Source: an uncultured Bacteroidales bacterium
Lineage (GTDB): Bacteria > Bacteroidota > Bacteroidia > Bacteroidales > F082
Direction: 5' to 3'
NCBI GenBank assembly: GCA_905234645.1
Contig: CAJOIS010000022.1
Span: 1 to 64,000 of the forward strand
Length of the DNA stretch: 64,000 nucleotides
The notes below the pieces were generated by a model. That model saw nothing but the letters and a program-made list of their open reading frames with translations, did not search any database and was not told the DNA's origin. Shown here piece after piece: positions 1 through 64,000 of this stretch (positions within the stretch are counted from its first letter, which is position 1; every line of letters begins with the position of its first letter). A program made the position numbers and the translations under genes.

Positions 1-621
1 AAGGTCATTTTATACCATTCCAACAAGCCCAAGTTCTCAGACATCATTGCAAAGGCGCTCAATCGCTACGAACGCATTCTGCAAGCTCGTCAACGCCAAG
101 CCCGTCAGCGTGGCTTCGAGCCTTACACATGGGAAGTACCTGCCGAACGTCTTTACAAAGAAGAAACCCATCAAGTCAAGCCTGCTGTGAAAGACCATGC
201 GCTGCTGCCCTTCATCGAGCTGAAGAAGGCATCCAATCCCGAACAGATGTTTCGCGACTTCCTCGAAAGCCATGCCGCCAGCATCGACTGGTGGTATAAG
301 AACGGCGATGAAGGTAAGCAGCACTACGCCATACCTTACGAGCAAAGCAATGGCGAGAAGGCGCTATTCTATGTGGATTTCATCATCCGCATGAAAAACG
401 GCCAACTGTTTCTCTTCGACACCAAGACCGAGAACAGCGACCCCGAAGCTCCCAACAAGCACAACGCACTTCTTGCCTACATGAAGGAACGCCCCGACGA
501 AAACCTGAAGGGCGGTGTGATTGTGGAAAAGAACAATGTGTGGTACTACTGCAAATATGCCATCCAAACCACTTCCGATGTTACAGGTTGGGATGCGTTT
601 TTCCCTGACGAGTATAATTGA
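1..621 (+). CDS. DEAD/DEAH (type III R-like) helicase, C-terminal part with putative PD-(D/E)xK nuclease-like domain; 5' truncated by window
   Basis: Frame 1 is open from base 1 to the TGA at 619-621. The C-terminus reads DWWYKNGDEGKQHYAIPYEQ...FYVDFIIRMKNGQLFLFDTKT, typical of type III R-like helicases; D...DTK resembles a (D/E)xK motif. Confidence 0.7.
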   Translation, partial: KVILYHSNKPKFSDIIAKALNRYERILQARQRQARQRGFEPYTWEVPAERLYKEETHQVKPAVKDHALLPFIELKKASNPEQMFRDFLESHAASIDWWYKNGDEGKQHYAIPYEQSNGEKALFYVDFIIRMKNGQLFLFDTKTENSDPEAPNKHNALLAYMKERPDENLKGGVIVEKNNVWYYCKYAIQTTSDVTGWDAFFPDEYN

Positions 622-635
622 AAAAACACAAGAAT

Positions 636-854
636 ATGAGCAAAGGTATTGATAGCGTATTCCTGCACTACGGCGTGCGCAAGGAAGATATGGAACTCAT
701 CCTCCAAACTTGTCGCGACAACGACATCAATGAGGAATGGCTGAAAGAGAACATCTTGAAGCCATATAATGAAGCGCGAACCCAGCAAAACACAGTGGAT
801 GAGCGCACCCTTACGAAAATCATGAAACGTGCCATCAAAAACGTACAGCCATGA
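636..854 (+). CDS. small DNA-modification/defence-system-associated protein (about 72 aa)
   Basis: ATG at 636 (ORF track uses TTG at 618). Its stop overlaps the next start by 4 nt (ATGA at 851-854). Operonic with a DndD-like gene. Confidence 0.6.
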   Translation: MSKGIDSVFLHYGVRKEDMELILQTCRDNDINEEWLKENILKPYNEARTQQNTVDERTLTKIMKRAIKNVQP

Positions 855-2869
855 AGATCAAGAGAATTTACGCCGAAAACTACAAGACTTACAAGAAGTT
901 GGATTTGAACCTTGAAGTCACGTCCGACCGTCCCATCATCCTGATAGGTGGTGGTAACGGCTGCGGTAAAACCACGCTTTTCGATGCCATTTACCATGCG
1001 CTGTATGGATTGGAAATCAAAAGCGTGAAGCACTTTGAGGAGCTTTTCAACGCAGGAGTAATGGTTGAGAGCAAAGGCTTTAACAACAGCCAAATCGTGC
1101 TGCAAATCGACTTCACGGGCATGGTGCTGGCCAAGGAAGAGCAATACAGGCTGAAACGTGCCTATATGGTACTGAACGACCGTGTTGTTGAATCGGTCAC
1201 ACTCTCCATGGGTGGCAACAACTTCGTCTATGGCAGTGGCTCATCCCAGTCCGATAGGGCACAAAACGAAGAGGTAGTAAGCAAAATTATCACTGCCAAC
1301 CTGCCTGCCGAACTGAGCAATTATTTCCTCTTCGATGCCATGAAAACCAGCGAGTTGGTCAAGGAAGAGCAAATCAACAAGTTGATAATGAATAATATCA
1401 ACTCTGTCATGGGCTTCAGCAAATACAGTCAGATGCGCAAAGCCGCTGATGCCTTGTTGTCTGAAAAGAAAGCCGAGCGTATGGAGAATGAGAACCAACG
1501 CAAAGCGTATGGCAAATTAGTGGCTGATAAACAACAGTTGGAAAAAGAAGTTGAAAAACTGGACGATGATTATGCCAAAGCCCTCGAATATGCCAACGAG
1601 CACAAAGAACAGTATGACCAACTGAAAGAAGGCCGTAATGCCGATGACGTTACCCGTGACAAGATTAAGAAAGTAGAACAAACCATACAAGCTACCCTGA
1701 AAGCTGAAGTTGAGTACTTGCAAAATGTCGATGCTATGGCCAAGGATATCGAAACGCAAGTGATCATCCCGAAGCTGGCCAGCATCATCAGCACTGAAGT
1801 TGAGGTCATCCTCCACGCCAAAGAGGAAGTGGCCAGTGCCAGAATCAATCTTTTGACTGACCAACAGATTGAACTGTTCACACACAATCTTGTCAAGGTC
1901 ATCGAAGAACGTTATATGCCAAGTAAGCGTCTTGATGTTCCTTCGTTGATTGAGGAGATGAAGTTGTGGCAAGAGAAGGAAAACACCGTCGAAGACAGGT
2001 TTGCTTTCTTCTCGCCAGCCGAAGTGACGCTGTTGAAAGACACGGTTCGCACTGCCATGTCCAATCCCTTCATTCTTTTGGATGAGCAAAGGGAAATGCT
2101 CAACCAGGACATTCACGACATGCCCAAGCAGCGCGAACTCATTAAGGACTACCAACGCAGCTTGAATGGCAACGACTACACCATCATCCAACTATATGAG
2201 AACAATGCCAAGCGTATCGATGAACTAAAAGATGCCATTGGCACCAAGAAAGCTACTATCAAGGATTTGGAAGGACAGATTAGCAAGTTTGATTACGAGA
2301 TTCCACAGATTCCCGACCCACAATATGACTTGCTTTGCAAACTGCCCGACTTCTTCAAGCAACTCTCAACCAAACTGCTTCGTGCCAAGAAAGCCAGTAT
2401 CGAGCGTATGATGCGCGACCAGTTGAACCAAAATCTCGTTGTTTATGCTGGTGTCATTGGCCGTGTCGAACTCTCCACGGGCAACAGCGATGAAATCTCG
2501 TTCAAGATGTACCACAAAGACGGCAACGAGATTTTCCTAAGCCAACTCAATGCCGGTGCCAAGCAAACGGTAATGCAGGTGCTGCTGAAGGTGCTCTATA
2601 ACCTTGGCGACTATGAGCCACCTGTAATGATCGATACGGTCATGGGTGTTCTCGACAAGGAAAGCCGCGAGGTCATCCTGGAACACTACTTCCCGGATTT
2701 GGCGCACCAAACCATCCTGCTCAGTACCGATACTGAAATCACCACCGAGCACGACTTCGACCGCCTGCAGGCGTATGTGGCCAAGACCTATACGCTACAC
2801 CGCGACAAACAAAATCAGTGTACTACTATCACTGAAGACTATTTCGGACTACAAACCAAAGAAATCTAA
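851..2869 (+). CDS. DndD-like SMC/Rad50-type ATPase
   Basis: 672 aa. Walker A GGGNGCGKTT, central coiled coil, NYFLFDAMKTSELVKEE region similar to the DndD FFFDGE(K) segment, C-terminal ABC signature region (LSQLNAGAKQ) and D-loop region (VMIDTVMGVLDKESR). Confidence 0.75.
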   Translation: MKIKRIYAENYKTYKKLDLNLEVTSDRPIILIGGGNGCGKTTLFDAIYHALYGLEIKSVKHFEELFNAGVMVESKGFNNSQIVLQIDFTGMVLAKEEQYRLKRAYMVLNDRVVESVTLSMGGNNFVYGSGSSQSDRAQNEEVVSKIITANLPAELSNYFLFDAMKTSELVKEEQINKLIMNNINSVMGFSKYSQMRKAADALLSEKKAERMENENQRKAYGKLVADKQQLEKEVEKLDDDYAKALEYANEHKEQYDQLKEGRNADDVTRDKIKKVEQTIQATLKAEVEYLQNVDAMAKDIETQVIIPKLASIISTEVEVILHAKEEVASARINLLTDQQIELFTHNLVKVIEERYMPSKRLDVPSLIEEMKLWQEKENTVEDRFAFFSPAEVTLLKDTVRTAMSNPFILLDEQREMLNQDIHDMPKQRELIKDYQRSLNGNDYTIIQLYENNAKRIDELKDAIGTKKATIKDLEGQISKFDYEIPQIPDPQYDLLCKLPDFFKQLSTKLLRAKKASIERMMRDQLNQNLVVYAGVIGRVELSTGNSDEISFKMYHKDGNEIFLSQLNAGAKQTVMQVLLKVLYNLGDYEPPVMIDTVMGVLDKESREVILEHYFPDLAHQTILLSTDTEITTEHDFDRLQAYVAKTYTLHRDKQNQCTTITEDYFGLQTKEI

Positions 2870-2874
2870 CAGCC

Positions 2875-4473
2875 ATGAACAATATCGCACAATTGACAAT
2901 AAAGGGTGTCACCGCAGTCCAGGACATGCACGAGCGCATTGCCGATGTGAAAGCCCTCATTGAACAACGGTTGAATCTTGATGAATATACCGAAAACGTC
3001 AGACCTGTTACTTTGAATCAGAGTAATGTGTTGCGTATTTGTCTGCTGGCTGGTCTTAGCGACAAGTCGAAACGTGTTATTGACGAAGCCACCACGAGCC
3101 TGACACTATCGCGTACACCTTATGCAACTACGTTTTTCACCAAGTCCAACATTGGTGACTTGTTTGAAGCATTACTGAAGTTGCGCTATCACGATGTGGA
3201 TGCCGATTGGACTGCTCCCAAGGTGGTGAGCCGTGTGATAGGCCGTGAAATCCTTCGCGGTCGCGACATCCTACTGAAAGAAGGAGCTATTGATGAATGG
3301 CTTACCTATATGCCGTTGCGTGGCGGACGCTCTCTCTCAGCCATCCCAGAACTTAATCTGCTCATTGGCCAATATGAAAACGGTATGGATGCCACACTCG
3401 ACATCAATAGCCGTAACATCGCCAACACGCAAATCATCATTGCCGGAACAACGGGTTCAGGAAAGTCAAATCTTATCTCTGTACTCATCAATCAGATTAG
3501 AAGCGCTTCATCCGACACGCATTACCCCGTCAACTTCCTGCTCTTCGACTACAAAGGAGAGTTTTCCGACCCCGCCAATGCCGATTGGCTGCAACAGTTT
3601 GACACCGACCGTTCCGCAATCCTTAATCCCATCGAGAAGCCGCTTCCATTCACTCCGTTCAAGGATTTCAGCGACCGACCCATCAATGAGGTCAATCTCT
3701 ATGCAACATCGCTTTCCACTGCCCTGTGTGCCATTTCACCTGCAACCATCAGCTCCAATATGGACAACAGACTGAGCGAAGCCATCATCAACGCCTACAA
3801 GAAGCAGAACTTGAAGCCTATCACCTTCAAGCAAGTCCTCGACGAATACAAGGCGTTGTTGCCCGCCAAGAAACATGACGAAGTGGATAGCGTGGTATCT
3901 GTGTTAAGCCAGCTGGTCAGAAACAACATCTTTGCCGAGGAGGACAAAATCGACTTGCTCCGCAACTGCTATATCATCAATCTCGGTGGCTTCGAGAAGG
4001 ATGGCATCATGGCCAAGGCCATAGTCTATTTTGTCATCTCCAAGTTGAACGCAATTTATGAAAAGTTGCCCAAGCAAGCCACCAACGAAGACCGGGTAGA
4101 GATACGTCACTTCACCATCATCGATGAGGCCCACTACATGCTGAGCTTCGAGAATAAACCTTTGCAGAACCTGATTGCTGTGGGCCGCAACAAGGGTATG
4201 AGCATCATCCTGGCCACCCAAAACATGGAAAGCTTCAAGAGCAAGCATTTCGACTTCTACGCCAACGCCCAATATCCTTTGATCATGCGTCAGCAGCAGC
4301 AAAACGATGCTGTGCTGAAAGACCTCTTTGGTGTGTCAGGTGGCGCATTACAAGAAATTAAGCAAGCCATTGCTGGACTGGAGAAAGGTGAGCTTATCAC
4401 CAAAGATGCTGCCAACATGGCCTTGGGCATCGGCAAGCATTGGCAGAAAATTAAGGTCACCCATTTGATTTAA
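2875..4473 (+). CDS. HerA/DUF87-type ATPase with N-terminal region resembling DndE
   Basis: 532 aa. Walker A AGTTGSGKSN, Walker B-like FTIIDEAHYML, LATQN motif. The N-terminal about 120 aa (RPVTLNQSNVLRICLLAGLS...GREILRGRDILLKEG) is tentatively DndE-like. Confidence 0.7.
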   Translation: MNNIAQLTIKGVTAVQDMHERIADVKALIEQRLNLDEYTENVRPVTLNQSNVLRICLLAGLSDKSKRVIDEATTSLTLSRTPYATTFFTKSNIGDLFEALLKLRYHDVDADWTAPKVVSRVIGREILRGRDILLKEGAIDEWLTYMPLRGGRSLSAIPELNLLIGQYENGMDATLDINSRNIANTQIIIAGTTGSGKSNLISVLINQIRSASSDTHYPVNFLLFDYKGEFSDPANADWLQQFDTDRSAILNPIEKPLPFTPFKDFSDRPINEVNLYATSLSTALCAISPATISSNMDNRLSEAIINAYKKQNLKPITFKQVLDEYKALLPAKKHDEVDSVVSVLSQLVRNNIFAEEDKIDLLRNCYIINLGGFEKDGIMAKAIVYFVISKLNAIYEKLPKQATNEDRVEIRHFTIIDEAHYMLSFENKPLQNLIAVGRNKGMSIILATQNMESFKSKHFDFYANAQYPLIMRQQQQNDAVLKDLFGVSGGALQEIKQAIAGLEKGELITKDAANMALGIGKHWQKIKVTHLI

Positions 4474-4478
4474 TACTT

Positions 4479-5348
4479 ATGGATTCCAAGGAACTGAAGA
4501 AAGCACAAGAGGCCATCGAAATGCTCCAACAGCTTAATTTGCCTGTAGGCGAACAGCAGTTGGAAGTCCTGGCCGCGATGGAAAAGGAATACCTTGAAAA
4601 AGAGGTGCTGCCTCCCGCCATTGAGGTTATGCGCTCTAAGGTCAGCGGCTTAAAAAACACTTTCCTTGTGTCAGTCAAGTATTCCGAAAAGGATGGATTA
4701 CAATTAGAATCCATTGAAGCGCAAATAGATAAAACTCCCAAAGACAAGGCCGAGGATTTGGCCACAGTCAAAGACACTGACGAAAGTCGCTATCTGGGAG
4801 TAGATCCTGTAAGCGGAAAGAAGGTTTATGTGAAAATTACAAAACGTGGGCTACTGGTTCAGTTGGGTGAACTCAACACTCCAGAAAAGCCAAAGTTCGC
4901 CCGTTTGAGAAGAGGAACAGACATCGACGAGGTCACTTTAGAGGAAGTGTTATCGATATTCAAGTTCCCTCGCACACTTGGCTTTTTTGAAGGCAAGGAA
5001 GTCGTTGTCGGTATCGGCCCTTTTGGTCCTTATATCAAGCACAACGAAAAGTACTACAATCTTTCCAGGGAAGACGACCCTCATACGATTAGTTACGAAA
5101 GAGCACTTGAAATCGTAAAGACCAAACGTGAGCTTGGAATAGGCGAAGTCATTTTGGAGTTTGAAAACGACCCCGACATCCGCGTCATCAATGGACGTTT
5201 TGGCCCTTACATCAAATATAAGAAGAACAATTACAAGGTTCCCCGTCAAATGACACCTTCTTTATTGTCCTATGAGGATTGTCTGGCAATAATAAAAGAC
5301 CCGGCCAATGCAGCCCAAAAATGGGTGCCAAGGAACAAACAAGAATAA
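4479..5348 (+). CDS. stand-alone protein with topoisomerase I C-terminal repeats
   Basis: 289 aa. Repeats of the type LGxDPxSGKKVYVKxxxxGxxVQLGE, KEVVVGIGPFGPYIKHNEKYYNL and PDIRVINGRFGPYIKYKKNNYKVP are characteristic of Toprim_C_rpt. No toprim or cleavage domain. Confidence 0.7.
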   Translation: MDSKELKKAQEAIEMLQQLNLPVGEQQLEVLAAMEKEYLEKEVLPPAIEVMRSKVSGLKNTFLVSVKYSEKDGLQLESIEAQIDKTPKDKAEDLATVKDTDESRYLGVDPVSGKKVYVKITKRGLLVQLGELNTPEKPKFARLRRGTDIDEVTLEEVLSIFKFPRTLGFFEGKEVVVGIGPFGPYIKHNEKYYNLSREDDPHTISYERALEIVKTKRELGIGEVILEFENDPDIRVINGRFGPYIKYKKNNYKVPRQMTPSLLSYEDCLAIIKDPANAAQKWVPRNKQE

Positions 5349-5360
5349 AACACTAAAGTC

Positions 5361-5948
5361 ATGGATAAAGACAAACTACAAAAAGCCTACGAAGCCGTCG
5401 AAATGCTGAAGGCATTAGATTTGCCTGTCAGCAAGGATCAGTTGAACGCCATAGCTGAAATGGAAAGGGAGTGCCTTTTGGAGGAAGTCACACCTCGTAT
5501 TCAGAAGATACTGAAGCCCATCGTCAAAAACATGAATACGAGTTTTCGTATCGATATAAGCTATACCCCTGAGACTGGGTTAGTCATTAACACCGTAGAC
5601 AACAAAAGACCTTACCGTCGCTCAACAGACGAATCAGAGTCGGGGCGCAGAACCAGAACGAAGGTCGGCACACTAAGGGTTACATACCCCGACGGTCGTG
5701 TGATTGAGCACAATAAAGCATCCCAGACCTTAGTTGATGTGGTAGAATCCATTGGCTTTGAGAATGTTGAAAAGCTCAAATGGACTGTTACCAGCCAGCC
5801 ATTTGTTTCAAAAGAAAGACATCCTCATCGTCAACAAGAACGAGACGGTTGGTATATTACCACCCATTCTAGCACACCCTTCAAGAAAAAACAAATCGAA
5901 GATTTGTCCAAAAAGTTCAAACTGAAATTAAAAGTTGAAATAGTTTAG
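5361..5948 (+). CDS. uncharacterised operon partner; N-terminus paralogous to the preceding protein
   Basis: 195 aa. KAYEAVEMLKALDLPVSKDQLNAIAEMERECLLEEV matches KAQEAIEMLQQLNLPVGEQQLEVLAAMEKEYLEKEV of the previous gene. C-terminal LRVTYPDGRVI...WYITTHSSTPFKKKQIEDLSKKFKLKLKVEIV domain. Confidence 0.65.
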   Translation: MDKDKLQKAYEAVEMLKALDLPVSKDQLNAIAEMERECLLEEVTPRIQKILKPIVKNMNTSFRIDISYTPETGLVINTVDNKRPYRRSTDESESGRRTRTKVGTLRVTYPDGRVIEHNKASQTLVDVVESIGFENVEKLKWTVTSQPFVSKERHPHRQQERDGWYITTHSSTPFKKKQIEDLSKKFKLKLKVEIV

Positions 5949-5964
5949 TGACAAACGTATAGGA

Positions 5965-5987
5965 GATCGCGGGGCTGGGCCCGCGAT
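5965..5987. repeat. short palindromic repeat ATCGCGGG...CCCGCGAT (family also at 50267)
   Basis: 8-bp arms; followed by GAC as at the second copy. Confidence 0.6.
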
Positions 5988-6154
5988 GACGGCAAGGGGA
6001 GGGAGCGTTGTCCATAGCATTGCTGTTTTCCTCCCATATGCCGTGTGCGAGAACGCCTACGCCTGACCGGGTCGGGCGCGTGGGCAATGGCCGACATGGC
6101 GGGGAAGCGTCCGCTTTGTGTGTTGGGTCCGATGATGTCGGCCTTGAACTTTTG

Positions 6155-6180
6155 GTCCTTTTGTTTCAAGACAAAAGGAC
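6155..6180. repeat. perfect 10-bp inverted repeat GTCCTTTTGT-TTCAAG-ACAAAAGGAC
   Basis: Read directly from sequence. Confidence 0.6.
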
Positions 6181-6511
6181 AAGAAAACCGCAGCCATAGA
6201 TGCCCGCCATCGCACAGGCCGGCGTCGGCATGACATGGCTGCTGAGTTCCAATAAAAATATGTACTTTTGCACATCGATTGGCTCGCCTTTGGCAGGGAG
6301 CAGCCTCCTATCAGGCAGGGAGCAACTCCGACATTTCTTCGTTAGTTGTTCGATAGTTGTTCGATATTTATTCGATAGAAAATAGGACAAATAACAAGGG
6401 TGTAGCGAAAGACTATCGAATATCTTCCAAGCCTGTTACCTGCTTGGCACGAAGCAAATACGAGACAAGATGCCCATGGAAAGAGGATTAACCGTTCTTC
6501 AATCCAAACAT

Positions 6512-6560
6512 CGATAGTAGTCGGAATCTCGGAAAAAAAACGCGATTCCGACTACTATCG
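6512..6560. repeat. perfect 17-bp inverted repeat CGATAGTAGTCGGAATC / GATTCCGACTACTATCG with 15-nt A-rich loop
   Basis: Arms at 6512-6528 and 6544-6560 are exact reverse complements; lies just upstream of the rhuM-like promoter. Confidence 0.9.
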
Positions 6561-6585
6561 TTTATTTCTTCGCAAAAAAAAACAT

Positions 6586-6593
6586 TATCTTTG
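6586..6593 (+). promoter_or_regulatory. Bacteroidetes -7 element (TATCTTTG) for rhuM-like gene
   Basis: TAnnTTTG about 19 nt before the ATG at 6612. Confidence 0.55.
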
Positions 6594-6611
6594 CAAAGAA
6601 AATAACATGTA

Positions 6612-7673
6612 ATGAGCAAACAACTCGAAATAAGAAACAGCACTGCGGAGTTCCTGATTTTCCAAGCGGAAGGAAAAGAAGACGGCATCCAAGTGGTTTA
6701 CAAGGACGAAACCATTTGGTGCACACAAAAAGCGATGGCAGCATTGTTTGATGTGGGAGTTCCAGCTATCAACAAGCATCTAAACAACCTTTATCTTGAA
6801 GGGGAAATCTTGCGAGAAGCAACTGTTTCCAAAATGGAAATAGTTCAACTTGAAGGCAAACGAGAAGTAAAAAGAATGACAGAGCTATACAATCTCGATG
6901 CCATCATCTCCGTTGGTTATCGGGTTAATTCGTTGCGAGCCACACAGTTCAGACAATGGTGTACCTATGTACTCCGCCAGTTCACCATACGCGGTTATGT
7001 CATCGATAAAAAGCGCATGGAAAACGGTAGTTTCATTGGAGAGGATTATTTCGAGCATCTGTTGGCCGAAATCAGAGAGATAAGACTCAGCGAACGTCGA
7101 TTCTACCAAAAACTGACCGATATCTATGCCACTGCTATCGATTACAACAAAGACGCACCGACAACGAGGCAGTTTTTCAAAATGGTGCAAAACAAGATGC
7201 ATTATGCCGTCCACGGTCATACAGCAGCCGAGCTTATCGTTGGCCGCGCCAATGCCGAAAAAGAACACATGGGATTGAACACTTGGGAGAATGCCCCAAA
7301 CGGAAAGATTGTAAAAACCGATGTCAGTATCGCGAAGAACTATTTGAACGAGTTGGAGTTGGAAGACATGGGACGACTGGTAAATGCCGCTTTGGATATG
7401 GCTGAGCGTATGGCCAACCGTCACATTCCCATGACGATGGAGGACTGGGCCAAACGCATTGACATCATCCTTCAAGCAGGTGGGGATGCTGTCCTGACCG
7501 ATGCCGGTGTAGTCACAGCAGAAGAGGCAAAGGCATTCGCCGAAACCGAATTTGAAAAATATCGAATCATACAAGACCGGCTATTCCAATCCGACTTTGA
7601 CCGCTTTGCAGAAAACGACTATTTACCGCTTGACTTCAAGGAAATCGAAACTGGGCAAAACGACTGTCAATAA
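6612..7673 (+). CDS. RhuM family (virulence RhuM-like) protein
   Basis: 353 aa. TQKAMAALFDVGVPAINKHLNNLYLEGEL-type N-terminus, YNLDAIISVGYRVNSLRATQFRQW, YATAIDYNKDAPTTRQFFKMVQNKMHYAVHGHTAAELI. Confidence 0.85.
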   Translation: MSKQLEIRNSTAEFLIFQAEGKEDGIQVVYKDETIWCTQKAMAALFDVGVPAINKHLNNLYLEGEILREATVSKMEIVQLEGKREVKRMTELYNLDAIISVGYRVNSLRATQFRQWCTYVLRQFTIRGYVIDKKRMENGSFIGEDYFEHLLAEIREIRLSERRFYQKLTDIYATAIDYNKDAPTTRQFFKMVQNKMHYAVHGHTAAELIVGRANAEKEHMGLNTWENAPNGKIVKTDVSIAKNYLNELELEDMGRLVNAALDMAERMANRHIPMTMEDWAKRIDIILQAGGDAVLTDAGVVTAEEAKAFAETEFEKYRIIQDRLFQSDFDRFAENDYLPLDFKEIETGQNDCQ

Positions 7674-7702
7674 AAACAAAACCATTAAGGTTTATATTCA
7701 CA

Positions 7703-7737
7703 AAAGCCTCTCAAAAGTTTTTGAAGGGCTTTTTTGT
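7703..7737 (+). terminator. rho-independent-like terminator after rhuM-like gene
   Basis: AAAGCCTCTCAAAAGTTTTTGAAGGGCTTTTTT hairpin plus T run. Confidence 0.6.
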
Positions 7738-7757
7738 TATCGTTCAAAAATATTCTC

Positions 7758-7765
7758 TACCTTTG
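7758..7765 (+). promoter_or_regulatory. -7 element TACCTTTG upstream of rpe
   Basis: Matches TAnnTTTG. Confidence 0.5.
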
Positions 7766-7832
7766 CCTCCAACAACTGATTAATCAGCAACGACATCACT
7801 AGACTGCTTCGTTCCTCACAGTGACGCGAAGC

Positions 7833-7860
7833 GACAACTGACAACTGACAACTGATAACT
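7833..7860. repeat. four consecutive heptamers GACAACT x3 + GATAACT
   Basis: Direct reading; ends immediately before the ATG at 7861. Confidence 0.9.
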
Positions 7861-8511
7861 ATGAACTTGATAGCCCCTTCCCTTCTCTCCGCCGACTTCC
7901 TGCATCTGGAAGACGACATCGAGATGGTCAACCGCAGCGAGGCCGACTGGTTCCACTGCGACGTGATGGACGGCCGCTTCGTGCCCAACATCTCCTTTGG
8001 CATACCCGTGGTGCAAGCCATCAAGAAGAAGGCCCAGAAACCCCTCGACGTCCACCTGATGATCGTGGAGCCCGAGAAATACTTTGAAGCTTTTGCCAAG
8101 GCTGGCGCCGACATCATCACCTTCCATTACGAAGCAAGCAAACACATCCACCGTGCCGTTCAGCAGATCAAGGCCCTTGGCATCCATGCTGGCGTGGTGC
8201 TTAACCCGCATACACCCGTTACCGTCTTGGAGGACATCCTCTGCGACTTAGACGTGGTGCTGCTCATGTCGGTCAACCCGGGCTTCGGCGGACAACAATT
8301 CATCGAACGCACATACGAAAAAATCCGCAAGTTGCGTTTGATGATCAATGAACAACACGCTTCAGCCCTCATCGAAGTGGATGGCGGCGTCAACACACAG
8401 AACGCCAAGGCCTTGTTTGAGGCCGGAGCGGATGTGCTGGTAGCGGGCAATGCGGTTTTCAAATCAGAGAATCCGATGGAGATAATTAGGGAGTTGAAGG
8501 CCTATGGCTAA
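7861..8511 (+). CDS. rpe: ribulose-phosphate 3-epimerase
   Basis: MNLIAPSLLSADFLHL, VDVHLMIV-like, LLMSVNPGFGGQQFI, EVDGGV motifs. Confidence 0.97.
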   Translation: MNLIAPSLLSADFLHLEDDIEMVNRSEADWFHCDVMDGRFVPNISFGIPVVQAIKKKAQKPLDVHLMIVEPEKYFEAFAKAGADIITFHYEASKHIHRAVQQIKALGIHAGVVLNPHTPVTVLEDILCDLDVVLLMSVNPGFGGQQFIERTYEKIRKLRLMINEQHASALIEVDGGVNTQNAKALFEAGADVLVAGNAVFKSENPMEIIRELKAYG

Positions 8512-8602
8512 TAGTCTATGGCTGATGGCCCGCTTCAACAAAAGGCACGAAGTTCTCCACATGGGAAGAAGCAGGCCATAAGCCATGAGCCATAGACCAT
8601 AG
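8500..8602. repeat. heptamer-unit imperfect palindrome (GCCTATG GCTAATA GTCTATG GCTGATG ... GCCATAA GCCATGA GCCATAG ACCATAG)
   Basis: Units read directly; the left arm supplies the last codons and stop of rpe. Confidence 0.85.
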
Positions 8603-8653
8603 TAAAACAAGAATCTTAAATCTTTAAATATTAAATCTTTAAATCAACCAACT

Positions 8654-10407
8654 ATGAGTAACGACATCCTGAAATTAAAGCCGCAAGGCATTTGGAAAGA
8701 GTTCAACGGCATCCTTGGTGTGCCGCGTCCGTCAAAGAAAGAAGCCAAAATGGTGGCTTATCTTGAGAAATGGGCGAAAGACCATAAAGTCAAGTACGTC
8801 AAGGAAGAATGTGGCAACATCATCATGAGCGTGCCCGCCACCAAGGGCATGGAAGACCGCGAGACCGTCATTCTGCAAGCCCACATGGACATGGTGTGCG
8901 AGAAGAACAGCGACAAGAAGCATGACTTCGAGAAAGACCCCATCGAGCCTGTCATCAAGGGCGAGTGGCTGTCGGCGCTGACGACGGCATCGGCGTGGCT
9001 GCAGCTCTGGCCGTCATCGCCGACCCGAAAGTGGAACACGGTCCGATCGAGTGCATCTTCACCGTTGACGAAGAGACGGGCCTCACTGGCGCCATGAAAC
9101 TCGACCCGAAGGACTTCACCGGCCGTATCCTCCTCAACCTCGACAGCGAGGACGAAGGCGAGATCTTCATCGGCTGCGCCGGTGGCATGGACACCATTAT
9201 TAAGGTGTGGTACGAGCTGGAGCCTGCTCCGGAAGACAGCACCGCCTACCGCATCACCGTGAGCGGCCTGAAAGGCGGCCACAGCGGCGACGACATCAAC
9301 AAGAACCTGGCCAACGCCAACAAGCTGCTGACCCGCATCCTGTGGCAGGCCACCACATGGTTCGACCTCGCACTCTACGACTTCCAAGGCGGCAACCTGC
9401 GTAACGCCATCGCCCGTGAAGCCACGGCTGTGGCCTTCATCCCGAACGACTGCGCGAAGGACTTCGAGCACTATGTTAAAGACATGGAGAAACACTTCAA
9501 GCAAGAGTACCAAGTCACTGAGCCTGGGCTGAAAGTCACGGCTGAAGTCGCCGAAGTGCAACCCGACGTCGTCATCGACGAGATGTCGCAGTTCAACCTG
9601 CTCAACGGTCTCTATGCCTGCCCGCACGGCGTCATCGCCATGTCGCAGACCATCCCGAACTTCGTGGAGACCTCGACCAACCTCGCCTCCTGCAAGAAGA
9701 AGGAAGGCTATTTCTTCATCCAGACCTCACAGCGCAGCTCCATCGAGTCGTCGAAACAAGACATCGCCGACATGGTGGAAGCCGTTTGGAGCCTCGCCAA
9801 CGCCGACGTGGAACACACCGACGGCTACCCGGGCTGGGCACCCAACCCCGACAGCGCCATCTTGGACATCGCCGTGAACTGCTACAAGAAACGCTTCAAG
9901 AAAGATCCTAAGGTCAGAGCCATCCACGCTGGACTGGAATGCGGCCTCATCGGCGACAAGATTCCGGGCATGGACATGATCAGCTTCGGTCCCACCCTGC
10001 GCGGTGTGCACTCACCCGACGAGCGTTGCGAAATCAAGACCGTCCAGATGTTCTGGGACTTCATGTGTGACATTCTGAAGAATGCACCTAAGGCTGGTGT
10101 CACCAAGAAGGCTGATCCTGCTAAAAAAGCCGTTGCCAAGAAAGCTCCCGCAAAGAAAGCGGCTGCCAAAAAGGCCCCTGCAAAGAAAGCTGCCGCAAAG
10201 AAAGTGACTGCTGAGAAAGCACCTGCTGAGAAGAAGGCACCTGCTGCAAAGAAAGCTACGGCAAAGAAGGCTGCGCGCACGAAAGCACCTGCCCATAAGT
10301 CTCAAGCCAAGAAAGCCGTTGGCAGCAAGAAGACTGCTTCAGTACAGAAAGCCGCTGTCAGCAGAGCCACGGTCAAGAAGACCACGGTCAGAAAAGGCAA
10401 GAAATAA
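8654..10407 (+). pseudogene. pepD: aminoacyl-histidine dipeptidase (PepD, M20) with frame-breaking deletion near 8968 and Lys/Ala-rich C-terminal tail
   Basis: ORF 8654-9097 (frame 2) ends its homology at ...PIEPVIKGEWL. Homology resumes in frame 1 (ORF 8965-10407) at GADDGIGVAAALAVI. The usual TADGTTL-type segment is missing. Confidence 0.75.
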
Positions 10408-10423
10408 GGCTTGACGCTTAAGA

Positions 10424-10459
10424 TGAAAAAAGTCCGCCAATCGGCGGACTTTTTTGTTT
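10424..10459. terminator. bidirectional hairpin terminator between convergent genes
   Basis: AAAAAAGTCCGCCAATCGGCGGACTTTTTT. Confidence 0.8.
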
Positions 10460-11394
10460 TACTTGTACAAATCCTTCGGCGTGTACATGTCGTATGGCGG
10501 CATGGTGGCCGGGTCAAGATTATTGTAGGTGCCGTCCACCTGAATCCTCTCCTTATTATAGATGTAATGGCGACAGAACCAAAGCAGGTCATCGACAGTA
10601 TACGGACCGCCAACGGCTACGCTATGCCCATATCCTTCAAAACGACGGGCAAAATAGGGATAGTCGAATTTCTCGAAACGGTCCACCAGGGCATCCGTGC
10701 CGAAGAAACCTAACTTGAAGAATTTGATCTGTTTATAAGGCACCAGCCTATCCGCCGTGCCATGGTACATCATCGTCGGAGCAGGGGCATGGTTGCGGTA
10801 TTGCACCTTGCCTTCGTGCGAGAAGATGGCACCAGCGTAGCTCACCACACCCGCCAAATGGAAGTCCTCAGGCAAGATGTCGGAGTTAAGGAAACCATTA
10901 CACAAGACATAATCCGTCTGCAAAGAGGTGATGGCTCCTGCACTGGAACCAATCATCACGATATAGTCTTTGTTCACCTTCAGCTCCTTGGAATGGTCAA
11001 GAAGATAGGCGATCGCCGAGATGGCATCTTCCGTAGCCCAATTGATAGCATTCTCCAAAGGCTCGGAATGGGTGATGCTGAGGTTTTTGACGCCCTTCAA
11101 ACCCAAACGGTAATCTATGGCTGCCACCTGGAAGCCTTCATCCACCAGCTGCTTGAAATAGGCCTTCTCAAAGTCGCCATCGCGATGGCCGCCGATGAAG
11201 CCGCCACCAAAGACATAGACCACGCATATCGTGCTGTCGTGCACTTGTGCAGGTGTATAGAAATCGAGGTAAAGCTTCAGGGTGTCCCGCTCGGCGTATT
11301 GGTAAGTCTGCATCTCTTGCGCAATGGACGCGATGCCCGCAAAGAGGAGTGCTAAGAATAGTGTTAGTTTTTTCATGTTCTTTATTATTGCCAA
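10459..11394 (-). CDS. alpha/beta hydrolase (esterase/lipase-like), exported
   Basis: Signal peptide, VVYVFGGGFIGG oxyanion-hole-like motif, MIGSSAGA nucleophile elbow, YGHS. Confidence 0.8.
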   Translation of the reverse strand: MAIIKNMKKLTLFLALLFAGIASIAQEMQTYQYAERDTLKLYLDFYTPAQVHDSTICVVYVFGGGFIGGHRDGDFEKAYFKQLVDEGFQVAAIDYRLGLKGVKNLSITHSEPLENAINWATEDAISAIAYLLDHSKELKVNKDYIVMIGSSAGAITSLQTDYVLCNGFLNSDILPEDFHLAGVVSYAGAIFSHEGKVQYRNHAPAPTMMYHGTADRLVPYKQIKFFKLGFFGTDALVDRFEKFDYPYFARRFEGYGHSVAVGGPYTVDDLLWFCRHYIYNKERIQVDGTYNNLDPATMPPYDMYTPKDLYK

Positions 11395-11465
11395 TGGCCT
11401 ATAGCCTATGGCTTATGGCTTGCTTCCAGTAGAGCCAAGCCATAGGCCATTTGCCATCAGCCATC
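11390..11465. repeat. heptamer-unit imperfect palindrome (GCCAATG GCCTATA GCCTATG GCTTATG ... GCCATAG GCCATTT GCCATCA GCCATCG)
   Basis: Direct reading; between two minus-strand genes. Confidence 0.85.
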
Positions 11466-11466
11466 G

Positions 11467-12408
11467 TTATGATTGATGTGTTTTATAGTATTCCTTAAAG
11501 AAGTCCGGCAGCGAACGCAAGGCAGCCTGTTCGCGCCATTGCTTTCGCACCTCTTGGGCCGGCACGCCAAAGACGGCCTTGCCCGGCTCGATGTTCTTGT
11601 CAACGGCAGAAGTAGCCAAGACGACCGCGCCCGTGCCAATGACCAAGTCCTTGTTGATACACACACGACCCCAGAGGATGACGTCGTCCTCGATGCGCGT
11701 CACACCTGCGATGGCGGCATGGGCACCAATGAGGCAATTGTGGCCGATATAGCTGTCGTGGCCAATCTGACAGTGGTTGTCGAGCTTGGTACCACTCTCG
11801 ATGATGGTATCAGAGGTGACGCCGCGGTCGATGCTGCAGAGGGCACCGATCTCCACATCGTCGGCAATGACCACGCGGCCGAAGGACTCGAACTTCTTGA
11901 AGCCTTCGTTGCGCCGCTGGAAATAATAGCCGTCGGCCCCGATGACGCTGCCCGAGTGAATGATGACGTTGTCACCAATCACGCAGTGGTCATATATGGT
12001 CACATTGGGATGGATGAGGCAGTTCTTCCCGATGACGGTATGATGTCCGACAAATGCCCCTGGCATGATGAGTGTCCCCTCACCTATTTCAGCAGAGTCG
12101 CTGATAGGCTGTGTCTGAGGCTCGAAGGGGCGGAAATGCCGCATGATGCGCAAGAAAGCATCAAATGGGTCGGCATGCAGCAGCAGCGCCTTGCCTTCGG
12201 GACAGACCACTTCCTTGTTGATAAGCACTACCGTGGCCGCCGAGTTCAGCGCCTTGGCGTAGTACTTCGGGTGATCGACGAAAGTGATGTCGCCCACCTC
12301 CACCTTGTGGATTTCGTTAAGACCAGTAATGGGAAAGTTGGCAGGTCCAACATATTTGGCGCCAATGAGTTCCGCGATAGTCTTCAGGGTAGTCTTTTGT
12401 ATTTTCAT
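11467..12408 (-). CDS. lpxD: LpxD-like UDP-3-O-acylglucosamine N-acyltransferase
   Basis: Hexapeptide (left-handed beta-helix) repeats, LpxD N-terminal domain, GADGYYFQ, IGALCSIDRG. Confidence 0.85.
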   Translation of the reverse strand: MKIQKTTLKTIAELIGAKYVGPANFPITGLNEIHKVEVGDITFVDHPKYYAKALNSAATVVLINKEVVCPEGKALLLHADPFDAFLRIMRHFRPFEPQTQPISDSAEIGEGTLIMPGAFVGHHTVIGKNCLIHPNVTIYDHCVIGDNVIIHSGSVIGADGYYFQRRNEGFKKFESFGRVVIADDVEIGALCSIDRGVTSDTIIESGTKLDNHCQIGHDSYIGHNCLIGAHAAIAGVTRIEDDVILWGRVCINKDLVIGTGAVVLATSAVDKNIEPGKAVFGVPAQEVRKQWREQAALRSLPDFFKEYYKTHQS

Positions 12409-12463
12409 CGGAAATGCAATTATGATAAAGATGCAAAAATAGGATTTTTTTGAAAAACAAAAA

Positions 12464-12493
12464 AAAGCGCAGAAGAATTTTCCTCTGCGCTTT
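12464..12493 (-). terminator. hairpin terminator AAAGCGCAGA...TCTGCGCTTT
   Basis: Inverted repeat downstream of efp with flanking A/T run. Confidence 0.7.
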
Positions 12494-12511
12494 CCTTATA
12501 AGATTGCCCGA

Positions 12512-13075
12512 TTAGGCCTTCACACGTTCGCAGTACTCGCCCGTGCGGGTGTCGACGCGAATCATGTCGTCGGTGTTGATGAACAACGGCACGCGCACCA
12601 TAGCACCCGTCTCAACGGTAGCTTCCTTCAGCGCGTTGGTGGCGGTGTTACCCTTCTCACCAGGCTCGGTGTAAGTCACTTGGAGGACGGTCTTCACCGG
12701 CATTTCGGCGAAGAGTATGGTCTCGGTGCTGGCATCGACGACGACGTCAACAATATCGTTTTCCTTCATGAACTTCACGCCCGTGATATTGTCACCGGCA
12801 ATCGGGATCTGTTCGTATGTCTCGGTGTGCATGAAGATATAGTCCTCACCTTCCTTGTAGAGGTACTGATAGGGACGGTGCTCAACGCGGACATCCTCCA
12901 GCTTCACGCCGATGTCGAAACGCTTCTCCAAAACGTTACCGCTCAGCACGTCCTTCAGTTTGATACGCATGATAGTGTTGCCCTTGCCAGGCTTAACATG
13001 TTGGAAGTCAATGCAGAAATAAATCTTTCCATCCAGACGGACTGCGCTTCCAATCTTAACATCTTGACTTAACAT
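12512..13075 (-). CDS. efp: translation elongation factor P
   Basis: Start taken at MLSQDVKIGSAVRLDGKIYFCIDFQHVKPGKGNTIMRIKL; KOW/OB EF-P architecture. Confidence 0.95.
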   Translation of the reverse strand: MLSQDVKIGSAVRLDGKIYFCIDFQHVKPGKGNTIMRIKLKDVLSGNVLEKRFDIGVKLEDVRVEHRPYQYLYKEGEDYIFMHTETYEQIPIAGDNITGVKFMKENDIVDVVVDASTETILFAEMPVKTVLQVTYTEPGEKGNTATNALKEATVETGAMVRVPLFINTDDMIRVDTRTGEYCERVKA

Positions 13076-13163
13076 AGTATGATTCTTTAAGATTAAATAT
13101 TTGATTTGAAGCGGCAAAGATACAAAAAAAATGTTTTTACGGACATTGCAAAGCAAAAAATCG

Positions 13164-13171
13164 TACCTTTG
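13164..13171 (+). promoter_or_regulatory. -7 element TACCTTTG upstream of S9 peptidase
   Basis: Matches TAnnTTTG; 26 nt before the ATG. Confidence 0.5.
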
Positions 13172-13196
13172 AGCCAAATTTCAAATCCAATCAGAC

Positions 13197-15293
13197 ATGA
13201 GAAAAATCAACTTACTATTGTTAGCCATGATCACATGTTCAATCGTATCGTGCAACTCACAAAAGCCTGAAAAAGAGCCCAAAGGCAAGGACAAAATCGG
13301 CCCGAAAGAGCTCACCCTTCAGTCGGACATCATGACGCCCGAAGTGCTGTGGGCCATGGGTCGCATCGGCGAATACAGCCTCTCGCCCGACCATTCGCAG
13401 ATTGTCTACAACGTCACCTACTACAGCGTTGAAGAGAACCGCAGTGGTTCAACCTTGTATATCATGAACGCCGACGGCAGCGACAACGAGGTATTGGTCG
13501 AGAGCAACGACAGCCAATACAGCCCACAATGGCGTCCCGACGGCAAGAAGATCGGTTTCCTCGCCGCCAAGGACGACGTTATGCAACTCTGGGAAGTAAA
13601 TCCCGATGGGACGGGCTTGCAATGCGTCAGCAATGAAGCCGACGACATCAACGGCTTCCTCTACTCACCCGACTGCAACCAGGTGCTCTTCACCAAGGAA
13701 GTGAAGCTGAAAGAGACCGTGGCCGACATCTACCCTGACCTTGACAAATCGTCGGGCCGCATCAACAACGACCTGATGTACCGCCACTGGGACCAATGGG
13801 TCGACACTTACGGTCACATCTTCGTGGGTAACTTCAGCAATGGCAAGATCGAGAACGCCTTCGACGCCATGCAAGGCGAGCAATGGGAAGCCCCCGTGCG
13901 TCCCTTCGGCGGCATGGAGCAGGTGCAGTGGCTGCCTGACGGACAGAGCTTCGTTTACTGCTGCCGCAAGAAAGTTGGCAAGGACTACGCCCTTTCCACC
14001 AACACCGACATCTACCAGTACATCATTCAAAGCGGCGAGTGCAAGAACCTCACCGAAGGCATGATGGGCTACGACCTCAATCCCGTCATTTCGCCCGACG
14101 GCCGATACATGGCATGGGAGAGCATGGAACGCGACGGCTATGAGAGCGACAAGCAACGCATCTTCGTGATGGATCTCCTTCTCGGCGAGAAGACAGACTA
14201 CACCGCCAAGTTCGACCAATGCTGCACAGGCTTCAGCTGGGCCGATGACAGCAAGACCCTCTATTTCCTCAGCGACGCCTATGCCACCGACCAGATCTAC
14301 GCTCTCAACATCGAAAACGGCGAAATCAAGAAGTTGACGACGGGCAAGCACAACTACATCTCCGTGCAGTTCAACGGCGACAATCTCATCGCTGGCCGTC
14401 AGTCGATGAGCCACCCGACGGAGTTGTTTAGTGTCAGCCCCACCACGGGCGAGGCCACACAGATTACGCACATCAACGACAACATCTTCGCACAACTCAC
14501 CATGGGTGAGGTCAAAGAGCGTTGGATCAAGACCACCGACGGCAAGCAGATGCTCACCTGGGTCATCTATCCACCCCACTTCGACGAAAGCAAGCAATAT
14601 CCTGCCCTACTCTATTGCGAGGGCGGACCGCAGAGCACCGTGAGCCAGTTCTGGTCGTACCGTTGGAACTTCCAGATGATGGCCGCCAACGACTACATTA
14701 TCGTCGCCCCCAACCGTCGCGGCCTGCCCGGCTTCGGTCAGGAATGGCTTGAAGAAATCAGCGGCGACTATGGCGGACAGTGCATGAAGGACTACCTCAG
14801 TGCCATCGACGAGGTCAGCAAGGAACCGTACATCGACGAGGATCGTCTCGGCGCCGTGGGCGCCAGCTTCGGCGGCTTCAGCGTGTACTGGCTGGCAGGT
14901 CACCACGAAGGTCGCTTCAAGGCCCTCATCGCCCACGACGGCATGTTCAACCTCGAAGCACAATATCTGGAGACCGAAGAGATGTGGTTCGTGAATTGGG
15001 ACCTCGGCGGCCCATACTGGCAGTGGAACGACGCCACCGTGCGCAAGACCTACGCCAACTCGCCCCACCTCTTCGTCGACAAATGGACCGCACCCATCCT
15101 CGTCATCCACGGCGGCCTCGACTACCGCATCTGCTTCACGCAAGGCATGCAGGCCTACAACGCCGCCATCCTGCGTGGCATTGATGCAGAATTCCTCTAT
15201 TTCCCCGACGAAAACCATTGGGTCCTGAAGCCGCAGAACGGTATCCTGTGGCAACGCAGGTTCTACAACTGGCTGGATAAATACCTTAAATAA
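13197..15293 (+). CDS. S9 family prolyl oligopeptidase/acylaminoacyl-peptidase, lipoprotein
   Basis: Lipobox SIVSC, beta-propeller repeats, GASFGGFSV nucleophile, IHGGLDYRI, DENHW. Confidence 0.93.
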   Translation: MRKINLLLLAMITCSIVSCNSQKPEKEPKGKDKIGPKELTLQSDIMTPEVLWAMGRIGEYSLSPDHSQIVYNVTYYSVEENRSGSTLYIMNADGSDNEVLVESNDSQYSPQWRPDGKKIGFLAAKDDVMQLWEVNPDGTGLQCVSNEADDINGFLYSPDCNQVLFTKEVKLKETVADIYPDLDKSSGRINNDLMYRHWDQWVDTYGHIFVGNFSNGKIENAFDAMQGEQWEAPVRPFGGMEQVQWLPDGQSFVYCCRKKVGKDYALSTNTDIYQYIIQSGECKNLTEGMMGYDLNPVISPDGRYMAWESMERDGYESDKQRIFVMDLLLGEKTDYTAKFDQCCTGFSWADDSKTLYFLSDAYATDQIYALNIENGEIKKLTTGKHNYISVQFNGDNLIAGRQSMSHPTELFSVSPTTGEATQITHINDNIFAQLTMGEVKERWIKTTDGKQMLTWVIYPPHFDESKQYPALLYCEGGPQSTVSQFWSYRWNFQMMAANDYIIVAPNRRGLPGFGQEWLEEISGDYGGQCMKDYLSAIDEVSKEPYIDEDRLGAVGASFGGFSVYWLAGHHEGRFKALIAHDGMFNLEAQYLETEEMWFVNWDLGGPYWQWNDATVRKTYANSPHLFVDKWTAPILVIHGGLDYRICFTQGMQAYNAAILRGIDAEFLYFPDENHWVLKPQNGILWQRRFYNWLDKYLK

Positions 15294-15299
15294 CAATAA

Positions 15300-15379
15300 T
15301 TCGGAATGCAGAATTCGGAATGCGGAATGTTACCTCATGCAGGCACATTCCGCATTCTTAATTCATAATTCCGCATTCC
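15300..15379. repeat. heptamer-unit imperfect palindrome (TTCGGAA TGCAGAA TTCGGAA TGCGGAA ... GCATTCT TAATTCA TAATTCC GCATTCC)
   Basis: Units read directly; the right arm forms the last codons and stop of rlmB. Confidence 0.85.
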
Positions 15380-16115
15380 TTTGCCTCACCACCTCGAAGC
15401 ATACAATTCCCGTGGCCACGGAGACATTCAATGAATCGATGTCGCCGGGCATAGGAATCATTAAGTGCTCGTCAAGGCGTTTCATGTAGGCGGGGCTGAT
15501 GCCGTCCTCCTCGGAGCCCATCATCACGCAGAGCGGACCGGTGAGGTCGGCCTTCCAGAAGCTATCGTGTGCCTTCTCGGTGAAACCCACTACGCGCAGG
15601 CCGCTGGCCTTCAGGAAGTCGATGGCATCCTTCAAGTTCTCCACGCGGCACACGTTGATCAAAGACAAGGCTCCTGCCGAGGTCTTCATGGCGTCGCCGT
15701 TGATAAGCGCCGAGCCATGGTTGGGGATGACGATGGCATCCACGCCTGCAGCGTAGGCTGTGCGGGCGATGGCGCCGAAGTTACGGACATCGGTCACACG
15801 GTCGAGCATGAGGACGAAGGGGTCGCGCCCATCCTCGAAGATGGCAGAAACCACATTCTCCAAAGGCTGGTATTCTATCGGGCAGATGAAGGCCACCACA
15901 CCCTGGTGGTTCTTGCGCGTCAGGCGGTTCATCTTCTCAATCGGCACAAACTGTACGGGCACGCCATTGGCACGGCAAGTGTTGGCTATCTCCGCAATCT
16001 CGGGCGAGCGCGTGCCGCCTTGGATATAGACCTTTTCGATTTCCTTCTGCGAACGGATCAGCTCAAGCACGGGATGGACGCCGAACACCATATTATTTTT
16101 ATAGCTGTCTTCCAT
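15363..16115 (-). CDS. rlmB: 23S rRNA (guanosine-2'-O)-methyltransferase, TrmH/SpoU family
   Basis: VFGVHPVLELI, LDRVTDVRNFGAIARTA, MGSEEDGISPA, IPMPGDIDSLNVSVATGI. Confidence 0.95.
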   Translation of the reverse strand: MEDSYKNNMVFGVHPVLELIRSQKEIEKVYIQGGTRSPEIAEIANTCRANGVPVQFVPIEKMNRLTRKNHQGVVAFICPIEYQPLENVVSAIFEDGRDPFVLMLDRVTDVRNFGAIARTAYAAGVDAIVIPNHGSALINGDAMKTSAGALSLINVCRVENLKDAIDFLKASGLRVVGFTEKAHDSFWKADLTGPLCVMMGSEEDGISPAYMKRLDEHLMIPMPGDIDSLNVSVATGIVCFEVVRQRNAEL

Positions 16116-16209
16116 TGGTCTGATTTTTGTGCAAAAATAGGAATTATGTTGAATCGTTGAGTGTTGAATTGTTTAATTGTTTACTTTTGCGACATAAAAG
16201 AATAATACC

Positions 16210-16986
16210 ATGAAGACAAAACTCATCATTGCTGTGCTCGTCCTGCTTTCGGGGGGACTGTTGAAAGCACAGAACACGGAGCCTGAACCTGTTGCAGGCA
16301 AAGCCTTGACCAAGGAATACATCAACCAAAACCTCGTCTATCCGCAGGAAGACCTCGACCAAGGCAACAGCGGCAAGGTTGTCATCGGCTTCCACGTCGA
16401 CGACAAGGGCGTCGCAAGCCAGTATGTGGTGAAGTCCACCTTCAGCGAGGCAGCCTCTCCCATCGCGATGCATCTCGTCAAGACCATACTTTGGAATCCA
16501 GCCATCATCCGTGGCATCCCTTCGGATTACGACTTCGAATACGAGGTGGATTTCCATGCCAAGAGCTACAAACGCTACTGGAAACACCATCAACGTCCCG
16601 CGATTCCGCTGAGTTTGGAGGCCGACACTTCGTATCAGATTTACGAATACAAACAGTTGAATGAAGTTGCCAAACCCTATTTCACCGATGGGAGCAACAT
16701 GGGCAAATACATCGCCACCAACCTGAAATTCCCCGAGGCCGCCAAGGAGCGTGAGATACAAGGCACGGTGCGCCTAAGTTTTGTGGTGGAGACCGACGGC
16801 AGCGTTTCCAACATCGTCATCCTCAACTCGGTGGGCGGAGGCTGCGACAACGAAGCTGTCAGACTCATCCAGGAGACCCATTGGATTCCTGCAGAGAAGA
16901 GCGGCAAATACGTCCGCAGCCACAACATGCAGGACATCACCTTCAGCATCGGCAATCGAAACTTCCAGGACGGTAACAGCTATTGA
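16210..16986 (+). CDS. TonB C-terminal-domain energy transducer-like protein (two TonB_C-like segments)
   Basis: GKVVIGFHVDDKGVASQYVVKSTFSEAASP... and GTVRLSFVVETDGSVSNIVILNSVGGGCDNEAVRLI. Confidence 0.8.
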   Translation: MKTKLIIAVLVLLSGGLLKAQNTEPEPVAGKALTKEYINQNLVYPQEDLDQGNSGKVVIGFHVDDKGVASQYVVKSTFSEAASPIAMHLVKTILWNPAIIRGIPSDYDFEYEVDFHAKSYKRYWKHHQRPAIPLSLEADTSYQIYEYKQLNEVAKPYFTDGSNMGKYIATNLKFPEAAKEREIQGTVRLSFVVETDGSVSNIVILNSVGGGCDNEAVRLIQETHWIPAEKSGKYVRSHNMQDITFSIGNRNFQDGNSY

Positions 16987-17024
16987 CCACGACAGACGAA
17001 TAAACAAAAAAAAACATAAACAAA

Positions 17025-17669
17025 ATGAAAAAAGCACTACTCATCGCTATTTTAGCGGTATTCGCAACCAGCATCGCCAACGCACAAGATGCCTATGAGG
17101 TGAAAGAAACTTGGCAGAAGACCATCACCGTATCCGACTCGCAGGCCTCCACCATTGAGAAACTGTTCACGGCATGGGGCAAAGAATTCCCCGGCATTTA
17201 CTTGGATGCCTTCAACAAGTTCAAGGCAACAGGCAAAGCCGACAAAATAAAAATTTTTGATGACGTCATGGATTTCAATGTCGAATTTGCCCCAAAAAAC
17301 GGCTACCTTGAAATCAACGGCACTCATGTTTTTACCTCTACGCAAGATGGTGCCACTGAAGAATTCAGCAGGAACCATATCCTCACCGCCACCTACTGGA
17401 GCCTCCCGAACGGCAACAAACTGTTTGGCGTAAGCATCAACGATGATGGCGAAGTGTTTCCTGAGTGCGCATTGGCGTTCTACGAATACGACGCTGCAAA
17501 GGGCACGCTCTCTCCGCGTCCCAAAATCGTCCAGAAGGTTATGGACTTCATCAATGACGACGAAGACACCTTCGTGATCCTTCCCAAGGAAGGCCGCGAC
17601 CTTCATTACATCGACTACCATGACAATGGAAAACTGAAAACCATCAAATGGAATGGCAACGGATTCTAA
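17025..17669 (+). CDS. hypothetical exported protein
   Basis: Signal peptide, 214 aa; no family recognised. Confidence 0.65.
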   Translation: MKKALLIAILAVFATSIANAQDAYEVKETWQKTITVSDSQASTIEKLFTAWGKEFPGIYLDAFNKFKATGKADKIKIFDDVMDFNVEFAPKNGYLEINGTHVFTSTQDGATEEFSRNHILTATYWSLPNGNKLFGVSINDDGEVFPECALAFYEYDAAKGTLSPRPKIVQKVMDFINDDEDTFVILPKEGRDLHYIDYHDNGKLKTIKWNGNGF

Positions 17670-17690
17670 TCAGTTTTAAACCAAATCAAT

Positions 17691-18602
17691 ATGAAAAAAG
17701 TTTTACTTACTGCGGTGGCATTGATTTTCGCTATCGCGACATTCGCCCAGGAAGAGCAGCCGCAAGGTTGGAGTCACAAAGGCAATTTTGGTCTTAACTT
17801 TGGTCAAAGTGCCTACACCAACTGGGCCGCCGGCGGACAGAACACCATCAGCGGGCAAGGCATCTTCAACTATGAGATCCATTACCTGAAGGGCAAATTC
17901 AAATGGGACAACACCCTCAACACCTCATTGGGTTATAGCTACTACAGCTTCAAACACAAGCCCATCAAGACCGACGACAAAATTGAATTCACCTCCTTGG
18001 CCGGACTGAAAGCCACCGAGCATCTCAACTATGCTGCCGAGCTGGCCTTCCGCTCACAATTCGCCAAAGGTTTCAACTACGAAGTCGACTCCACCCATTA
18101 CATTTCAAAGTTCCTCGCCCCCGCTTACATCAGCCTGGGTCTTGGTATCGAATGGGTGCCCAACAAGTATTTCTCGCTCTATTTCTCGCCTGTCACGGGC
18201 CGCATAACCATCGTCAACGATGACTATCTGGCTTCCATTGGCGCTTTCGGCGTGAACTCGTTGGACGTCAACGACACCAGCAGCCATGTCATCAACAAGA
18301 TTCGCTATGAGCTCGGTGCCCGTGCCGTCGCCAAGTTCCAGTATCCCATTGCCAACAACATCGACTTCAACTCAAAACTCGAGCTTTTCTCCAATTACCT
18401 CAACCATCCCGAGCGCATCGACGTCGACTGGCAGAACATGCTCGTCCTGAAGGTCAACGACTGGCTCAACTGCAACCTCGCCACGCACCTCATCTACGAC
18501 TATGACATCCCGTTCTACGATGCTGAAGGCGTGAAAATCGAAGGCTCTAAGGTGCAGTTCAAGGAAGTGCTGGCCATTGGCTTCATGATTAACCTGAAAT
18601 AA
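17691..18602 (+). CDS. DUF3078 domain-containing protein (exported, predicted beta-barrel)
   Basis: GWSHKGNFGLNFGQSAYTNWAAGGQNTISG N-terminus. Confidence 0.8.
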   Translation: MKKVLLTAVALIFAIATFAQEEQPQGWSHKGNFGLNFGQSAYTNWAAGGQNTISGQGIFNYEIHYLKGKFKWDNTLNTSLGYSYYSFKHKPIKTDDKIEFTSLAGLKATEHLNYAAELAFRSQFAKGFNYEVDSTHYISKFLAPAYISLGLGIEWVPNKYFSLYFSPVTGRITIVNDDYLASIGAFGVNSLDVNDTSSHVINKIRYELGARAVAKFQYPIANNIDFNSKLELFSNYLNHPERIDVDWQNMLVLKVNDWLNCNLATHLIYDYDIPFYDAEGVKIEGSKVQFKEVLAIGFMINLK

Positions 18603-18603
18603 C

Positions 18604-19107
18604 ATGCTGAGAGTCGGCATCTTGTCGGACACACACTGCACCCTCATCCCGCAGCTTTTCGACTTCTTCAAGAACGTCGACGAGTTGTGGCATGCCGGTG
18701 ACATCGGCAGCATCGAAACCGCCGATGCCTTGGCGCAATTCAAGCCGCTGCGTGCCGTCCACGGCAACATCGACGACCATGTCGTTAGGATGCAATACCC
18801 CGGGGAGTTGTTTTTCCATGTGGAGGACGTCAACGTCTACATGACCCACATCGGCGGCTATCCCGGCCATTACATGCCAGAGGTGAAATACATCCTGGAA
18901 GACAAGAAACCCGACTTATACATCTGCGGCCATTCCCATATCCTGAAGGTCGTCTACGACAAGAAGCTCAACCTGCTCCACGTCAACCCCGGTGCGGCAG
19001 GAAACAGCGGTTTCCACAAGCAGATTACCTTCATACGAATGGCCATTGACGGGAAACAGTTCAAGGACATGGAGATCTTTGAGCTCGACCGACACAGGGT
19101 CCTATGA
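18604..19107 (+). CDS. metallophosphoesterase, YfcE family
   Basis: GILSDTH, HAGDIG, VHGNID, THIGG, CGHSH motifs. Confidence 0.92.
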   Translation: MLRVGILSDTHCTLIPQLFDFFKNVDELWHAGDIGSIETADALAQFKPLRAVHGNIDDHVVRMQYPGELFFHVEDVNVYMTHIGGYPGHYMPEVKYILEDKKPDLYICGHSHILKVVYDKKLNLLHVNPGAAGNSGFHKQITFIRMAIDGKQFKDMEIFELDRHRVL

Positions 19108-19113
19108 AAACGA

Positions 19114-19143
19114 AAAGGCCGGCTTCAATGAAGTCGGCCTTTG
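19114..19143. terminator. bidirectional terminator AAAGGCCGGCTTCAATGAAGTCGGCCTTT
   Basis: Inverted repeat between convergent genes. Confidence 0.75.
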
Positions 19144-19161
19144 TTTTTGCATTCAATCTCC

Positions 19162-19674
19162 TTAACGGATGCGGTCGGTGGCACGCACCTTCTTGATATC
19201 CTTCTTAAGCGCCGAAGTGGCGGCAATCACCAGGAGCAAAGCCACCAAGGGGAAGGCAATGCCCAACCTGAAGGTAGGCTCAGCGATAGTGATGTCAACC
19301 GATTGGGCCATCTTAGGAATGATGAAATAAGAATAGCCGAGCAATGCTGCGATGCATGCCACGATGACGATGATGTCAACGCGGGCAATCTTGGCCAGCT
19401 TCAAGAACTGGGACATCTTTACCGCGCGAAACAAGCCCATGGCCAGATAACCGCTCAGAATCATCGCTGTGACAGTCAGGATCAGGATGGGCAACGAAAA
19501 CGTCATACTGAACGGAGACGCGCCTTGCTCCCAATTATCAGGAGAGGTAATGCCGTGACCAAACAAATCGAAGGTGTGGAAATCACCATAGAAGCTTGCA
19601 AAAGGCAGGAAAAACAGCATGGCAAGCATCACCGCCGCCAGGAAATAGAAAATGGATTGCAATCTTTGTGACAT
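19162..19674 (-). CDS. DUF4293-family membrane protein
   Basis: MSQRLQSIFYFLAAVMLAMLFFLP; four hydrophobic segments. Confidence 0.75.
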   Translation of the reverse strand: MSQRLQSIFYFLAAVMLAMLFFLPFASFYGDFHTFDLFGHGITSPDNWEQGASPFSMTFSLPILILTVTAMILSGYLAMGLFRAVKMSQFLKLAKIARVDIIVIVACIAALLGYSYFIIPKMAQSVDITIAEPTFRLGIAFPLVALLLVIAATSALKKDIKKVRATDRIR

Positions 19675-19745
19675 AATTACTCGTTTTAATTTGCCGCAAA
19701 AATACGTTTTTTTCCCAGAAAAATTGCCAATCCAAAAAAAAGTCC

Positions 19746-19753
19746 TATCTTTG
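19746..19753 (+). promoter_or_regulatory. -7 element TATCTTTG upstream of rho (about 110-nt leader)
   Basis: Matches TAnnTTTG. Confidence 0.5.
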
Positions 19754-19862
19754 CCACGCTTTTCTAAGCCAAACGTACCATCTGGCTTTCAAAAAAGTGT
19801 TCCTTAGCATATTTATTGTATCACGATTCGATTCCAATCGGAATTAGTAAATCCCCTCTTAT

Positions 19863-21680
19863 ATGTATAATATTTTTGAACTCAATGAGAAGTCGTTAGA
19901 CGACCTTAAAATCATTGCAACCGAGATGGGCATTGACGACGAGAACAGGGACAGAACCCAACTCATCTACGACATCATCGACCACCAGGTCGACCATCCC
20001 GACATCAAAAAAACCGAGAAACCTAAAAAACAAAAACAAAAAACCAAGACCGAGAAACCCGAACCCAAAAAGGCCGCTGTCCCTGAAAACGCAGCTCCTG
20101 TAAAGGCAAGCCAAGAGCCCGTAAAAGAGCCCGCCGCTCCCGTAGCGGAAGAGCCCGCCAACGCTGAAGCGCAAGGCAAGCGCACCAAGCGCCCGCGCAT
20201 CAGCAAGAGTTCCGAGGCCAACGTCGTGGAATGGCAGAGACAGAATACGCCCAAAATGGCAGAGGCGCCCGTCCAGAAGCCCGAACCCATGGTTGAGCCT
20301 GCCCCCGTTGCCGTTCCAGAGGCCGTCACTACCGAAGAGCCTGCCGAGCCGAAGCATAAGCACGACAAGAAGGAAAACTTCAAGGAAAAACGTAAACACA
20401 ACCGCGAAAACAACGACAACGTGGCGAAAGAAGCCCCTGCCGCCGAAGAGGAAAAAGGCACGGAAAACGTCGTCGTTGAAGAACCGGCCCCGAAACAGGG
20501 AAGACAAGACCAGACAGAACGTTTTGAGCAGCGTCCACGCCGCGACGACCTGCTGAGCCAGTTCGACAGCAGCGTGAAAGCCGAAGGCGTGCTCGAGATC
20601 ATGCCCGAAGGCTTCGGCTTCCTGCGTTCTTCGGACTATAACTACCTGCCCTCGCCCGACGACATCTATGTGTCGCAATCGCAAATCAAGCTGATGGGCC
20701 TCAAGACTGGCGACACCGTGCTCGGCGTCATCCGTCCGCCCAAGGCCGGCGAGAAGTTCTTCCCCTTGGTGAAGGTCGACCTCATCAATGGCCGTCAGCC
20801 CGAAGAGGTGCGTGACCGCATCCCCTTTGACTACCTAACCCCCTTGTTCCCAAATGAGAAATTCAACATCACAGGGCACAATGGCTGCACCATCTCAACG
20901 CGCATCATGGACCTCTTTGCACCTATCGGCAAGGGCCAGCGTGGCTTGATTGTGGCACAGCCCAAAACCGGTAAAACTGTCTTACTGAAAGAGGTAGCCA
21001 ACGCCATCGCCGCTAACCACCCTGAGGTATACCTCATCATCCTGCTCATCGACGAGCGTCCAGAGGAGGTCACCGACATGCAGCGCAGCGTGAATGCCGA
21101 GGTCATCGCTTCCACCTTCGACGAACCTGCCTCGAAGCATGTGCAGATCGCCAACATCGTCTTGGAGAAAGCCAAGCGTCTCACCGAATGCGGTCACGAC
21201 GTCGTCATCCTGCTCGACTCCATCACGCGTCTGGCACGCGCCTACAACACCGTCTCGCCCGCATCTGGCAAGGTGCTCACCGGCGGTGTGGAAGCCAACG
21301 CCCTACAAAAGCCGAAACGTTTCTTCGGCGCAGCGCGTAAAATCGAAAACGGCGGCTCGCTGACCATTCTTGCCACCGCCCTCATCGACACCGGCTCCAA
21401 GATGGACGAGGTCATCTTCGAAGAATTCAAGGGCACAGGTAACATGGAACTGCAACTTGACCGTCGCCTGTCGAACAAGCGCATCTTCCCGTCCATCGAT
21501 ATCGTGGCATCGGGCACGCGCCGCGACGACCTCTTGGTCGACGAGCGCACCCTCGCCCGCGTATGGGCCCTGCGCAACCACTTCTCCGACATGACGCCTG
21601 TCGAAGCCATGGAATTCCTTAAGGATCGCGTGGCCAAAACCATCAACAACGAAGAATTTTTGATGAGTTTGGACAAATAA
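19863..21680 (+). CDS. rho: transcription termination factor Rho with long low-complexity insertion
   Basis: Rho N-terminal domain, [49 protein letters not shown]. Lys/Pro/Glu-rich region about residues 45-235. Confidence 0.96.
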
Positions 21681-21693
21681 ACAACATAAATCA

Positions 21694-21727
21694 AAAAGTG
21701 GTGCACGGTTTTTGATGCACCACTTTT
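21694..21727 (+). terminator. hairpin terminator AAAAGTGGTGCA...TGCACCACTTTT
   Basis: 12-bp arms after the rho stop. Confidence 0.75.
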
Positions 21728-21746
21728 CTGTTTTTGTATTGAACAC

Positions 21747-22352
21747 ATGAAAAAAGTCCTCATCCTCATCACGGCCTTGCTGATGTCCTTTCAAATGCAA
21801 GCACAAGATTTAAGCTTGCTCAACCGCATCAAAGCTGCCAACAGTGTCATCAAGTCCTTCGAGGCCAATCTGACGAACACTATGGTCAAGCCGAAGAAAA
21901 CCACAACACAAGACGGCAAGCTGTATTTTGTCGCCCAAAACGAATTCGCCGCCATTTTTGATACAGGCGATTATATGATCGTCAACGAAAAGAAGATCAA
22001 GATGGACATCGGCCTCTTCCACGGCACCTTCAAGCTGAGGGACGGTGGCATGATGCAGTCACTGGGCAACATCTTCCTCTACGGCTTCCAAGGCCGCATC
22101 GAAGAACTGGCCGCCGACAACAACTACGCTCTGACGACGAAGACCGAGAACGGCTACCACATCGTCACGGGAATCATCAAAAAGAAGAAATTACTTGGCG
22201 TGGGATATAAGCAAGTCGTCTTCAAATACCAAGCCGACAACTTGCTGATCAAAGAAATCAACTTGTACGATTACAAAGGCAATTTGGACTCGTATACGAT
22301 CACAAACGTCAAGTATAACGTGCCCATCGCGAAAGAGACATTCCAGTTTTAA
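21747..22352 (+). CDS. LolA-like outer-membrane lipoprotein carrier protein
   Basis: Signal peptide; SVIKSFEANLTNTMVKPKKTTTQDGKLYF and following beta pattern. Confidence 0.75.
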   Translation: MKKVLILITALLMSFQMQAQDLSLLNRIKAANSVIKSFEANLTNTMVKPKKTTTQDGKLYFVAQNEFAAIFDTGDYMIVNEKKIKMDIGLFHGTFKLRDGGMMQSLGNIFLYGFQGRIEELAADNNYALTTKTENGYHIVTGIIKKKKLLGVGYKQVVFKYQADNLLIKEINLYDYKGNLDSYTITNVKYNVPIAKETFQF

Positions 22353-22357
22353 AAAAA

Positions 22358-22410
22358 ATTGCTGCCCATAGATACACTCGGCTAAGCCTCGGTATGACAT
22401 GGGCAGCAAT
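22358..22410. terminator. long hairpin ATTGCTGCCCAT...ATGGGCAGCAAT between convergent genes
   Basis: 12-bp perfect arms. Confidence 0.7.
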
Positions 22411-22414
22411 GTTT

Positions 22415-23770
22415 TTACGCGTACAGTGCCTTCAGGTCATCGGTCGTCAGACCGTTGAAGTCTCCGGAACTCATGAAAGCGCCAATGACATTGTGTCGTT
22501 GGCCTTTTTGTAACAGTTCCACCAGCTCCGCTTTGTTGTGCACGACCTTCAAGTCATTTCTTCCGAAGCCCTCGACGATGCGTACGTCAGGCATCAGTTC
22601 CAGTTTCTTGATGGCCACAGCATGCGGGTCATAGAACACAATGGCTGTGTCGGCGAGCTTCAGGGCATCACGGTAATGGTCGATGAAGACCTCGCTGAGA
22701 CTGCTATACGTGTGCAGCTCAAAGACAGCGAGGAGGTGCTTCTCTGGGAACTGCTCGCGCAAGGCCTTCACACTGGCGTTGACCTTCGATGGTGCGTGGG
22801 CAAAGTCACGGAAGACGAAGTTGTCGCCATTGTCGAACAGCAGCTCCAAGCGACGCGCCGCACCTTTGAAGGTGGAGATGGCCTCGTAAAATTGCTCGTC
22901 CGTCACGCCCAGCTGCTTGCATACCAGCCGTGCCGCGTTGATGTTCTTCATGTTGTGGCTGCCGAAAACGCCCACTTCCCTCCTGTTACCATCGTCCAGC
23001 AGCAAAGTGGTCTTCAAGCCATCGCTCTCGAAGGGATGCACGCCATAGCCATAGGTCCGGCACTGCGCGACTTGGGCAATCTTCTCGGCTTCCACATCGG
23101 TCTGGTCGTAAATCAGGCAGCCACCTGGTTCAATGGTACGGACGAAGATGCGGAATTGCTCCAAGTAATTGTCGAAGGTCGGGAACACGTTGACATGATC
23201 CCAACCGATACCGCTGATGACGGCGATATGGGGATGATAGTGATGGAACTTGGGCACCCGGTCAATAGGCGAAGTGAGGTACTCGTCGCCTTCCATGACC
23301 ATGTACTTGGCGGTCTCGCTGAGGCGCACCATCACGTCGAAACCTTCCAATTGGGCTCCAACCATGAAGTCAGTCTCGATACCGACGCGTTGCAACACAT
23401 GCAGGATCATCGAGGTGATGGTCGTCTTGCCGTGGCTGCCACCGATGACGATGCGGGTCTTGTCCTTGCTCTGCTCGTAGAGGTATTCGGGGTAGGAATA
23501 CACCTTCAGGCCGAGTTCCTGGGCGCGCACCAGCTCAGGGTTGTCGATGCGGGCGTGCATGCCAAGGATGACAGCATCGTATGTATTGTCCAACTTCTCT
23601 GGATACCAGCCCCACTGGGGAGGCAGGATACCCTCTTTGGCGAGGCGTGACTTGCTAGGCTCAAAGATCTCGTCGTCGGAACCCGTCACTTCATAGCCTT
23701 TGCGATGCAAGGCAATAGCAAGGTTGTGCATGGCGCTGCCGCCAATGGCGATAAAATGGACTTTCTTCAT
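22415..23770 (-). CDS. mpl: Mur ligase, UDP-MurNAc:L-alanyl-gamma-D-Glu-meso-DAP ligase
   Basis: HFIAIGGSAMHNLAIALHRKGYEVTGSDDE, GGSHGKTTITSMI, WDHVNVF. Confidence 0.93.
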   Translation of the reverse strand: MKKVHFIAIGGSAMHNLAIALHRKGYEVTGSDDEIFEPSKSRLAKEGILPPQWGWYPEKLDNTYDAVILGMHARIDNPELVRAQELGLKVYSYPEYLYEQSKDKTRIVIGGSHGKTTITSMILHVLQRVGIETDFMVGAQLEGFDVMVRLSETAKYMVMEGDEYLTSPIDRVPKFHHYHPHIAVISGIGWDHVNVFPTFDNYLEQFRIFVRTIEPGGCLIYDQTDVEAEKIAQVAQCRTYGYGVHPFESDGLKTTLLLDDGNRREVGVFGSHNMKNINAARLVCKQLGVTDEQFYEAISTFKGAARRLELLFDNGDNFVFRDFAHAPSKVNASVKALREQFPEKHLLAVFELHTYSSLSEVFIDHYRDALKLADTAIVFYDPHAVAIKKLELMPDVRIVEGFGRNDLKVVHNKAELVELLQKGQRHNVIGAFMSSGDFNGLTTDDLKALYA

Positions 23771-23786
23771 GGTTGGAGGTTTTATA

Positions 23787-25832
23787 TCATTTCAAAAAGC
23801 TATACTCTCTTCCGTATTTCAGATGCTGCTCCAGGAAGTCGGAGGGATAGTCGATGCGGTAATCCACGACCTTGCCATCCTCAACGACGGGAACAATTTC
23901 CGGGTTGATGAAGCCACCATAAGGCTTTAGACCAAGCGCATTGTAACGCTCCAAGACTTCCTTGTGCAGGTCTTGATCGACCTTAACGGCATATTTCTCC
24001 ACCAAGGCCTTGCCAGCGGCATAGTCGCCTTCGCTCTTAATGCGCTGTACCTCAGCCAGCAGTTCGCCGAAGAGACCGCGCAAAGCCTCAAAGTCGTTGA
24101 TGACGAAGTAGGTCTTGCCGTTCTCCACAATCTTCTCGATGACGTTGGCATCCTTGCCGTGTTCGTAGCACCATTCGGAGATGAGCTTGCGGTTCTGCAT
24201 GTGCGACTCGGTGACGTCCTTGCCCAGCTCTACACGAGCCAGCTGCGACATCATTGCGTTGCGGATATAGGAGCAGTACTCAGCCTTGTAAGCATCAGCA
24301 TCAGGCATCACTTCCAACTCGACCATCTTGGGATCGGCAAGATAATACAAGCCAAAGAGGTCGGCACGGGCTTCCTCCAGTGTAGAGCTGAACTCCTTCA
24401 AGGCTCCAGGTTGTGTGCCGGGGAGCAGCTTGCCCGAGCCGTGACCCAAGCATTCGTGCAGGTTGGTATGCACCACATCGGCATCCGAGCCGTATTTCTT
24501 GCAGAGGTCGACTTCCTCCTGCGTATAGGCGAACTCAGCCAAGGCACTCCTTGGGCACTCGTCGGCGGCCTTGTCGTAAGCCTCCATCAAGTTGGTGATG
24601 GTGACCGACTTGGAGCCGTAGTCCTTGCGGATCCAGTCGGCGTTGGGCAGGTTGATGCCAATCGGAGGAGACGGGAAGCAATCGCCACCCAGCGTAGTGA
24701 CGATGATACTCTTGGCCGACACACCCTTGCATTCCTCTTTCTTAAAGCGCGGGTCAACGGGGGAATGGTCCTCAAACCACTGTGCATTCTCGCCAATAGT
24801 ATTGGAACGCTTGGTGGCCTCCAGATCCTTGAAGTCGACGATGGCTTCCCAAGTGGCCTTCATACCCATTGGGTCGTTATAATCCTCGATAAAGCCATTG
24901 ACGAAGTCGATGTGCGAGACGGAGTCCTGAACCCAAGCGATGTTGTATTCGTCCCAGGTCTTCAGGTCGCCCGTGGTGTAATAGTCGATGAGCTTCTGCG
25001 TATAGTTGCGTTGGATATCGTTTTCCGCCACCTCGTTGGCTTTCTTGAGCCAGCCGATAATAGCCGTGATGGCCTCGCCGTAAAGGCCGTCGGCCCTGTA
25101 GACATCCTCATGGATGCGGCCATCTTCCTTTACCAACTTGGAGTTCAAGCCATAGGAGATCGGAGTGGGGTCGTTGGCAACGCGCATGCCGTCATAGAAA
25201 GCCTCCACCTCGGCCTTGCTGATACCACCCTCGTAGAAGTTCACAGCGGAATTGGCGATGATGTCTTCCTCGCTGCTGCGACGCATCTTGTAAAGGTCGC
25301 GATCGAAGATCACGGGAGTCAGGAAGGCGATGAAGTCATCCACGGTCTCGCCCTCGTTGAGCGGCAGTAAGCTGGCGTCGCTGCCCTTCACCAAGTCGGC
25401 GAAATAGGCCTCGCTGACCTCGGGGAAGAACTTGTCCTCGGCATAGTGGTGATGGATGCCGTTGCTGAAGAACACACGCTTGGCATAGACCACGAAGTTC
25501 TGGAAGTCCTCGCTCTCGCGGTCGCCTTGATACGAGTTCAGCACAGCCTCGATGGTCTTGCGGACCTTCAGGTTGTACTTGCCGTTCTGGTCGAAGAGGA
25601 TGTCGCGGCCACACTTGGCGGCTTCGCCCAGATAATAGATGTAGCTCTTTTGTTGCAGCGTCAGCTGGTCCCAATCCGGGATTTGGTAACGCATGATCCT
25701 CAAGTCGGCGAACTCGTCCACCAAGTACTTGAATTCCTCTTTGGGCTGGGTCTGTTCGGCGCTGTCGTTCTGCTTGGGCGCGCAGCCCACCAAAGCGGCA
25801 GCCATTCCAATGCAAATCATCAGTCTTTTCAT
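23787..25832 (-). CDS. dipeptidyl-peptidase III (M49), lipoprotein
   Basis: HECLGHGSGK (HExxGH), EEARADLFGLYYL, lipobox LVGC. Confidence 0.93.
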   Translation of the reverse strand: MKRLMICIGMAAALVGCAPKQNDSAEQTQPKEEFKYLVDEFADLRIMRYQIPDWDQLTLQQKSYIYYLGEAAKCGRDILFDQNGKYNLKVRKTIEAVLNSYQGDRESEDFQNFVVYAKRVFFSNGIHHHYAEDKFFPEVSEAYFADLVKGSDASLLPLNEGETVDDFIAFLTPVIFDRDLYKMRRSSEEDIIANSAVNFYEGGISKAEVEAFYDGMRVANDPTPISYGLNSKLVKEDGRIHEDVYRADGLYGEAITAIIGWLKKANEVAENDIQRNYTQKLIDYYTTGDLKTWDEYNIAWVQDSVSHIDFVNGFIEDYNDPMGMKATWEAIVDFKDLEATKRSNTIGENAQWFEDHSPVDPRFKKEECKGVSAKSIIVTTLGGDCFPSPPIGINLPNADWIRKDYGSKSVTITNLMEAYDKAADECPRSALAEFAYTQEEVDLCKKYGSDADVVHTNLHECLGHGSGKLLPGTQPGALKEFSSTLEEARADLFGLYYLADPKMVELEVMPDADAYKAEYCSYIRNAMMSQLARVELGKDVTESHMQNRKLISEWCYEHGKDANVIEKIVENGKTYFVINDFEALRGLFGELLAEVQRIKSEGDYAAGKALVEKYAVKVDQDLHKEVLERYNALGLKPYGGFINPEIVPVVEDGKVVDYRIDYPSDFLEQHLKYGREYSFLK

Positions 25833-26004
25833 TTTTTATCGGTTGTGTTTCGTGTTTATATACAAAGAAGGGTAAGCTACTCATATCGCACCGCTACAAC
25901 CTCCTACCCTTGCTACATTCCTGTCCTGGGGGATTTCAGAGGGAGCTGGTCGTATAAGAAAGTACGGACTTTTCTTGGATTGGCAAGCGAAAATCCGAAA
26001 ATAT

Positions 26005-27414
26005 TTATTCGTGGCCGTAGCTTGAACCGTCAAAGCAATGCGTGCAAAGCTCGCACTTGGGCAGGCCGATGGCGGCCACCACACTCTCCAAGGTGTTGAA
26101 CTTCAACGAGTCCACGCCGACATGCTTGCGCAGCATCTCAATGAGGTTGGCGTATTCGGGCGTGGTCGGGTCGCAGTACTTCTCAATGTTCTTGTTGTCG
26201 TCGCCTTCCATTTCTTTTACGCAACGGCGTGTGATGAGTTCCATAACGGTCTTCGAAGCCGAGAAGTTGAGGAAGGGGCAGCCATACATCAAAGGCGGGC
26301 AGCTGATGCGCACATGCACCTCCTTGGCGCCATAGTCGTAGAGCATCTTCACGTTGTCGCGCAGCTGTGTGCCACGCACGATGCTGTCGTCACAGAAAGC
26401 CACCTTCTTGCCTTCAAGCATCTGACGGTTGGGGATGAGCTTCATCTTGGCCACATGCTCACGTTGGCTCTGATTGACGGGCATGAAGCTCCTTGACCAG
26501 GTGGGGGTGTACTTCACCACGCCACGCATATACGGGATCTTGCGCACGTTGGAATAGCCCAAGGCCATGCCAATGCCCGAGTCGGGGATGGCGGAGACAT
26601 AGTCGAGGTCGACATAGTCGCGCTTACCCATCTCACGGCCTTCGTTGTAGCGGGCCTCCTCAACGTTGATGCCTTCGTAGTCGGAGACGGGATAGCCGTA
26701 ATAAATCCACAGGAAGCTACAAATCTGCTTCTTCGGATTGGGTGCCAGCAACTGCTGCACACCATCCTGCGTCACCTTGACAATCTCGCCCGGACCCACG
26801 TTGTAGCAGGTCGCATAGTCGAGGTTGATATAGCTATGGCTCTCCGAAGCCAGCACATAGCCGCCTTCGTTCTTGCCGATGACGATGGGGGTACGACCGT
26901 AGTAGTCACGTGCTGCAATGACGCCGTCCTCGGTGAGAATGAGCATCGAGCAGGAGCCTTTCACCTTATTATATACGTTCTTGATGCCGTCGACGAAGTC
27001 CTCACCTTGGGTGATGAGCAGCGCCACCAGCTCGGTGGGGTTGGTGAAGCCCATGCTCAACTCGGCAAAATGCTGCTTGTTAGCCAGGCAATGGTCGACA
27101 AGCTCATCCATGTTGTTGATCTTGGCCACTGTAACGATGGCAAACTTACCGAGGTGCGAGTTGACGATGATGGGTTGTGCGTCGGTGTCGCTGATGACGC
27201 CGATGCCGATGTTACCCTCGAACTTGTCCAACTCGTCGCTGAACTTCGAGCGGAAGTAGGTGTTCTCGATGTCGTGGATCGAACGGTGAAACACGTTGCC
27301 GTCGTGGGTCACCAGGCCCGCGCGCTTGGTGCCGAGGTGTGAGTGATAGTCGATGCCATAGAACAAGTCTTGCGCGCAAGATTTCTTTAATACAGTGCCG
27401 AAGAATCCTCCCAT
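26005..27414 (-). CDS. amidophosphoribosyltransferase-like (PurF-like) protein lacking N-terminal Cys nucleophile
   Basis: MGGFFGT N-terminus where MCGIxGI is expected, intact PRPP loop VAFCDDSIVRGTQL, C-terminal CELCTHC. Confidence 0.85.
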   Translation of the reverse strand: MGGFFGTVLKKSCAQDLFYGIDYHSHLGTKRAGLVTHDGNVFHRSIHDIENTYFRSKFSDELDKFEGNIGIGVISDTDAQPIIVNSHLGKFAIVTVAKINNMDELVDHCLANKQHFAELSMGFTNPTELVALLITQGEDFVDGIKNVYNKVKGSCSMLILTEDGVIAARDYYGRTPIVIGKNEGGYVLASESHSYINLDYATCYNVGPGEIVKVTQDGVQQLLAPNPKKQICSFLWIYYGYPVSDYEGINVEEARYNEGREMGKRDYVDLDYVSAIPDSGIGMALGYSNVRKIPYMRGVVKYTPTWSRSFMPVNQSQREHVAKMKLIPNRQMLEGKKVAFCDDSIVRGTQLRDNVKMLYDYGAKEVHVRISCPPLMYGCPFLNFSASKTVMELITRRCVKEMEGDDNKNIEKYCDPTTPEYANLIEMLRKHVGVDSLKFNTLESVVAAIGLPKCELCTHCFDGSSYGHE

Positions 27415-27556
27415 AGTTGTTTTAGTTTAATATTAGATTAGGTTATAAAAACAAAAAACATCTGCGGAATATGTCCCGTAGATGGACTGCAAAAATAAGT
27501 ATTTTTCATTCCCGTTCACAACATTTTAATTATTTTTGCACGAATTTTATAACGTT

Positions 27557-28174
27557 ATGATACTCAAACTCTATCCAACGGACCCGAACCCCCGATACGT
27601 CAAGATGATCCTGGAATGTCTGGCCGACGGCGGTACCATCATCTTCCCTACCGACACCTTGTACGGTTTGGGCGGCTGTATCAACAATCCTCGCACATTT
27701 GAGCGCATCTGCCAGATCAAGGGCATCCGCAAGGAGAAGGCCAACTTCTCGTTCATCTTCCACGACCTCAGCATGCTGAGTGACTTCACTAAGCCCATCA
27801 ACAACGACGTCTTCAAGATGATGAAGCGCAACCTGCCCGGAGCGTTCACCTTCATTTTGGAGGCCAACAACAACATCCCGCGCATCTTCCAGAGTAAGAA
27901 GAAGACCATAGGTATCCGTATCCCCGACCAACCCATCATCACCAACATTGTAAGGGAGTTTGGCTCGCCCATTATGACCACCTCGTTGGCTGACGAAGAG
28001 GACGAAATCAACCCCTACCTCACCGACCCTGAGGAGATCTACGACCGTTACAAGGATTTGGTGGACATCGTCATCGACGGTGGTGCAGGCGAAAACGAAG
28101 AGAGCACAGTGGTGGACTGCACTGATAATGAGATCGTTATCATTCGCCAAGGCAAAGGCTTGTTGGACGAATGA
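27557..28174 (+). CDS. Sua5/YciO/YrdC family protein
   Basis: GGTIIFPTDTLYGLGG, RPxxKNxP-like region KGIRKEKANFSFI; start corrected from TTG 27536 to ATG 27557. Confidence 0.9.
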   Translation: MILKLYPTDPNPRYVKMILECLADGGTIIFPTDTLYGLGGCINNPRTFERICQIKGIRKEKANFSFIFHDLSMLSDFTKPINNDVFKMMKRNLPGAFTFILEANNNIPRIFQSKKKTIGIRIPDQPIITNIVREFGSPIMTTSLADEEDEINPYLTDPEEIYDRYKDLVDIVIDGGAGENEESTVVDCTDNEIVIIRQGKGLLDE

Positions 28175-28268
28175 AAAATTTTTAATCCAAAAAGTCCCCG
28201 ATAACGAAAAAAGCCGTACTTTTGCAGCCGCTTAATCCCCCTTACCTCCTTAAAGGGGGAATCGTGAT

Positions 28269-28341
28269 GACTCGGTAGCTCAGCAGGTAGAGCACAACAC
28301 TTTTAATGTTGGGGTCCTGGGTTCGAGCCCCAGCCGGGTCA
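28269..28341 (+). tRNA. tRNA-Lys(TTT)
   Basis: GACTCGG/CCGGGTC acceptor, GGTAGCTCAGCAGGTAGAGC D-arm, CAACA-CTTTTAA-TGTTG anticodon arm, CTGGG-TTCGAGC-CCCAG T-arm. Confidence 0.96.
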
Positions 28342-28355
28342 CGGAAAATGAAGTA

Positions 28356-28391
28356 ATCCTCAACTGACAATGGTCGGTTGAGGATTTTTTT
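28356..28391 (+). terminator. hairpin terminator after tRNA-Lys
   Basis: TCCTCAACTGACAATGGTCGGTTGAGGATTTTTTT. Confidence 0.75.
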
Positions 28392-28419
28392 CGTGGTTTT
28401 TGCAAAAAGAGAAAAATTG

Positions 28420-28427
28420 TATCTTTG
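28420..28427 (+). promoter_or_regulatory. -7 element TATCTTTG upstream of S8 peptidase
   Basis: Matches TAnnTTTG. Confidence 0.5.
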
Positions 28428-28477
28428 CGGTCGATATACAGATTAAAACGAACAAAAATCGCATTAAATCATTTATC

Positions 28478-30325
28478 ATGAAGAACTCTTTGTTTATGCT
28501 ATTTACAGCATTTCTGATGGCGGCATCCGTTGTGAATGCACAGCCCATTCAAGAGCCTCAGAAAACGTATATGGAAAACGAATTCATCATTTGGCTCGAG
28601 CAAGATGTGGATGCCTACACCTTTGCCGCCCACTCCAATGCTGGAATCGAGCCGAAGAGACTATTGTCGAAAAGGCTGAATATCTGGCTTTTCGAAATTG
28701 CAGACAGCAGGGAACAAAGAGAAGACAAGATGCAACGCCTGTCGCTAAATGCCGACGTACGCGTCATCCAGAACAACCACACCAACGTCCAGCTGCGCGA
28801 GGTCATCCCCGACGATCCTTCCTATAATTTGCAATGGGCGCCCGCCATAATGAGCCTGCCACAAGCATGGGAAGATTATACCATCGGCGGCGTCACGGCG
28901 ACAGGCGACACTATCGTGGTAGCCGTCATCGACGGCGGCACCGACTGGACCCATGAAGACCTCAATTGCTGGGTGAACATTCACGAAATCCCATATAACA
29001 GAATTGACGACGATGGCAACGGCTATATCGACGACTATCAAGGTTGGAATGCCTATAACCACAACGGATATGTAGGCAGCAGCAGCCATGGCACGCATGT
29101 CTCAGGCATCATCGGCGCTATTGGAAATAACGGTACAGGTGTTTGCGGAGTGAATTGGAATGTACGCATCATGCCCATAGGTGGCAGCTCGGGCGACGAG
29201 TCCATCGTCGTGGAAGCCTATTCCTACGCCTTGGAAATGCGGGCGCGTTACAATGAAACCAACGGCGAGGAAGGTGCTTTCATAGTGGCCACCAACTCCT
29301 CCTTCGGAGTCGACTACGGAAACCCCGACGACTATCCCATTTGGTGTTCGATGTACGACGAAATGGGCAATGTAGGCATCTTGAGTTGCGGCGCTGGTCC
29401 CAACATGAACGTAAACGTCGACATGGTGGGCGACGTCCCGTCCACCTGCCCTGGAGACTACCTCATCGGCGTCACCAACACCACATCGGATGATGTGAAA
29501 TACGGCAGTGCAGGACATGGTGTCAACAACATCGACATCGGAGCACCTGGCACAAACATTTATTCCACGACACCCAACCATGGATACAACAGCCTCACCG
29601 GAACCTCGATGGCTACCCCACAAGTCACTGGAACCATAGCGCTGATGTATGCTGCCATGCCTGAGTCCATGATTCAAGCCTACAAAAGCGACCCCGCAGG
29701 GTTTTCCCTCACAGTAAGACAATCGCTTCTTGACGGCGCCGACCACCTGGATGCTCTTGAAGGCTTGGTTGCCGAAGCCAGAAGACTGAACGCCTATGGC
29801 GCCATAGAAACCCTTTTGGACAATTGGGTTGTCCCTACCTTAACAGGTGAAATCGAAATCGCGGGTGAACCTATCGTCGGAGACACTTTGACCGCCGAAA
29901 TCAACTTGAGCGCCACGCCATCCATCCCCGACCTCGGCGAGCTGAGTTACCAATGGAAGAGAGATACCATCAATATCGAAGGGGCGATCGAATCTTCCTA
30001 CATTTTGACGGAATCGGATGTTGACGCATGGATCAGTGTTGAAGTGTCGGCAGCCAACTGCTCAGGGTCGGTCACATCTCCCGCTGTCGGTCCGGTCGCT
30101 CCCATCACCGGAATCCGTGGAAACGATGCAGATCTCTTCAAGGTCTATCCCAACCCCTCAAAAGGAAGTCTTACCATTGAAGGAACGGGGCTGTTGGTCA
30201 TCACCAACACGCTCGGACAAGTCCTCATGGCCAAAGAGGTTGAGGGCCAAACGACCTTTGAACTCCCGAAAGGACTGTATTTCGTAAAGTTGGGAGGAAC
30301 AACCAGAAAAGTCGTAGTGGAGTAA
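28478..30325 (+). CDS. S8 subtilisin-family peptidase with T9SS type A sorting domain
   Basis: VAVIDGGTDWTHEDL (Asp), HGTHVSGIIGA (His), GTSMATPQVTG (Ser); C-terminal FKVYPNPSKGSLTIEG...LPKGLYFVKLGGTTRKVVV. Start corrected to MKNSLFMLF. Confidence 0.95.
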   Translation: MKNSLFMLFTAFLMAASVVNAQPIQEPQKTYMENEFIIWLEQDVDAYTFAAHSNAGIEPKRLLSKRLNIWLFEIADSREQREDKMQRLSLNADVRVIQNNHTNVQLREVIPDDPSYNLQWAPAIMSLPQAWEDYTIGGVTATGDTIVVAVIDGGTDWTHEDLNCWVNIHEIPYNRIDDDGNGYIDDYQGWNAYNHNGYVGSSSHGTHVSGIIGAIGNNGTGVCGVNWNVRIMPIGGSSGDESIVVEAYSYALEMRARYNETNGEEGAFIVATNSSFGVDYGNPDDYPIWCSMYDEMGNVGILSCGAGPNMNVNVDMVGDVPSTCPGDYLIGVTNTTSDDVKYGSAGHGVNNIDIGAPGTNIYSTTPNHGYNSLTGTSMATPQVTGTIALMYAAMPESMIQAYKSDPAGFSLTVRQSLLDGADHLDALEGLVAEARRLNAYGAIETLLDNWVVPTLTGEIEIAGEPIVGDTLTAEINLSATPSIPDLGELSYQWKRDTINIEGAIESSYILTESDVDAWISVEVSAANCSGSVTSPAVGPVAPITGIRGNDADLFKVYPNPSKGSLTIEGTGLLVITNTLGQVLMAKEVEGQTTFELPKGLYFVKLGGTTRKVVVE

Positions 30326-30340
30326 GGTGATGCCATTATC

Positions 30341-30610
30341 CTATGGCGACACCGACCTTTTATAAAACGCAATCAGCTCTGACATGGTGACGAAGGTCTT
30401 ATCGTCCAGATCTTTCCAAACGTCGTTTTCGCAACGCTGCATCTTCCAGCCCCTCACCTCTCCGTCAACCATCACGGGAACAATACGACGGTCAAGGCCG
30501 AGGTTGAAACCCTCCCCTATCAGGCCGTCATAGGTCTTGTTCATCTTATCGACGATGCCACTCAGGCTCCCTTTTATCTTTTTGTCTGGCATAGGATCTC
30601 GTTTTATCAT
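30341..30610 (-). CDS. small hypothetical protein
   Basis: 89 aa, overlaps the next gene by 4 nt. Confidence 0.5.
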   Translation of the reverse strand: MIKRDPMPDKKIKGSLSGIVDKMNKTYDGLIGEGFNLGLDRRIVPVMVDGEVRGWKMQRCENDVWKDLDDKTFVTMSELIAFYKRSVSP

Positions 30611-31644
30611 TTGGAAATTGAAAATGGGTCATAGGTGGACTTGATGTCTAGCACCGTCTTCTTGTCAATGTCGTTATACGTGGTGTCAATCTTGATGAGT
30701 CCTGCTTCCTCCATGGTGACGATAAGGCCGTGATGGTCGTACGGCTGTGTCTTGTAAACCAACTTGAAACTGCAATTCGGGTAGGCGTTGTCGGTCACAA
30801 TATTGACGGAGTCGCCATTGGGGTCGATGCCATTCTGCCAAGCTTCATAGATCCAAGCTTGTCCTGCAAAACTCGAGGTGTTCCCGAAATAGTAATTGGT
30901 GTCGGCATCAGCGAAAAAGCAATTATCCACACTGATACTGTCGTCGTGAGCCAGCACCGAGCGAATTTCAAGGCTGAAATTGTCGTTGTCGAAGGTCTCG
31001 ACCGTGCTCTTCTGGCCTATCGTCAGCACAAGAGGAAGAACCACGACACTATTATTGACGACATGCAACACCATGGACCACAAAATATTGTGATTGATGA
31101 CGAGATAGGAAGCCAAAAGGCCGAATCCAAACTTGTGAATCACCCCGATCAGCACCACAAACCAATTTCCGTCATAGTTGCCCATGTGTGCCACGGCAAA
31201 GAGGACGGACGAAAACAACATAAGTACAAAGAGCCGCTTTTTCCTGTCTTCTTTGAATATCATGAGTATCGCAACACCAGCGCATAAAGCAATCAACGAA
31301 AACCACCAGCTGACATTTAGGCACCATAGCGCCATGAGAATGACGGAGACGATACCCGTCCAGTTCTTGCCATTACCCCAAAGACGGAAGCTGAGCTCCT
31401 CAATAATCGGTCCTACCAAACCCATATAGATTATCACAGGCCATACGCCAAACCGACAGATCAGCGAGTAAATAGCCTTCATGAGAGGGGCATTCATTTG
31501 GCTGACTGCATCCGGGTTGATGACTGCGTAAACTACCAAGGCTGCAAGGCTAGTCACTATGATACCCAGTCCCCACCAAAGCGCCCAACGGAAAAGGCGT
31601 GGCTTATGGGAGAGGGCAGCAGTTGTATTATCGTTTGTGTCCAT
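30607..31644 (-). CDS. CPBP-family intramembrane metalloprotease
   Basis: EELSFR (EExxxR), FAVAHMGN, MVLHVVNNS in a polytopic membrane protein. Confidence 0.82.
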   Translation of the reverse strand: MDTNDNTTAALSHKPRLFRWALWWGLGIIVTSLAALVVYAVINPDAVSQMNAPLMKAIYSLICRFGVWPVIIYMGLVGPIIEELSFRLWGNGKNWTGIVSVILMALWCLNVSWWFSLIALCAGVAILMIFKEDRKKRLFVLMLFSSVLFAVAHMGNYDGNWFVVLIGVIHKFGFGLLASYLVINHNILWSMVLHVVNNSVVVLPLVLTIGQKSTVETFDNDNFSLEIRSVLAHDDSISVDNCFFADADTNYYFGNTSSFAGQAWIYEAWQNGIDPNGDSVNIVTDNAYPNCSFKLVYKTQPYDHHGLIVTMEEAGLIKIDTTYNDIDKKTVLDIKSTYDPFSISK

Positions 31645-31710
31645 ATTTTATTTATAGGGGTTTATCTTGCAAAGATACACTAATTTTTCCGAAATCCTCA
31701 ATTTTTTCAT

Positions 31711-31718
31711 TATCTTTG
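31711..31718 (+). promoter_or_regulatory. -7 element TATCTTTG upstream of uvrD/pcrA
   Basis: Matches TAnnTTTG; 20 nt before the ATG. Confidence 0.55.
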
Positions 31719-31737
31719 CAACCCAAACGAGCAACCA

Positions 31738-34041
31738 ATGATCGATTTATTGAATGACCTCAACGAGCCTCAAAGAGAGGCCGTTACCACCATAGAAGGC
31801 CCCGTGATGGTGATTGCCGGCGCCGGCTCGGGCAAGACCCGTGCCCTCACCTATCGCGTCGCCTACATGATACAGGAGGGCATCGACCCCTTCAGCATCA
31901 TGGCCCTCACCTTCACCAACAAGGCCGCCCGCGAGATGAAGGAACGCATCATGCAACTCGTCAACGCCAGCGAGGCGCGCAACGTGTGGATGGGCACCTT
32001 CCACTCCATCTTCGCCCGCATCCTGCGCATCGAGGCGGAGAAGATCGGCTTCACGCCCAACTTCTCCATCTACGACACCGACGACTCCAAGGCTCTCATC
32101 ACGCAGATCCTGAAGGACCTGAACCTCGACACCAAGGTCTACCCCGCAAAACAGGTGCTGTCACGCATCTCATCGGCCAAGTCAAGCCTCTTTTCACCCG
32201 AAGACTACGCCAACAATCCCGAGGTCCAAGAGGCCGATCGCAAGGCCAACAAGCCGCTCATCGCACAGTTATTCAAGCTATACAACGAGCGCTTGCACCG
32301 CGCCAATGCCATGGACTTCGACGACATTCTCTATTTCACGAACATCCTGCTGCGCGATAACCCCGATGTGCTCTACAAATACCAAAACCACTTCAAGTTC
32401 ATCCTCGTCGACGAGTACCAGGACACTAACTACGCCCAGTACCTCATCGTGAAGCGCATCGCGGCCTTGTTCGAGAACCTCTGCGTTGTGGGCGACGACG
32501 CCCAAAGCATCTATGCCTTCCGTGGCGCCAACATACAGAACATCCTCAACTTCAAGAACGACTACCCCGACTATAAGCTCATCCGACTGGAGCAGAACTA
32601 CCGCTCCACCCAGAACATCGTCAATGCCTCAAATGCCGTCATCGCCCACAACAAGGACCAGATCAAGAAAAAGGTATGGAGCGACAAGGAGAAAGGCGAG
32701 CTCATCGGCCTCATCCACGCCAACAGCGACACGGAGGAAGGCACCATGGTGGCCAACAGCATATTCGGCTATAAGATGACACGCCACCTCGCCAACAAGG
32801 ACTTCGCCATCCTCTACCGCACCAACGCCCAAAGCCGATCCATGGAAGAAGCCCTGCGAAAGCAGAATATCCCTTATAAGATTTACGGTGGCCTCTCGTT
32901 TTATGACCGCAAGGAGATCAAGGACCTGCTGGCCTATTTCCGCGTCGTCATCAACCCTGAGGACGAGCAGGCACTGCTGCGCATCATCAACTACCCCATC
33001 CGCGGCATCGGCAAAACCAGCATCGAGCGCATGATGGTCCTCGCCAACGAGCAACGCACAAGCATCTGGAAATGCATGGAGAACAACATGTTCCCGCAAG
33101 ACTTCAACATGGGCACCATCAACAGGTTCCGCGACTTCATGGTGATGATCAAGAGCTTCCAAAGCCTGCAAGGCAAGATGAACGCCTTCGAGCTGGCTAA
33201 GCATATCACCAACACCATTGGCCTCATCAAGGTGCTGAAAGAAGACGACAGCCCCGAGGGCGTCTCGAGGGTCGAGAACGTGGAAGAATTACTTAACGCC
33301 ATCATGGAGTTCAGCGACCGTCAGGTGGACGAAACCACTGGTGAGACCGCCCGCGTCGACTTGGTGCAGTTCATGGAAGACGTGGCGCTGCTTACCGACA
33401 ACGAGATGAAAAAAGACGATGGTGACAACGACTACGTCAGCCTGATGACCATACACAGCGCCAAGGGCTTGGAGTTCCCCTATGTCTATGTCGTGGGCAT
33501 GGAAGAGAACCTCTTCCCCGGTATCCTCAGCCTCAGCACGCGCGAAGACTTGGAAGAAGAACGTCGCTTGTTCTACGTGGCCATCACCCGTGCCATGACG
33601 AAACTCACGCTGAGCTATGCCGAGATGCGTTACCGCTACGGCAACCTCACTCTCAGCGAGCGCTCGCGCTTTGTTGACGAGATCGACGCCAGCCTCATTG
33701 AGCAGACGCAGAAGGCCTCGTTCAGAGGCACCTCTCCAATGGGCGGACGACCCTTCGGCCGGCGCATCAACGAGCCAGAGCAACACGGCTTCCGTAAAAT
33801 CGAGGACAAGCCTTCGACCAAGCCGAGCGTCAACGAGACACCTGTCACGCAAAACCTAGAGCCTTCCAACCCCGACCTCTTGCAGGAAGGCATGCGGGTG
33901 ATGCACGCCAAATTCGGCGCAGGCACCGTTCTCAGCATCGACGGCGCAGGAGCCAATAAGAAAGCCAGCGTTCATTTCGACCATGCCGGCGTGAAGATGC
34001 TGATGCTGAAATTCGCGCGTTTGGCGATTCTTAAGGAATAA
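31738..34041 (+). CDS. UvrD/PcrA-type ATP-dependent DNA helicase
   Basis: LNEPQREAVTTIEGPVMVIAGAGSGKTRAL, VDEYQDTN, GDDAQSIYAFRGA, TIHSAKGLEFPYVYVVGMEENLFP. Confidence 0.96.
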   Translation: MIDLLNDLNEPQREAVTTIEGPVMVIAGAGSGKTRALTYRVAYMIQEGIDPFSIMALTFTNKAAREMKERIMQLVNASEARNVWMGTFHSIFARILRIEAEKIGFTPNFSIYDTDDSKALITQILKDLNLDTKVYPAKQVLSRISSAKSSLFSPEDYANNPEVQEADRKANKPLIAQLFKLYNERLHRANAMDFDDILYFTNILLRDNPDVLYKYQNHFKFILVDEYQDTNYAQYLIVKRIAALFENLCVVGDDAQSIYAFRGANIQNILNFKNDYPDYKLIRLEQNYRSTQNIVNASNAVIAHNKDQIKKKVWSDKEKGELIGLIHANSDTEEGTMVANSIFGYKMTRHLANKDFAILYRTNAQSRSMEEALRKQNIPYKIYGGLSFYDRKEIKDLLAYFRVVINPEDEQALLRIINYPIRGIGKTSIERMMVLANEQRTSIWKCMENNMFPQDFNMGTINRFRDFMVMIKSFQSLQGKMNAFELAKHITNTIGLIKVLKEDDSPEGVSRVENVEELLNAIMEFSDRQVDETTGETARVDLVQFMEDVALLTDNEMKKDDGDNDYVSLMTIHSAKGLEFPYVYVVGMEENLFPGILSLSTREDLEEERRLFYVAITRAMTKLTLSYAEMRYRYGNLTLSERSRFVDEIDASLIEQTQKASFRGTSPMGGRPFGRRINEPEQHGFRKIEDKPSTKPSVNETPVTQNLEPSNPDLLQEGMRVMHAKFGAGTVLSIDGAGANKKASVHFDHAGVKMLMLKFARLAILKE

Positions 34042-34070
34042 ATACCTATTTTTGCACAAAATTTATCCCC

Positions 34071-34769
34071 ATGGACAGAACAGGATTAACCTACAATACA
34101 GAAAAAGAACAAATCGTCATCTCCGAATATGGCCGTTGCATCCAGGAGATGATCAAGAAGCTGCCGGAAATCGAAGACCGTGAGCAGCGCACCGAAGCAG
34201 CAAAATACATCATCAGCGTGATGGTGCAGATGAACCCTAGCATCAAGCAGTCGAGCGACTACGAACACAAGCTATGGGACCATCTCTACATGATTTCAGG
34301 CTACAACCTCGACGTGGACAGCCCCTATGCCCCGCCCACCATCGAGTCGCAGCAAAAAAAGCCGCAACATATCGGCTATCAGAATAACGACATCAAATAC
34401 GGCCACTACGGCCAATATCTCATCAAGATGATTGAAGCCGCATCGAAAGAAGAGAACGACGACATACGTGAAGCCCTCGCCTACTCTTTGGCCAGCCAGA
34501 TGAAACGCGACTACCTGGAGTGGAACAAGAGCGTCGTCAACGACCAAGTCATCATCGACGACCTGAAAAGACTATCGGACGGCCGTCTGGTCATCTCTGA
34601 CGAGTCGAAACTGAACAGCGCCGGAGAGGCGAACGGGAAAGGCCAGCAACAAGCCAAGCAACAGCAAGGCAAGAAGAAAAAGAAGAAAGTGCCGAACCTA
34701 AAGGCCAACATGAACAACCCGAATAACCCGGCCTACAAAAAGCGCATGGAACAAATGGGAAAACAATAA
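34071..34769 (+). CDS. DUF4290 domain-containing protein
   Basis: TYNTEKEQIVISEYGRCIQEMIKKLPEIEDREQRTEAAKYIISVMVQMNP. Confidence 0.85.
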   Translation: MDRTGLTYNTEKEQIVISEYGRCIQEMIKKLPEIEDREQRTEAAKYIISVMVQMNPSIKQSSDYEHKLWDHLYMISGYNLDVDSPYAPPTIESQQKKPQHIGYQNNDIKYGHYGQYLIKMIEAASKEENDDIREALAYSLASQMKRDYLEWNKSVVNDQVIIDDLKRLSDGRLVISDESKLNSAGEANGKGQQQAKQQQGKKKKKKVPNLKANMNNPNNPAYKKRMEQMGKQ

Positions 34770-34842
34770 CGATTAAATGCGGAAATGCGAAGCATTCGAC
34801 GTAGTCAATTCGGAATTCGGAATGCAGAATAGCGCTAGCGCC

Positions 34843-34877
34843 AACTCTAAACTCTGAACTCTAAACTCTAAACTGAA
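34843..34877. repeat. tandem heptamers AACTCTA AACTCTG AACTCTA AACTCTA AACTGAA
   Basis: Direct reading; ends 1 nt before the murA ATG. Confidence 0.9.
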
Positions 34878-34878
34878 T

Positions 34879-36186
34879 ATGGCATCACTGAAGATAAAAG
34901 GCGGCTGCAGGCTGCAAGGCGAAATCTTTCCACAAGGCGCAAAGAACGAAGCCATGCAGATCCTTTGTGCCTGCCTGCTCACCGACGAGAAGGTCACCAT
35001 ACACAACCTGCCCGACATCCTTGACATCAACAACCTGATTGCGTTGTTGGAGGGCATGGGCGTCGCGGTGGAACGCACCACACGCCACGATATCACCTTG
35101 CAGGCCAAGGAAATCAACTTCAATTATTTCCACCTGAGTGCCTATCAAAACACGGCTTCCAAGCTGCGCGGCAGCGTGATGATGACTGGACCGATGCTCG
35201 CCCGTTTCGGCAAGGCCTATATGCCTAAGCCCGGTGGCGACAAGATAGGCCGCCGCCGTTTGGACACACATGTCATCGGCTTACAGAAGCTCGGTGCCAT
35301 CTTTGATTTCAACTCCTATGCCGTAGTAGTGCAGCGTGGTGGTTTGAAAGGCTGCTACATGCTCCTTGACGAGGCCTCCGTCACCGGCACGGCCAACATC
35401 GTGATGGCTGCCGTGATGGCACAAGGAACCACCACCATCTTCAACGCTGCCTGTGAGCCTTATCTCGTGCAGCTCTGCACCATGCTCAACAACATGGGTG
35501 CCGACATCAAGGGCGTTGGTTCCAACCTTTTGACCATCAACGGCGTCAGCCGCTTGCACGGCACCGACCATACCCTGCTCGCCGACATGATCGAGGTGGG
35601 CAGCTTCATTGGCATGGCCGCTATGACAGGCAGCGAAATCACCATCAAGAATGCGGGCATCGCCCAGCTGGGCATCATCCCCGATGTGTTCCGCAAACTC
35701 GGCATCCAGATGGAATACCGCGGCGACGACATCTTCATCCCCGCGCAGGAACACTACGAGGTGCAGACCTTCATGGACGGCAGCATCCTCACCGTCGCCG
35801 ATGCCCCCTGGCCCGGCTTCACACCCGACCTGATCAGTATCGTCTTAGTGGTGGCCACCCAAGCCAAAGGCACCGTACTCATCCACCAGAAGATGTTTGA
35901 AAGCCGCTTGTTTTTCGTCGACAAGCTCATCGACATGGGTGCGCAGATCATCCTTTGTGACCCGCACCGCGCCAATGTCATCGGCCTCGACCATTCCCAT
36001 GCCCTGCGTGGCATCCGCATGGCCTCGCCCGACATCCGCGCCGGCGTCGCACTGCTCATCGCCGCCCTCTCCGCCGACGGCACCAGTATCATCGACAACA
36101 GTGACCAAATCGAACGCGGCTACCAGTACATCGACAAACGCGTGAACAACCTCAGCCTCGACGGCCCCATCATCGAGCGCCTCTAA
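34879..36186 (+). CDS. murA: UDP-N-acetylglucosamine 1-carboxyvinyltransferase with Asp at the usual catalytic Cys
   Basis: GGCRLQGEIFPQGAKNEAMQIL, MMTGPMLARFGKAYMPKPGGDKIGRRRLDTHV. Confidence 0.96.
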   Translation: MASLKIKGGCRLQGEIFPQGAKNEAMQILCACLLTDEKVTIHNLPDILDINNLIALLEGMGVAVERTTRHDITLQAKEINFNYFHLSAYQNTASKLRGSVMMTGPMLARFGKAYMPKPGGDKIGRRRLDTHVIGLQKLGAIFDFNSYAVVVQRGGLKGCYMLLDEASVTGTANIVMAAVMAQGTTTIFNAACEPYLVQLCTMLNNMGADIKGVGSNLLTINGVSRLHGTDHTLLADMIEVGSFIGMAAMTGSEITIKNAGIAQLGIIPDVFRKLGIQMEYRGDDIFIPAQEHYEVQTFMDGSILTVADAPWPGFTPDLISIVLVVATQAKGTVLIHQKMFESRLFFVDKLIDMGAQIILCDPHRANVIGLDHSHALRGIRMASPDIRAGVALLIAALSADGTSIIDNSDQIERGYQYIDKRVNNLSLDGPIIERL

Positions 36187-36290
36187 GCCCGTTTTCACCC
36201 TATTCTGCCATTTTGTCAAAGCCATTGCTTTGGCAAAGGATTTGATAGTATCTGCGGCGAATTGAGAAATAAGTAAAAACCACACATATC

Positions 36291-36929
36291 ATGACACAAA
36301 ACGAAAACGTTAACAATCAAGACGATGCCTTGAAAGACACCGTCAATCCCGACATGGAGAACGGCCAAGGAAACGCCGATGAACAGCCAAAGCAAGAGGA
36401 AGCCACCGTAGCCAAAGAGGCCACAAGTGACACCGTTTCGGACAAAAAGTCAAAGCGCTTCAAGGTCCGTCATGCACAGGAGAAAGCCCTGGAGGAAGAA
36501 AAGGCAAAGTACGCTGAACTGAACGACAAATACCTACGCCTGTTCTCGGAGTTCGACAACTTCCGCAAGCGCACTGCCAAGGAAAAGCTCGACCTCACCG
36601 TCACGGCATCGGAGAACGTCATCAAGGACATCCTGCCCGTGTTTGACGACTTCGAGCGTGCCCTGCAAAACATGGAAAAGAACGGCAACGAGGCCGATAT
36701 ACAAGGCGTTACATTGATTTTCAACAAGTTAAAAGACACCTTGAAGAAGAAAGGCCTAGAGGAAATCGAGGCAACGGACGCCGACTTCAACACCGACGAG
36801 CACGAGGCCCTCACCATGATCCCCGCCCCCGACGAAAGCAAGAAGGGCAAGGTGATGGATGTCATCCAAAAAGGCTACAAGCTCAACGGCAAGGTAATCC
36901 GCTTCGCCCGCGTGGTGGTCGGGAATTAA
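36291..36929 (+). CDS. grpE: nucleotide exchange factor GrpE
   Basis: YLRLFSEFDNFRKRTAKEK; followed by dnaJ. Confidence 0.95.
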   Translation: MTQNENVNNQDDALKDTVNPDMENGQGNADEQPKQEEATVAKEATSDTVSDKKSKRFKVRHAQEKALEEEKAKYAELNDKYLRLFSEFDNFRKRTAKEKLDLTVTASENVIKDILPVFDDFERALQNMEKNGNEADIQGVTLIFNKLKDTLKKKGLEEIEATDADFNTDEHEALTMIPAPDESKKGKVMDVIQKGYKLNGKVIRFARVVVGN

Positions 36930-36945
36930 GAAAGGAGTCTAACCT

Positions 36946-38142
36946 ATGGCAGACAAACAAAAACGAGATTACTACGAGGTGCTAGGAGTAAACAAGAGCT
37001 CCACACCCGATGAGATAAAGAGCGCCTACCGTAAGGCCGCCCTCAAATGGCACCCCGACAAATGGGTGAACGGCACCGACGCCGAGAAGAAGACCGCCGA
37101 GGAGAACTTCAAGGAAGCCTCGGAGGCCTATTCCGTATTAAGCGACGAGAACAAGAAGGCGCGCTACGACCGCTATGGCTTTGCCGGCATGGACGGCAGT
37201 TCGGCCAGCGGTGGCAGTGGTTTCGGCGGCTTTGGCGACTTCGACTTGAACGACATCCTCAACAGTGTGTTCGGTCGCGGCTTCGACTTCGGTGGCGGTT
37301 TCAGTGGCTTCAGCGGCTTCGGCGGCGGCAGCAGCCGTGGCGGCACCGTCAAGCAGCGTGGCTCCAACATCCGCGTGAAGGTGAAGCTCAACCTGCAAGA
37401 AATCGCCAAAGGCACCAAGAAGAAAATCAAAGTCAGCAAATACGTGGCATGCACGCACTGCCACGGCAGCGGCTCCGAAGATGGCTCCACCGAGACCTGT
37501 CCCACCTGCCACGGCCGCGGTCAGGTGGTGCAGACCGTCAACAGCTTCTTCGGACAGATGCAGACCGCCTCGGTGTGTCCCACCTGCGGCGGACAAGGCA
37601 CCGTCATCAAGAAGAAATGCACCCACTGCGGCGGCGAGGGTATCATGAAGGGCGATGAGATCATCGACATTGACATCCCTGCCGGCGTCGGCGAAGGCAT
37701 GCAACTCACCGTGCGCGGTAAAGGCAACGCCGGCCCGCACAATGGCGTGAACGGCGACCTGCTCGTCCTCATCGAGGAGGAAGCCCATCCCGACTTCGAA
37801 CGCGACGAAAGCACCTTGATATACAACCTGTTCATCACCATTCCTGAAGCCATCCTCGGCACACAGGCCGAAGTGCCCACCATCGACGGCAAGGTACGGG
37901 TAAAGATCGCCCCTGGCACACAAAGCGGCAAGGTGTTGCGACTGAGAGGCAAAGGCCTGCGCATCCTCAACGGCTATGGCAGCGGCGACATGCTCGTCAA
38001 CGTCAACGTGTGGGTGCCCAAGAAAGTCAGCAAGGAAGAGGAACAGCTCTTGCAGCAGCTTGGGCAGTCGCAGAACTTCAAGCCCAACCCAACACCCGAA
38101 GAGAAGAGTTTCTTCAGTAAGATAAAGGATTACTTTAATTGA
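36946..38142 (+). CDS. dnaJ: chaperone DnaJ
   Basis: J domain with HPDK, G/F-rich region, four CxxCxGxG zinc motifs. Confidence 0.97.
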   Translation: MADKQKRDYYEVLGVNKSSTPDEIKSAYRKAALKWHPDKWVNGTDAEKKTAEENFKEASEAYSVLSDENKKARYDRYGFAGMDGSSASGGSGFGGFGDFDLNDILNSVFGRGFDFGGGFSGFSGFGGGSSRGGTVKQRGSNIRVKVKLNLQEIAKGTKKKIKVSKYVACTHCHGSGSEDGSTETCPTCHGRGQVVQTVNSFFGQMQTASVCPTCGGQGTVIKKKCTHCGGEGIMKGDEIIDIDIPAGVGEGMQLTVRGKGNAGPHNGVNGDLLVLIEEEAHPDFERDESTLIYNLFITIPEAILGTQAEVPTIDGKVRVKIAPGTQSGKVLRLRGKGLRILNGYGSGDMLVNVNVWVPKKVSKEEEQLLQQLGQSQNFKPNPTPEEKSFFSKIKDYFN

Positions 38143-38210
38143 CGCGAGACTTCGAGACGCGAGACACGAAACAAAAAGACCCGTGTCCCGCAGTCCCGTG
38201 TCCAACAGAC
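38141..38210. repeat. heptamer-unit imperfect palindrome (GACGCGA GACTTCGA GACGCGA GACACGA ... GACCCGT GTCCCGCA GTCCCGT GTCCAAC)
   Basis: Direct reading; overlaps the dnaJ stop; sibling at 49348. Confidence 0.85.
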
Positions 38211-38212
38211 TA

Positions 38213-39139
38213 ATGATGACAAAAATAACCGTCAACGAGGTCACAAAGAAATTCGCCGACCACATCGCCTTAGACCGTATGTGCATTGACATCCCAGAGC
38301 ATTGCATATACGGCCTTTTGGGTCCCAATGGCGCCGGCAAGACCACCCTCATCCGCATCCTCAACCAAATCACTGCCCCCGACTCCGGCCAAGTGCTGAT
38401 AGGAGGAGAACCGCTGTGCCAGAAGCACATCACTCATATCGGCTACCTGCCCGAGGAACGCGGCCTATACAAGAAGATGAAAGTCGGCGAGCAAGCCATC
38501 TACCTCGCCGAGTTGAAAGGCATTAATAAAGCCGAGGCCCAAAAACGGCTGAAGGAATGGTTCGACAAGTTCGAAATCAGCAGCTGGTGGGACAAGAAAG
38601 TCGAGGAACTCTCGAAAGGCATGCAACAGAAGGTGCAGTTCATCACCACCGTCATCCACAAACCCGACATCCTCATCTTCGACGAGCCTTTCAGCGGCTT
38701 CGACCCCATCAATGCCAACCTCTTGAAGGAATCCATCCTCGAGCTGAGGGACAAAGGCGCCACCATTTTGCTCTCCACCCACAACATGGCCTCCGTAGAG
38801 GAGCTGTGTGACAGCATAACTCTTATCAACAACGGCAAGAGCATTCTGCAAGGGCGTGTCGTCGACATCAAGCGGCAACACGACACCCACAAGAGGGAAA
38901 TCATTATCCGCACGGACAACTCACAGCCGATTTATGCCTTGGGCGACACCTATAATAATATAAAGGTGGAACCGACAGAGGTGACGGACGAGATCAAGCT
39001 GACCACCTTTAGTGAGTCACCTAACGCCTTACTGGAGCAGCTGATGCAAATCGGGCAACTCGTCTCCTACAAAGAGGTGCTACCATCCATGAACGACATC
39101 TTTATCCAAGAAGTGCAATCCCAAAATCAAGCCTCATGA
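38213..39139 (+). CDS. ABC transporter ATP-binding protein (NatA-like, DUF4162 C-terminus)
   Basis: GPNGAGKTTLIRIL, LSKGMQQKVQ, LIFDEPFSGFDP. Confidence 0.92.
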   Translation: MMTKITVNEVTKKFADHIALDRMCIDIPEHCIYGLLGPNGAGKTTLIRILNQITAPDSGQVLIGGEPLCQKHITHIGYLPEERGLYKKMKVGEQAIYLAELKGINKAEAQKRLKEWFDKFEISSWWDKKVEELSKGMQQKVQFITTVIHKPDILIFDEPFSGFDPINANLLKESILELRDKGATILLSTHNMASVEELCDSITLINNGKSILQGRVVDIKRQHDTHKREIIIRTDNSQPIYALGDTYNNIKVEPTEVTDEIKLTTFSESPNALLEQLMQIGQLVSYKEVLPSMNDIFIQEVQSQNQAS

Positions 39140-40449
39140 ACAAGATCGGACTCATCATCAAGCGCGAGTACCTGACGCGCGTGCGCAAGCGCAGCTTCCT
39201 CATCCTGACCTTCCTGGGGCCCATCCTCTTGGCGGCCATTTACATCATCCCCATCATGCTCGCCCTCAATTCCAGCACAGACCACCTGCGTGTGGCTGTC
39301 GTCGACGAGAGCCGTTGGTTTGAGGAACGCTTCACCAACAACAAGGAACATACCTTTGTCACCATGCAAGGCCAACCCATCGACTCGGTCAAAGAAATGG
39401 TGAAAAGCGGCGTCTTCGACATGGCATTGTATGTGCCTCCAACACAACTCAACATCCCTTCGAATGCCGTAGTCTACAGCATACGGCAGGTGCCTATGGA
39501 AGTTGAGAACTACATCAGCAGCGTGATGAAGAAGGAAATCGAAGACCAAAAACTGATGGCACAAGGCGTCGACCCAGAGATCGTCAGCTCGGTGAAGACC
39601 GACGTCAACTTGCAAATCATGCGCATGGACGACAAAGGCAACGAAAAGGAGACCTTCACCAAGGTACAGTTTGCCCTTGGCATCGGATTGGCCATGATGG
39701 TCTACATGTTCATCATCTTCTTTGGCGGACAGGTGATGCAAGGCGTGGCGGAAGAGAAGAACAACCGCATCATCGAAGTCATCATCAGCTCGGTGAAACC
39801 CTTCCAGCTGATGATGGGAAAAGTCATCGGCGTCTCGCTCGTAGCCCTCACCCAGTTCGTCATGTGGATCCTGCTGACGGGCGTGCTTTATGTAGGCTTC
39901 TCCGCCTTCATCGGCATCAGCCATCCCGACTTGCTGTCGGCTGGCACCGTAATGAGCCAGGAAATCACCACCAACGACATCATGAACAACGAAAGCGTTC
40001 AAGGCATCCTGCAAATCGTCCACAGCATCAACTTTGGCACCATCATCGGCTGCTTCCTAATATTCTTCATTTTAGGGTATCTGCTCTATGCTACCTTGTA
40101 TGCCGCCATCGGCTCGTTGGTTGACAACAATACTGATTCACAGCAATTTACATTACCCATCACCGTACCGCTCATCATCGCCATCATCAGTTCGTTCTAC
40201 ATCGTCAACAACCCCGACAGCTCCTTGGCGGTGTGGCTCTCGATGATACCATTCACCTCCCCCATTTCGATGATGGTCAGAATCCCGTTTGGCGTGCCCA
40301 TCTGGCAGATCGTGGTTTCAATCCTGCTGCTGGTCGGCACCTTTGTCCTGATGACTTGGATTGCGGCAAAAATCTACCGCACGGGCATATTGATGTACGG
40401 AAAAAAACTTTCTTACAAGGAAATCTTCAAATGGTTAAGATACAAATAA
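39136..40449 (+). CDS. ABC-2 type permease (NatB-like)
   Basis: KREYLTRVRKRSFLILTFLGPIL, multiple TM segments, GVAEEKNNRIIEVIISSVKPFQLMMGKV. Confidence 0.9.
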   Translation: MNKIGLIIKREYLTRVRKRSFLILTFLGPILLAAIYIIPIMLALNSSTDHLRVAVVDESRWFEERFTNNKEHTFVTMQGQPIDSVKEMVKSGVFDMALYVPPTQLNIPSNAVVYSIRQVPMEVENYISSVMKKEIEDQKLMAQGVDPEIVSSVKTDVNLQIMRMDDKGNEKETFTKVQFALGIGLAMMVYMFIIFFGGQVMQGVAEEKNNRIIEVIISSVKPFQLMMGKVIGVSLVALTQFVMWILLTGVLYVGFSAFIGISHPDLLSAGTVMSQEITTNDIMNNESVQGILQIVHSINFGTIIGCFLIFFILGYLLYATLYAAIGSLVDNNTDSQQFTLPITVPLIIAIISSFYIVNNPDSSLAVWLSMIPFTSPISMMVRIPFGVPIWQIVVSILLLVGTFVLMTWIAAKIYRTGILMYGKKLSYKEIFKWLRYK

Positions 40450-40547
40450 CTGAATTACAACTTTTTAAGTACAAAAACAAGGCTTTAAGGAGATAAAGAA
40501 AAAAGTGCTTAAAAAAAGTAATATTTGGGTATTCAAAAGAAAAATCC

Positions 40548-40555
40548 TATTTTTG
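40548..40555 (+). promoter_or_regulatory. -7 element TATTTTTG upstream of secDF
   Basis: Matches TAnnTTTG. Confidence 0.45.
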
Positions 40556-40632
40556 CAGGCTCGTAATTGAGTAAAAAGACCATTCTTGAAAATATAACAA
40601 ATTAAAAGTCAAATAATTAAATTAGTTTTACA

Positions 40633-43600
40633 ATGCAAAACAAAGGAGCAATCAGGACGATAGCCATTATCTTCGCGCTCATCTTTCTCTACCAGCTTTC
40701 CTTCACCTTGGTGACCAAGCGTAAGTATGCCGAAGCAGAGGCTACCAAACTTGCAAATGGAGACGAGTCCGTGTTCAATCTTCTCAAGGACGAGAAGGAA
40801 ACTTACTATCTGGACTCGATGAGCAACGTGAATGTGTATAACTTGCTGGTCAAGAAGTACACCTATCGCGATGCAAAGGAAAGAGAAATCAACTTGGGTC
40901 TGGACTTGAAGGGCGGTATGAACGTCACCCTCGAAGTCTCGGTGAAAGACATCGTGAGAGCCTTGTCGGGCAATTCTCAAGACCCCACCTTCTTGAAAGC
41001 GATGGAATTGGCCACGCAAAGACAGGAAAAGAGCGAAGGCGAATTCGTCACCCTGTTTGGTCAGGCTTTCGAGGAAGTTGACCCCAACGCCAGACTTGCT
41101 TCCATTTTCCTCTATGAATTCAAAGACAAAGGCATCACCGTCAACTCCAGCAACAACGACGTGCTGAAGGTCTTGAAGAGCTGTCGACCGTTCATACCAG
41201 ATCTTGGGTACCCGTATCGACCGTTTCGGTGTGGCACAGCCCAACATCCAAAAGATGGAGAACTCGGGCCGCATCCTCGTCGAATTGCCCGGCATCAAAG
41301 ATCCGAAGCGTGTGCGTAAGCTCCTTCAAGGTACGGCACAACTCGAATTCTGGGAGACCTACAACTTCTCAGAGATCCAGCAGTACCTAATGGAAGCCAA
41401 CAGCAAGCTCGCCGAGACCCGCAAAGCCAAGAACTCACTGGCTGAGACCGAAGCTGAGCCCGTTGCCGAAAACGAAGGCGAAGTTGAAGCTGAAACCGAG
41501 CAGCCTGTCGTCGAGGAAGCCGACAGCACCGCCATGGCCGCTGTCGACAGCACTGCCAACGACGACCTCCTCGGCCAACTCAACGAGGGCAACGAAGAAG
41601 TTGCTGCCGAAGAAGAGACTGAAGACCAATTTGCTGAGAACAACCCGTTGTTCTCCAAGCTCATGGTCATGAATAGCAACTCAGCGCGCGTGGGTATGGC
41701 CCAGGTGAAAGACACCGCCGCCATTAACCAGATGCTTGCTGAAACCCGCAACCTCTTCCCCCGCAACCTGAAGCTGGCTTGGACCGTGAAGCCTGAAGTG
41801 CTCAAAGGCAACGACGGTGAATCGGTTGAAGTGCTCGACCTCGTCGCCCTGAAGATGTCGCGCGACAACACCTGCGCCCTCGGTGGTGAAGTCATCACCG
41901 ACGCCCGTCAGGACTACGGCCAAGGCAACCAAGTGGAAGTCACCATCCAGATGAACCCCGAAGGTGCCAAGGCCTGGAAGCGCCTCACCGGCGAGAACAT
42001 CGGCAAGCAGATCGCCATCGTCCTCGACGATTACGTCTACTCCTACCCTGTCGTCAACGGTGAAATCCCGAACGGCCGTTCATCCATCAGCGGTGGCGGC
42101 ATGACCATCGAAGAGGCCCAAGACTTGGCCAACATCCTGAAGGCTGGTAAGCTGCCTGCTCCCGCCAGAATCCTGGAAGAGCAAGTGGTTGGTCCTTCGC
42201 TGGGTAAGGAAGCCGTGCAAAAGGGTATGTGGTCCATGGTGTTCGCCTTCATCCTCGTGCTGGTCTACATGGTGTTCTTCTACAAGAAGGCCGGTCTCGT
42301 GGCTGATATCGCCCTTATCGTCAACGTGTTCTTCCTGTTTGGCGTGCTGGCATGCCTCGGCTCCGTGCTGACCTTGCCTGGTATCGCAGGTATCGTGTTG
42401 ACCTTGGGTATGGCCGTCGACTCGAACGTGATTATCTTCGAACGTATCAAGGAAGAAATCAAGGCTGGCAAGGGCATCAAGCTCGCCATCGCCGACGGTT
42501 ACAAGAACGCTTACTCCGCCATCATCGACGGTAACGTCACCACCTTGATCACTGGTATCATCCTCATCATCTTGGGTACGGGTCCTGTCCACAGCTTCGC
42601 CGTCACCCTCTGCATCGGTATCCTGACCTCTCTGGCCACGTCCATCTTCATCTCGCGTTTGATCTTCGAACGCATGCTGGACAAGGAAAGAGAAATCAGC
42701 TTCAGCACTGCTTGGACACGCAACTTCTTGCAGGATAAGCACTACGATTTCATTGGCATGCGCAAGGTCTCCTTTATCATCTGCATCTGCTTCCTTGTGA
42801 TCAGCTTAGGCTCGCTCGGCATCCGTCGTCTGAACCTCGGTATCGACTTCAAGGGTGGTCGTAACTACGTTGTCCAATTCGACAATCCGAGCATCAAGGT
42901 TGAAGACGTGCGTGAGGCTTTGGCTGAGTCCAAGGTCGCCGTCAACGCCGACGCCATCCACAAAGCCCTCGAGATGAGAGAAGACCAAGAAGTGGAAGGC
43001 TGGTCAACGCCTGAAGTGAAGACCTATGGTACCAACGGTCAGGTGAAGATCACGACCAAGTTCTTGATCAACAACGACAGCCCCGCCGTCGACAGCGTCA
43101 TCCAAGTCATCCTCTACGAAAACTTGATGGGTCTCTATAACAATGACCTGACGATGAACCAGTTCTCTTCGGAAGACGAAACCGTGGGTATCTTGAGCAC
43201 CCAGAAAGTCGGTGCCACCATCGCCAGCGACGTCACACGTAAGTCTATCATCGCCATCATCGTGGCTTTGGCCCTCATGTTCTGCTACATCGCCATCCGA
43301 TTCAAGAAGTGGCAGTATGGTGTGGCTTCTATCATGGCCTTGACGCAAGATACCATCATTGTGTTGGGTATGTACTCCTTGTTCTACAATGTGCTGCCCT
43401 TCACCATGGAAGTCGACCAGAGCTTCATCGCCGCTGTGCTGACCGTCATCGGTTACTCCATCAACGCTACGGTGGTTATCTTCGACCGTATCCGTGAAAA
43501 CGTCGGTCTCCACCCGAAGAGCTCTTGGAAGACCAACATGAACAATGCTGTCAACAGCACCTTGACCCGTTCGTTCAACACCTCGGGTTCGACCTTGGTC

Positions 43601-43777
43601 GTGTTGCTCGCCATCTTCATCTTCGGCGGCGACACCATCCGCGGCTTCATCTTCGCCCTGTTGGTTGGTGTGTTGGCTGGTACCTTCTCGTCAGTGTTCC
43701 TGTCTTCGCCGTTCGCCTATGTCTTGATGAAGGGCAACAAGAAAGACAAGGACATCGTCGAAGAAGACAAGAAATGA
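40633..43777 (+). pseudogene. secDF: SecDF fusion translocase subunit, split by a frameshift/microdeletion near 41185
   Basis: ORF 40633-41319 (frame 1) is SecD-like up to NDVLKVLK. SecD homology resumes in frame 2 as AVDRSYQILGTRIDRFGVAQPNIQ (ORF 41204-43777). May be an assembly error rather than a true pseudogene. Confidence 0.8.
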
Positions 43778-43814
43778 TTGAAACATCATTATTAACCTTC
43801 TAAACTGCTTGCAA

Positions 43815-43846
43815 AAATCCCGCTGGAAACGGCGGGATTTTTTTGT
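43815..43846 (+). terminator. hairpin terminator AAAATCCCGC...GCGGGATTTTTTT
   Basis: Inverted repeat plus T run after secDF. Confidence 0.8.
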
Positions 43847-43879
43847 GGATAAAACCTTCTTTGTTTCACGGAATTGTTG

Positions 43880-43887
43880 TATCTTTG
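43880..43887 (+). promoter_or_regulatory. -7 element TATCTTTG upstream of PorE-like gene
   Basis: TTTG-N17/19-TATCTTTG arrangement. Confidence 0.55.
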
Positions 43888-43951
43888 TAGTTTGAATTAA
43901 ACCGCAATAAAACGCCCTATTTGGCGTTTCACAAAAAGATAATTAAGACCC

Positions 43952-46408
43952 ATGAAAAGATATATTTTGATCTTCCTCTCGGCGCTGTTTATCTTCATGA
44001 GCAGTGACCTTTACGCACAAAGAAGAAATCCGGCCAAGAACGCCGACCTAGCCTTCGGACGCAAACAATACACCGAAGCCGTCGACCGCTACAAGAAAGC
44101 CTACCGCAGGGTGCGCCGCAACAAGGACGAACGCAACCGTATCAGCTTCCAGATGGCAGAATGCTACCGCCTCATCGGCCTCACCAAACGCGCCGAGCCT
44201 TACTACAAGCGCCTCCTGAAAACCGAATATCCCAACACCCACCCCGAAGTCTATCTCAATCTCGCCGAGACTTACAAGATGAACGAGAAATACAAGGACG
44301 CCATCGAGATGTACGAGATCTACTCACAAAAGGTGCCCAACGACCCACGAGGGCCATTAGGCATTGAGACCACCCAACTGATACAGGAGTGGAAGGAGAA
44401 CCCCTCGAAATACGAACTCACCCCGTTGAAAAAGGTGAACTCCACCAAGGACTCCGACTACTGCGCCACATGGCTCAACAGCAACTTCAACGAGATCATC
44501 TTCACCTCCACCCGCGACGCCGCCACCGGTAAGGAAAAAGACGGCATCACAGGGCAAGAATTCGCCGACTTCTTCACCTCGAAGCAAGACCGTAAGGGCG
44601 ACTGGAGCACCCCCAACCTCGCCGACGACACCGAAAACGTCAACACCACCGCCAGCGAAGGCGCTGCCTTCATGAACTCTACTTTCACCAAGCTCTATTT
44701 CACACGCTGCCACAACGGCGCCCATAAGAAAAACGGTTGCCAGATCATGGTGGCAGGTAAAAGCGGCGGCAGCTTCTCAGAGGCACGCGTCGTAGAGATT
44801 GCAGGCGTCGACACCCTTGACATCGTAGGTCATCCCACCCTCACCAGCGACGAGCGCATCATGTACTTCGCTGCCGAGCGCAAAGGCGGCTTCGGCGGCA
44901 ATGACATCTGGGTGGCCATGCGCGACAACCCCAACGAACCTTTCAAGCATCCCTTCAACCTTGGCGAGCGTATCAACACCGCCGGCAATGAAGTGTTCCC
45001 GTTCTTACGTTACGACACCGTGTTGTATTTCGCTTCCGACGGCCATGGCGGCATGGGAGGCTTGGACATCTTCGTCTCCTCCATCGACACCGCCGGCAAC
45101 TGGGGCGAACCCCGCAACCTGAAATATCCCATCAACTCTACGGGCGATGACTTCGGCATCGTCTTCCATCCCACCGAAGAACGCGGCTTCATCTCTTCGA
45201 ATCGTGGCAACACCCGTGGCCTCGACAACATCTATTACTTTGAAGAGCCGCCCATCCTGTTCACCTTCTCGGGCACCGTCAAAGATGCCAAGACCAAGCA
45301 GCTCGTTGAAAACGCCACTGTGCGCCTCATCGGCAGCGACGGCTCCAACATCTCAACCCGCACCAACGACAGGGGCTACTTCAACTTCAGCGAGAGCCAG
45401 ATGAACAAGAACACGACCTACGACATCACCATCGACAAGGACAACTACTTCACCTTGGCCGCACAAGAGACCACCATGGGATTGGAATTCAGCAAGGATA
45501 TCGTTAAAGACTTCGACATTGAGCCCATCCCGCAGGAGCCCATCATGCTACCCGACATCCTCTACGACCTGGGCAAATGGGACCTCAAGCCCCAGTTTGA
45601 AGACTCATTGCAAGGCCTCATCGAGACACTGCAAATCAACCCGACCATCACCATCGAGTTGGCTTCACATACCGACAGCCGCGACACTGACGAACACAAC
45701 GACATCCTGTCGCAGAAGCGCGCCCAGAGCGTCGTCGACTACCTCATCATCCGTGGCATCGACCCGCTCCGCCTCACCGCCAAGGGCTATGGCGAGCGTG
45801 TACCTCGCACTATCGCGAATGACATCAAGGTGAAAGGCTACACCTTCAAGGCGGGCACAAGACTCACCGAAGACTTCATCAACTCGCTGCCCAGCACTGA
45901 GGTGAAGGAAGCCGCTCACCAGATGAACCGTCGTACCGAGTTCCGCATCCTCAGCAAGGACTTCGTGCCACGCACCGAAATCGCTGAAGGCGGCACGGTC
46001 AACATCGCCATCAACCCGCAGGAAGACCAGACTTTGACATTCACTGTCGATAAGAAGGGTTATTTCAACTTCGTCGCCAATGTGGACGGCTATAACGAGC
46101 CCTTCACCTACAGCCAAAACGCCGACTTCTGCGTCTCCGAGAGCTATGCGTTGGAGATGCTTAGGAATGGTCGTATTTCTGCCGACAACTTCAAGGGCGA
46201 CGTGGACAAGATTCTCACCACGGGTGGCATCGCCAATGACGCCATCTTCACCATCAGGGAAGTGAGAATCGCTGGCCGCTCGCTCTACAATGTGGACTGT
46301 AAGGTCGTGAGCAGGATGATCGAAAGATGGGTCATCGGACAAAAGACCATGAAGCAACTCGGCAACTTCGAGTTTGACACCAAAGAACAGAAATTGAAAT
46401 TCAAATAA
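43952..46408 (+). CDS. PorE-like T9SS-associated OmpA-family protein (TPR, PD40 propeller, CarboxypepD_reg-like, OmpA domain, extra C-terminal domain)
   Basis: TPRs at N-terminus, ERGFISSNRGN propeller motifs, FSGTVKDAKTKQLVENATVRL, ELASHTDSRDTDEHNDILSQKRAQSVVDYL. Confidence 0.8.
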   Translation: MKRYILIFLSALFIFMSSDLYAQRRNPAKNADLAFGRKQYTEAVDRYKKAYRRVRRNKDERNRISFQMAECYRLIGLTKRAEPYYKRLLKTEYPNTHPEVYLNLAETYKMNEKYKDAIEMYEIYSQKVPNDPRGPLGIETTQLIQEWKENPSKYELTPLKKVNSTKDSDYCATWLNSNFNEIIFTSTRDAATGKEKDGITGQEFADFFTSKQDRKGDWSTPNLADDTENVNTTASEGAAFMNSTFTKLYFTRCHNGAHKKNGCQIMVAGKSGGSFSEARVVEIAGVDTLDIVGHPTLTSDERIMYFAAERKGGFGGNDIWVAMRDNPNEPFKHPFNLGERINTAGNEVFPFLRYDTVLYFASDGHGGMGGLDIFVSSIDTAGNWGEPRNLKYPINSTGDDFGIVFHPTEERGFISSNRGNTRGLDNIYYFEEPPILFTFSGTVKDAKTKQLVENATVRLIGSDGSNISTRTNDRGYFNFSESQMNKNTTYDITIDKDNYFTLAAQETTMGLEFSKDIVKDFDIEPIPQEPIMLPDILYDLGKWDLKPQFEDSLQGLIETLQINPTITIELASHTDSRDTDEHNDILSQKRAQSVVDYLIIRGIDPLRLTAKGYGERVPRTIANDIKVKGYTFKAGTRLTEDFINSLPSTEVKEAAHQMNRRTEFRILSKDFVPRTEIAEGGTVNIAINPQEDQTLTFTVDKKGYFNFVANVDGYNEPFTYSQNADFCVSESYALEMLRNGRISADNFKGDVDKILTTGGIANDAIFTIREVRIAGRSLYNVDCKVVSRMIERWVIGQKTMKQLGNFEFDTKEQKLKFK

Positions 46409-46412
46409 TTTG

Positions 46413-46483
46413 CCTATGGCTTATGGCTCATGGCCTATGGCTAGAAAAGCCATAAGCCATCGGCCATAGGCTATAAGCCATAG
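46413..46483. repeat. heptamer-unit palindrome (4 + 5 units, CCTATGG-type / GCCATAA-type)
   Basis: CCTATGG CTTATGG CTCATGG CCTATGG - CTAGAAAA - GCCATAA GCCATCG GCCATAG GCTATAA GCCATAG, read directly. Confidence 0.92.
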
Positions 46484-46490
46484 AAAAGAA

Positions 46491-47654
46491 ATGGAAAAGC
46501 AAAGATACTCATTGCGCGGCGTCTCCGCAGAAAAAGAAGACATCCACAACGCCATCAAGAACCTCGACAAGGGTCTTTATCCCAACGCCTTCTGCAAAAT
46601 CATCCCCGACATCCTTGGCCACGACCCGCTGTATTGCAACATCATGCACGCCGATGGCGCAGGGACGAAGTCGTCATTGGCCTACCTCTATTGGAAAGAG
46701 ACCGGCGACATGAGCGTGTGGGAAGGCGTGGCGCAAGACGCCGTGGTGATGAACACCGACGACCTCATCTGCGTGGGTGCGACGGACAACATGCTGCTCT
46801 CCTCCACCATCGGGCGCAACAAGAGCCTGATTCCTGGCGAGGTAATCTCAGCCTTGATTAACGGCACAGAGCATTTCTTGCAGAAACTGCGTGACTTGGG
46901 TATCGGCATCTACCTCACTGGTGGTGAGACCGCAGATGTGGGCGACCTCGTTCGCACTGTCATCGTCGACAGTACCGTGACGACACGAATCAGGCGCGAC
47001 GAAGTGATTGAAAACAATTTGCAGCCTGGTGATGTCATCGTGGCCTTCGCCTCTTACGGACAAGCCACTTACGAGGACTGCTACAACGGTGGCATGGGTA
47101 GCAACGGCCTCACCTCGGCACGCCACGACATGCTGAACCATTATTTGGCAGAGAAATACGACGAGAGCTACGACCACAGCATCCCCGAGGACTTGGTCTA
47201 TTCCGGTCCGCACAAACTCACCGACCCCACCGAAGTTCCCGGCGTGGATGTAGGCAAACTCATCCTCTCTCCCACCCGCACCTATGCCCCGTTGATGATC
47301 CCGATTCTGAAGGACTTCCGCAAGCAGATCCACGGCATCATCCACTGCAGCGGCGGTGCCCAGACCAAGGTGCTGCATTTCGTCGACAAACTGCACATCG
47401 TGAAGGACAACATGCTGGCCTTGCCGCCGTTGTTCCGTATGATTCAGGCTGCTTCGGGCACTGATTGGCATGAAATGTACAAGGTCTTCAACATGGGCCA
47501 CCGTCTGGAAATCTACACCAATGAAAAAGCTGCTAATGAGATGATTGCCATTGCCAAAGAGTTCAATATTGATAGCCAAATCATTGGACATGTTGAGGCT
47601 TCGGATGTGAAACGGCTGACGATTAAGAGCGAGTTTGGATTATTTGAGTATTGA
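46491..47654 (+). CDS. purM: phosphoribosylformylglycinamidine cyclo-ligase
   Basis: HADGAGTKSSLAYLYW, DDLICVGA, YLTGGETADVGDLVRT, YGQATYEDCYNGGMGSNGLT. Confidence 0.93.
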   Translation: MEKQRYSLRGVSAEKEDIHNAIKNLDKGLYPNAFCKIIPDILGHDPLYCNIMHADGAGTKSSLAYLYWKETGDMSVWEGVAQDAVVMNTDDLICVGATDNMLLSSTIGRNKSLIPGEVISALINGTEHFLQKLRDLGIGIYLTGGETADVGDLVRTVIVDSTVTTRIRRDEVIENNLQPGDVIVAFASYGQATYEDCYNGGMGSNGLTSARHDMLNHYLAEKYDESYDHSIPEDLVYSGPHKLTDPTEVPGVDVGKLILSPTRTYAPLMIPILKDFRKQIHGIIHCSGGAQTKVLHFVDKLHIVKDNMLALPPLFRMIQAASGTDWHEMYKVFNMGHRLEIYTNEKAANEMIAIAKEFNIDSQIIGHVEASDVKRLTIKSEFGLFEY

Positions 47655-48211
47655 TAATGAATATGAAAAATCTTGTATTTCTCATTTGTATAGCCTTCTC
47701 CATGACTTTCTATTCCTGTGGCTCAACAAAAGGTTATGTCGGTCCTAGGCTAGAAAGCACTTCTTTGGCGACCATCAACCAAGGAACCAACAAACTGACT
47801 ATTGACAAAAGAAAGACCCAAGAAACCGCACTCCTCATACAAGTTGATTCCATCTCTGTAGGAGACTATTTTAAGGGATACCCTACACATTGCAGCATCC
47901 TGCCAGGATCGCATACTGTTGAGATTCGGCATTTGCAAAAATGGAATGATCACTCCACTGACGCCGCTATTATGGGTGGACTTTTTGGTGGAATCATCGG
48001 AGCTGCCGTAGCTGGGAGTATTGCGGAATCCAGCAATACACACAAACACTATCTTATCACTTTCGATGCTGTTGTTGGCCATTCATACACTATCAAGGCA
48101 GTTACAGACCCCGAAACACTGGATGTTGACATATACGTCTCTGACGACAGCAATGGTGAACGTATTGAATCAACCTTCGTCTTAAAAGAAGACGAAAAAA
48201 GAAAAGAATAA
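47651..48211 (+). CDS. hypothetical lipoprotein with glycine-zipper segment
   Basis: Lipobox FYSC; AAIMGGLFGGIIGAAVAGSIAE. Confidence 0.65.
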   Translation: MIMNMKNLVFLICIAFSMTFYSCGSTKGYVGPRLESTSLATINQGTNKLTIDKRKTQETALLIQVDSISVGDYFKGYPTHCSILPGSHTVEIRHLQKWNDHSTDAAIMGGLFGGIIGAAVAGSIAESSNTHKHYLITFDAVVGHSYTIKAVTDPETLDVDIYVSDDSNGERIESTFVLKEDEKRKE

Positions 48212-48232
48212 AGGTAAACCTTTTTATAGATT

Positions 48233-49339
48233 GTGGACATCACCGAGAAACTCGAAACGATAAAGCACCGCTGGGAGGAAATGGGCGAACAACTCGCCGA
48301 CCCTGCCGTAGCTAGCGACATGAAGAAATTCGTGAAGCTCAACAAGGACTATAAGGACTTGGAGCCCATCGTCATGGCCTTCAAGGAATACAAGACCTTG
48401 AAAGCCAACGTCGAGGAAGCCAAGGAAATCCTAGCCACGGAGAAAGACGAGGAGATGCGGAAGATGGCCCAAGAGGAACTGGACACCGCCCAGACACGTA
48501 TCGAGCAGCTGGAGCAGGACATCCGCGTGATGATGATTCCCAAAGACCCGCAAGACAGCAAGAACGCCATCATGGAAATCCGTGCCGGAACAGGCGGCGA
48601 CGAGGCTTGCCTCTTTGCCGGAGACTTGTTCCGTATGTACTCCAAATTCTGTGAAAACCGCGGCTGGAAAGTCGAAGTCACCAGCGTGAGCGAAGGTGCC
48701 AGCGGTGGCTACAAGGAAATCGACTTCACAGTTACGGGCAACGGTTGCTATGGCGTCCTCAAGTTCGAGTCGGGCGTGCACCGCGTACAACGTGTGCCCA
48801 AAACCGAGGCCCAAGGGCGCATACACACCTCTGCCGCTTCGGTGGCGGTACTTCCCGAAGCCGAGGAGTTCGATGTGGAGATAAACGAGGGTGAAATCAA
48901 ATGGGACACCTTCCGCTCCAGCGGCGCAGGTGGTCAAAATGTGAACAAGGTGGAATCGGGCGTGCGCCTGCGTTATATGTGGAAGAACCCCAACACGGGC
49001 GAGATGCAAGAAATACTCATCGAGTGCACCGAAACCCGCGACCAACCCAAAAACAGAGAACGTGCCTTGTCGAGACTGCGCACACGCATCTACGACATGG
49101 AGTACGAGAAATATATCAACGACATCTCTGCCAAGCGCAAGACCATGGTCTCGACAGGCGACCGCTCAGCGAAAATCCGCACTTACAATTACCCGCAAGG
49201 TCGTGTCACCGACCACCGCGTGGAAGGTTTGACGGTTTACAACCTCGCTGCCGTCATGGATGGCGATTTGGAGGAAATCATCAACCGCTTGCAGATGGCA
49301 GAGAATGCAGAACGTTTAAAAGAAAACATTGAATCATGA
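48233..49339 (+). CDS. prfA: peptide chain release factor 1 (GTG start)
   Basis: GTG at 48233; EIRAGTGGDEACLFAGDL, SSGAGGQNVNKVESGVRL. Confidence 0.96.
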   Translation: MDITEKLETIKHRWEEMGEQLADPAVASDMKKFVKLNKDYKDLEPIVMAFKEYKTLKANVEEAKEILATEKDEEMRKMAQEELDTAQTRIEQLEQDIRVMMIPKDPQDSKNAIMEIRAGTGGDEACLFAGDLFRMYSKFCENRGWKVEVTSVSEGASGGYKEIDFTVTGNGCYGVLKFESGVHRVQRVPKTEAQGRIHTSAASVAVLPEAEEFDVEINEGEIKWDTFRSSGAGGQNVNKVESGVRLRYMWKNPNTGEMQEILIECTETRDQPKNRERALSRLRTRIYDMEYEKYINDISAKRKTMVSTGDRSAKIRTYNYPQGRVTDHRVEGLTVYNLAAVMDGDLEEIINRLQMAENAERLKENIES

Positions 49340-49347
49340 ATACCATT

Positions 49348-49417
49348 GACACGAGACTTCGAGACACGAGACGCGAGACTTTTTTGTCCCGTGTCCCGCA
49401 GTCCCGTGTCCCGCGTC
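49348..49417. repeat. heptamer-unit palindrome GACACGA GACTTCGA GACACGA GACGCGA GAC - TTTTTT - GTCCCGT GTCCCGCA GTCCCGT GTCCCGC GTC
   Basis: Direct reading; same 7-8-7-7 unit pattern on both arms. Confidence 0.92.
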
Positions 49418-49429
49418 AATTATAAAACT

Positions 49430-50257
49430 ATGAATAAACACCAGTTATTTGAGCAAATCAAGAAAAAACAGTCGTTCCTCTGCGTTGGCCTCGACACCGA
49501 CATCAACAAGATCCCACAGGAACTACTGGCTTTTGACGACCCCGTCTTTGAGTTCAACAAACAAATCATCAACCACACTGCGCCCTACGCCGTGGCCTAC
49601 AAACCCAACACGGCCTTCTACGAGGTCTATGGCGCCAAAGGCTGGCAAAGCTTGGAGCGTACCATCAAATACATCAAGATCAACCACCCCGATATCTTCA
49701 TCATCGCCGACGCCAAGCGTGGCGACATCGGCAACACCTCGGCCAACTACGCCAAGGCTTTCTTCAACACCTTGAAAGCCGACGCCCTGACCGTGGCACC
49801 TTACATGGGCAAGGACTCGGTGGAGCCTTTCCTCAACTTCGAGGACAAATGGGTGGTTTTGCTTGCCTTGACCTCCAACAAAGGCTCGCAGGATTTCCAA
49901 TACCTGAATGTCGGTGAACGCATGCTGCATCAACAGGTGCTGCAAACCGCCACCACCTGGGCAACTTCGGAGCAGATGATGTTTGTGGTCGGTGCCACGC
50001 ATCCCGAGGAGCTGGGCGAAATCCGTAAGATGTTGCCCGACTATTTCTTCCTCGTCCCCGGTGTGGGTGCCCAAGGCGGTGACTTGCAGGCCGTGGCCCA
50101 CAACGGCTTAAACGAAGAATGCGGCTTGCTGGTCAACTCGTCGAGAGGGATTATCTATGCTTCAAATGGAAGTGATTTCGCTATTAAGGCTGGTGAAGAG
50201 GCGAAGAAGCTGCAGGAGCAAATGAGTGTTTTGCTGAAGGAGAAAGGACTATTGTGA
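49430..50257 (+). CDS. pyrF: orotidine 5'-phosphate decarboxylase
   Basis: [39 protein letters not shown]; start corrected past the repeat to the ATG at 49430. Confidence 0.95.
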
Positions 50258-50266
50258 GTTTATGAG

Positions 50267-50287
50267 ATCGCGGATCAAGTCCGCGAT
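50267..50287. repeat. ATCGCGGA-TCAAG-TCCGCGAT palindrome (second copy of the 5965 family)
   Basis: 8-bp perfect arms, flanked by GAG...GAC as at 5965. Confidence 0.7.
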
Positions 50288-50312
50288 GACTCCTTGAGCA
50301 TGGAGTATCATT

Positions 50313-50344
50313 AACAAAAAAGCCACCTTAAGGTGGCTTTTTTA
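50313..50344. terminator. hairpin terminator AAAAAAGCCACCTTAAGGTGGCTTTTTT
   Basis: Perfect palindrome between convergent genes. Confidence 0.85.
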
Positions 50345-50363
50345 GTGTCAAAGGGTTGCCTGA

Positions 50364-52124
50364 TTAGCGGGCGACCGAAAAAGTGCGATTGACCATAGTG
50401 CCGTCGTTGGCATGAACGCGGACAAAATAGATGCCGTCGCTCAGCGCCTCTGTGCTGACCTGAGCGCTATCACCGTTGACCACTTGCGTCAGCACACACT
50501 GGCCAACACTATTGAAGACCTCTATGCTAGCCATGCCTTCATACTGGATGTTCAGCACGCCCGAAGTGGGGTTGGGATAGATTTCCAATGCCTGTTCTGC
50601 ATGGTCTTCCACCTGAACGCCGATGGCCCTGACAGAGATCAAGTGAGAAGCCTCTGCACCAAAGTCTCCGTCACTATTATCGCCAAAGAGCACATGATTG
50701 TGGCTGTCTTTGACAATATAATAGCCATTGCCGTTGGTGCAGCAGATGCCATCACCCATCGAATCACGGATGGTGAACCTGACACATTCATCAACGGGGA
50801 CAACGGCATTCTCAACATGAATCTGTGTCGCATTGTTACCCGCCAACAACGTGTAGGGGCCACCAGAAGCCAGCACCGTGCCATCGGCAGTCGTAAACTC
50901 CCATGTGATTTGGCCGCCAAACTTGTCTTGATTCAACAACAGTTTCAGCGTTTCCTCTTCGCCATCAATCTCAAGGTCGATCCATTCAAGGCTATTGATA
51001 GGTTCCGTGTAGGTGTAATCACAAGGCTGTCCATTGGCCTCAGTAATCGAGATGGCCAAATCATTAACGCCAAAGGGAGCCGTAACCGGAATAACGATTT
51101 TCTCCCTTTCGAAAGGCTGAAGGTCGCCCTCCCAGTTCTCAGTATAACTCTCGCCACCGTACTCCATGGCAATGGTCATCGAGTTGATGGCTCCAGTACC
51201 AATGTTTTGAATATTGATTTCGGCCTTTTTCGACTGTGTGCATTCATACAAGCCATCTATTCCGATATTGGCGACAATGGGATAAATGGGATTGTCGACA
51301 CCTTGGATGTATTCGAGCTCGCAAGCATTCAGGATAGGACGTGTGGGCGTACCCTGATACTTCTCAGAGACCCATGCAAGGAAATAAATGTGGTCGAGGA
51401 TGACATCCACACCATTGGGTGAGCCGATAGTGGCGGGGATCTGATACTCGTATGTACGGGTAATCAATGTGCCTTGCGTCGTAGGTGAAATGGCATCACC
51501 CCAGGTAGGTGTAATCACGTCGCGAAGGATATGCATGTGGACATATTGGTTGCCTATCATCTGTCCAGGATTCCATGTCGAGGCGCCCGACTGGCTGCCA
51601 AGAATACTGTCTTGCAACATGGCAACGGTGAGGTAGTTTTCGTTGACGCTACTGTTACCTGTATAGTAAACCTCGACGGTGATGTTAGCCATTCGCGTCA
51701 AAGGGTTGACGATGGCAACACCCGCCACGTTACATTCTGCGTCTTGGGCCATCTGTGTATTTGCCAACGAAGCCCATACGCCACGGTTTTGGCCGTCAGC
51801 GGTGGAACGGTTGACCACGCCAGCGGGGAAACCATCGACGTTAAAGCCACCAAGGATGGCAGCACCGTCTGGGGTGTTGAAATTAGGATACGAAGTAGAA
51901 GCATAGCCTCCGGCATGGACATTAACCGCCCAAAAGCGACCCGGGTTACTGGCCGTAATCTGATTGGCGATGGCATGTCCGTCAGGGCAGAATTGGCAGC
52001 CACGCCCAGTGAACTCCTCAAGGATGACATTCCTGTGTGCAGGTGTAGTAGAGACATACATCTGGGCTTTCAAAGAGAACGAGAAAGCCATTAAAGCCAT
52101 AATGGCAAGAGTAAGTTTTTTCAT
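50364..52124 (-). CDS. Omp28-related protein with T9SS type A sorting domain
   Basis: RNVILEEFTGRGCQFCPDGHAIA; C-terminal LEIYPNPTSGVLNIQYEG...LSDGIYFVRV. Confidence 0.9.
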   Translation of the reverse strand: MKKLTLAIMALMAFSFSLKAQMYVSTTPAHRNVILEEFTGRGCQFCPDGHAIANQITASNPGRFWAVNVHAGGYASTSYPNFNTPDGAAILGGFNVDGFPAGVVNRSTADGQNRGVWASLANTQMAQDAECNVAGVAIVNPLTRMANITVEVYYTGNSSVNENYLTVAMLQDSILGSQSGASTWNPGQMIGNQYVHMHILRDVITPTWGDAISPTTQGTLITRTYEYQIPATIGSPNGVDVILDHIYFLAWVSEKYQGTPTRPILNACELEYIQGVDNPIYPIVANIGIDGLYECTQSKKAEINIQNIGTGAINSMTIAMEYGGESYTENWEGDLQPFEREKIVIPVTAPFGVNDLAISITEANGQPCDYTYTEPINSLEWIDLEIDGEEETLKLLLNQDKFGGQITWEFTTADGTVLASGGPYTLLAGNNATQIHVENAVVPVDECVRFTIRDSMGDGICCTNGNGYYIVKDSHNHVLFGDNSDGDFGAEASHLISVRAIGVQVEDHAEQALEIYPNPTSGVLNIQYEGMASIEVFNSVGQCVLTQVVNGDSAQVSTEALSDGIYFVRVHANDGTMVNRTFSVAR

Positions 52125-52182
52125 AGTGTCGCTATTTGTTGATTATTATTGTTTTCCGCTACAAAAATACATATTAATCAAA

Positions 52183-52211
52183 AAAAATGCGCCACTTTGT
52201 GACGCATTTTT
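52183..52211. terminator. hairpin AAAAATGCGCCACTTTGTGACGCATTTTT
   Basis: Inverted repeat downstream of ilvE. Confidence 0.7.
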
Positions 52212-52236
52212 CAATCTTTTTTCAAAAGCATCAAAA

Positions 52237-53262
52237 TCAGATGCCTTCGATGACGGTGATCCAGCCGTATTCATCGGGCTCGGTGCCGTATTGGATACCA
52301 CGGAGCTTGTTGTACAACTTCAGGCTCCACGGGCCGGGCTTGCCGTCGCCAAACTTGTAGGACTTGCCGTTTTCGGGGTCGTCAATGCGTGAGATGGGGC
52401 TGATGACGGCAGCGGTGCCGCATGCGCCAGCTTCCTCGAAGGTGGCCAGTTCCTCTTCAGCGATGGGACGACGCTCCACCTTCATGCCGAGGCTCTCAGC
52501 GATTTGCATCAAGCTCTTGTTGGTAATGGAAGGCAGGATGGACGTGCTCTGAGGCGTGATATAGGTGTTGTCCTTGATGCCGAAGAAGTTGGCAGCGCCA
52601 GCCTCGTCGATGTACTTCTTCTCCTTGGCGTCGAGATAGAACTCGCAGGCATACTCGCCACCGTGGCAGGCTTCAACGTGCGGACGCAGCGAAGCAGCAT
52701 AGTTGCCACCGACCTTGTAGGTACCGGTACCCAGCGGGGCAGCGCGGTCGTACTTGCGCGTGATGACGTAGGGGTTGGCCATGAAGCCGCCCTTGAAGTA
52801 AGGACCAACGGGCGTGGCGAAGACCAGAAACAGGTATTCATCAGCGGGTTTCACACCCACGCGGGCACCCGTGCCAATGAGCAAAGGACGCAGATACAGC
52901 GAAGCACCCGTCTCATAAGGAGGAATGAAATCTGCATTCAGGCGAACGACCTTCTCAATGGCAGCTTGGAACTTGTCCATCGGGAACTCGGCCATCATGA
53001 TACCACGGCTGGAGCTCTGCAGACGCTTGCAGTTCTCGTCCATGCGGAAGACGCGCACCTTGCCGTCCTTGCCGCGGAATGCCTTCAGGCCTTCAAAAGC
53101 CTCCTGACCATAGTGCAGGCAGGTGGCAGCCATGTGGATGTTGATGGAAGTCTCGGAGCTGATTTCAAGCTCGCCCCACTGACCGTTGCGGAAATAGCAG
53201 CGGACATTGTAATTCGTGGGATAATAACCGAATGTTAAATTTGCCCAATCGATGTTTTGCAT
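52237..53262 (-). CDS. ilvE: branched-chain amino acid aminotransferase
   Basis: LHYGQEAFEGLKAFRGKDGKVRVFRMDEN, GTYKVGGNYAASL, EAGACGTAAVISPI. Confidence 0.95.
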   Translation of the reverse strand: MQNIDWANLTFGYYPTNYNVRCYFRNGQWGELEISSETSINIHMAATCLHYGQEAFEGLKAFRGKDGKVRVFRMDENCKRLQSSSRGIMMAEFPMDKFQAAIEKVVRLNADFIPPYETGASLYLRPLLIGTGARVGVKPADEYLFLVFATPVGPYFKGGFMANPYVITRKYDRAAPLGTGTYKVGGNYAASLRPHVEACHGGEYACEFYLDAKEKKYIDEAGAANFFGIKDNTYITPQSTSILPSITNKSLMQIAESLGMKVERRPIAEEELATFEEAGACGTAAVISPISRIDDPENGKSYKFGDGKPGPWSLKLYNKLRGIQYGTEPDEYGWITVIEGI

Positions 53263-53369
53263 GATGTTTTATGTTTTAGTTGATAAAATTCTGTCGTTTT
53301 CGAAAAGTCTACGAAATTACGGTTTTTTTCTGACATGGAACCCTTTTTGACAAAAAATCTCAATTATCA

Positions 53370-54683
53370 TCACAAGGGGTAGGTATAAATCACCAAATCC
53401 CATTTCCCTTCACGGGTGACCTCAATCGCATTCCATCTGAAACACTTTTCGTTCTTGTCGTATACGACCTGGAAAGGTACTGATTCCGTCATCCTCACGC
53501 CATCAATTTCGACACCTCCCTGCCCTGTGACATACGAGAGTTTGTGCATGCCATCGGACGAGAACCTGTCAATAGGAAGATTGTCAATCAAATCATCAGG
53601 ATACATGACCGAATTCGACTCTTTCGTCACGCTGTTGATCTGACCGTCCTCATAGACATACCATTGTCCTGCAGCGAGGAAATGGAATCTCAGCCTTTGT
53701 TGGCCGTCAAGGGCAAAATGGCCAATGATGACCTGTCGACGAATGATATCGCCATTCAGCACAAGGGTCTCCCCTTTCTCCTCCTCACCGTTCTTTGATG
53801 CCTTGTAGACATAATCGCCTTTGTTGGAAATAAGGAAGTCCGAAATGGTATATCCCTCTACAAACTTCATCTCTCCATCCACCCAAAAACGGTCATTCGC
53901 CACAGCCATCCAATGTCTCCCGTTGTATGAGAATTTCACCCGCAAGTTGTCGTAGTTGTATTCACCGAACAGTTCGACAGGCTCGCCGTCAACGACCAAA
54001 ACGGTGTAAGGCATATATGCATCACGATAAAGGTAATAATAGTGCATCGCCGACTTGCCCACACTAGCATAGTACTCATCACCCTCCGAAAGCATGCAGC
54101 CGACGGATTTCGAGGACAGCTGGGACCTGTTCGCTTCCGTAAAAGCTTTCTTTTCAAGCCAAACGATTTGGGTCGTCTGTCCCGGTGACGTTTGCGTTTT
54201 ATAGGTGCTGTGATAATACTCATCGTTCAGTTTATAGACACAGCCGTCGTTAGTAATGCTTAATACGCTATCGCAGACCATCTGATGTACGCCATAGGCA
54301 TAAACCGTCTCCATCCCATAGCCGATTCCTTGCGAGTCGGGTTCAAAATACTTGAGGACAAAGACACACTCATTCCAGACGCTTCCGATTCGGAACGCTC
54401 TCACCACATATCTATAGGGAAGCAAAAGCTTTGCATTGGCATAGATACTCGACATGCCCGACTTCTCGTTTCTCGAGACATAGAGATAGTTATAATAAGT
54501 CGACATGGAATGTGTGGACATATTAGGAAGGGCATTGTATTCCGCTTGGAATTCGCCTTGATTGACGCTCAGGAAGCCCTCCAGTGTCTCCAAACGCACC
54601 CTTTTCAAGCGGTCTGGAGATTGCGCTTTAGACAACGGAAGAAACAATGCCAGCAACAGCAACGATAATACTAGTCTTTTCAT
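53370..54683 (-). CDS. exported hypothetical protein, third gene of TIR operon
   Basis: Signal peptide; repetitive W/Y/G beta-strand-like segments; starts 9 nt after the upstream gene. Confidence 0.65.
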   Translation of the reverse strand: MKRLVLSLLLLALFLPLSKAQSPDRLKRVRLETLEGFLSVNQGEFQAEYNALPNMSTHSMSTYYNYLYVSRNEKSGMSSIYANAKLLLPYRYVVRAFRIGSVWNECVFVLKYFEPDSQGIGYGMETVYAYGVHQMVCDSVLSITNDGCVYKLNDEYYHSTYKTQTSPGQTTQIVWLEKKAFTEANRSQLSSKSVGCMLSEGDEYYASVGKSAMHYYYLYRDAYMPYTVLVVDGEPVELFGEYNYDNLRVKFSYNGRHWMAVANDRFWVDGEMKFVEGYTISDFLISNKGDYVYKASKNGEEEKGETLVLNGDIIRRQVIIGHFALDGQQRLRFHFLAAGQWYVYEDGQINSVTKESNSVMYPDDLIDNLPIDRFSSDGMHKLSYVTGQGGVEIDGVRMTESVPFQVVYDKNEKCFRWNAIEVTREGKWDLVIYTYPL

Positions 54684-54692
54684 AACAGTAAC

Positions 54693-56777
54693 TTATAGAT
54701 AACTACATTTCGATTTTCCGAAATCGCCCAGATGGAAGCCTATGCCGAAGTCGACACAGAGATGGCGTTCGCCGAGGATATCCGATTCATGGAGGAATAC
54801 CGTGATGGGGAAGCGCCAAATGTTAAGGACCGTACCCAACTCAAGGCCAATACCCTGGAAACGTCTCTCCAAGCCGGTGATATTCGCTGCCACCGAGGCA
54901 CCCACACACAAGTCGATTATGCCATTCACGGGAGTAAACATGATACCCGCACCACCTTCAATATTACGTATCATCACCGTAGTGGTGTCGACAGCAACCT
55001 CATTCGACAAATAGAGGGCTTTGATATAACCTCGTGTTTTGGTGTTGCCCAGGTCACCGACCATGAAACCTTTACCATGTTCGGAGGGACGGGCAACATA
55101 GCTCAATGAAATCCAACGGCGACTGTCGCTGGCGCAATAGCCCAACTCAGAATCATAGTAGCGCTTCAGGTAACCACCGACACCCACCATGAAAGCAGTC
55201 TGTTTCACCTCGGAATTCATGCGAGAGGTATGGAACCCCAGCGTAAGCATCACATTCTTATAGAACCCCATCAATCCGCCTTCATAATCTAGACCGACAT
55301 GAGGCTCCTTAACATAACCACCGACGCCGACACCCACAAAAGCGCCAAGATAGGGGAACCTATTGGGGCGGAACACGGGACCGACAGTGAAATTGTAGCC
55401 AGCCAGATCCTTATTCTCGCTGGTGTAGTCAGTAACGATAGGGGTATTGGCTTGGAAATGCGCATAGGCGCCCCACGACTTGGATCCCACGAAGCCGCTC
55501 ATCATGCCAACAGCCAACTTAGGCGCCCAGGTAAGGGCGGCGAATCGGAGGCCGGGTTTGAAAGTCACGTCCTGCTGCTGATCGTTGGCAAACACCTCGC
55601 GACGCTCAAAGCCCATCTGCAAAGAATAATGGCCGTAGTCGATAGGCATGTCAAACGGTGTGTACCTCACACTCGTCTCACCGGCATCGTCGATGATGGT
55701 GACCTTCAAATCGGAAGGCACGCTGTTGATGGCAACGGAGCCTTTGCTTGACGCATCATCGATCTTGATCTCCGATGTCATTACCGGAAGCTCAGAGGCA
55801 TGAGCATACTGATGTACCGGCACCACGCAGGCTTTCTTACCCAAGTCAAGTCTCACCCAACCGTGACGGCTGAAGAGCGACTCATTCTCTTGCGCCCTTA
55901 CAATAACCGTATCCTTTGCAGGAAACACCTGGATCCAATCGTCCGACTTCGACACGCTCCACTCGTCGAGGTTGCTCTTCACCGCCATACGCTCTTCCGC
56001 TGCCTTGCAAGGGAACACCAACGCTTCCTTATCCACCGTGATAGTGGTATCGGAAGCGGCCTGGCTGACAGCGATAGGGAAATACTCTTCCATGACAACG
56101 ACATAAAGCGTGTCCTCACGCACATAGGCTTTGTCGTTTTGCATGCTCCTGAGATAGAGCGTGCTATCGCTGATTTGGTAATCAATCCAATACGGCACAG
56201 ATTCCACTTCCCATGAAGAAGCATTGGTAACGATGGAAATCCCGGCCATTTCTTCGTCTTTTGAGAAATGCACCTGGTCGGGATGCGCTTCAAACTCAAG
56301 ATTTCCTCCATGCTGCGTCACGTTAAACGACACCGTCTTGCCATCGGCAGAAACCGAAACGCTGGCATTGCGAGAGGATGGCGTGTCATTCCTGTCACAT
56401 GAAACCGAGACAGCGTTGCCTTTCTTGACAACTTTACACCATTTCGCATTGCTGCTGACCTTAAACGAATCGGCATTAACCTTGACATTCACCTGTTTCG
56501 TCTGATTCCCTTTGGCATCAAACTGAAGACTGCTCTCGGAAAAGCTGATCGTCGTACACTCGCGTATCATTCGGTCGAGGTCGTTGTCCTCGGGAATACC
56601 ACCTTTACATATTACCCTGATTTTCTTGAACTTTCCTTTAGCCTCGTCCAATTTCCCCTCATTCTTCAACTTGACCGCCTCGTCGTGAAAGTAATTGTAA
56701 CGGTCATAGTTTTGGGCAAACGCAACCACTTGGCATAAAAAAAGCGTGATGAGCGTCAGGAAGATACCTTTTTTCAT
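54693..56777 (-). CDS. exported BACON/PEGA-domain protein with C-terminal outer-membrane barrel-like region
   Basis: NAKWCKVVKKGNAVSVSCDRNDTPSSRNASVSVSADGKTVSFNVTQHG (BACON); GSVAINSVPSDLKVTI (PEGA); C-terminal alternating barrel-like strands. Confidence 0.78.
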   Translation of the reverse strand: MKKGIFLTLITLFLCQVVAFAQNYDRYNYFHDEAVKLKNEGKLDEAKGKFKKIRVICKGGIPEDNDLDRMIRECTTISFSESSLQFDAKGNQTKQVNVKVNADSFKVSSNAKWCKVVKKGNAVSVSCDRNDTPSSRNASVSVSADGKTVSFNVTQHGGNLEFEAHPDQVHFSKDEEMAGISIVTNASSWEVESVPYWIDYQISDSTLYLRSMQNDKAYVREDTLYVVVMEEYFPIAVSQAASDTTITVDKEALVFPCKAAEERMAVKSNLDEWSVSKSDDWIQVFPAKDTVIVRAQENESLFSRHGWVRLDLGKKACVVPVHQYAHASELPVMTSEIKIDDASSKGSVAINSVPSDLKVTIIDDAGETSVRYTPFDMPIDYGHYSLQMGFERREVFANDQQQDVTFKPGLRFAALTWAPKLAVGMMSGFVGSKSWGAYAHFQANTPIVTDYTSENKDLAGYNFTVGPVFRPNRFPYLGAFVGVGVGGYVKEPHVGLDYEGGLMGFYKNVMLTLGFHTSRMNSEVKQTAFMVGVGGYLKRYYDSELGYCASDSRRWISLSYVARPSEHGKGFMVGDLGNTKTRGYIKALYLSNEVAVDTTTVMIRNIEGGAGIMFTPVNGIIDLCVGASVAANITGLERRFQGIGLELGTVLNIWRFPITVFLHESDILGERHLCVDFGIGFHLGDFGKSKCSYL

Positions 56778-56780
56778 GAT

Positions 56781-57764
56781 TTATTTTGCTTTTTGTTTAA
56801 TGACTTTATCAATGGAATCAATCATGTGTTTTTCGGTAGAAAGCGCGAGTATGCCCGCTATCTCCATGTCCTGCATGGCGAATTCGGCAACATCTTCATC
56901 CAAAAGCACCTTGACATCGTCCATGATGACGTTCAGATAATTCTGTCGAAGATCAAGCAGTTTAATTCTCTGGGTCTCAATCCCATAGGAATCTTCAACT
57001 TTGTCGCCATATTGGTATTTCAGCATTATGGCAGAATCGCATTCCGCAATGCCCTCCATCAACTTCAAGAAGGGTTCCTTGTCAGAGACCAGCTGTACAA
57101 AATTCTCCCTAAAGACTGCAACATCAGGCAGGTTTTTGGTTAAATCCATCGCCTTTTGTACATGCTTGTCAAACATCTGATACTCAACATCAACTCCATC
57201 TCCAAGCGGCGGGGTGGGGCCTTCAATCTCGGCTGCAGGTTTCCCCAGTATCAGCAGAACCACTATGGCTGCAATAGCAGCAACAGCTGCCGATAATAAA
57301 ACCAGCTTTTTCTGTCGGTTCTTTTTCTTCCTCAACAAGGACGAAACCAGATTTTCCTCAATCTTGGCGAATGATGCCGTTCGATATTCATGCGTCCAAG
57401 TAAAGACCTGAATGGTACTCACGAAGTCCAAAGGAGCGGGCAAGGCATTCTGTTCAGGCATCACAAAACCAGGCAATCCAACACCAATGATGTTTTTGCC
57501 CTGACTTTGTGCCTGAAGAATCTCACGACGCACCCAATCCTCCTCGTCGGAACAGCGGTCAAGCGCGCCTGGCGACAATACGAAAATAAAGTCTCTACAG
57601 CTGGCAATAGCCTTCTCAATCTGATCGGGGAACTGACCACTACCTATCTCGTCGACATCAAGAAAAACTTTATAACCCAGATTCTCAAGCTTGGCCTGCA
57701 ACTCGCCTGCCACGCCTGCCCCTGCGCCCTTTCGCCTATAACTAATGAAGATATCGTATGCCAT
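56781..57764 (-). CDS. TIR domain protein with single TM helix and C-terminal extracytoplasmic region
   Basis: MAYDIFISYRRKGAG...VFLDVDEIGSGQFPDQIEKAIASCRDFIFVLSPGALDRCSDEEDWVRREI; TM LVLLSAAVAAIAAIVVLLILG. Start corrected to MAYD. Confidence 0.88.
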   Translation of the reverse strand: MAYDIFISYRRKGAGAGVAGELQAKLENLGYKVFLDVDEIGSGQFPDQIEKAIASCRDFIFVLSPGALDRCSDEEDWVRREILQAQSQGKNIIGVGLPGFVMPEQNALPAPLDFVSTIQVFTWTHEYRTASFAKIEENLVSSLLRKKKNRQKKLVLLSAAVAAIAAIVVLLILGKPAAEIEGPTPPLGDGVDVEYQMFDKHVQKAMDLTKNLPDVAVFRENFVQLVSDKEPFLKLMEGIAECDSAIMLKYQYGDKVEDSYGIETQRIKLLDLRQNYLNVIMDDVKVLLDEDVAEFAMQDMEIAGILALSTEKHMIDSIDKVIKQKAK

Positions 57765-57831
57765 ATACCCTAAAATGGGTTGCAAAGATACGGAATTAGT
57801 CAATCACTCAAAGCATCTTGAGAAAGTTTTT

Positions 57832-58995
57832 TCAAAAGTTCAAAACCGACTCCAGATAATGCTGCTTGATGTCATACCGGGTTTTCAAGTCGTTGATTTG
57901 CTGCATAATCTCGGTTTTATTCACCGTCTTGTTGGTTTTCCTTCCCACCAGCAGCACGTTTTTCGGCGTGTGTTCCATCTCGATAAACTCCATCACTTGT
58001 GTCTTGTAGCCATAATATTCCAGGATCAAGGCACGAATGGTGTCGGTAATCATCACGGCCTGACGTTCGAGGAAAATGCCGTAGCGTGTGATGGCGTCAA
58101 AACGACCCGAGCGCTCCATCTCCTGGCGAATCTGCTTGTGACAGCAAGGCGCGCAGACAATCAGTTCCGCCCCTGCCCTGATGCCGGACGCTATGGCGTC
58201 GTCGGTGGCCGTGTTGCATGCATGAAGAGCAATCAACACGTCCAGCTTTTCGGGATGATAGGCCTCGATGCTGCTCTCCACAAATTCCATCCCTTTCAAG
58301 TTCGAGGATTTGATAATCTCATTGATTTTCAACACCAATTCGGGACGGATCTCCACGCCTTTGATGTCCACATCCATGTTCAGTTTTTGCGTTAACAGTT
58401 CGTAAAGTGCAAAGGTAAGATACCCCTTCCCTGCCCCCATGTCAGCGATATGGACTGTGCCGTCGAATTTCATCGGCTTGACGAGGCTCTCCACGATTTC
58501 AGCATACTTGTAGATTTGCTTGAACTTGTGCTGCATATCGGCGGTAATCTTGCCCTCACGTGTGGTCAGGCCAAGCTGGTACCACCACGGGTTGGCCGGG
58601 TTGACAAGGCGGTTCTTCTGTTTGTCGTGTTCCAGGTTCTGCTCACGGCATTCCTGCACTTTTTTTGTCTGGATGGTAGCCTTGCCTTTACTGGAGACAA
58701 GCAAAGTGACATCTTCGCTCACAGTAAACAGCACCGCATTGAGGAAACGTGTTGGCAACATTTCTCGCAGGATGTCAAGCATCTGAGCAGTGTCATAATT
58801 CTTCACCTCGTCACGGCGCTCATAGTGATAGGTGAAAGCAAACAAGCGTTTCTCCTTGATCAGAACGGGCTTCACATAGATGTTGCGCAAGTCGTCGTGC
58901 TTGTTGGCGGGCTTGCTCAGCGTCATCTTCACCAATGTGCTTTGCCCAGCGGCTTCGGCCACTCGGCCCATGAATATCTCAAGATTCTCTGACAT
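57832..58995 (-). CDS. class I SAM-dependent methyltransferase (Methyltransf_32-like)
   Basis: VHIADMGAGKGYLTFALYELL, LIALHACNTATDDAI, CAPCCHKQ; start taken at MSENLEIF. Confidence 0.85.
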   Translation of the reverse strand: MSENLEIFMGRVAEAAGQSTLVKMTLSKPANKHDDLRNIYVKPVLIKEKRLFAFTYHYERRDEVKNYDTAQMLDILREMLPTRFLNAVLFTVSEDVTLLVSSKGKATIQTKKVQECREQNLEHDKQKNRLVNPANPWWYQLGLTTREGKITADMQHKFKQIYKYAEIVESLVKPMKFDGTVHIADMGAGKGYLTFALYELLTQKLNMDVDIKGVEIRPELVLKINEIIKSSNLKGMEFVESSIEAYHPEKLDVLIALHACNTATDDAIASGIRAGAELIVCAPCCHKQIRQEMERSGRFDAITRYGIFLERQAVMITDTIRALILEYYGYKTQVMEFIEMEHTPKNVLLVGRKTNKTVNKTEIMQQINDLKTRYDIKQHYLESVLNF

Positions 58996-59006
58996 GATTG
59001 AATTTT

Positions 59007-59504
59007 TCAGCAAAGGTAGATAATATTTGTTTTTCGTTCCATCTCCAGCATCCACTGTTTTCTCTCGAGGCCACCTCCGTATCCCGTCAACGAGCCATCG
59101 GCGCCGATGACACGATGGCAAGGGATGATGATACCAATGGGATTGCGGCCTACCGCCCCTCCTATGGCTTGTGCCGACATCGTTGGAGAAATGCGTCGGG
59201 CCATGTCGCCGTATGACACAGTCTCTCCGTATGGTATTGCAAGGAGCAAATCCCAAACACGCAACTGGAAAGACGTCCCTTTCGGTGCAAGCTGTGGCAT
59301 GAAACCAGGCTTTTCACCTGCGAAATACAAATCAAGCCATCGGCGGGTTTCGTCGAAAACAGGCAACGCTGTCGTCGCAGACGTCATACCCTCAAAGCAT
59401 GTCGTCCTCGTCCCCTCAAACCACAAGGCGGTAAGAGCCACGCCGTTGGACGCCATGGTCATACCGCCAATGGGAGTATCATAATGTGCAGCGAAGCACA
59501 TCAT
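59007..59504 (-). CDS. ogt: methylated-DNA-[protein]-cysteine S-methyltransferase
   Basis: IPYGETVSYGDMARRI, VGRNPIGIIIPCHRVIGADGSLTGYGGGLERKQWML. Confidence 0.95.
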   Translation of the reverse strand: MMCFAAHYDTPIGGMTMASNGVALTALWFEGTRTTCFEGMTSATTALPVFDETRRWLDLYFAGEKPGFMPQLAPKGTSFQLRVWDLLLAIPYGETVSYGDMARRISPTMSAQAIGGAVGRNPIGIIIPCHRVIGADGSLTGYGGGLERKQWMLEMERKTNIIYLC

Positions 59505-60130
59505 AGGGGCAATGCCACAGCGGGCCAGCCGTAGTCTTGGAGCATGGTGGCTGAAAGGCCGTGTTTCTTCACATAGTCGGAGACTAAACGCAGTCTCATG
59601 TCTTCGCGCTTCTCAACTAAGCCATTGACTTCTTGAAACGAATCAAACTTGTCTCCAAAAATCCGCTCGGCGCTTTCCAGGTTGCCTGCGCCATCTTCCA
59701 CGACTTCGAAGTTGCTTATTTCATAGCCGTTTCCCACCTTCTTCAGGTGCATCAATCCGGGGTGGTCGCCTCCCGAAACGGTTTTTAGCGTGTCGCCCGA
59801 CAGGTTGTAATTGAACACCCAGAAATCACCCCAAACCAGAATATCGTCCTTGTTTCCATCATCCGTGCTGACGATGAACGAGCAAGGGATGCAATATTCA
59901 GCTTCAGCATAATTCTTGCCAATCACATTCACCATATAGTCATTGATGGCATTTTCCCATGCCACAGGTTCGGGCACTTGGTTTTCTGTCGCCTGGGCTT
60001 CGACCTGTGCGTTTTCCATTCCTTTTGTTGCACTGAGTTGTTCGTTCGTGTTCTTGTTACCACAGCCGGCCAAGCAAGCACCGCATAGAAGGATGGCGGC
60101 TGTCATCCACATTTTCATTGATTTGTTCAT
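59501..60130 (-). CDS. hypothetical lipoprotein
   Basis: Lipobox CLAGC; 209 aa. Confidence 0.7.
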   Translation of the reverse strand: MNKSMKMWMTAAILLCGACLAGCGNKNTNEQLSATKGMENAQVEAQATENQVPEPVAWENAINDYMVNVIGKNYAEAEYCIPCSFIVSTDDGNKDDILVWGDFWVFNYNLSGDTLKTVSGGDHPGLMHLKKVGNGYEISNFEVVEDGAGNLESAERIFGDKFDSFQEVNGLVEKREDMRLRLVSDYVKKHGLSATMLQDYGWPAVALPL

Positions 60131-60269
60131 ATTTACTACTTTTTAAAGATTTAAATTCGATTCTTTTCGTGTTGCAAAGGTAAGGCTATTTCTCAAATGG
60201 TAAAGCAGAAAAGTTTTGGCTATTAAAAAAACTTTACTACTTTTGTGCCGTACTAAAACAAACAACACT

Positions 60270-60629
60270 ATGAAAAAAACTTTCATTATCGCCCTCGCGG
60301 GCATGATGTTGTTCGCCTTCACACAATGTGGCGGCGGCAACGGTGGCACCACGGTCACCAAAGGCTCCCAAGAGTTCAAGGACAACATGGAACTGTACAA
60401 AAAGATTGAAAAAGCCATCAAAGACACCAAGACTTGCGACGAACTGAGTGATGCGGTTCTTAACGTACTATTCATGGGCCTAGCCAACGATAAGGAGTAT
60501 GCCGATGATGAAAAGATGACGGAAGAAGAAAAAGCCGAACTCGAAAAGTACGGTGAGAAGTTCGAAGAACTCTTCCAAAAACAAGCCGAAAAGCTGGGGT
60601 GCGAAGATGACGACTTCAAGCTCTTCTAA
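60270..60629 (+). CDS. small hypothetical lipoprotein
   Basis: MKKTFIIALAGMMLFAFTQCGGGNGG; start corrected to 60270. Confidence 0.7.
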   Translation: MKKTFIIALAGMMLFAFTQCGGGNGGTTVTKGSQEFKDNMELYKKIEKAIKDTKTCDELSDAVLNVLFMGLANDKEYADDEKMTEEEKAELEKYGEKFEELFQKQAEKLGCEDDDFKLF

Positions 60630-60649
60630 TCGAAACCTGATGAACAATA

Positions 60650-60674
60650 AAAAAGCCGCAGTTGCGGCTTTTTT
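60650..60674 (+). terminator. hairpin AAAAAGCCGCAGTTGCGGCTTTTT
   Basis: Perfect stem plus T run. Confidence 0.85.
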
Positions 60675-60705
60675 TATTTCTTTGCCATTACCAAAATGTG
60701 TTTGC

Positions 60706-63426
60706 CTACTCAGACAACAATTTCTTAATCCTCTCCATATCTACCTTACGCTCCTCAGGAATGGCACCTGCAACTTCAAAATCGATAAAATCTTGAATGA
60801 AACTGTCTTTTAATTTGTCCTTGTATTGGCGGCAAACAGCCTCAGCTTCATCATATTTATCCTGTAAGAGCAAAGCTGCGACAAGGTGGGCGTTGATCCA
60901 AATCTGTATAGTGTCTACTAAAAGGGCTTCGCGGGCGTATTGTTCCGCCTTTTCCAGTTGACTTACAAAAATACATTGGTAAGATTGGTAACCTAAAGCA
61001 CGAGCATAGTCTTTTTGATAGGCAGTAACATCATCTTGATAATGCTTTTTTAGCAAAGGGATCCGTTCCTCATTAATTGCGTAGTATTTGGCATGTTCTT
61101 CCGTTGTTTGATAAAGTTGTGAGAGCAAATCAAGCGTGTTTTCGTACCATTTCCCATAAGAGGGATTGTGAAGTGCCAATGTTCTATAAAGCGCCAACAC
61201 TTCTTCAAAAGAAGAAATAGCTTGAAGGTAACGATCTTGTTGTCGATAGAGCAATCCTACAGCATAGAGCGAAGCCACCAACCTAGGCTCGAAAGTCTGC
61301 GGGTTGCTCTTTGCCAAGTGTCTGTAAATGTCCAAAGCATCCAAATACATGGTCTCACTTTCCGTAAGACGTTGGGTCTTGTAATATATGGTAGCGAGAC
61401 TGCTTAGCGTCGTGACTAGATATGAATCGTAGGCTTGCGGATTGTCTATTTCCAAACCTCTATAGATATCCAAGGCTTCCAAAAACAAGGTCTCGCTTTC
61501 CTCAAGACGTTGGGTCTTGTAATATAGGTCAGCGAGTTCATTCATAGCCATGGCCATATCTGGCCGGAGATCTTGCGAGGACTCTTTTTCCATGCGTCTG
61601 TATATTTCCAAAGCTTCCAAAAACAAGGTCTCACTTTCCACAAGGTGTTGAGTATTCTTGTACAGAACAGCAAGGTTGTGCAGTGTCATGGCCATAACAG
61701 GTTCGTAAATATGCGGGGCACCTTTTGCCAAACGTCTATATATTTCCAAAGCCTCCAAACGTAGCGTTTCACTTTCCGTGAAGCGTTGGGTATCATTGTA
61801 CAAGTTGGCAAGATTGTTCAACGTTGTGGCCAAAACCGGCTCATAAGCTTGAGGATTGTCCTTTGCCAAGCGCCTGTAGATTTCCAAGACTTCCACGTGC
61901 AAGGCCTCGCTTTCCGCAAGACGTCGCGTATTGGAATACAAGACGGCAAGATTGTTCATCATCATGGCCAAATCAGGCTCATTGGCTTGAGGGGCATTTT
62001 TTGCCAAACGTCTTTGAATTTCCAATGCCTCCAATTGCAAGGTCTCACTTTCCGATAGACGTTGAGTGTTATTATACAGGATTGCAAGATTGTTCAGTGT
62101 CATGGCCAAACTAGGCTCATAGGCTTCTGGAGCATCCTTTGCTAAACGTCTACGGATTTCCAAAGCCTCCAAATACATGGCCTCGCTTTCCGCATAGCGT
62201 TTAGTATTGAAATATAAAAGAGCGAGGTTATTCAACGTTCTTGCCACATCAGGTTCGTAACCTTTCGACCTGTCTTTCGATTTGTATTTTGATTTGCTTT
62301 TAGTCAAACGTTTGTAACTTTCCAAAGCTTCCAGATACAAGGTTTCGCTTTCCGAGACGTGTTGGGTGTTCTTGTACAAAACAGCGAAGTTGTTTAGTGT
62401 ACTGGCCAACTCATGTTCATAGGCTTTTGGGTTGTCTTTTGCTAAACGACCGTAAATTTCCAAGGCTCTTGAATAATACTTCTTAGCTTGATCAAAATTG
62501 TTGTGTTCTTGAAAACAATAGGCTGCATCAAATTGCCAGCCAGGATTGGTTGTGTCCAATTCGGCTCGGGTCTCAATATAAAAAAGAGCTTTCTCATTGT
62601 CAAATCTCGCCAAGGCAATCGTATAAAGTTGGTAAAGATATTCAGCATCTTTTCCCTGCTGTTTTAACACAGCTGCCATATCTTCTTGGGCTTGGAAAAT
62701 AATTTTGTTGGCCTCATCAATCTGTTGTTCAATGCGGTCGAGAGCTTCTTTGTTGCGCTCTAAAACGCCAATAGGATTGAAGAGTATGTGGATGAGTGAG
62801 TCGGCGCGTTCTAATTCACCGTTTTCAATGCAGATATTGATTTCGCGATCTTTTTCGTTCAACAAATCGTAGTCAGTATGAACATAGTGCTCAGCAAGGC
62901 CATCTATAAGCGACTGGTATTTCTCAAACTTGCCATGAAGGTCTTGTATTCGTTCTTGATATTGCTCAATGGTGATTTTATTCTCCTCTCGTTGCTTCTC
63001 AAGTAGTTCAGCTTTAGCTTTATAGTTTTTCTCAGCAATTCTATAGGCATAGTCCTCTATACGTTGTTTATCGGCTTGCAGTTCCTCGATAGAGACCATT
63101 ACTATGGTTAGCGGCACTTTGTCGGAAAAAGCAAGTTGACGTCCGACAAAGTCGACTTCGTTCAGTTCGTAGCCTGTCTTTTGCACTTGCTGCAATGAAT
63201 AGGCTTCGCCGTTTCTCTTGCCAGGTAATGGCATGGAAAAAGTACCGTCATCATTGCTCTTGACGTAATTATGTTCGCCTTTGGCTCTTACCATTACGTT
63301 ACTCAAAGCTTCTCCTTTTTTGTCAGGACGGCCGAGAGTCCTTACAAAACCTTGCTGCGTCTGCGCAAAAACGGTTTGAACTGTGAATAACATTAAAACC
63401 ACAAGTGCCGAGTAGAACCTTCTCAT
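60706..63426 (-). CDS. exported TPR (kinesin-light-chain-like) repeat protein with coiled-coil N-terminal region
   Basis: Signal peptide; about nine 46-aa repeats of LAKxxPxxYEPxLAxTLNNLAxLYxxTQRxxESExLxLEALEIYRR. Confidence 0.85.
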   Translation of the reverse strand: MRRFYSALVVLMLFTVQTVFAQTQQGFVRTLGRPDKKGEALSNVMVRAKGEHNYVKSNDDGTFSMPLPGKRNGEAYSLQQVQKTGYELNEVDFVGRQLAFSDKVPLTIVMVSIEELQADKQRIEDYAYRIAEKNYKAKAELLEKQREENKITIEQYQERIQDLHGKFEKYQSLIDGLAEHYVHTDYDLLNEKDREINICIENGELERADSLIHILFNPIGVLERNKEALDRIEQQIDEANKIIFQAQEDMAAVLKQQGKDAEYLYQLYTIALARFDNEKALFYIETRAELDTTNPGWQFDAAYCFQEHNNFDQAKKYYSRALEIYGRLAKDNPKAYEHELASTLNNFAVLYKNTQHVSESETLYLEALESYKRLTKSKSKYKSKDRSKGYEPDVARTLNNLALLYFNTKRYAESEAMYLEALEIRRRLAKDAPEAYEPSLAMTLNNLAILYNNTQRLSESETLQLEALEIQRRLAKNAPQANEPDLAMMMNNLAVLYSNTRRLAESEALHVEVLEIYRRLAKDNPQAYEPVLATTLNNLANLYNDTQRFTESETLRLEALEIYRRLAKGAPHIYEPVMAMTLHNLAVLYKNTQHLVESETLFLEALEIYRRMEKESSQDLRPDMAMAMNELADLYYKTQRLEESETLFLEALDIYRGLEIDNPQAYDSYLVTTLSSLATIYYKTQRLTESETMYLDALDIYRHLAKSNPQTFEPRLVASLYAVGLLYRQQDRYLQAISSFEEVLALYRTLALHNPSYGKWYENTLDLLSQLYQTTEEHAKYYAINEERIPLLKKHYQDDVTAYQKDYARALGYQSYQCIFVSQLEKAEQYAREALLVDTIQIWINAHLVAALLLQDKYDEAEAVCRQYKDKLKDSFIQDFIDFEVAGAIPEERKVDMERIKKLLSE
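61180..62445 (-). repeat. in-gene tandem array of about 9 degenerate 138-bp repeats (46-aa TPR units, one with 8-aa insertion)
   Basis: Counted from the translation. Confidence 0.8.
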
Positions 63427-64000
63427 TGCTTATGTTTGTTTATTAGTTGTTGGATTTCCATGACTTCGTCGCTTTCTTCACCATAGATATTTTTTTTGAT
63501 TGTCAAGGTTTGTTCAAAACATTTCATTGCCGATTTCCAATCATCTATGCCAATGTATTCATAGGCTAGGTTTTCACATAAGGACGCGACTCTTTTGGCA
63601 TATTCAATATCCCGAAGAATGGCTTCTTTGTCAGCGTTGGCCTTGTCAATAATGCTTTGGGCCAAAGCAATGCGTTCTCGGATCTCGCGTTTAGCTGCTT
63701 GGTTGCGTTCAAGGACGGTCTCAGGATCAAAGACAGTATGAATAAGCGAGTCGGCCTTGTCAAGTTCACCATTTTCAATACAGATGTTGATTTGCCGATC
63801 AATGGAATCCATGTTGTCGTAATCAGCACGTGCATAGCGGTCAGCCATGTCATTAATTAGGGACAAGTATTTGTCATATTTTTCCTCCAAAGCCACCAAA
63901 TCTAGTCGGTATTGATCCAAAGTTATTGCCTCTTCGTCCAGTTTCGCCTCAAGTTCCTTGAGCTTTTTCTGATAATTGTTTTCAGCTACCCGATAGGCAT
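63423..64000 (-). CDS. paralogue of the N-terminal/coiled-coil region of the adjacent TPR protein; start lies outside window
   Basis: DRQINICIENGELDKADSLIHTVFDPETVLERN versus DREINICIENGELERADSLIHILFNPIGVLERN. The frame stays open past 63920 to the window end (AYRVAENNYQKKLKELEAKLDEEAITLDQYRL). Confidence 0.85.
   Translation of the reverse strand, partial: AYRVAENNYQKKLKELEAKLDEEAITLDQYRLDLVALEEKYDKYLSLINDMADRYARADYDNMDSIDRQINICIENGELDKADSLIHTVFDPETVLERNQAAKREIRERIALAQSIIDKANADKEAILRDIEYAKRVASLCENLAYEYIGIDDWKSAMKCFEQTLTIKKNIYGEESDEVMEIQQLINKHKQ

Follow-up and report, generated by a model that had tools for sequence, protein, structure and literature searches.

The gene TopC, at positions 4479-5348 of the forward strand in a window of 64,000 nucleotides from an uncultured Bacteroidales bacterium, encodes a protein of 289 amino acids in which an N-terminal head is followed by three C-terminal repeats of DNA topoisomerase I (TopA). 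TopC looks like an hd2-type head that has gained a complete three-repeat TopA tail, since the head is common to TopC and hd2, the product of the next gene, and hd2-like proteins end other restriction operons. The gene stands directly behind HerA in what is, judged by its gene content, a type III restriction-modification (R-M) system, and is best seen as optional cargo of a variable slot and not as a part of the core machine, because HerA loci without TopC hold other genes there, wherever their 3' flank reaches far enough. With regard to its role, our leading and still tentative reading, to which we give somewhat less than an even chance, is that TopC serves this type III R-M/DndD/HerA locus as an accessory adaptor, which is docked by its head and binds ssDNA.

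The ATG-started frame matches the Pfam family Toprim_C_rpt (PF13368) in three stretches with 139.2 bits (E 4e-41; gathering cut-off 22.3 bits), and the Pfam search found no other family in the 289 residues. No Toprim or catalytic domain was detected by Pfam or by NCBIfam, where the C-terminal part of the DNA topoisomerase I model aligns alone (TopC residues 89-275 on model positions 575-760). With Toprim_C_rpt as the sole family found, a topoisomerase I enzyme is ruled out. The profile search proposed in the preliminary description was thus positive, and its claim of an orphan TopA C-terminal-repeat protein without toprim or catalytic domain holds. The resemblance to the TopA tail far exceeds chance and extends to the fold, as Foldseek aligned the TopC model, at E 8e-8, with the ssDNA-bound topoisomerase I of M. 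smegmatis (6PCM), with a poor model (pLDDT 57 overall, below 50 in the head) that is usable for the repeats alone; this poor quality counts against the adaptor reading. Elsewhere in the source genome, Toprim_C_rpt was found only in topA (contig C14, 777-aa frame; genome search). Beyond this genome, the phylum search revealed no orphan TopA tail among the matches listed (at least about 99 bits), all of which lie in frames of at least 599 aa. In plasmids, no match to TopC spans more than 75% of the query; some of these matches carry a topA annotation, and others lack annotation there. No relatives of TopC or HerA were found in viral contigs; the lone phage-record match to TopC, MT835665, is tail-only and unannotated.

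The three repeats differ in how well they preserve GR(F/Y)GPY, the motif with which this repeat of M. smegmatis TopI stacks on bases of ssDNA (PMC9369019). Repeat 1 (4803-4976, forward strand, 26.3 bits) is degenerate, with TKRGLL where topA has GRFGPV, repeat 2 (4986-5138, forward strand, 66.6 bits) reads GPFGPY, and repeat 3 (5160-5312, forward strand, 55.5 bits) has an intact GRFGPY. An alignment of TopC with five full-length relatives gave the same picture throughout: GRFGPY is invariant in repeat 3 (6/6), and repeat 2 has GP(F/Y)GPY in all six, so that arginine is replaced by proline with both aromatics retained. At the motif site of repeat 1, most aligned topA have GRFGP or GRYGP, whereas all six TopC have lost the motif and carry TKRG(L/I)L or TSYGLL instead. 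If the adaptor reading is right, the tail, which would have come in one piece from a Bacteroidales topoisomerase I, would grip single-stranded DNA without sequence specificity, mainly via repeats 2 and 3, and would hold the restriction complex on DNA with exposed single strands, such as replicating, unwinding or damaged invader DNA. The strength of the repeat match, the presence of all three topA repeats in order, the motif kept in repeat 3 and the aromatics kept in repeat 2 all argue for this.

Against it stands the loss of the repeat 1 motif and of the repeat 2 arginine in all TopC; the tail is thus not under plain conservation for binding DNA and may have switched to another partner. The loss in repeat 1 would fit a tail that serves as a protein-binding module, for instance for RNA polymerase, and steers the system to transcribed DNA; according to work cited in PMC9369019, TopA C-terminal regions do bind RNA polymerase in E. 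coli (zinc ribbons) and in mycobacterial TopI. However, these known interactions involve other repeat types or lineages, we found none for Bacteroidota, and the ssDNA-stacking aromatics are retained in repeats 2 and 3, so that we consider a protein-binding tail quite improbable.

Whatever the tail binds, TopC is under purifying selection and is maintained, since pairwise dN/dS amounts to 0.08-0.15 overall and, within the repeats, lies at 0.05-0.11 in almost every pair; this also speaks for the adaptor. A decaying, functionless by-product of domain capture, as the degenerate repeat 1 and the occurrence in just six of the 174 genomes of the family could suggest, is disfavoured by this selection and by a reading frame that is intact in all six genes across a synonymous divergence near 2, and we regard it as scarcely credible at a dN/dS of about 0.1.

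Regarding the origin of the tail, the topA alignment of TopC residues 103-276 covers the three repeats in their proper order, with 51-55% identity to the nearest-clustering topA of the genus, 47-52% to other topA of the genus and 43-50% to topA elsewhere in the family and order. The tree unites the six TopC tails in a single clade (100/100), whose long branch (0.86) falls with weak support (82/68) among one set of genus topA. The simplest history would be the fusion of a topA tail from this or a close lineage to an hd2-type head, followed by fast divergence. A tail that has its closest likeness in topA from within the genus (up to 55%, against 43-50% elsewhere), spans all three repeats and is kept by purifying selection could also act as a decoy or guard of host TopA, in which the mimic binds a phage factor aimed at TopA and thereby triggers or spares the system. 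We think this unlikely: a bait should stay nearer to its target than the long branch indicates, a phage inhibitor of the TopA tail was not found in the open-access literature, and the head common to hd2 would be left unexplained.

This head is the second element on which the adaptor reading is built. The preliminary description overlooked that the TopC head (residues 1-82; 4479-4724, forward strand) also opens hd2 (5361-5948, forward strand), where it is followed by a C-terminal alpha/beta domain. The two heads are paralogous (36% identity, E 3.6e-13, shared alignment), hd2 starts after a gap of 12 bp and adjoins TopC in all six loci. The AlphaFold model of hd2, of fair quality (mean pLDDT 79.7), starts with two helices plus a beta hairpin and continues through a low-confidence linker at residues 81-101 into the alpha/beta domain; Foldseek returned no PDB match below E 1, and we found no family name for hd2-type proteins. 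An earlier proposal of a helical head of about 75 residues therefore needs correction to about 80 residues, and to a head that is not purely helical, given the hairpin in the paralogue model. A head profile matched eight further genomes of the order (E 2e-13 or better), and an hd2-type C-terminal domain is what usually follows the head in these genomes and on a plasmid of Parabacteroides distasonis. Across the order, hd2-like proteins often lie within or close other R-M operons, several of which were called by reading, and they occur there without TopC; hd2-type heads are also found in restriction operons showing no HerA of this kind. Because of the latter, the TopC head would most likely dock to, or work beside, hd2 or a restriction partner that hd2 uses too. 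The head common to hd2 and the hd2-like proteins of other R-M operons thus both speak for the adaptor. The same head and the adjacency in 6/6 loci can also be read in another way, namely that TopC, through pairing of the heads, adjusts or shuts off hd2 and takes no action of its own on invader DNA, but hd2-like proteins manage without TopC in other R-M operons, and we hold a mere regulator of hd2 to be quite unlikely.

Three allelic C-terminal types of hd2 occur on a similar head in the window and its relatives L022-L026. This C-terminal domain (about 5667-5945 in the window) shows a weak profile resemblance to the hemimethylated-DNA-binding domain of SeqA, which is among the best PDB sequence matches (E 1.2-1.6; hhalign probability 14%); SeqA is absent from the Foldseek top 50 for hd2, and we treat a SeqA-like hd2 C-terminus as a weak lead. 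If it were followed, TopC and hd2 could form a shared-head sensor pair, in which hd2 would read methylation and TopC exposed single strands, so that both would jointly recognise newly replicated, hemimethylated DNA near forks and signal to the restriction complex which DNA is to be attacked and which spared. We rate this version as a long shot.

The preferred role as an adaptor has to be seen within the operon. The window opens at the contig start inside Res and holds its C-terminal endonuclease part (1-621, forward strand, open from base 1), which by reading is near-identical to the corresponding end of Res in L022-L024 (783 aa); its VDF...FDTKT stretch reads by eye as a PD-(D/E)XK motif. Relatives L022-L026, which belong to the same genus (from G096, G098, G135, G110 and G106), provide a longer sequence of the same locus with the gene order Mod - Res - 72 aa - DndD-like ABC ATPase - HerA - TopC - hd2, with extra genes inserted among the operon genes in L025 and L026. 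Complete relatives carry both Mod with N6_N4_Mtase (PADLOC MTase_III 3e-96) and Res with the ResIII helicase (a full-length relative gave ResIII 1.8e-14 and PADLOC REase_III 2e-18), of which the window has the Res end. The next gene (636-854, forward strand) encodes a small conserved protein of 72 aa without a convincing family match, with homologues of 37-42% identity at the same position in L072, L083, L084, L088 and L140. It is followed by an ABC ATPase (851-2869, forward strand; PADLOC DndD 2e-63, PbeC 2.6e-58), which aligns over its full length with TIGR03185 DndD at 195.8 bits (E 1e-57), below the cut-off of 245.85, and is on these scores related to DndD without being an equivalog. The preliminary description took this neighbour for an SMC protein. 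A true SMC has a hinge domain and a long coiled coil of 800-1000 residues (PMC10853773), for which 672 aa are too short; the best matches are DndD and PbeC, and the zinc-hook motif is absent, with only three cysteines present. HerA (2875-4473, forward strand) is a HerA/FtsK-type ATPase resembling the DndH C-terminus (DUF87 1e-10; PADLOC DndH 6e-31). Its N-terminal ~150 aa are possibly DndE-like, as one of six N-termini weakly matches TIGR03184 DndE (E 0.0096); no PDB match was obtained for this part. DndC and DndA of Dnd phosphorothioation were not recognised by eye in L022-L026. With small or overlapping gene gaps throughout, including 5 bp between HerA and TopC, the window genes are consistent with one operon, and this tight spacing also supports the adaptor reading. 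The proposed setting in a defence operon is therefore borne out, with a type III R-M locus and its DndD-like ATPase and HerA as neighbours. Besides, one extra A puts the ATPase gene of L022 out of frame, and ATPase and HerA of L023 show gaps of 37 and 49 bp, through either assembly error or decay. Behind the operon, the window contains a RhuM-family gene (6612-7673; PF13310 3e-105; PADLOC PDC-S05).

In operons of this type TopC is optional. It was found in a single genus of the family, always adjoining HerA (6/6), while HerA of this type was found without TopC in 11 genomes (five more of the family and six of the 394 of the order), where for L072, L075 and L085, which end within about 500 bp of HerA, the absence of TopC means negative head searches of their genomes. 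An unverified faecal contig filed as phage (MT835906) also has the Mod-Res-DndD-HerA core with the same HerA and no TopC. The expected co-occurrence thus applies in one direction, from TopC to HerA, and not in the other, and the notion of TopC as a part of an SMC/HerA machine finds no support; that most loci with the same HerA have no TopC also weighs against the adaptor. In loci with enough 3' flank, the slot behind HerA holds other genes instead. There are ZorA-, ZorB- and ZorC-like genes by family matches in L073 (4398-8227) and by sequence likeness in L074 (397-4199), in both cases directly behind HerA of type III Mod-Res-DndD-HerA loci, while L088 has SIR2-like genes there, L084 a ResIII helicase, and further loci other genes. 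Defence-type genes are also found inside the core operon at L025 12360-18455, L026 9174-12869, L072 4444-7052, L083 6705-7601 and L084 3437-4447, the inserted types being GmrSD, AAA ATPase with HNH nuclease, Abi_2, Panacea/MqsA-like and RhuM.

TopC remains 93-98% identical while the Mod target-recognition region has been exchanged, with L023 sharing 12-40% identity with L022/L024 there. A steady TopC beside unrelated recognition regions would suit sequence-independent binding, as befits a part that does not read the recognition sequence, and counts in favour of the adaptor. In L023 and L026, hd2 is of one type (C-terminal dS 0.01) although TopC has diverged between them to dS about 1.8, which points to recombination. 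L022 and L024 share both the hd2 type and the Mod recognition region; however, L023 and L026 share a type with unrelated recognition regions, which excludes hd2 C-terminal types as one-to-one partners of Mod recognition.

In comparison with known systems, TopC matches the Toprim_C_rpt (Topo_C_Rpt) region of TopA, for example in M. smegmatis TopI, in sequence, fold, repeat order and the GRFGPY of repeat 3, but differs from TopA by the lack of the enzyme domains, a new N-terminal head, the lost repeat 1 motif and its place in an R-M operon. With the hd2-type accessory proteins of Bacteroidales R-M operons it has the homologous head and the operon-end position in common, and it bears TopA repeats instead of the hd2 C-terminal domain. 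The DndDE-HerA "HerA/FtsK capture" systems likewise place a DndD-related ABC ATPase beside a HerA/FtsK ATPase, which in clade 3 is fused to DndE (PMC10853773). In contrast, both ATPases are joined to type III Mod/Res here, the DndE part is weakly supported, and we found neither type III coupling nor a TopA tail described in that source (PMC10853773). A typical type III R-M system comprises Mod and Res, as do the complete relatives, whereas this locus has additional ATPases, and its cargo genes, both within and behind the operon, vary. We found no report in the open-access literature that links the TopA C-terminal repeat to a defence system; each part is of a known kind, and the combination appears to be new.

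If our reading is true, a defence operon has recruited the tail with which a housekeeping topoisomerase grips DNA and uses it as an exchangeable module on a shared docking head. The hd2-type head would then serve restriction operons of Bacteroidales as a general plug, and the slot behind HerA would be an exchange site at which effectors, be they ZorABC-like, SIR2-like or TopC, are swapped on one restriction core.
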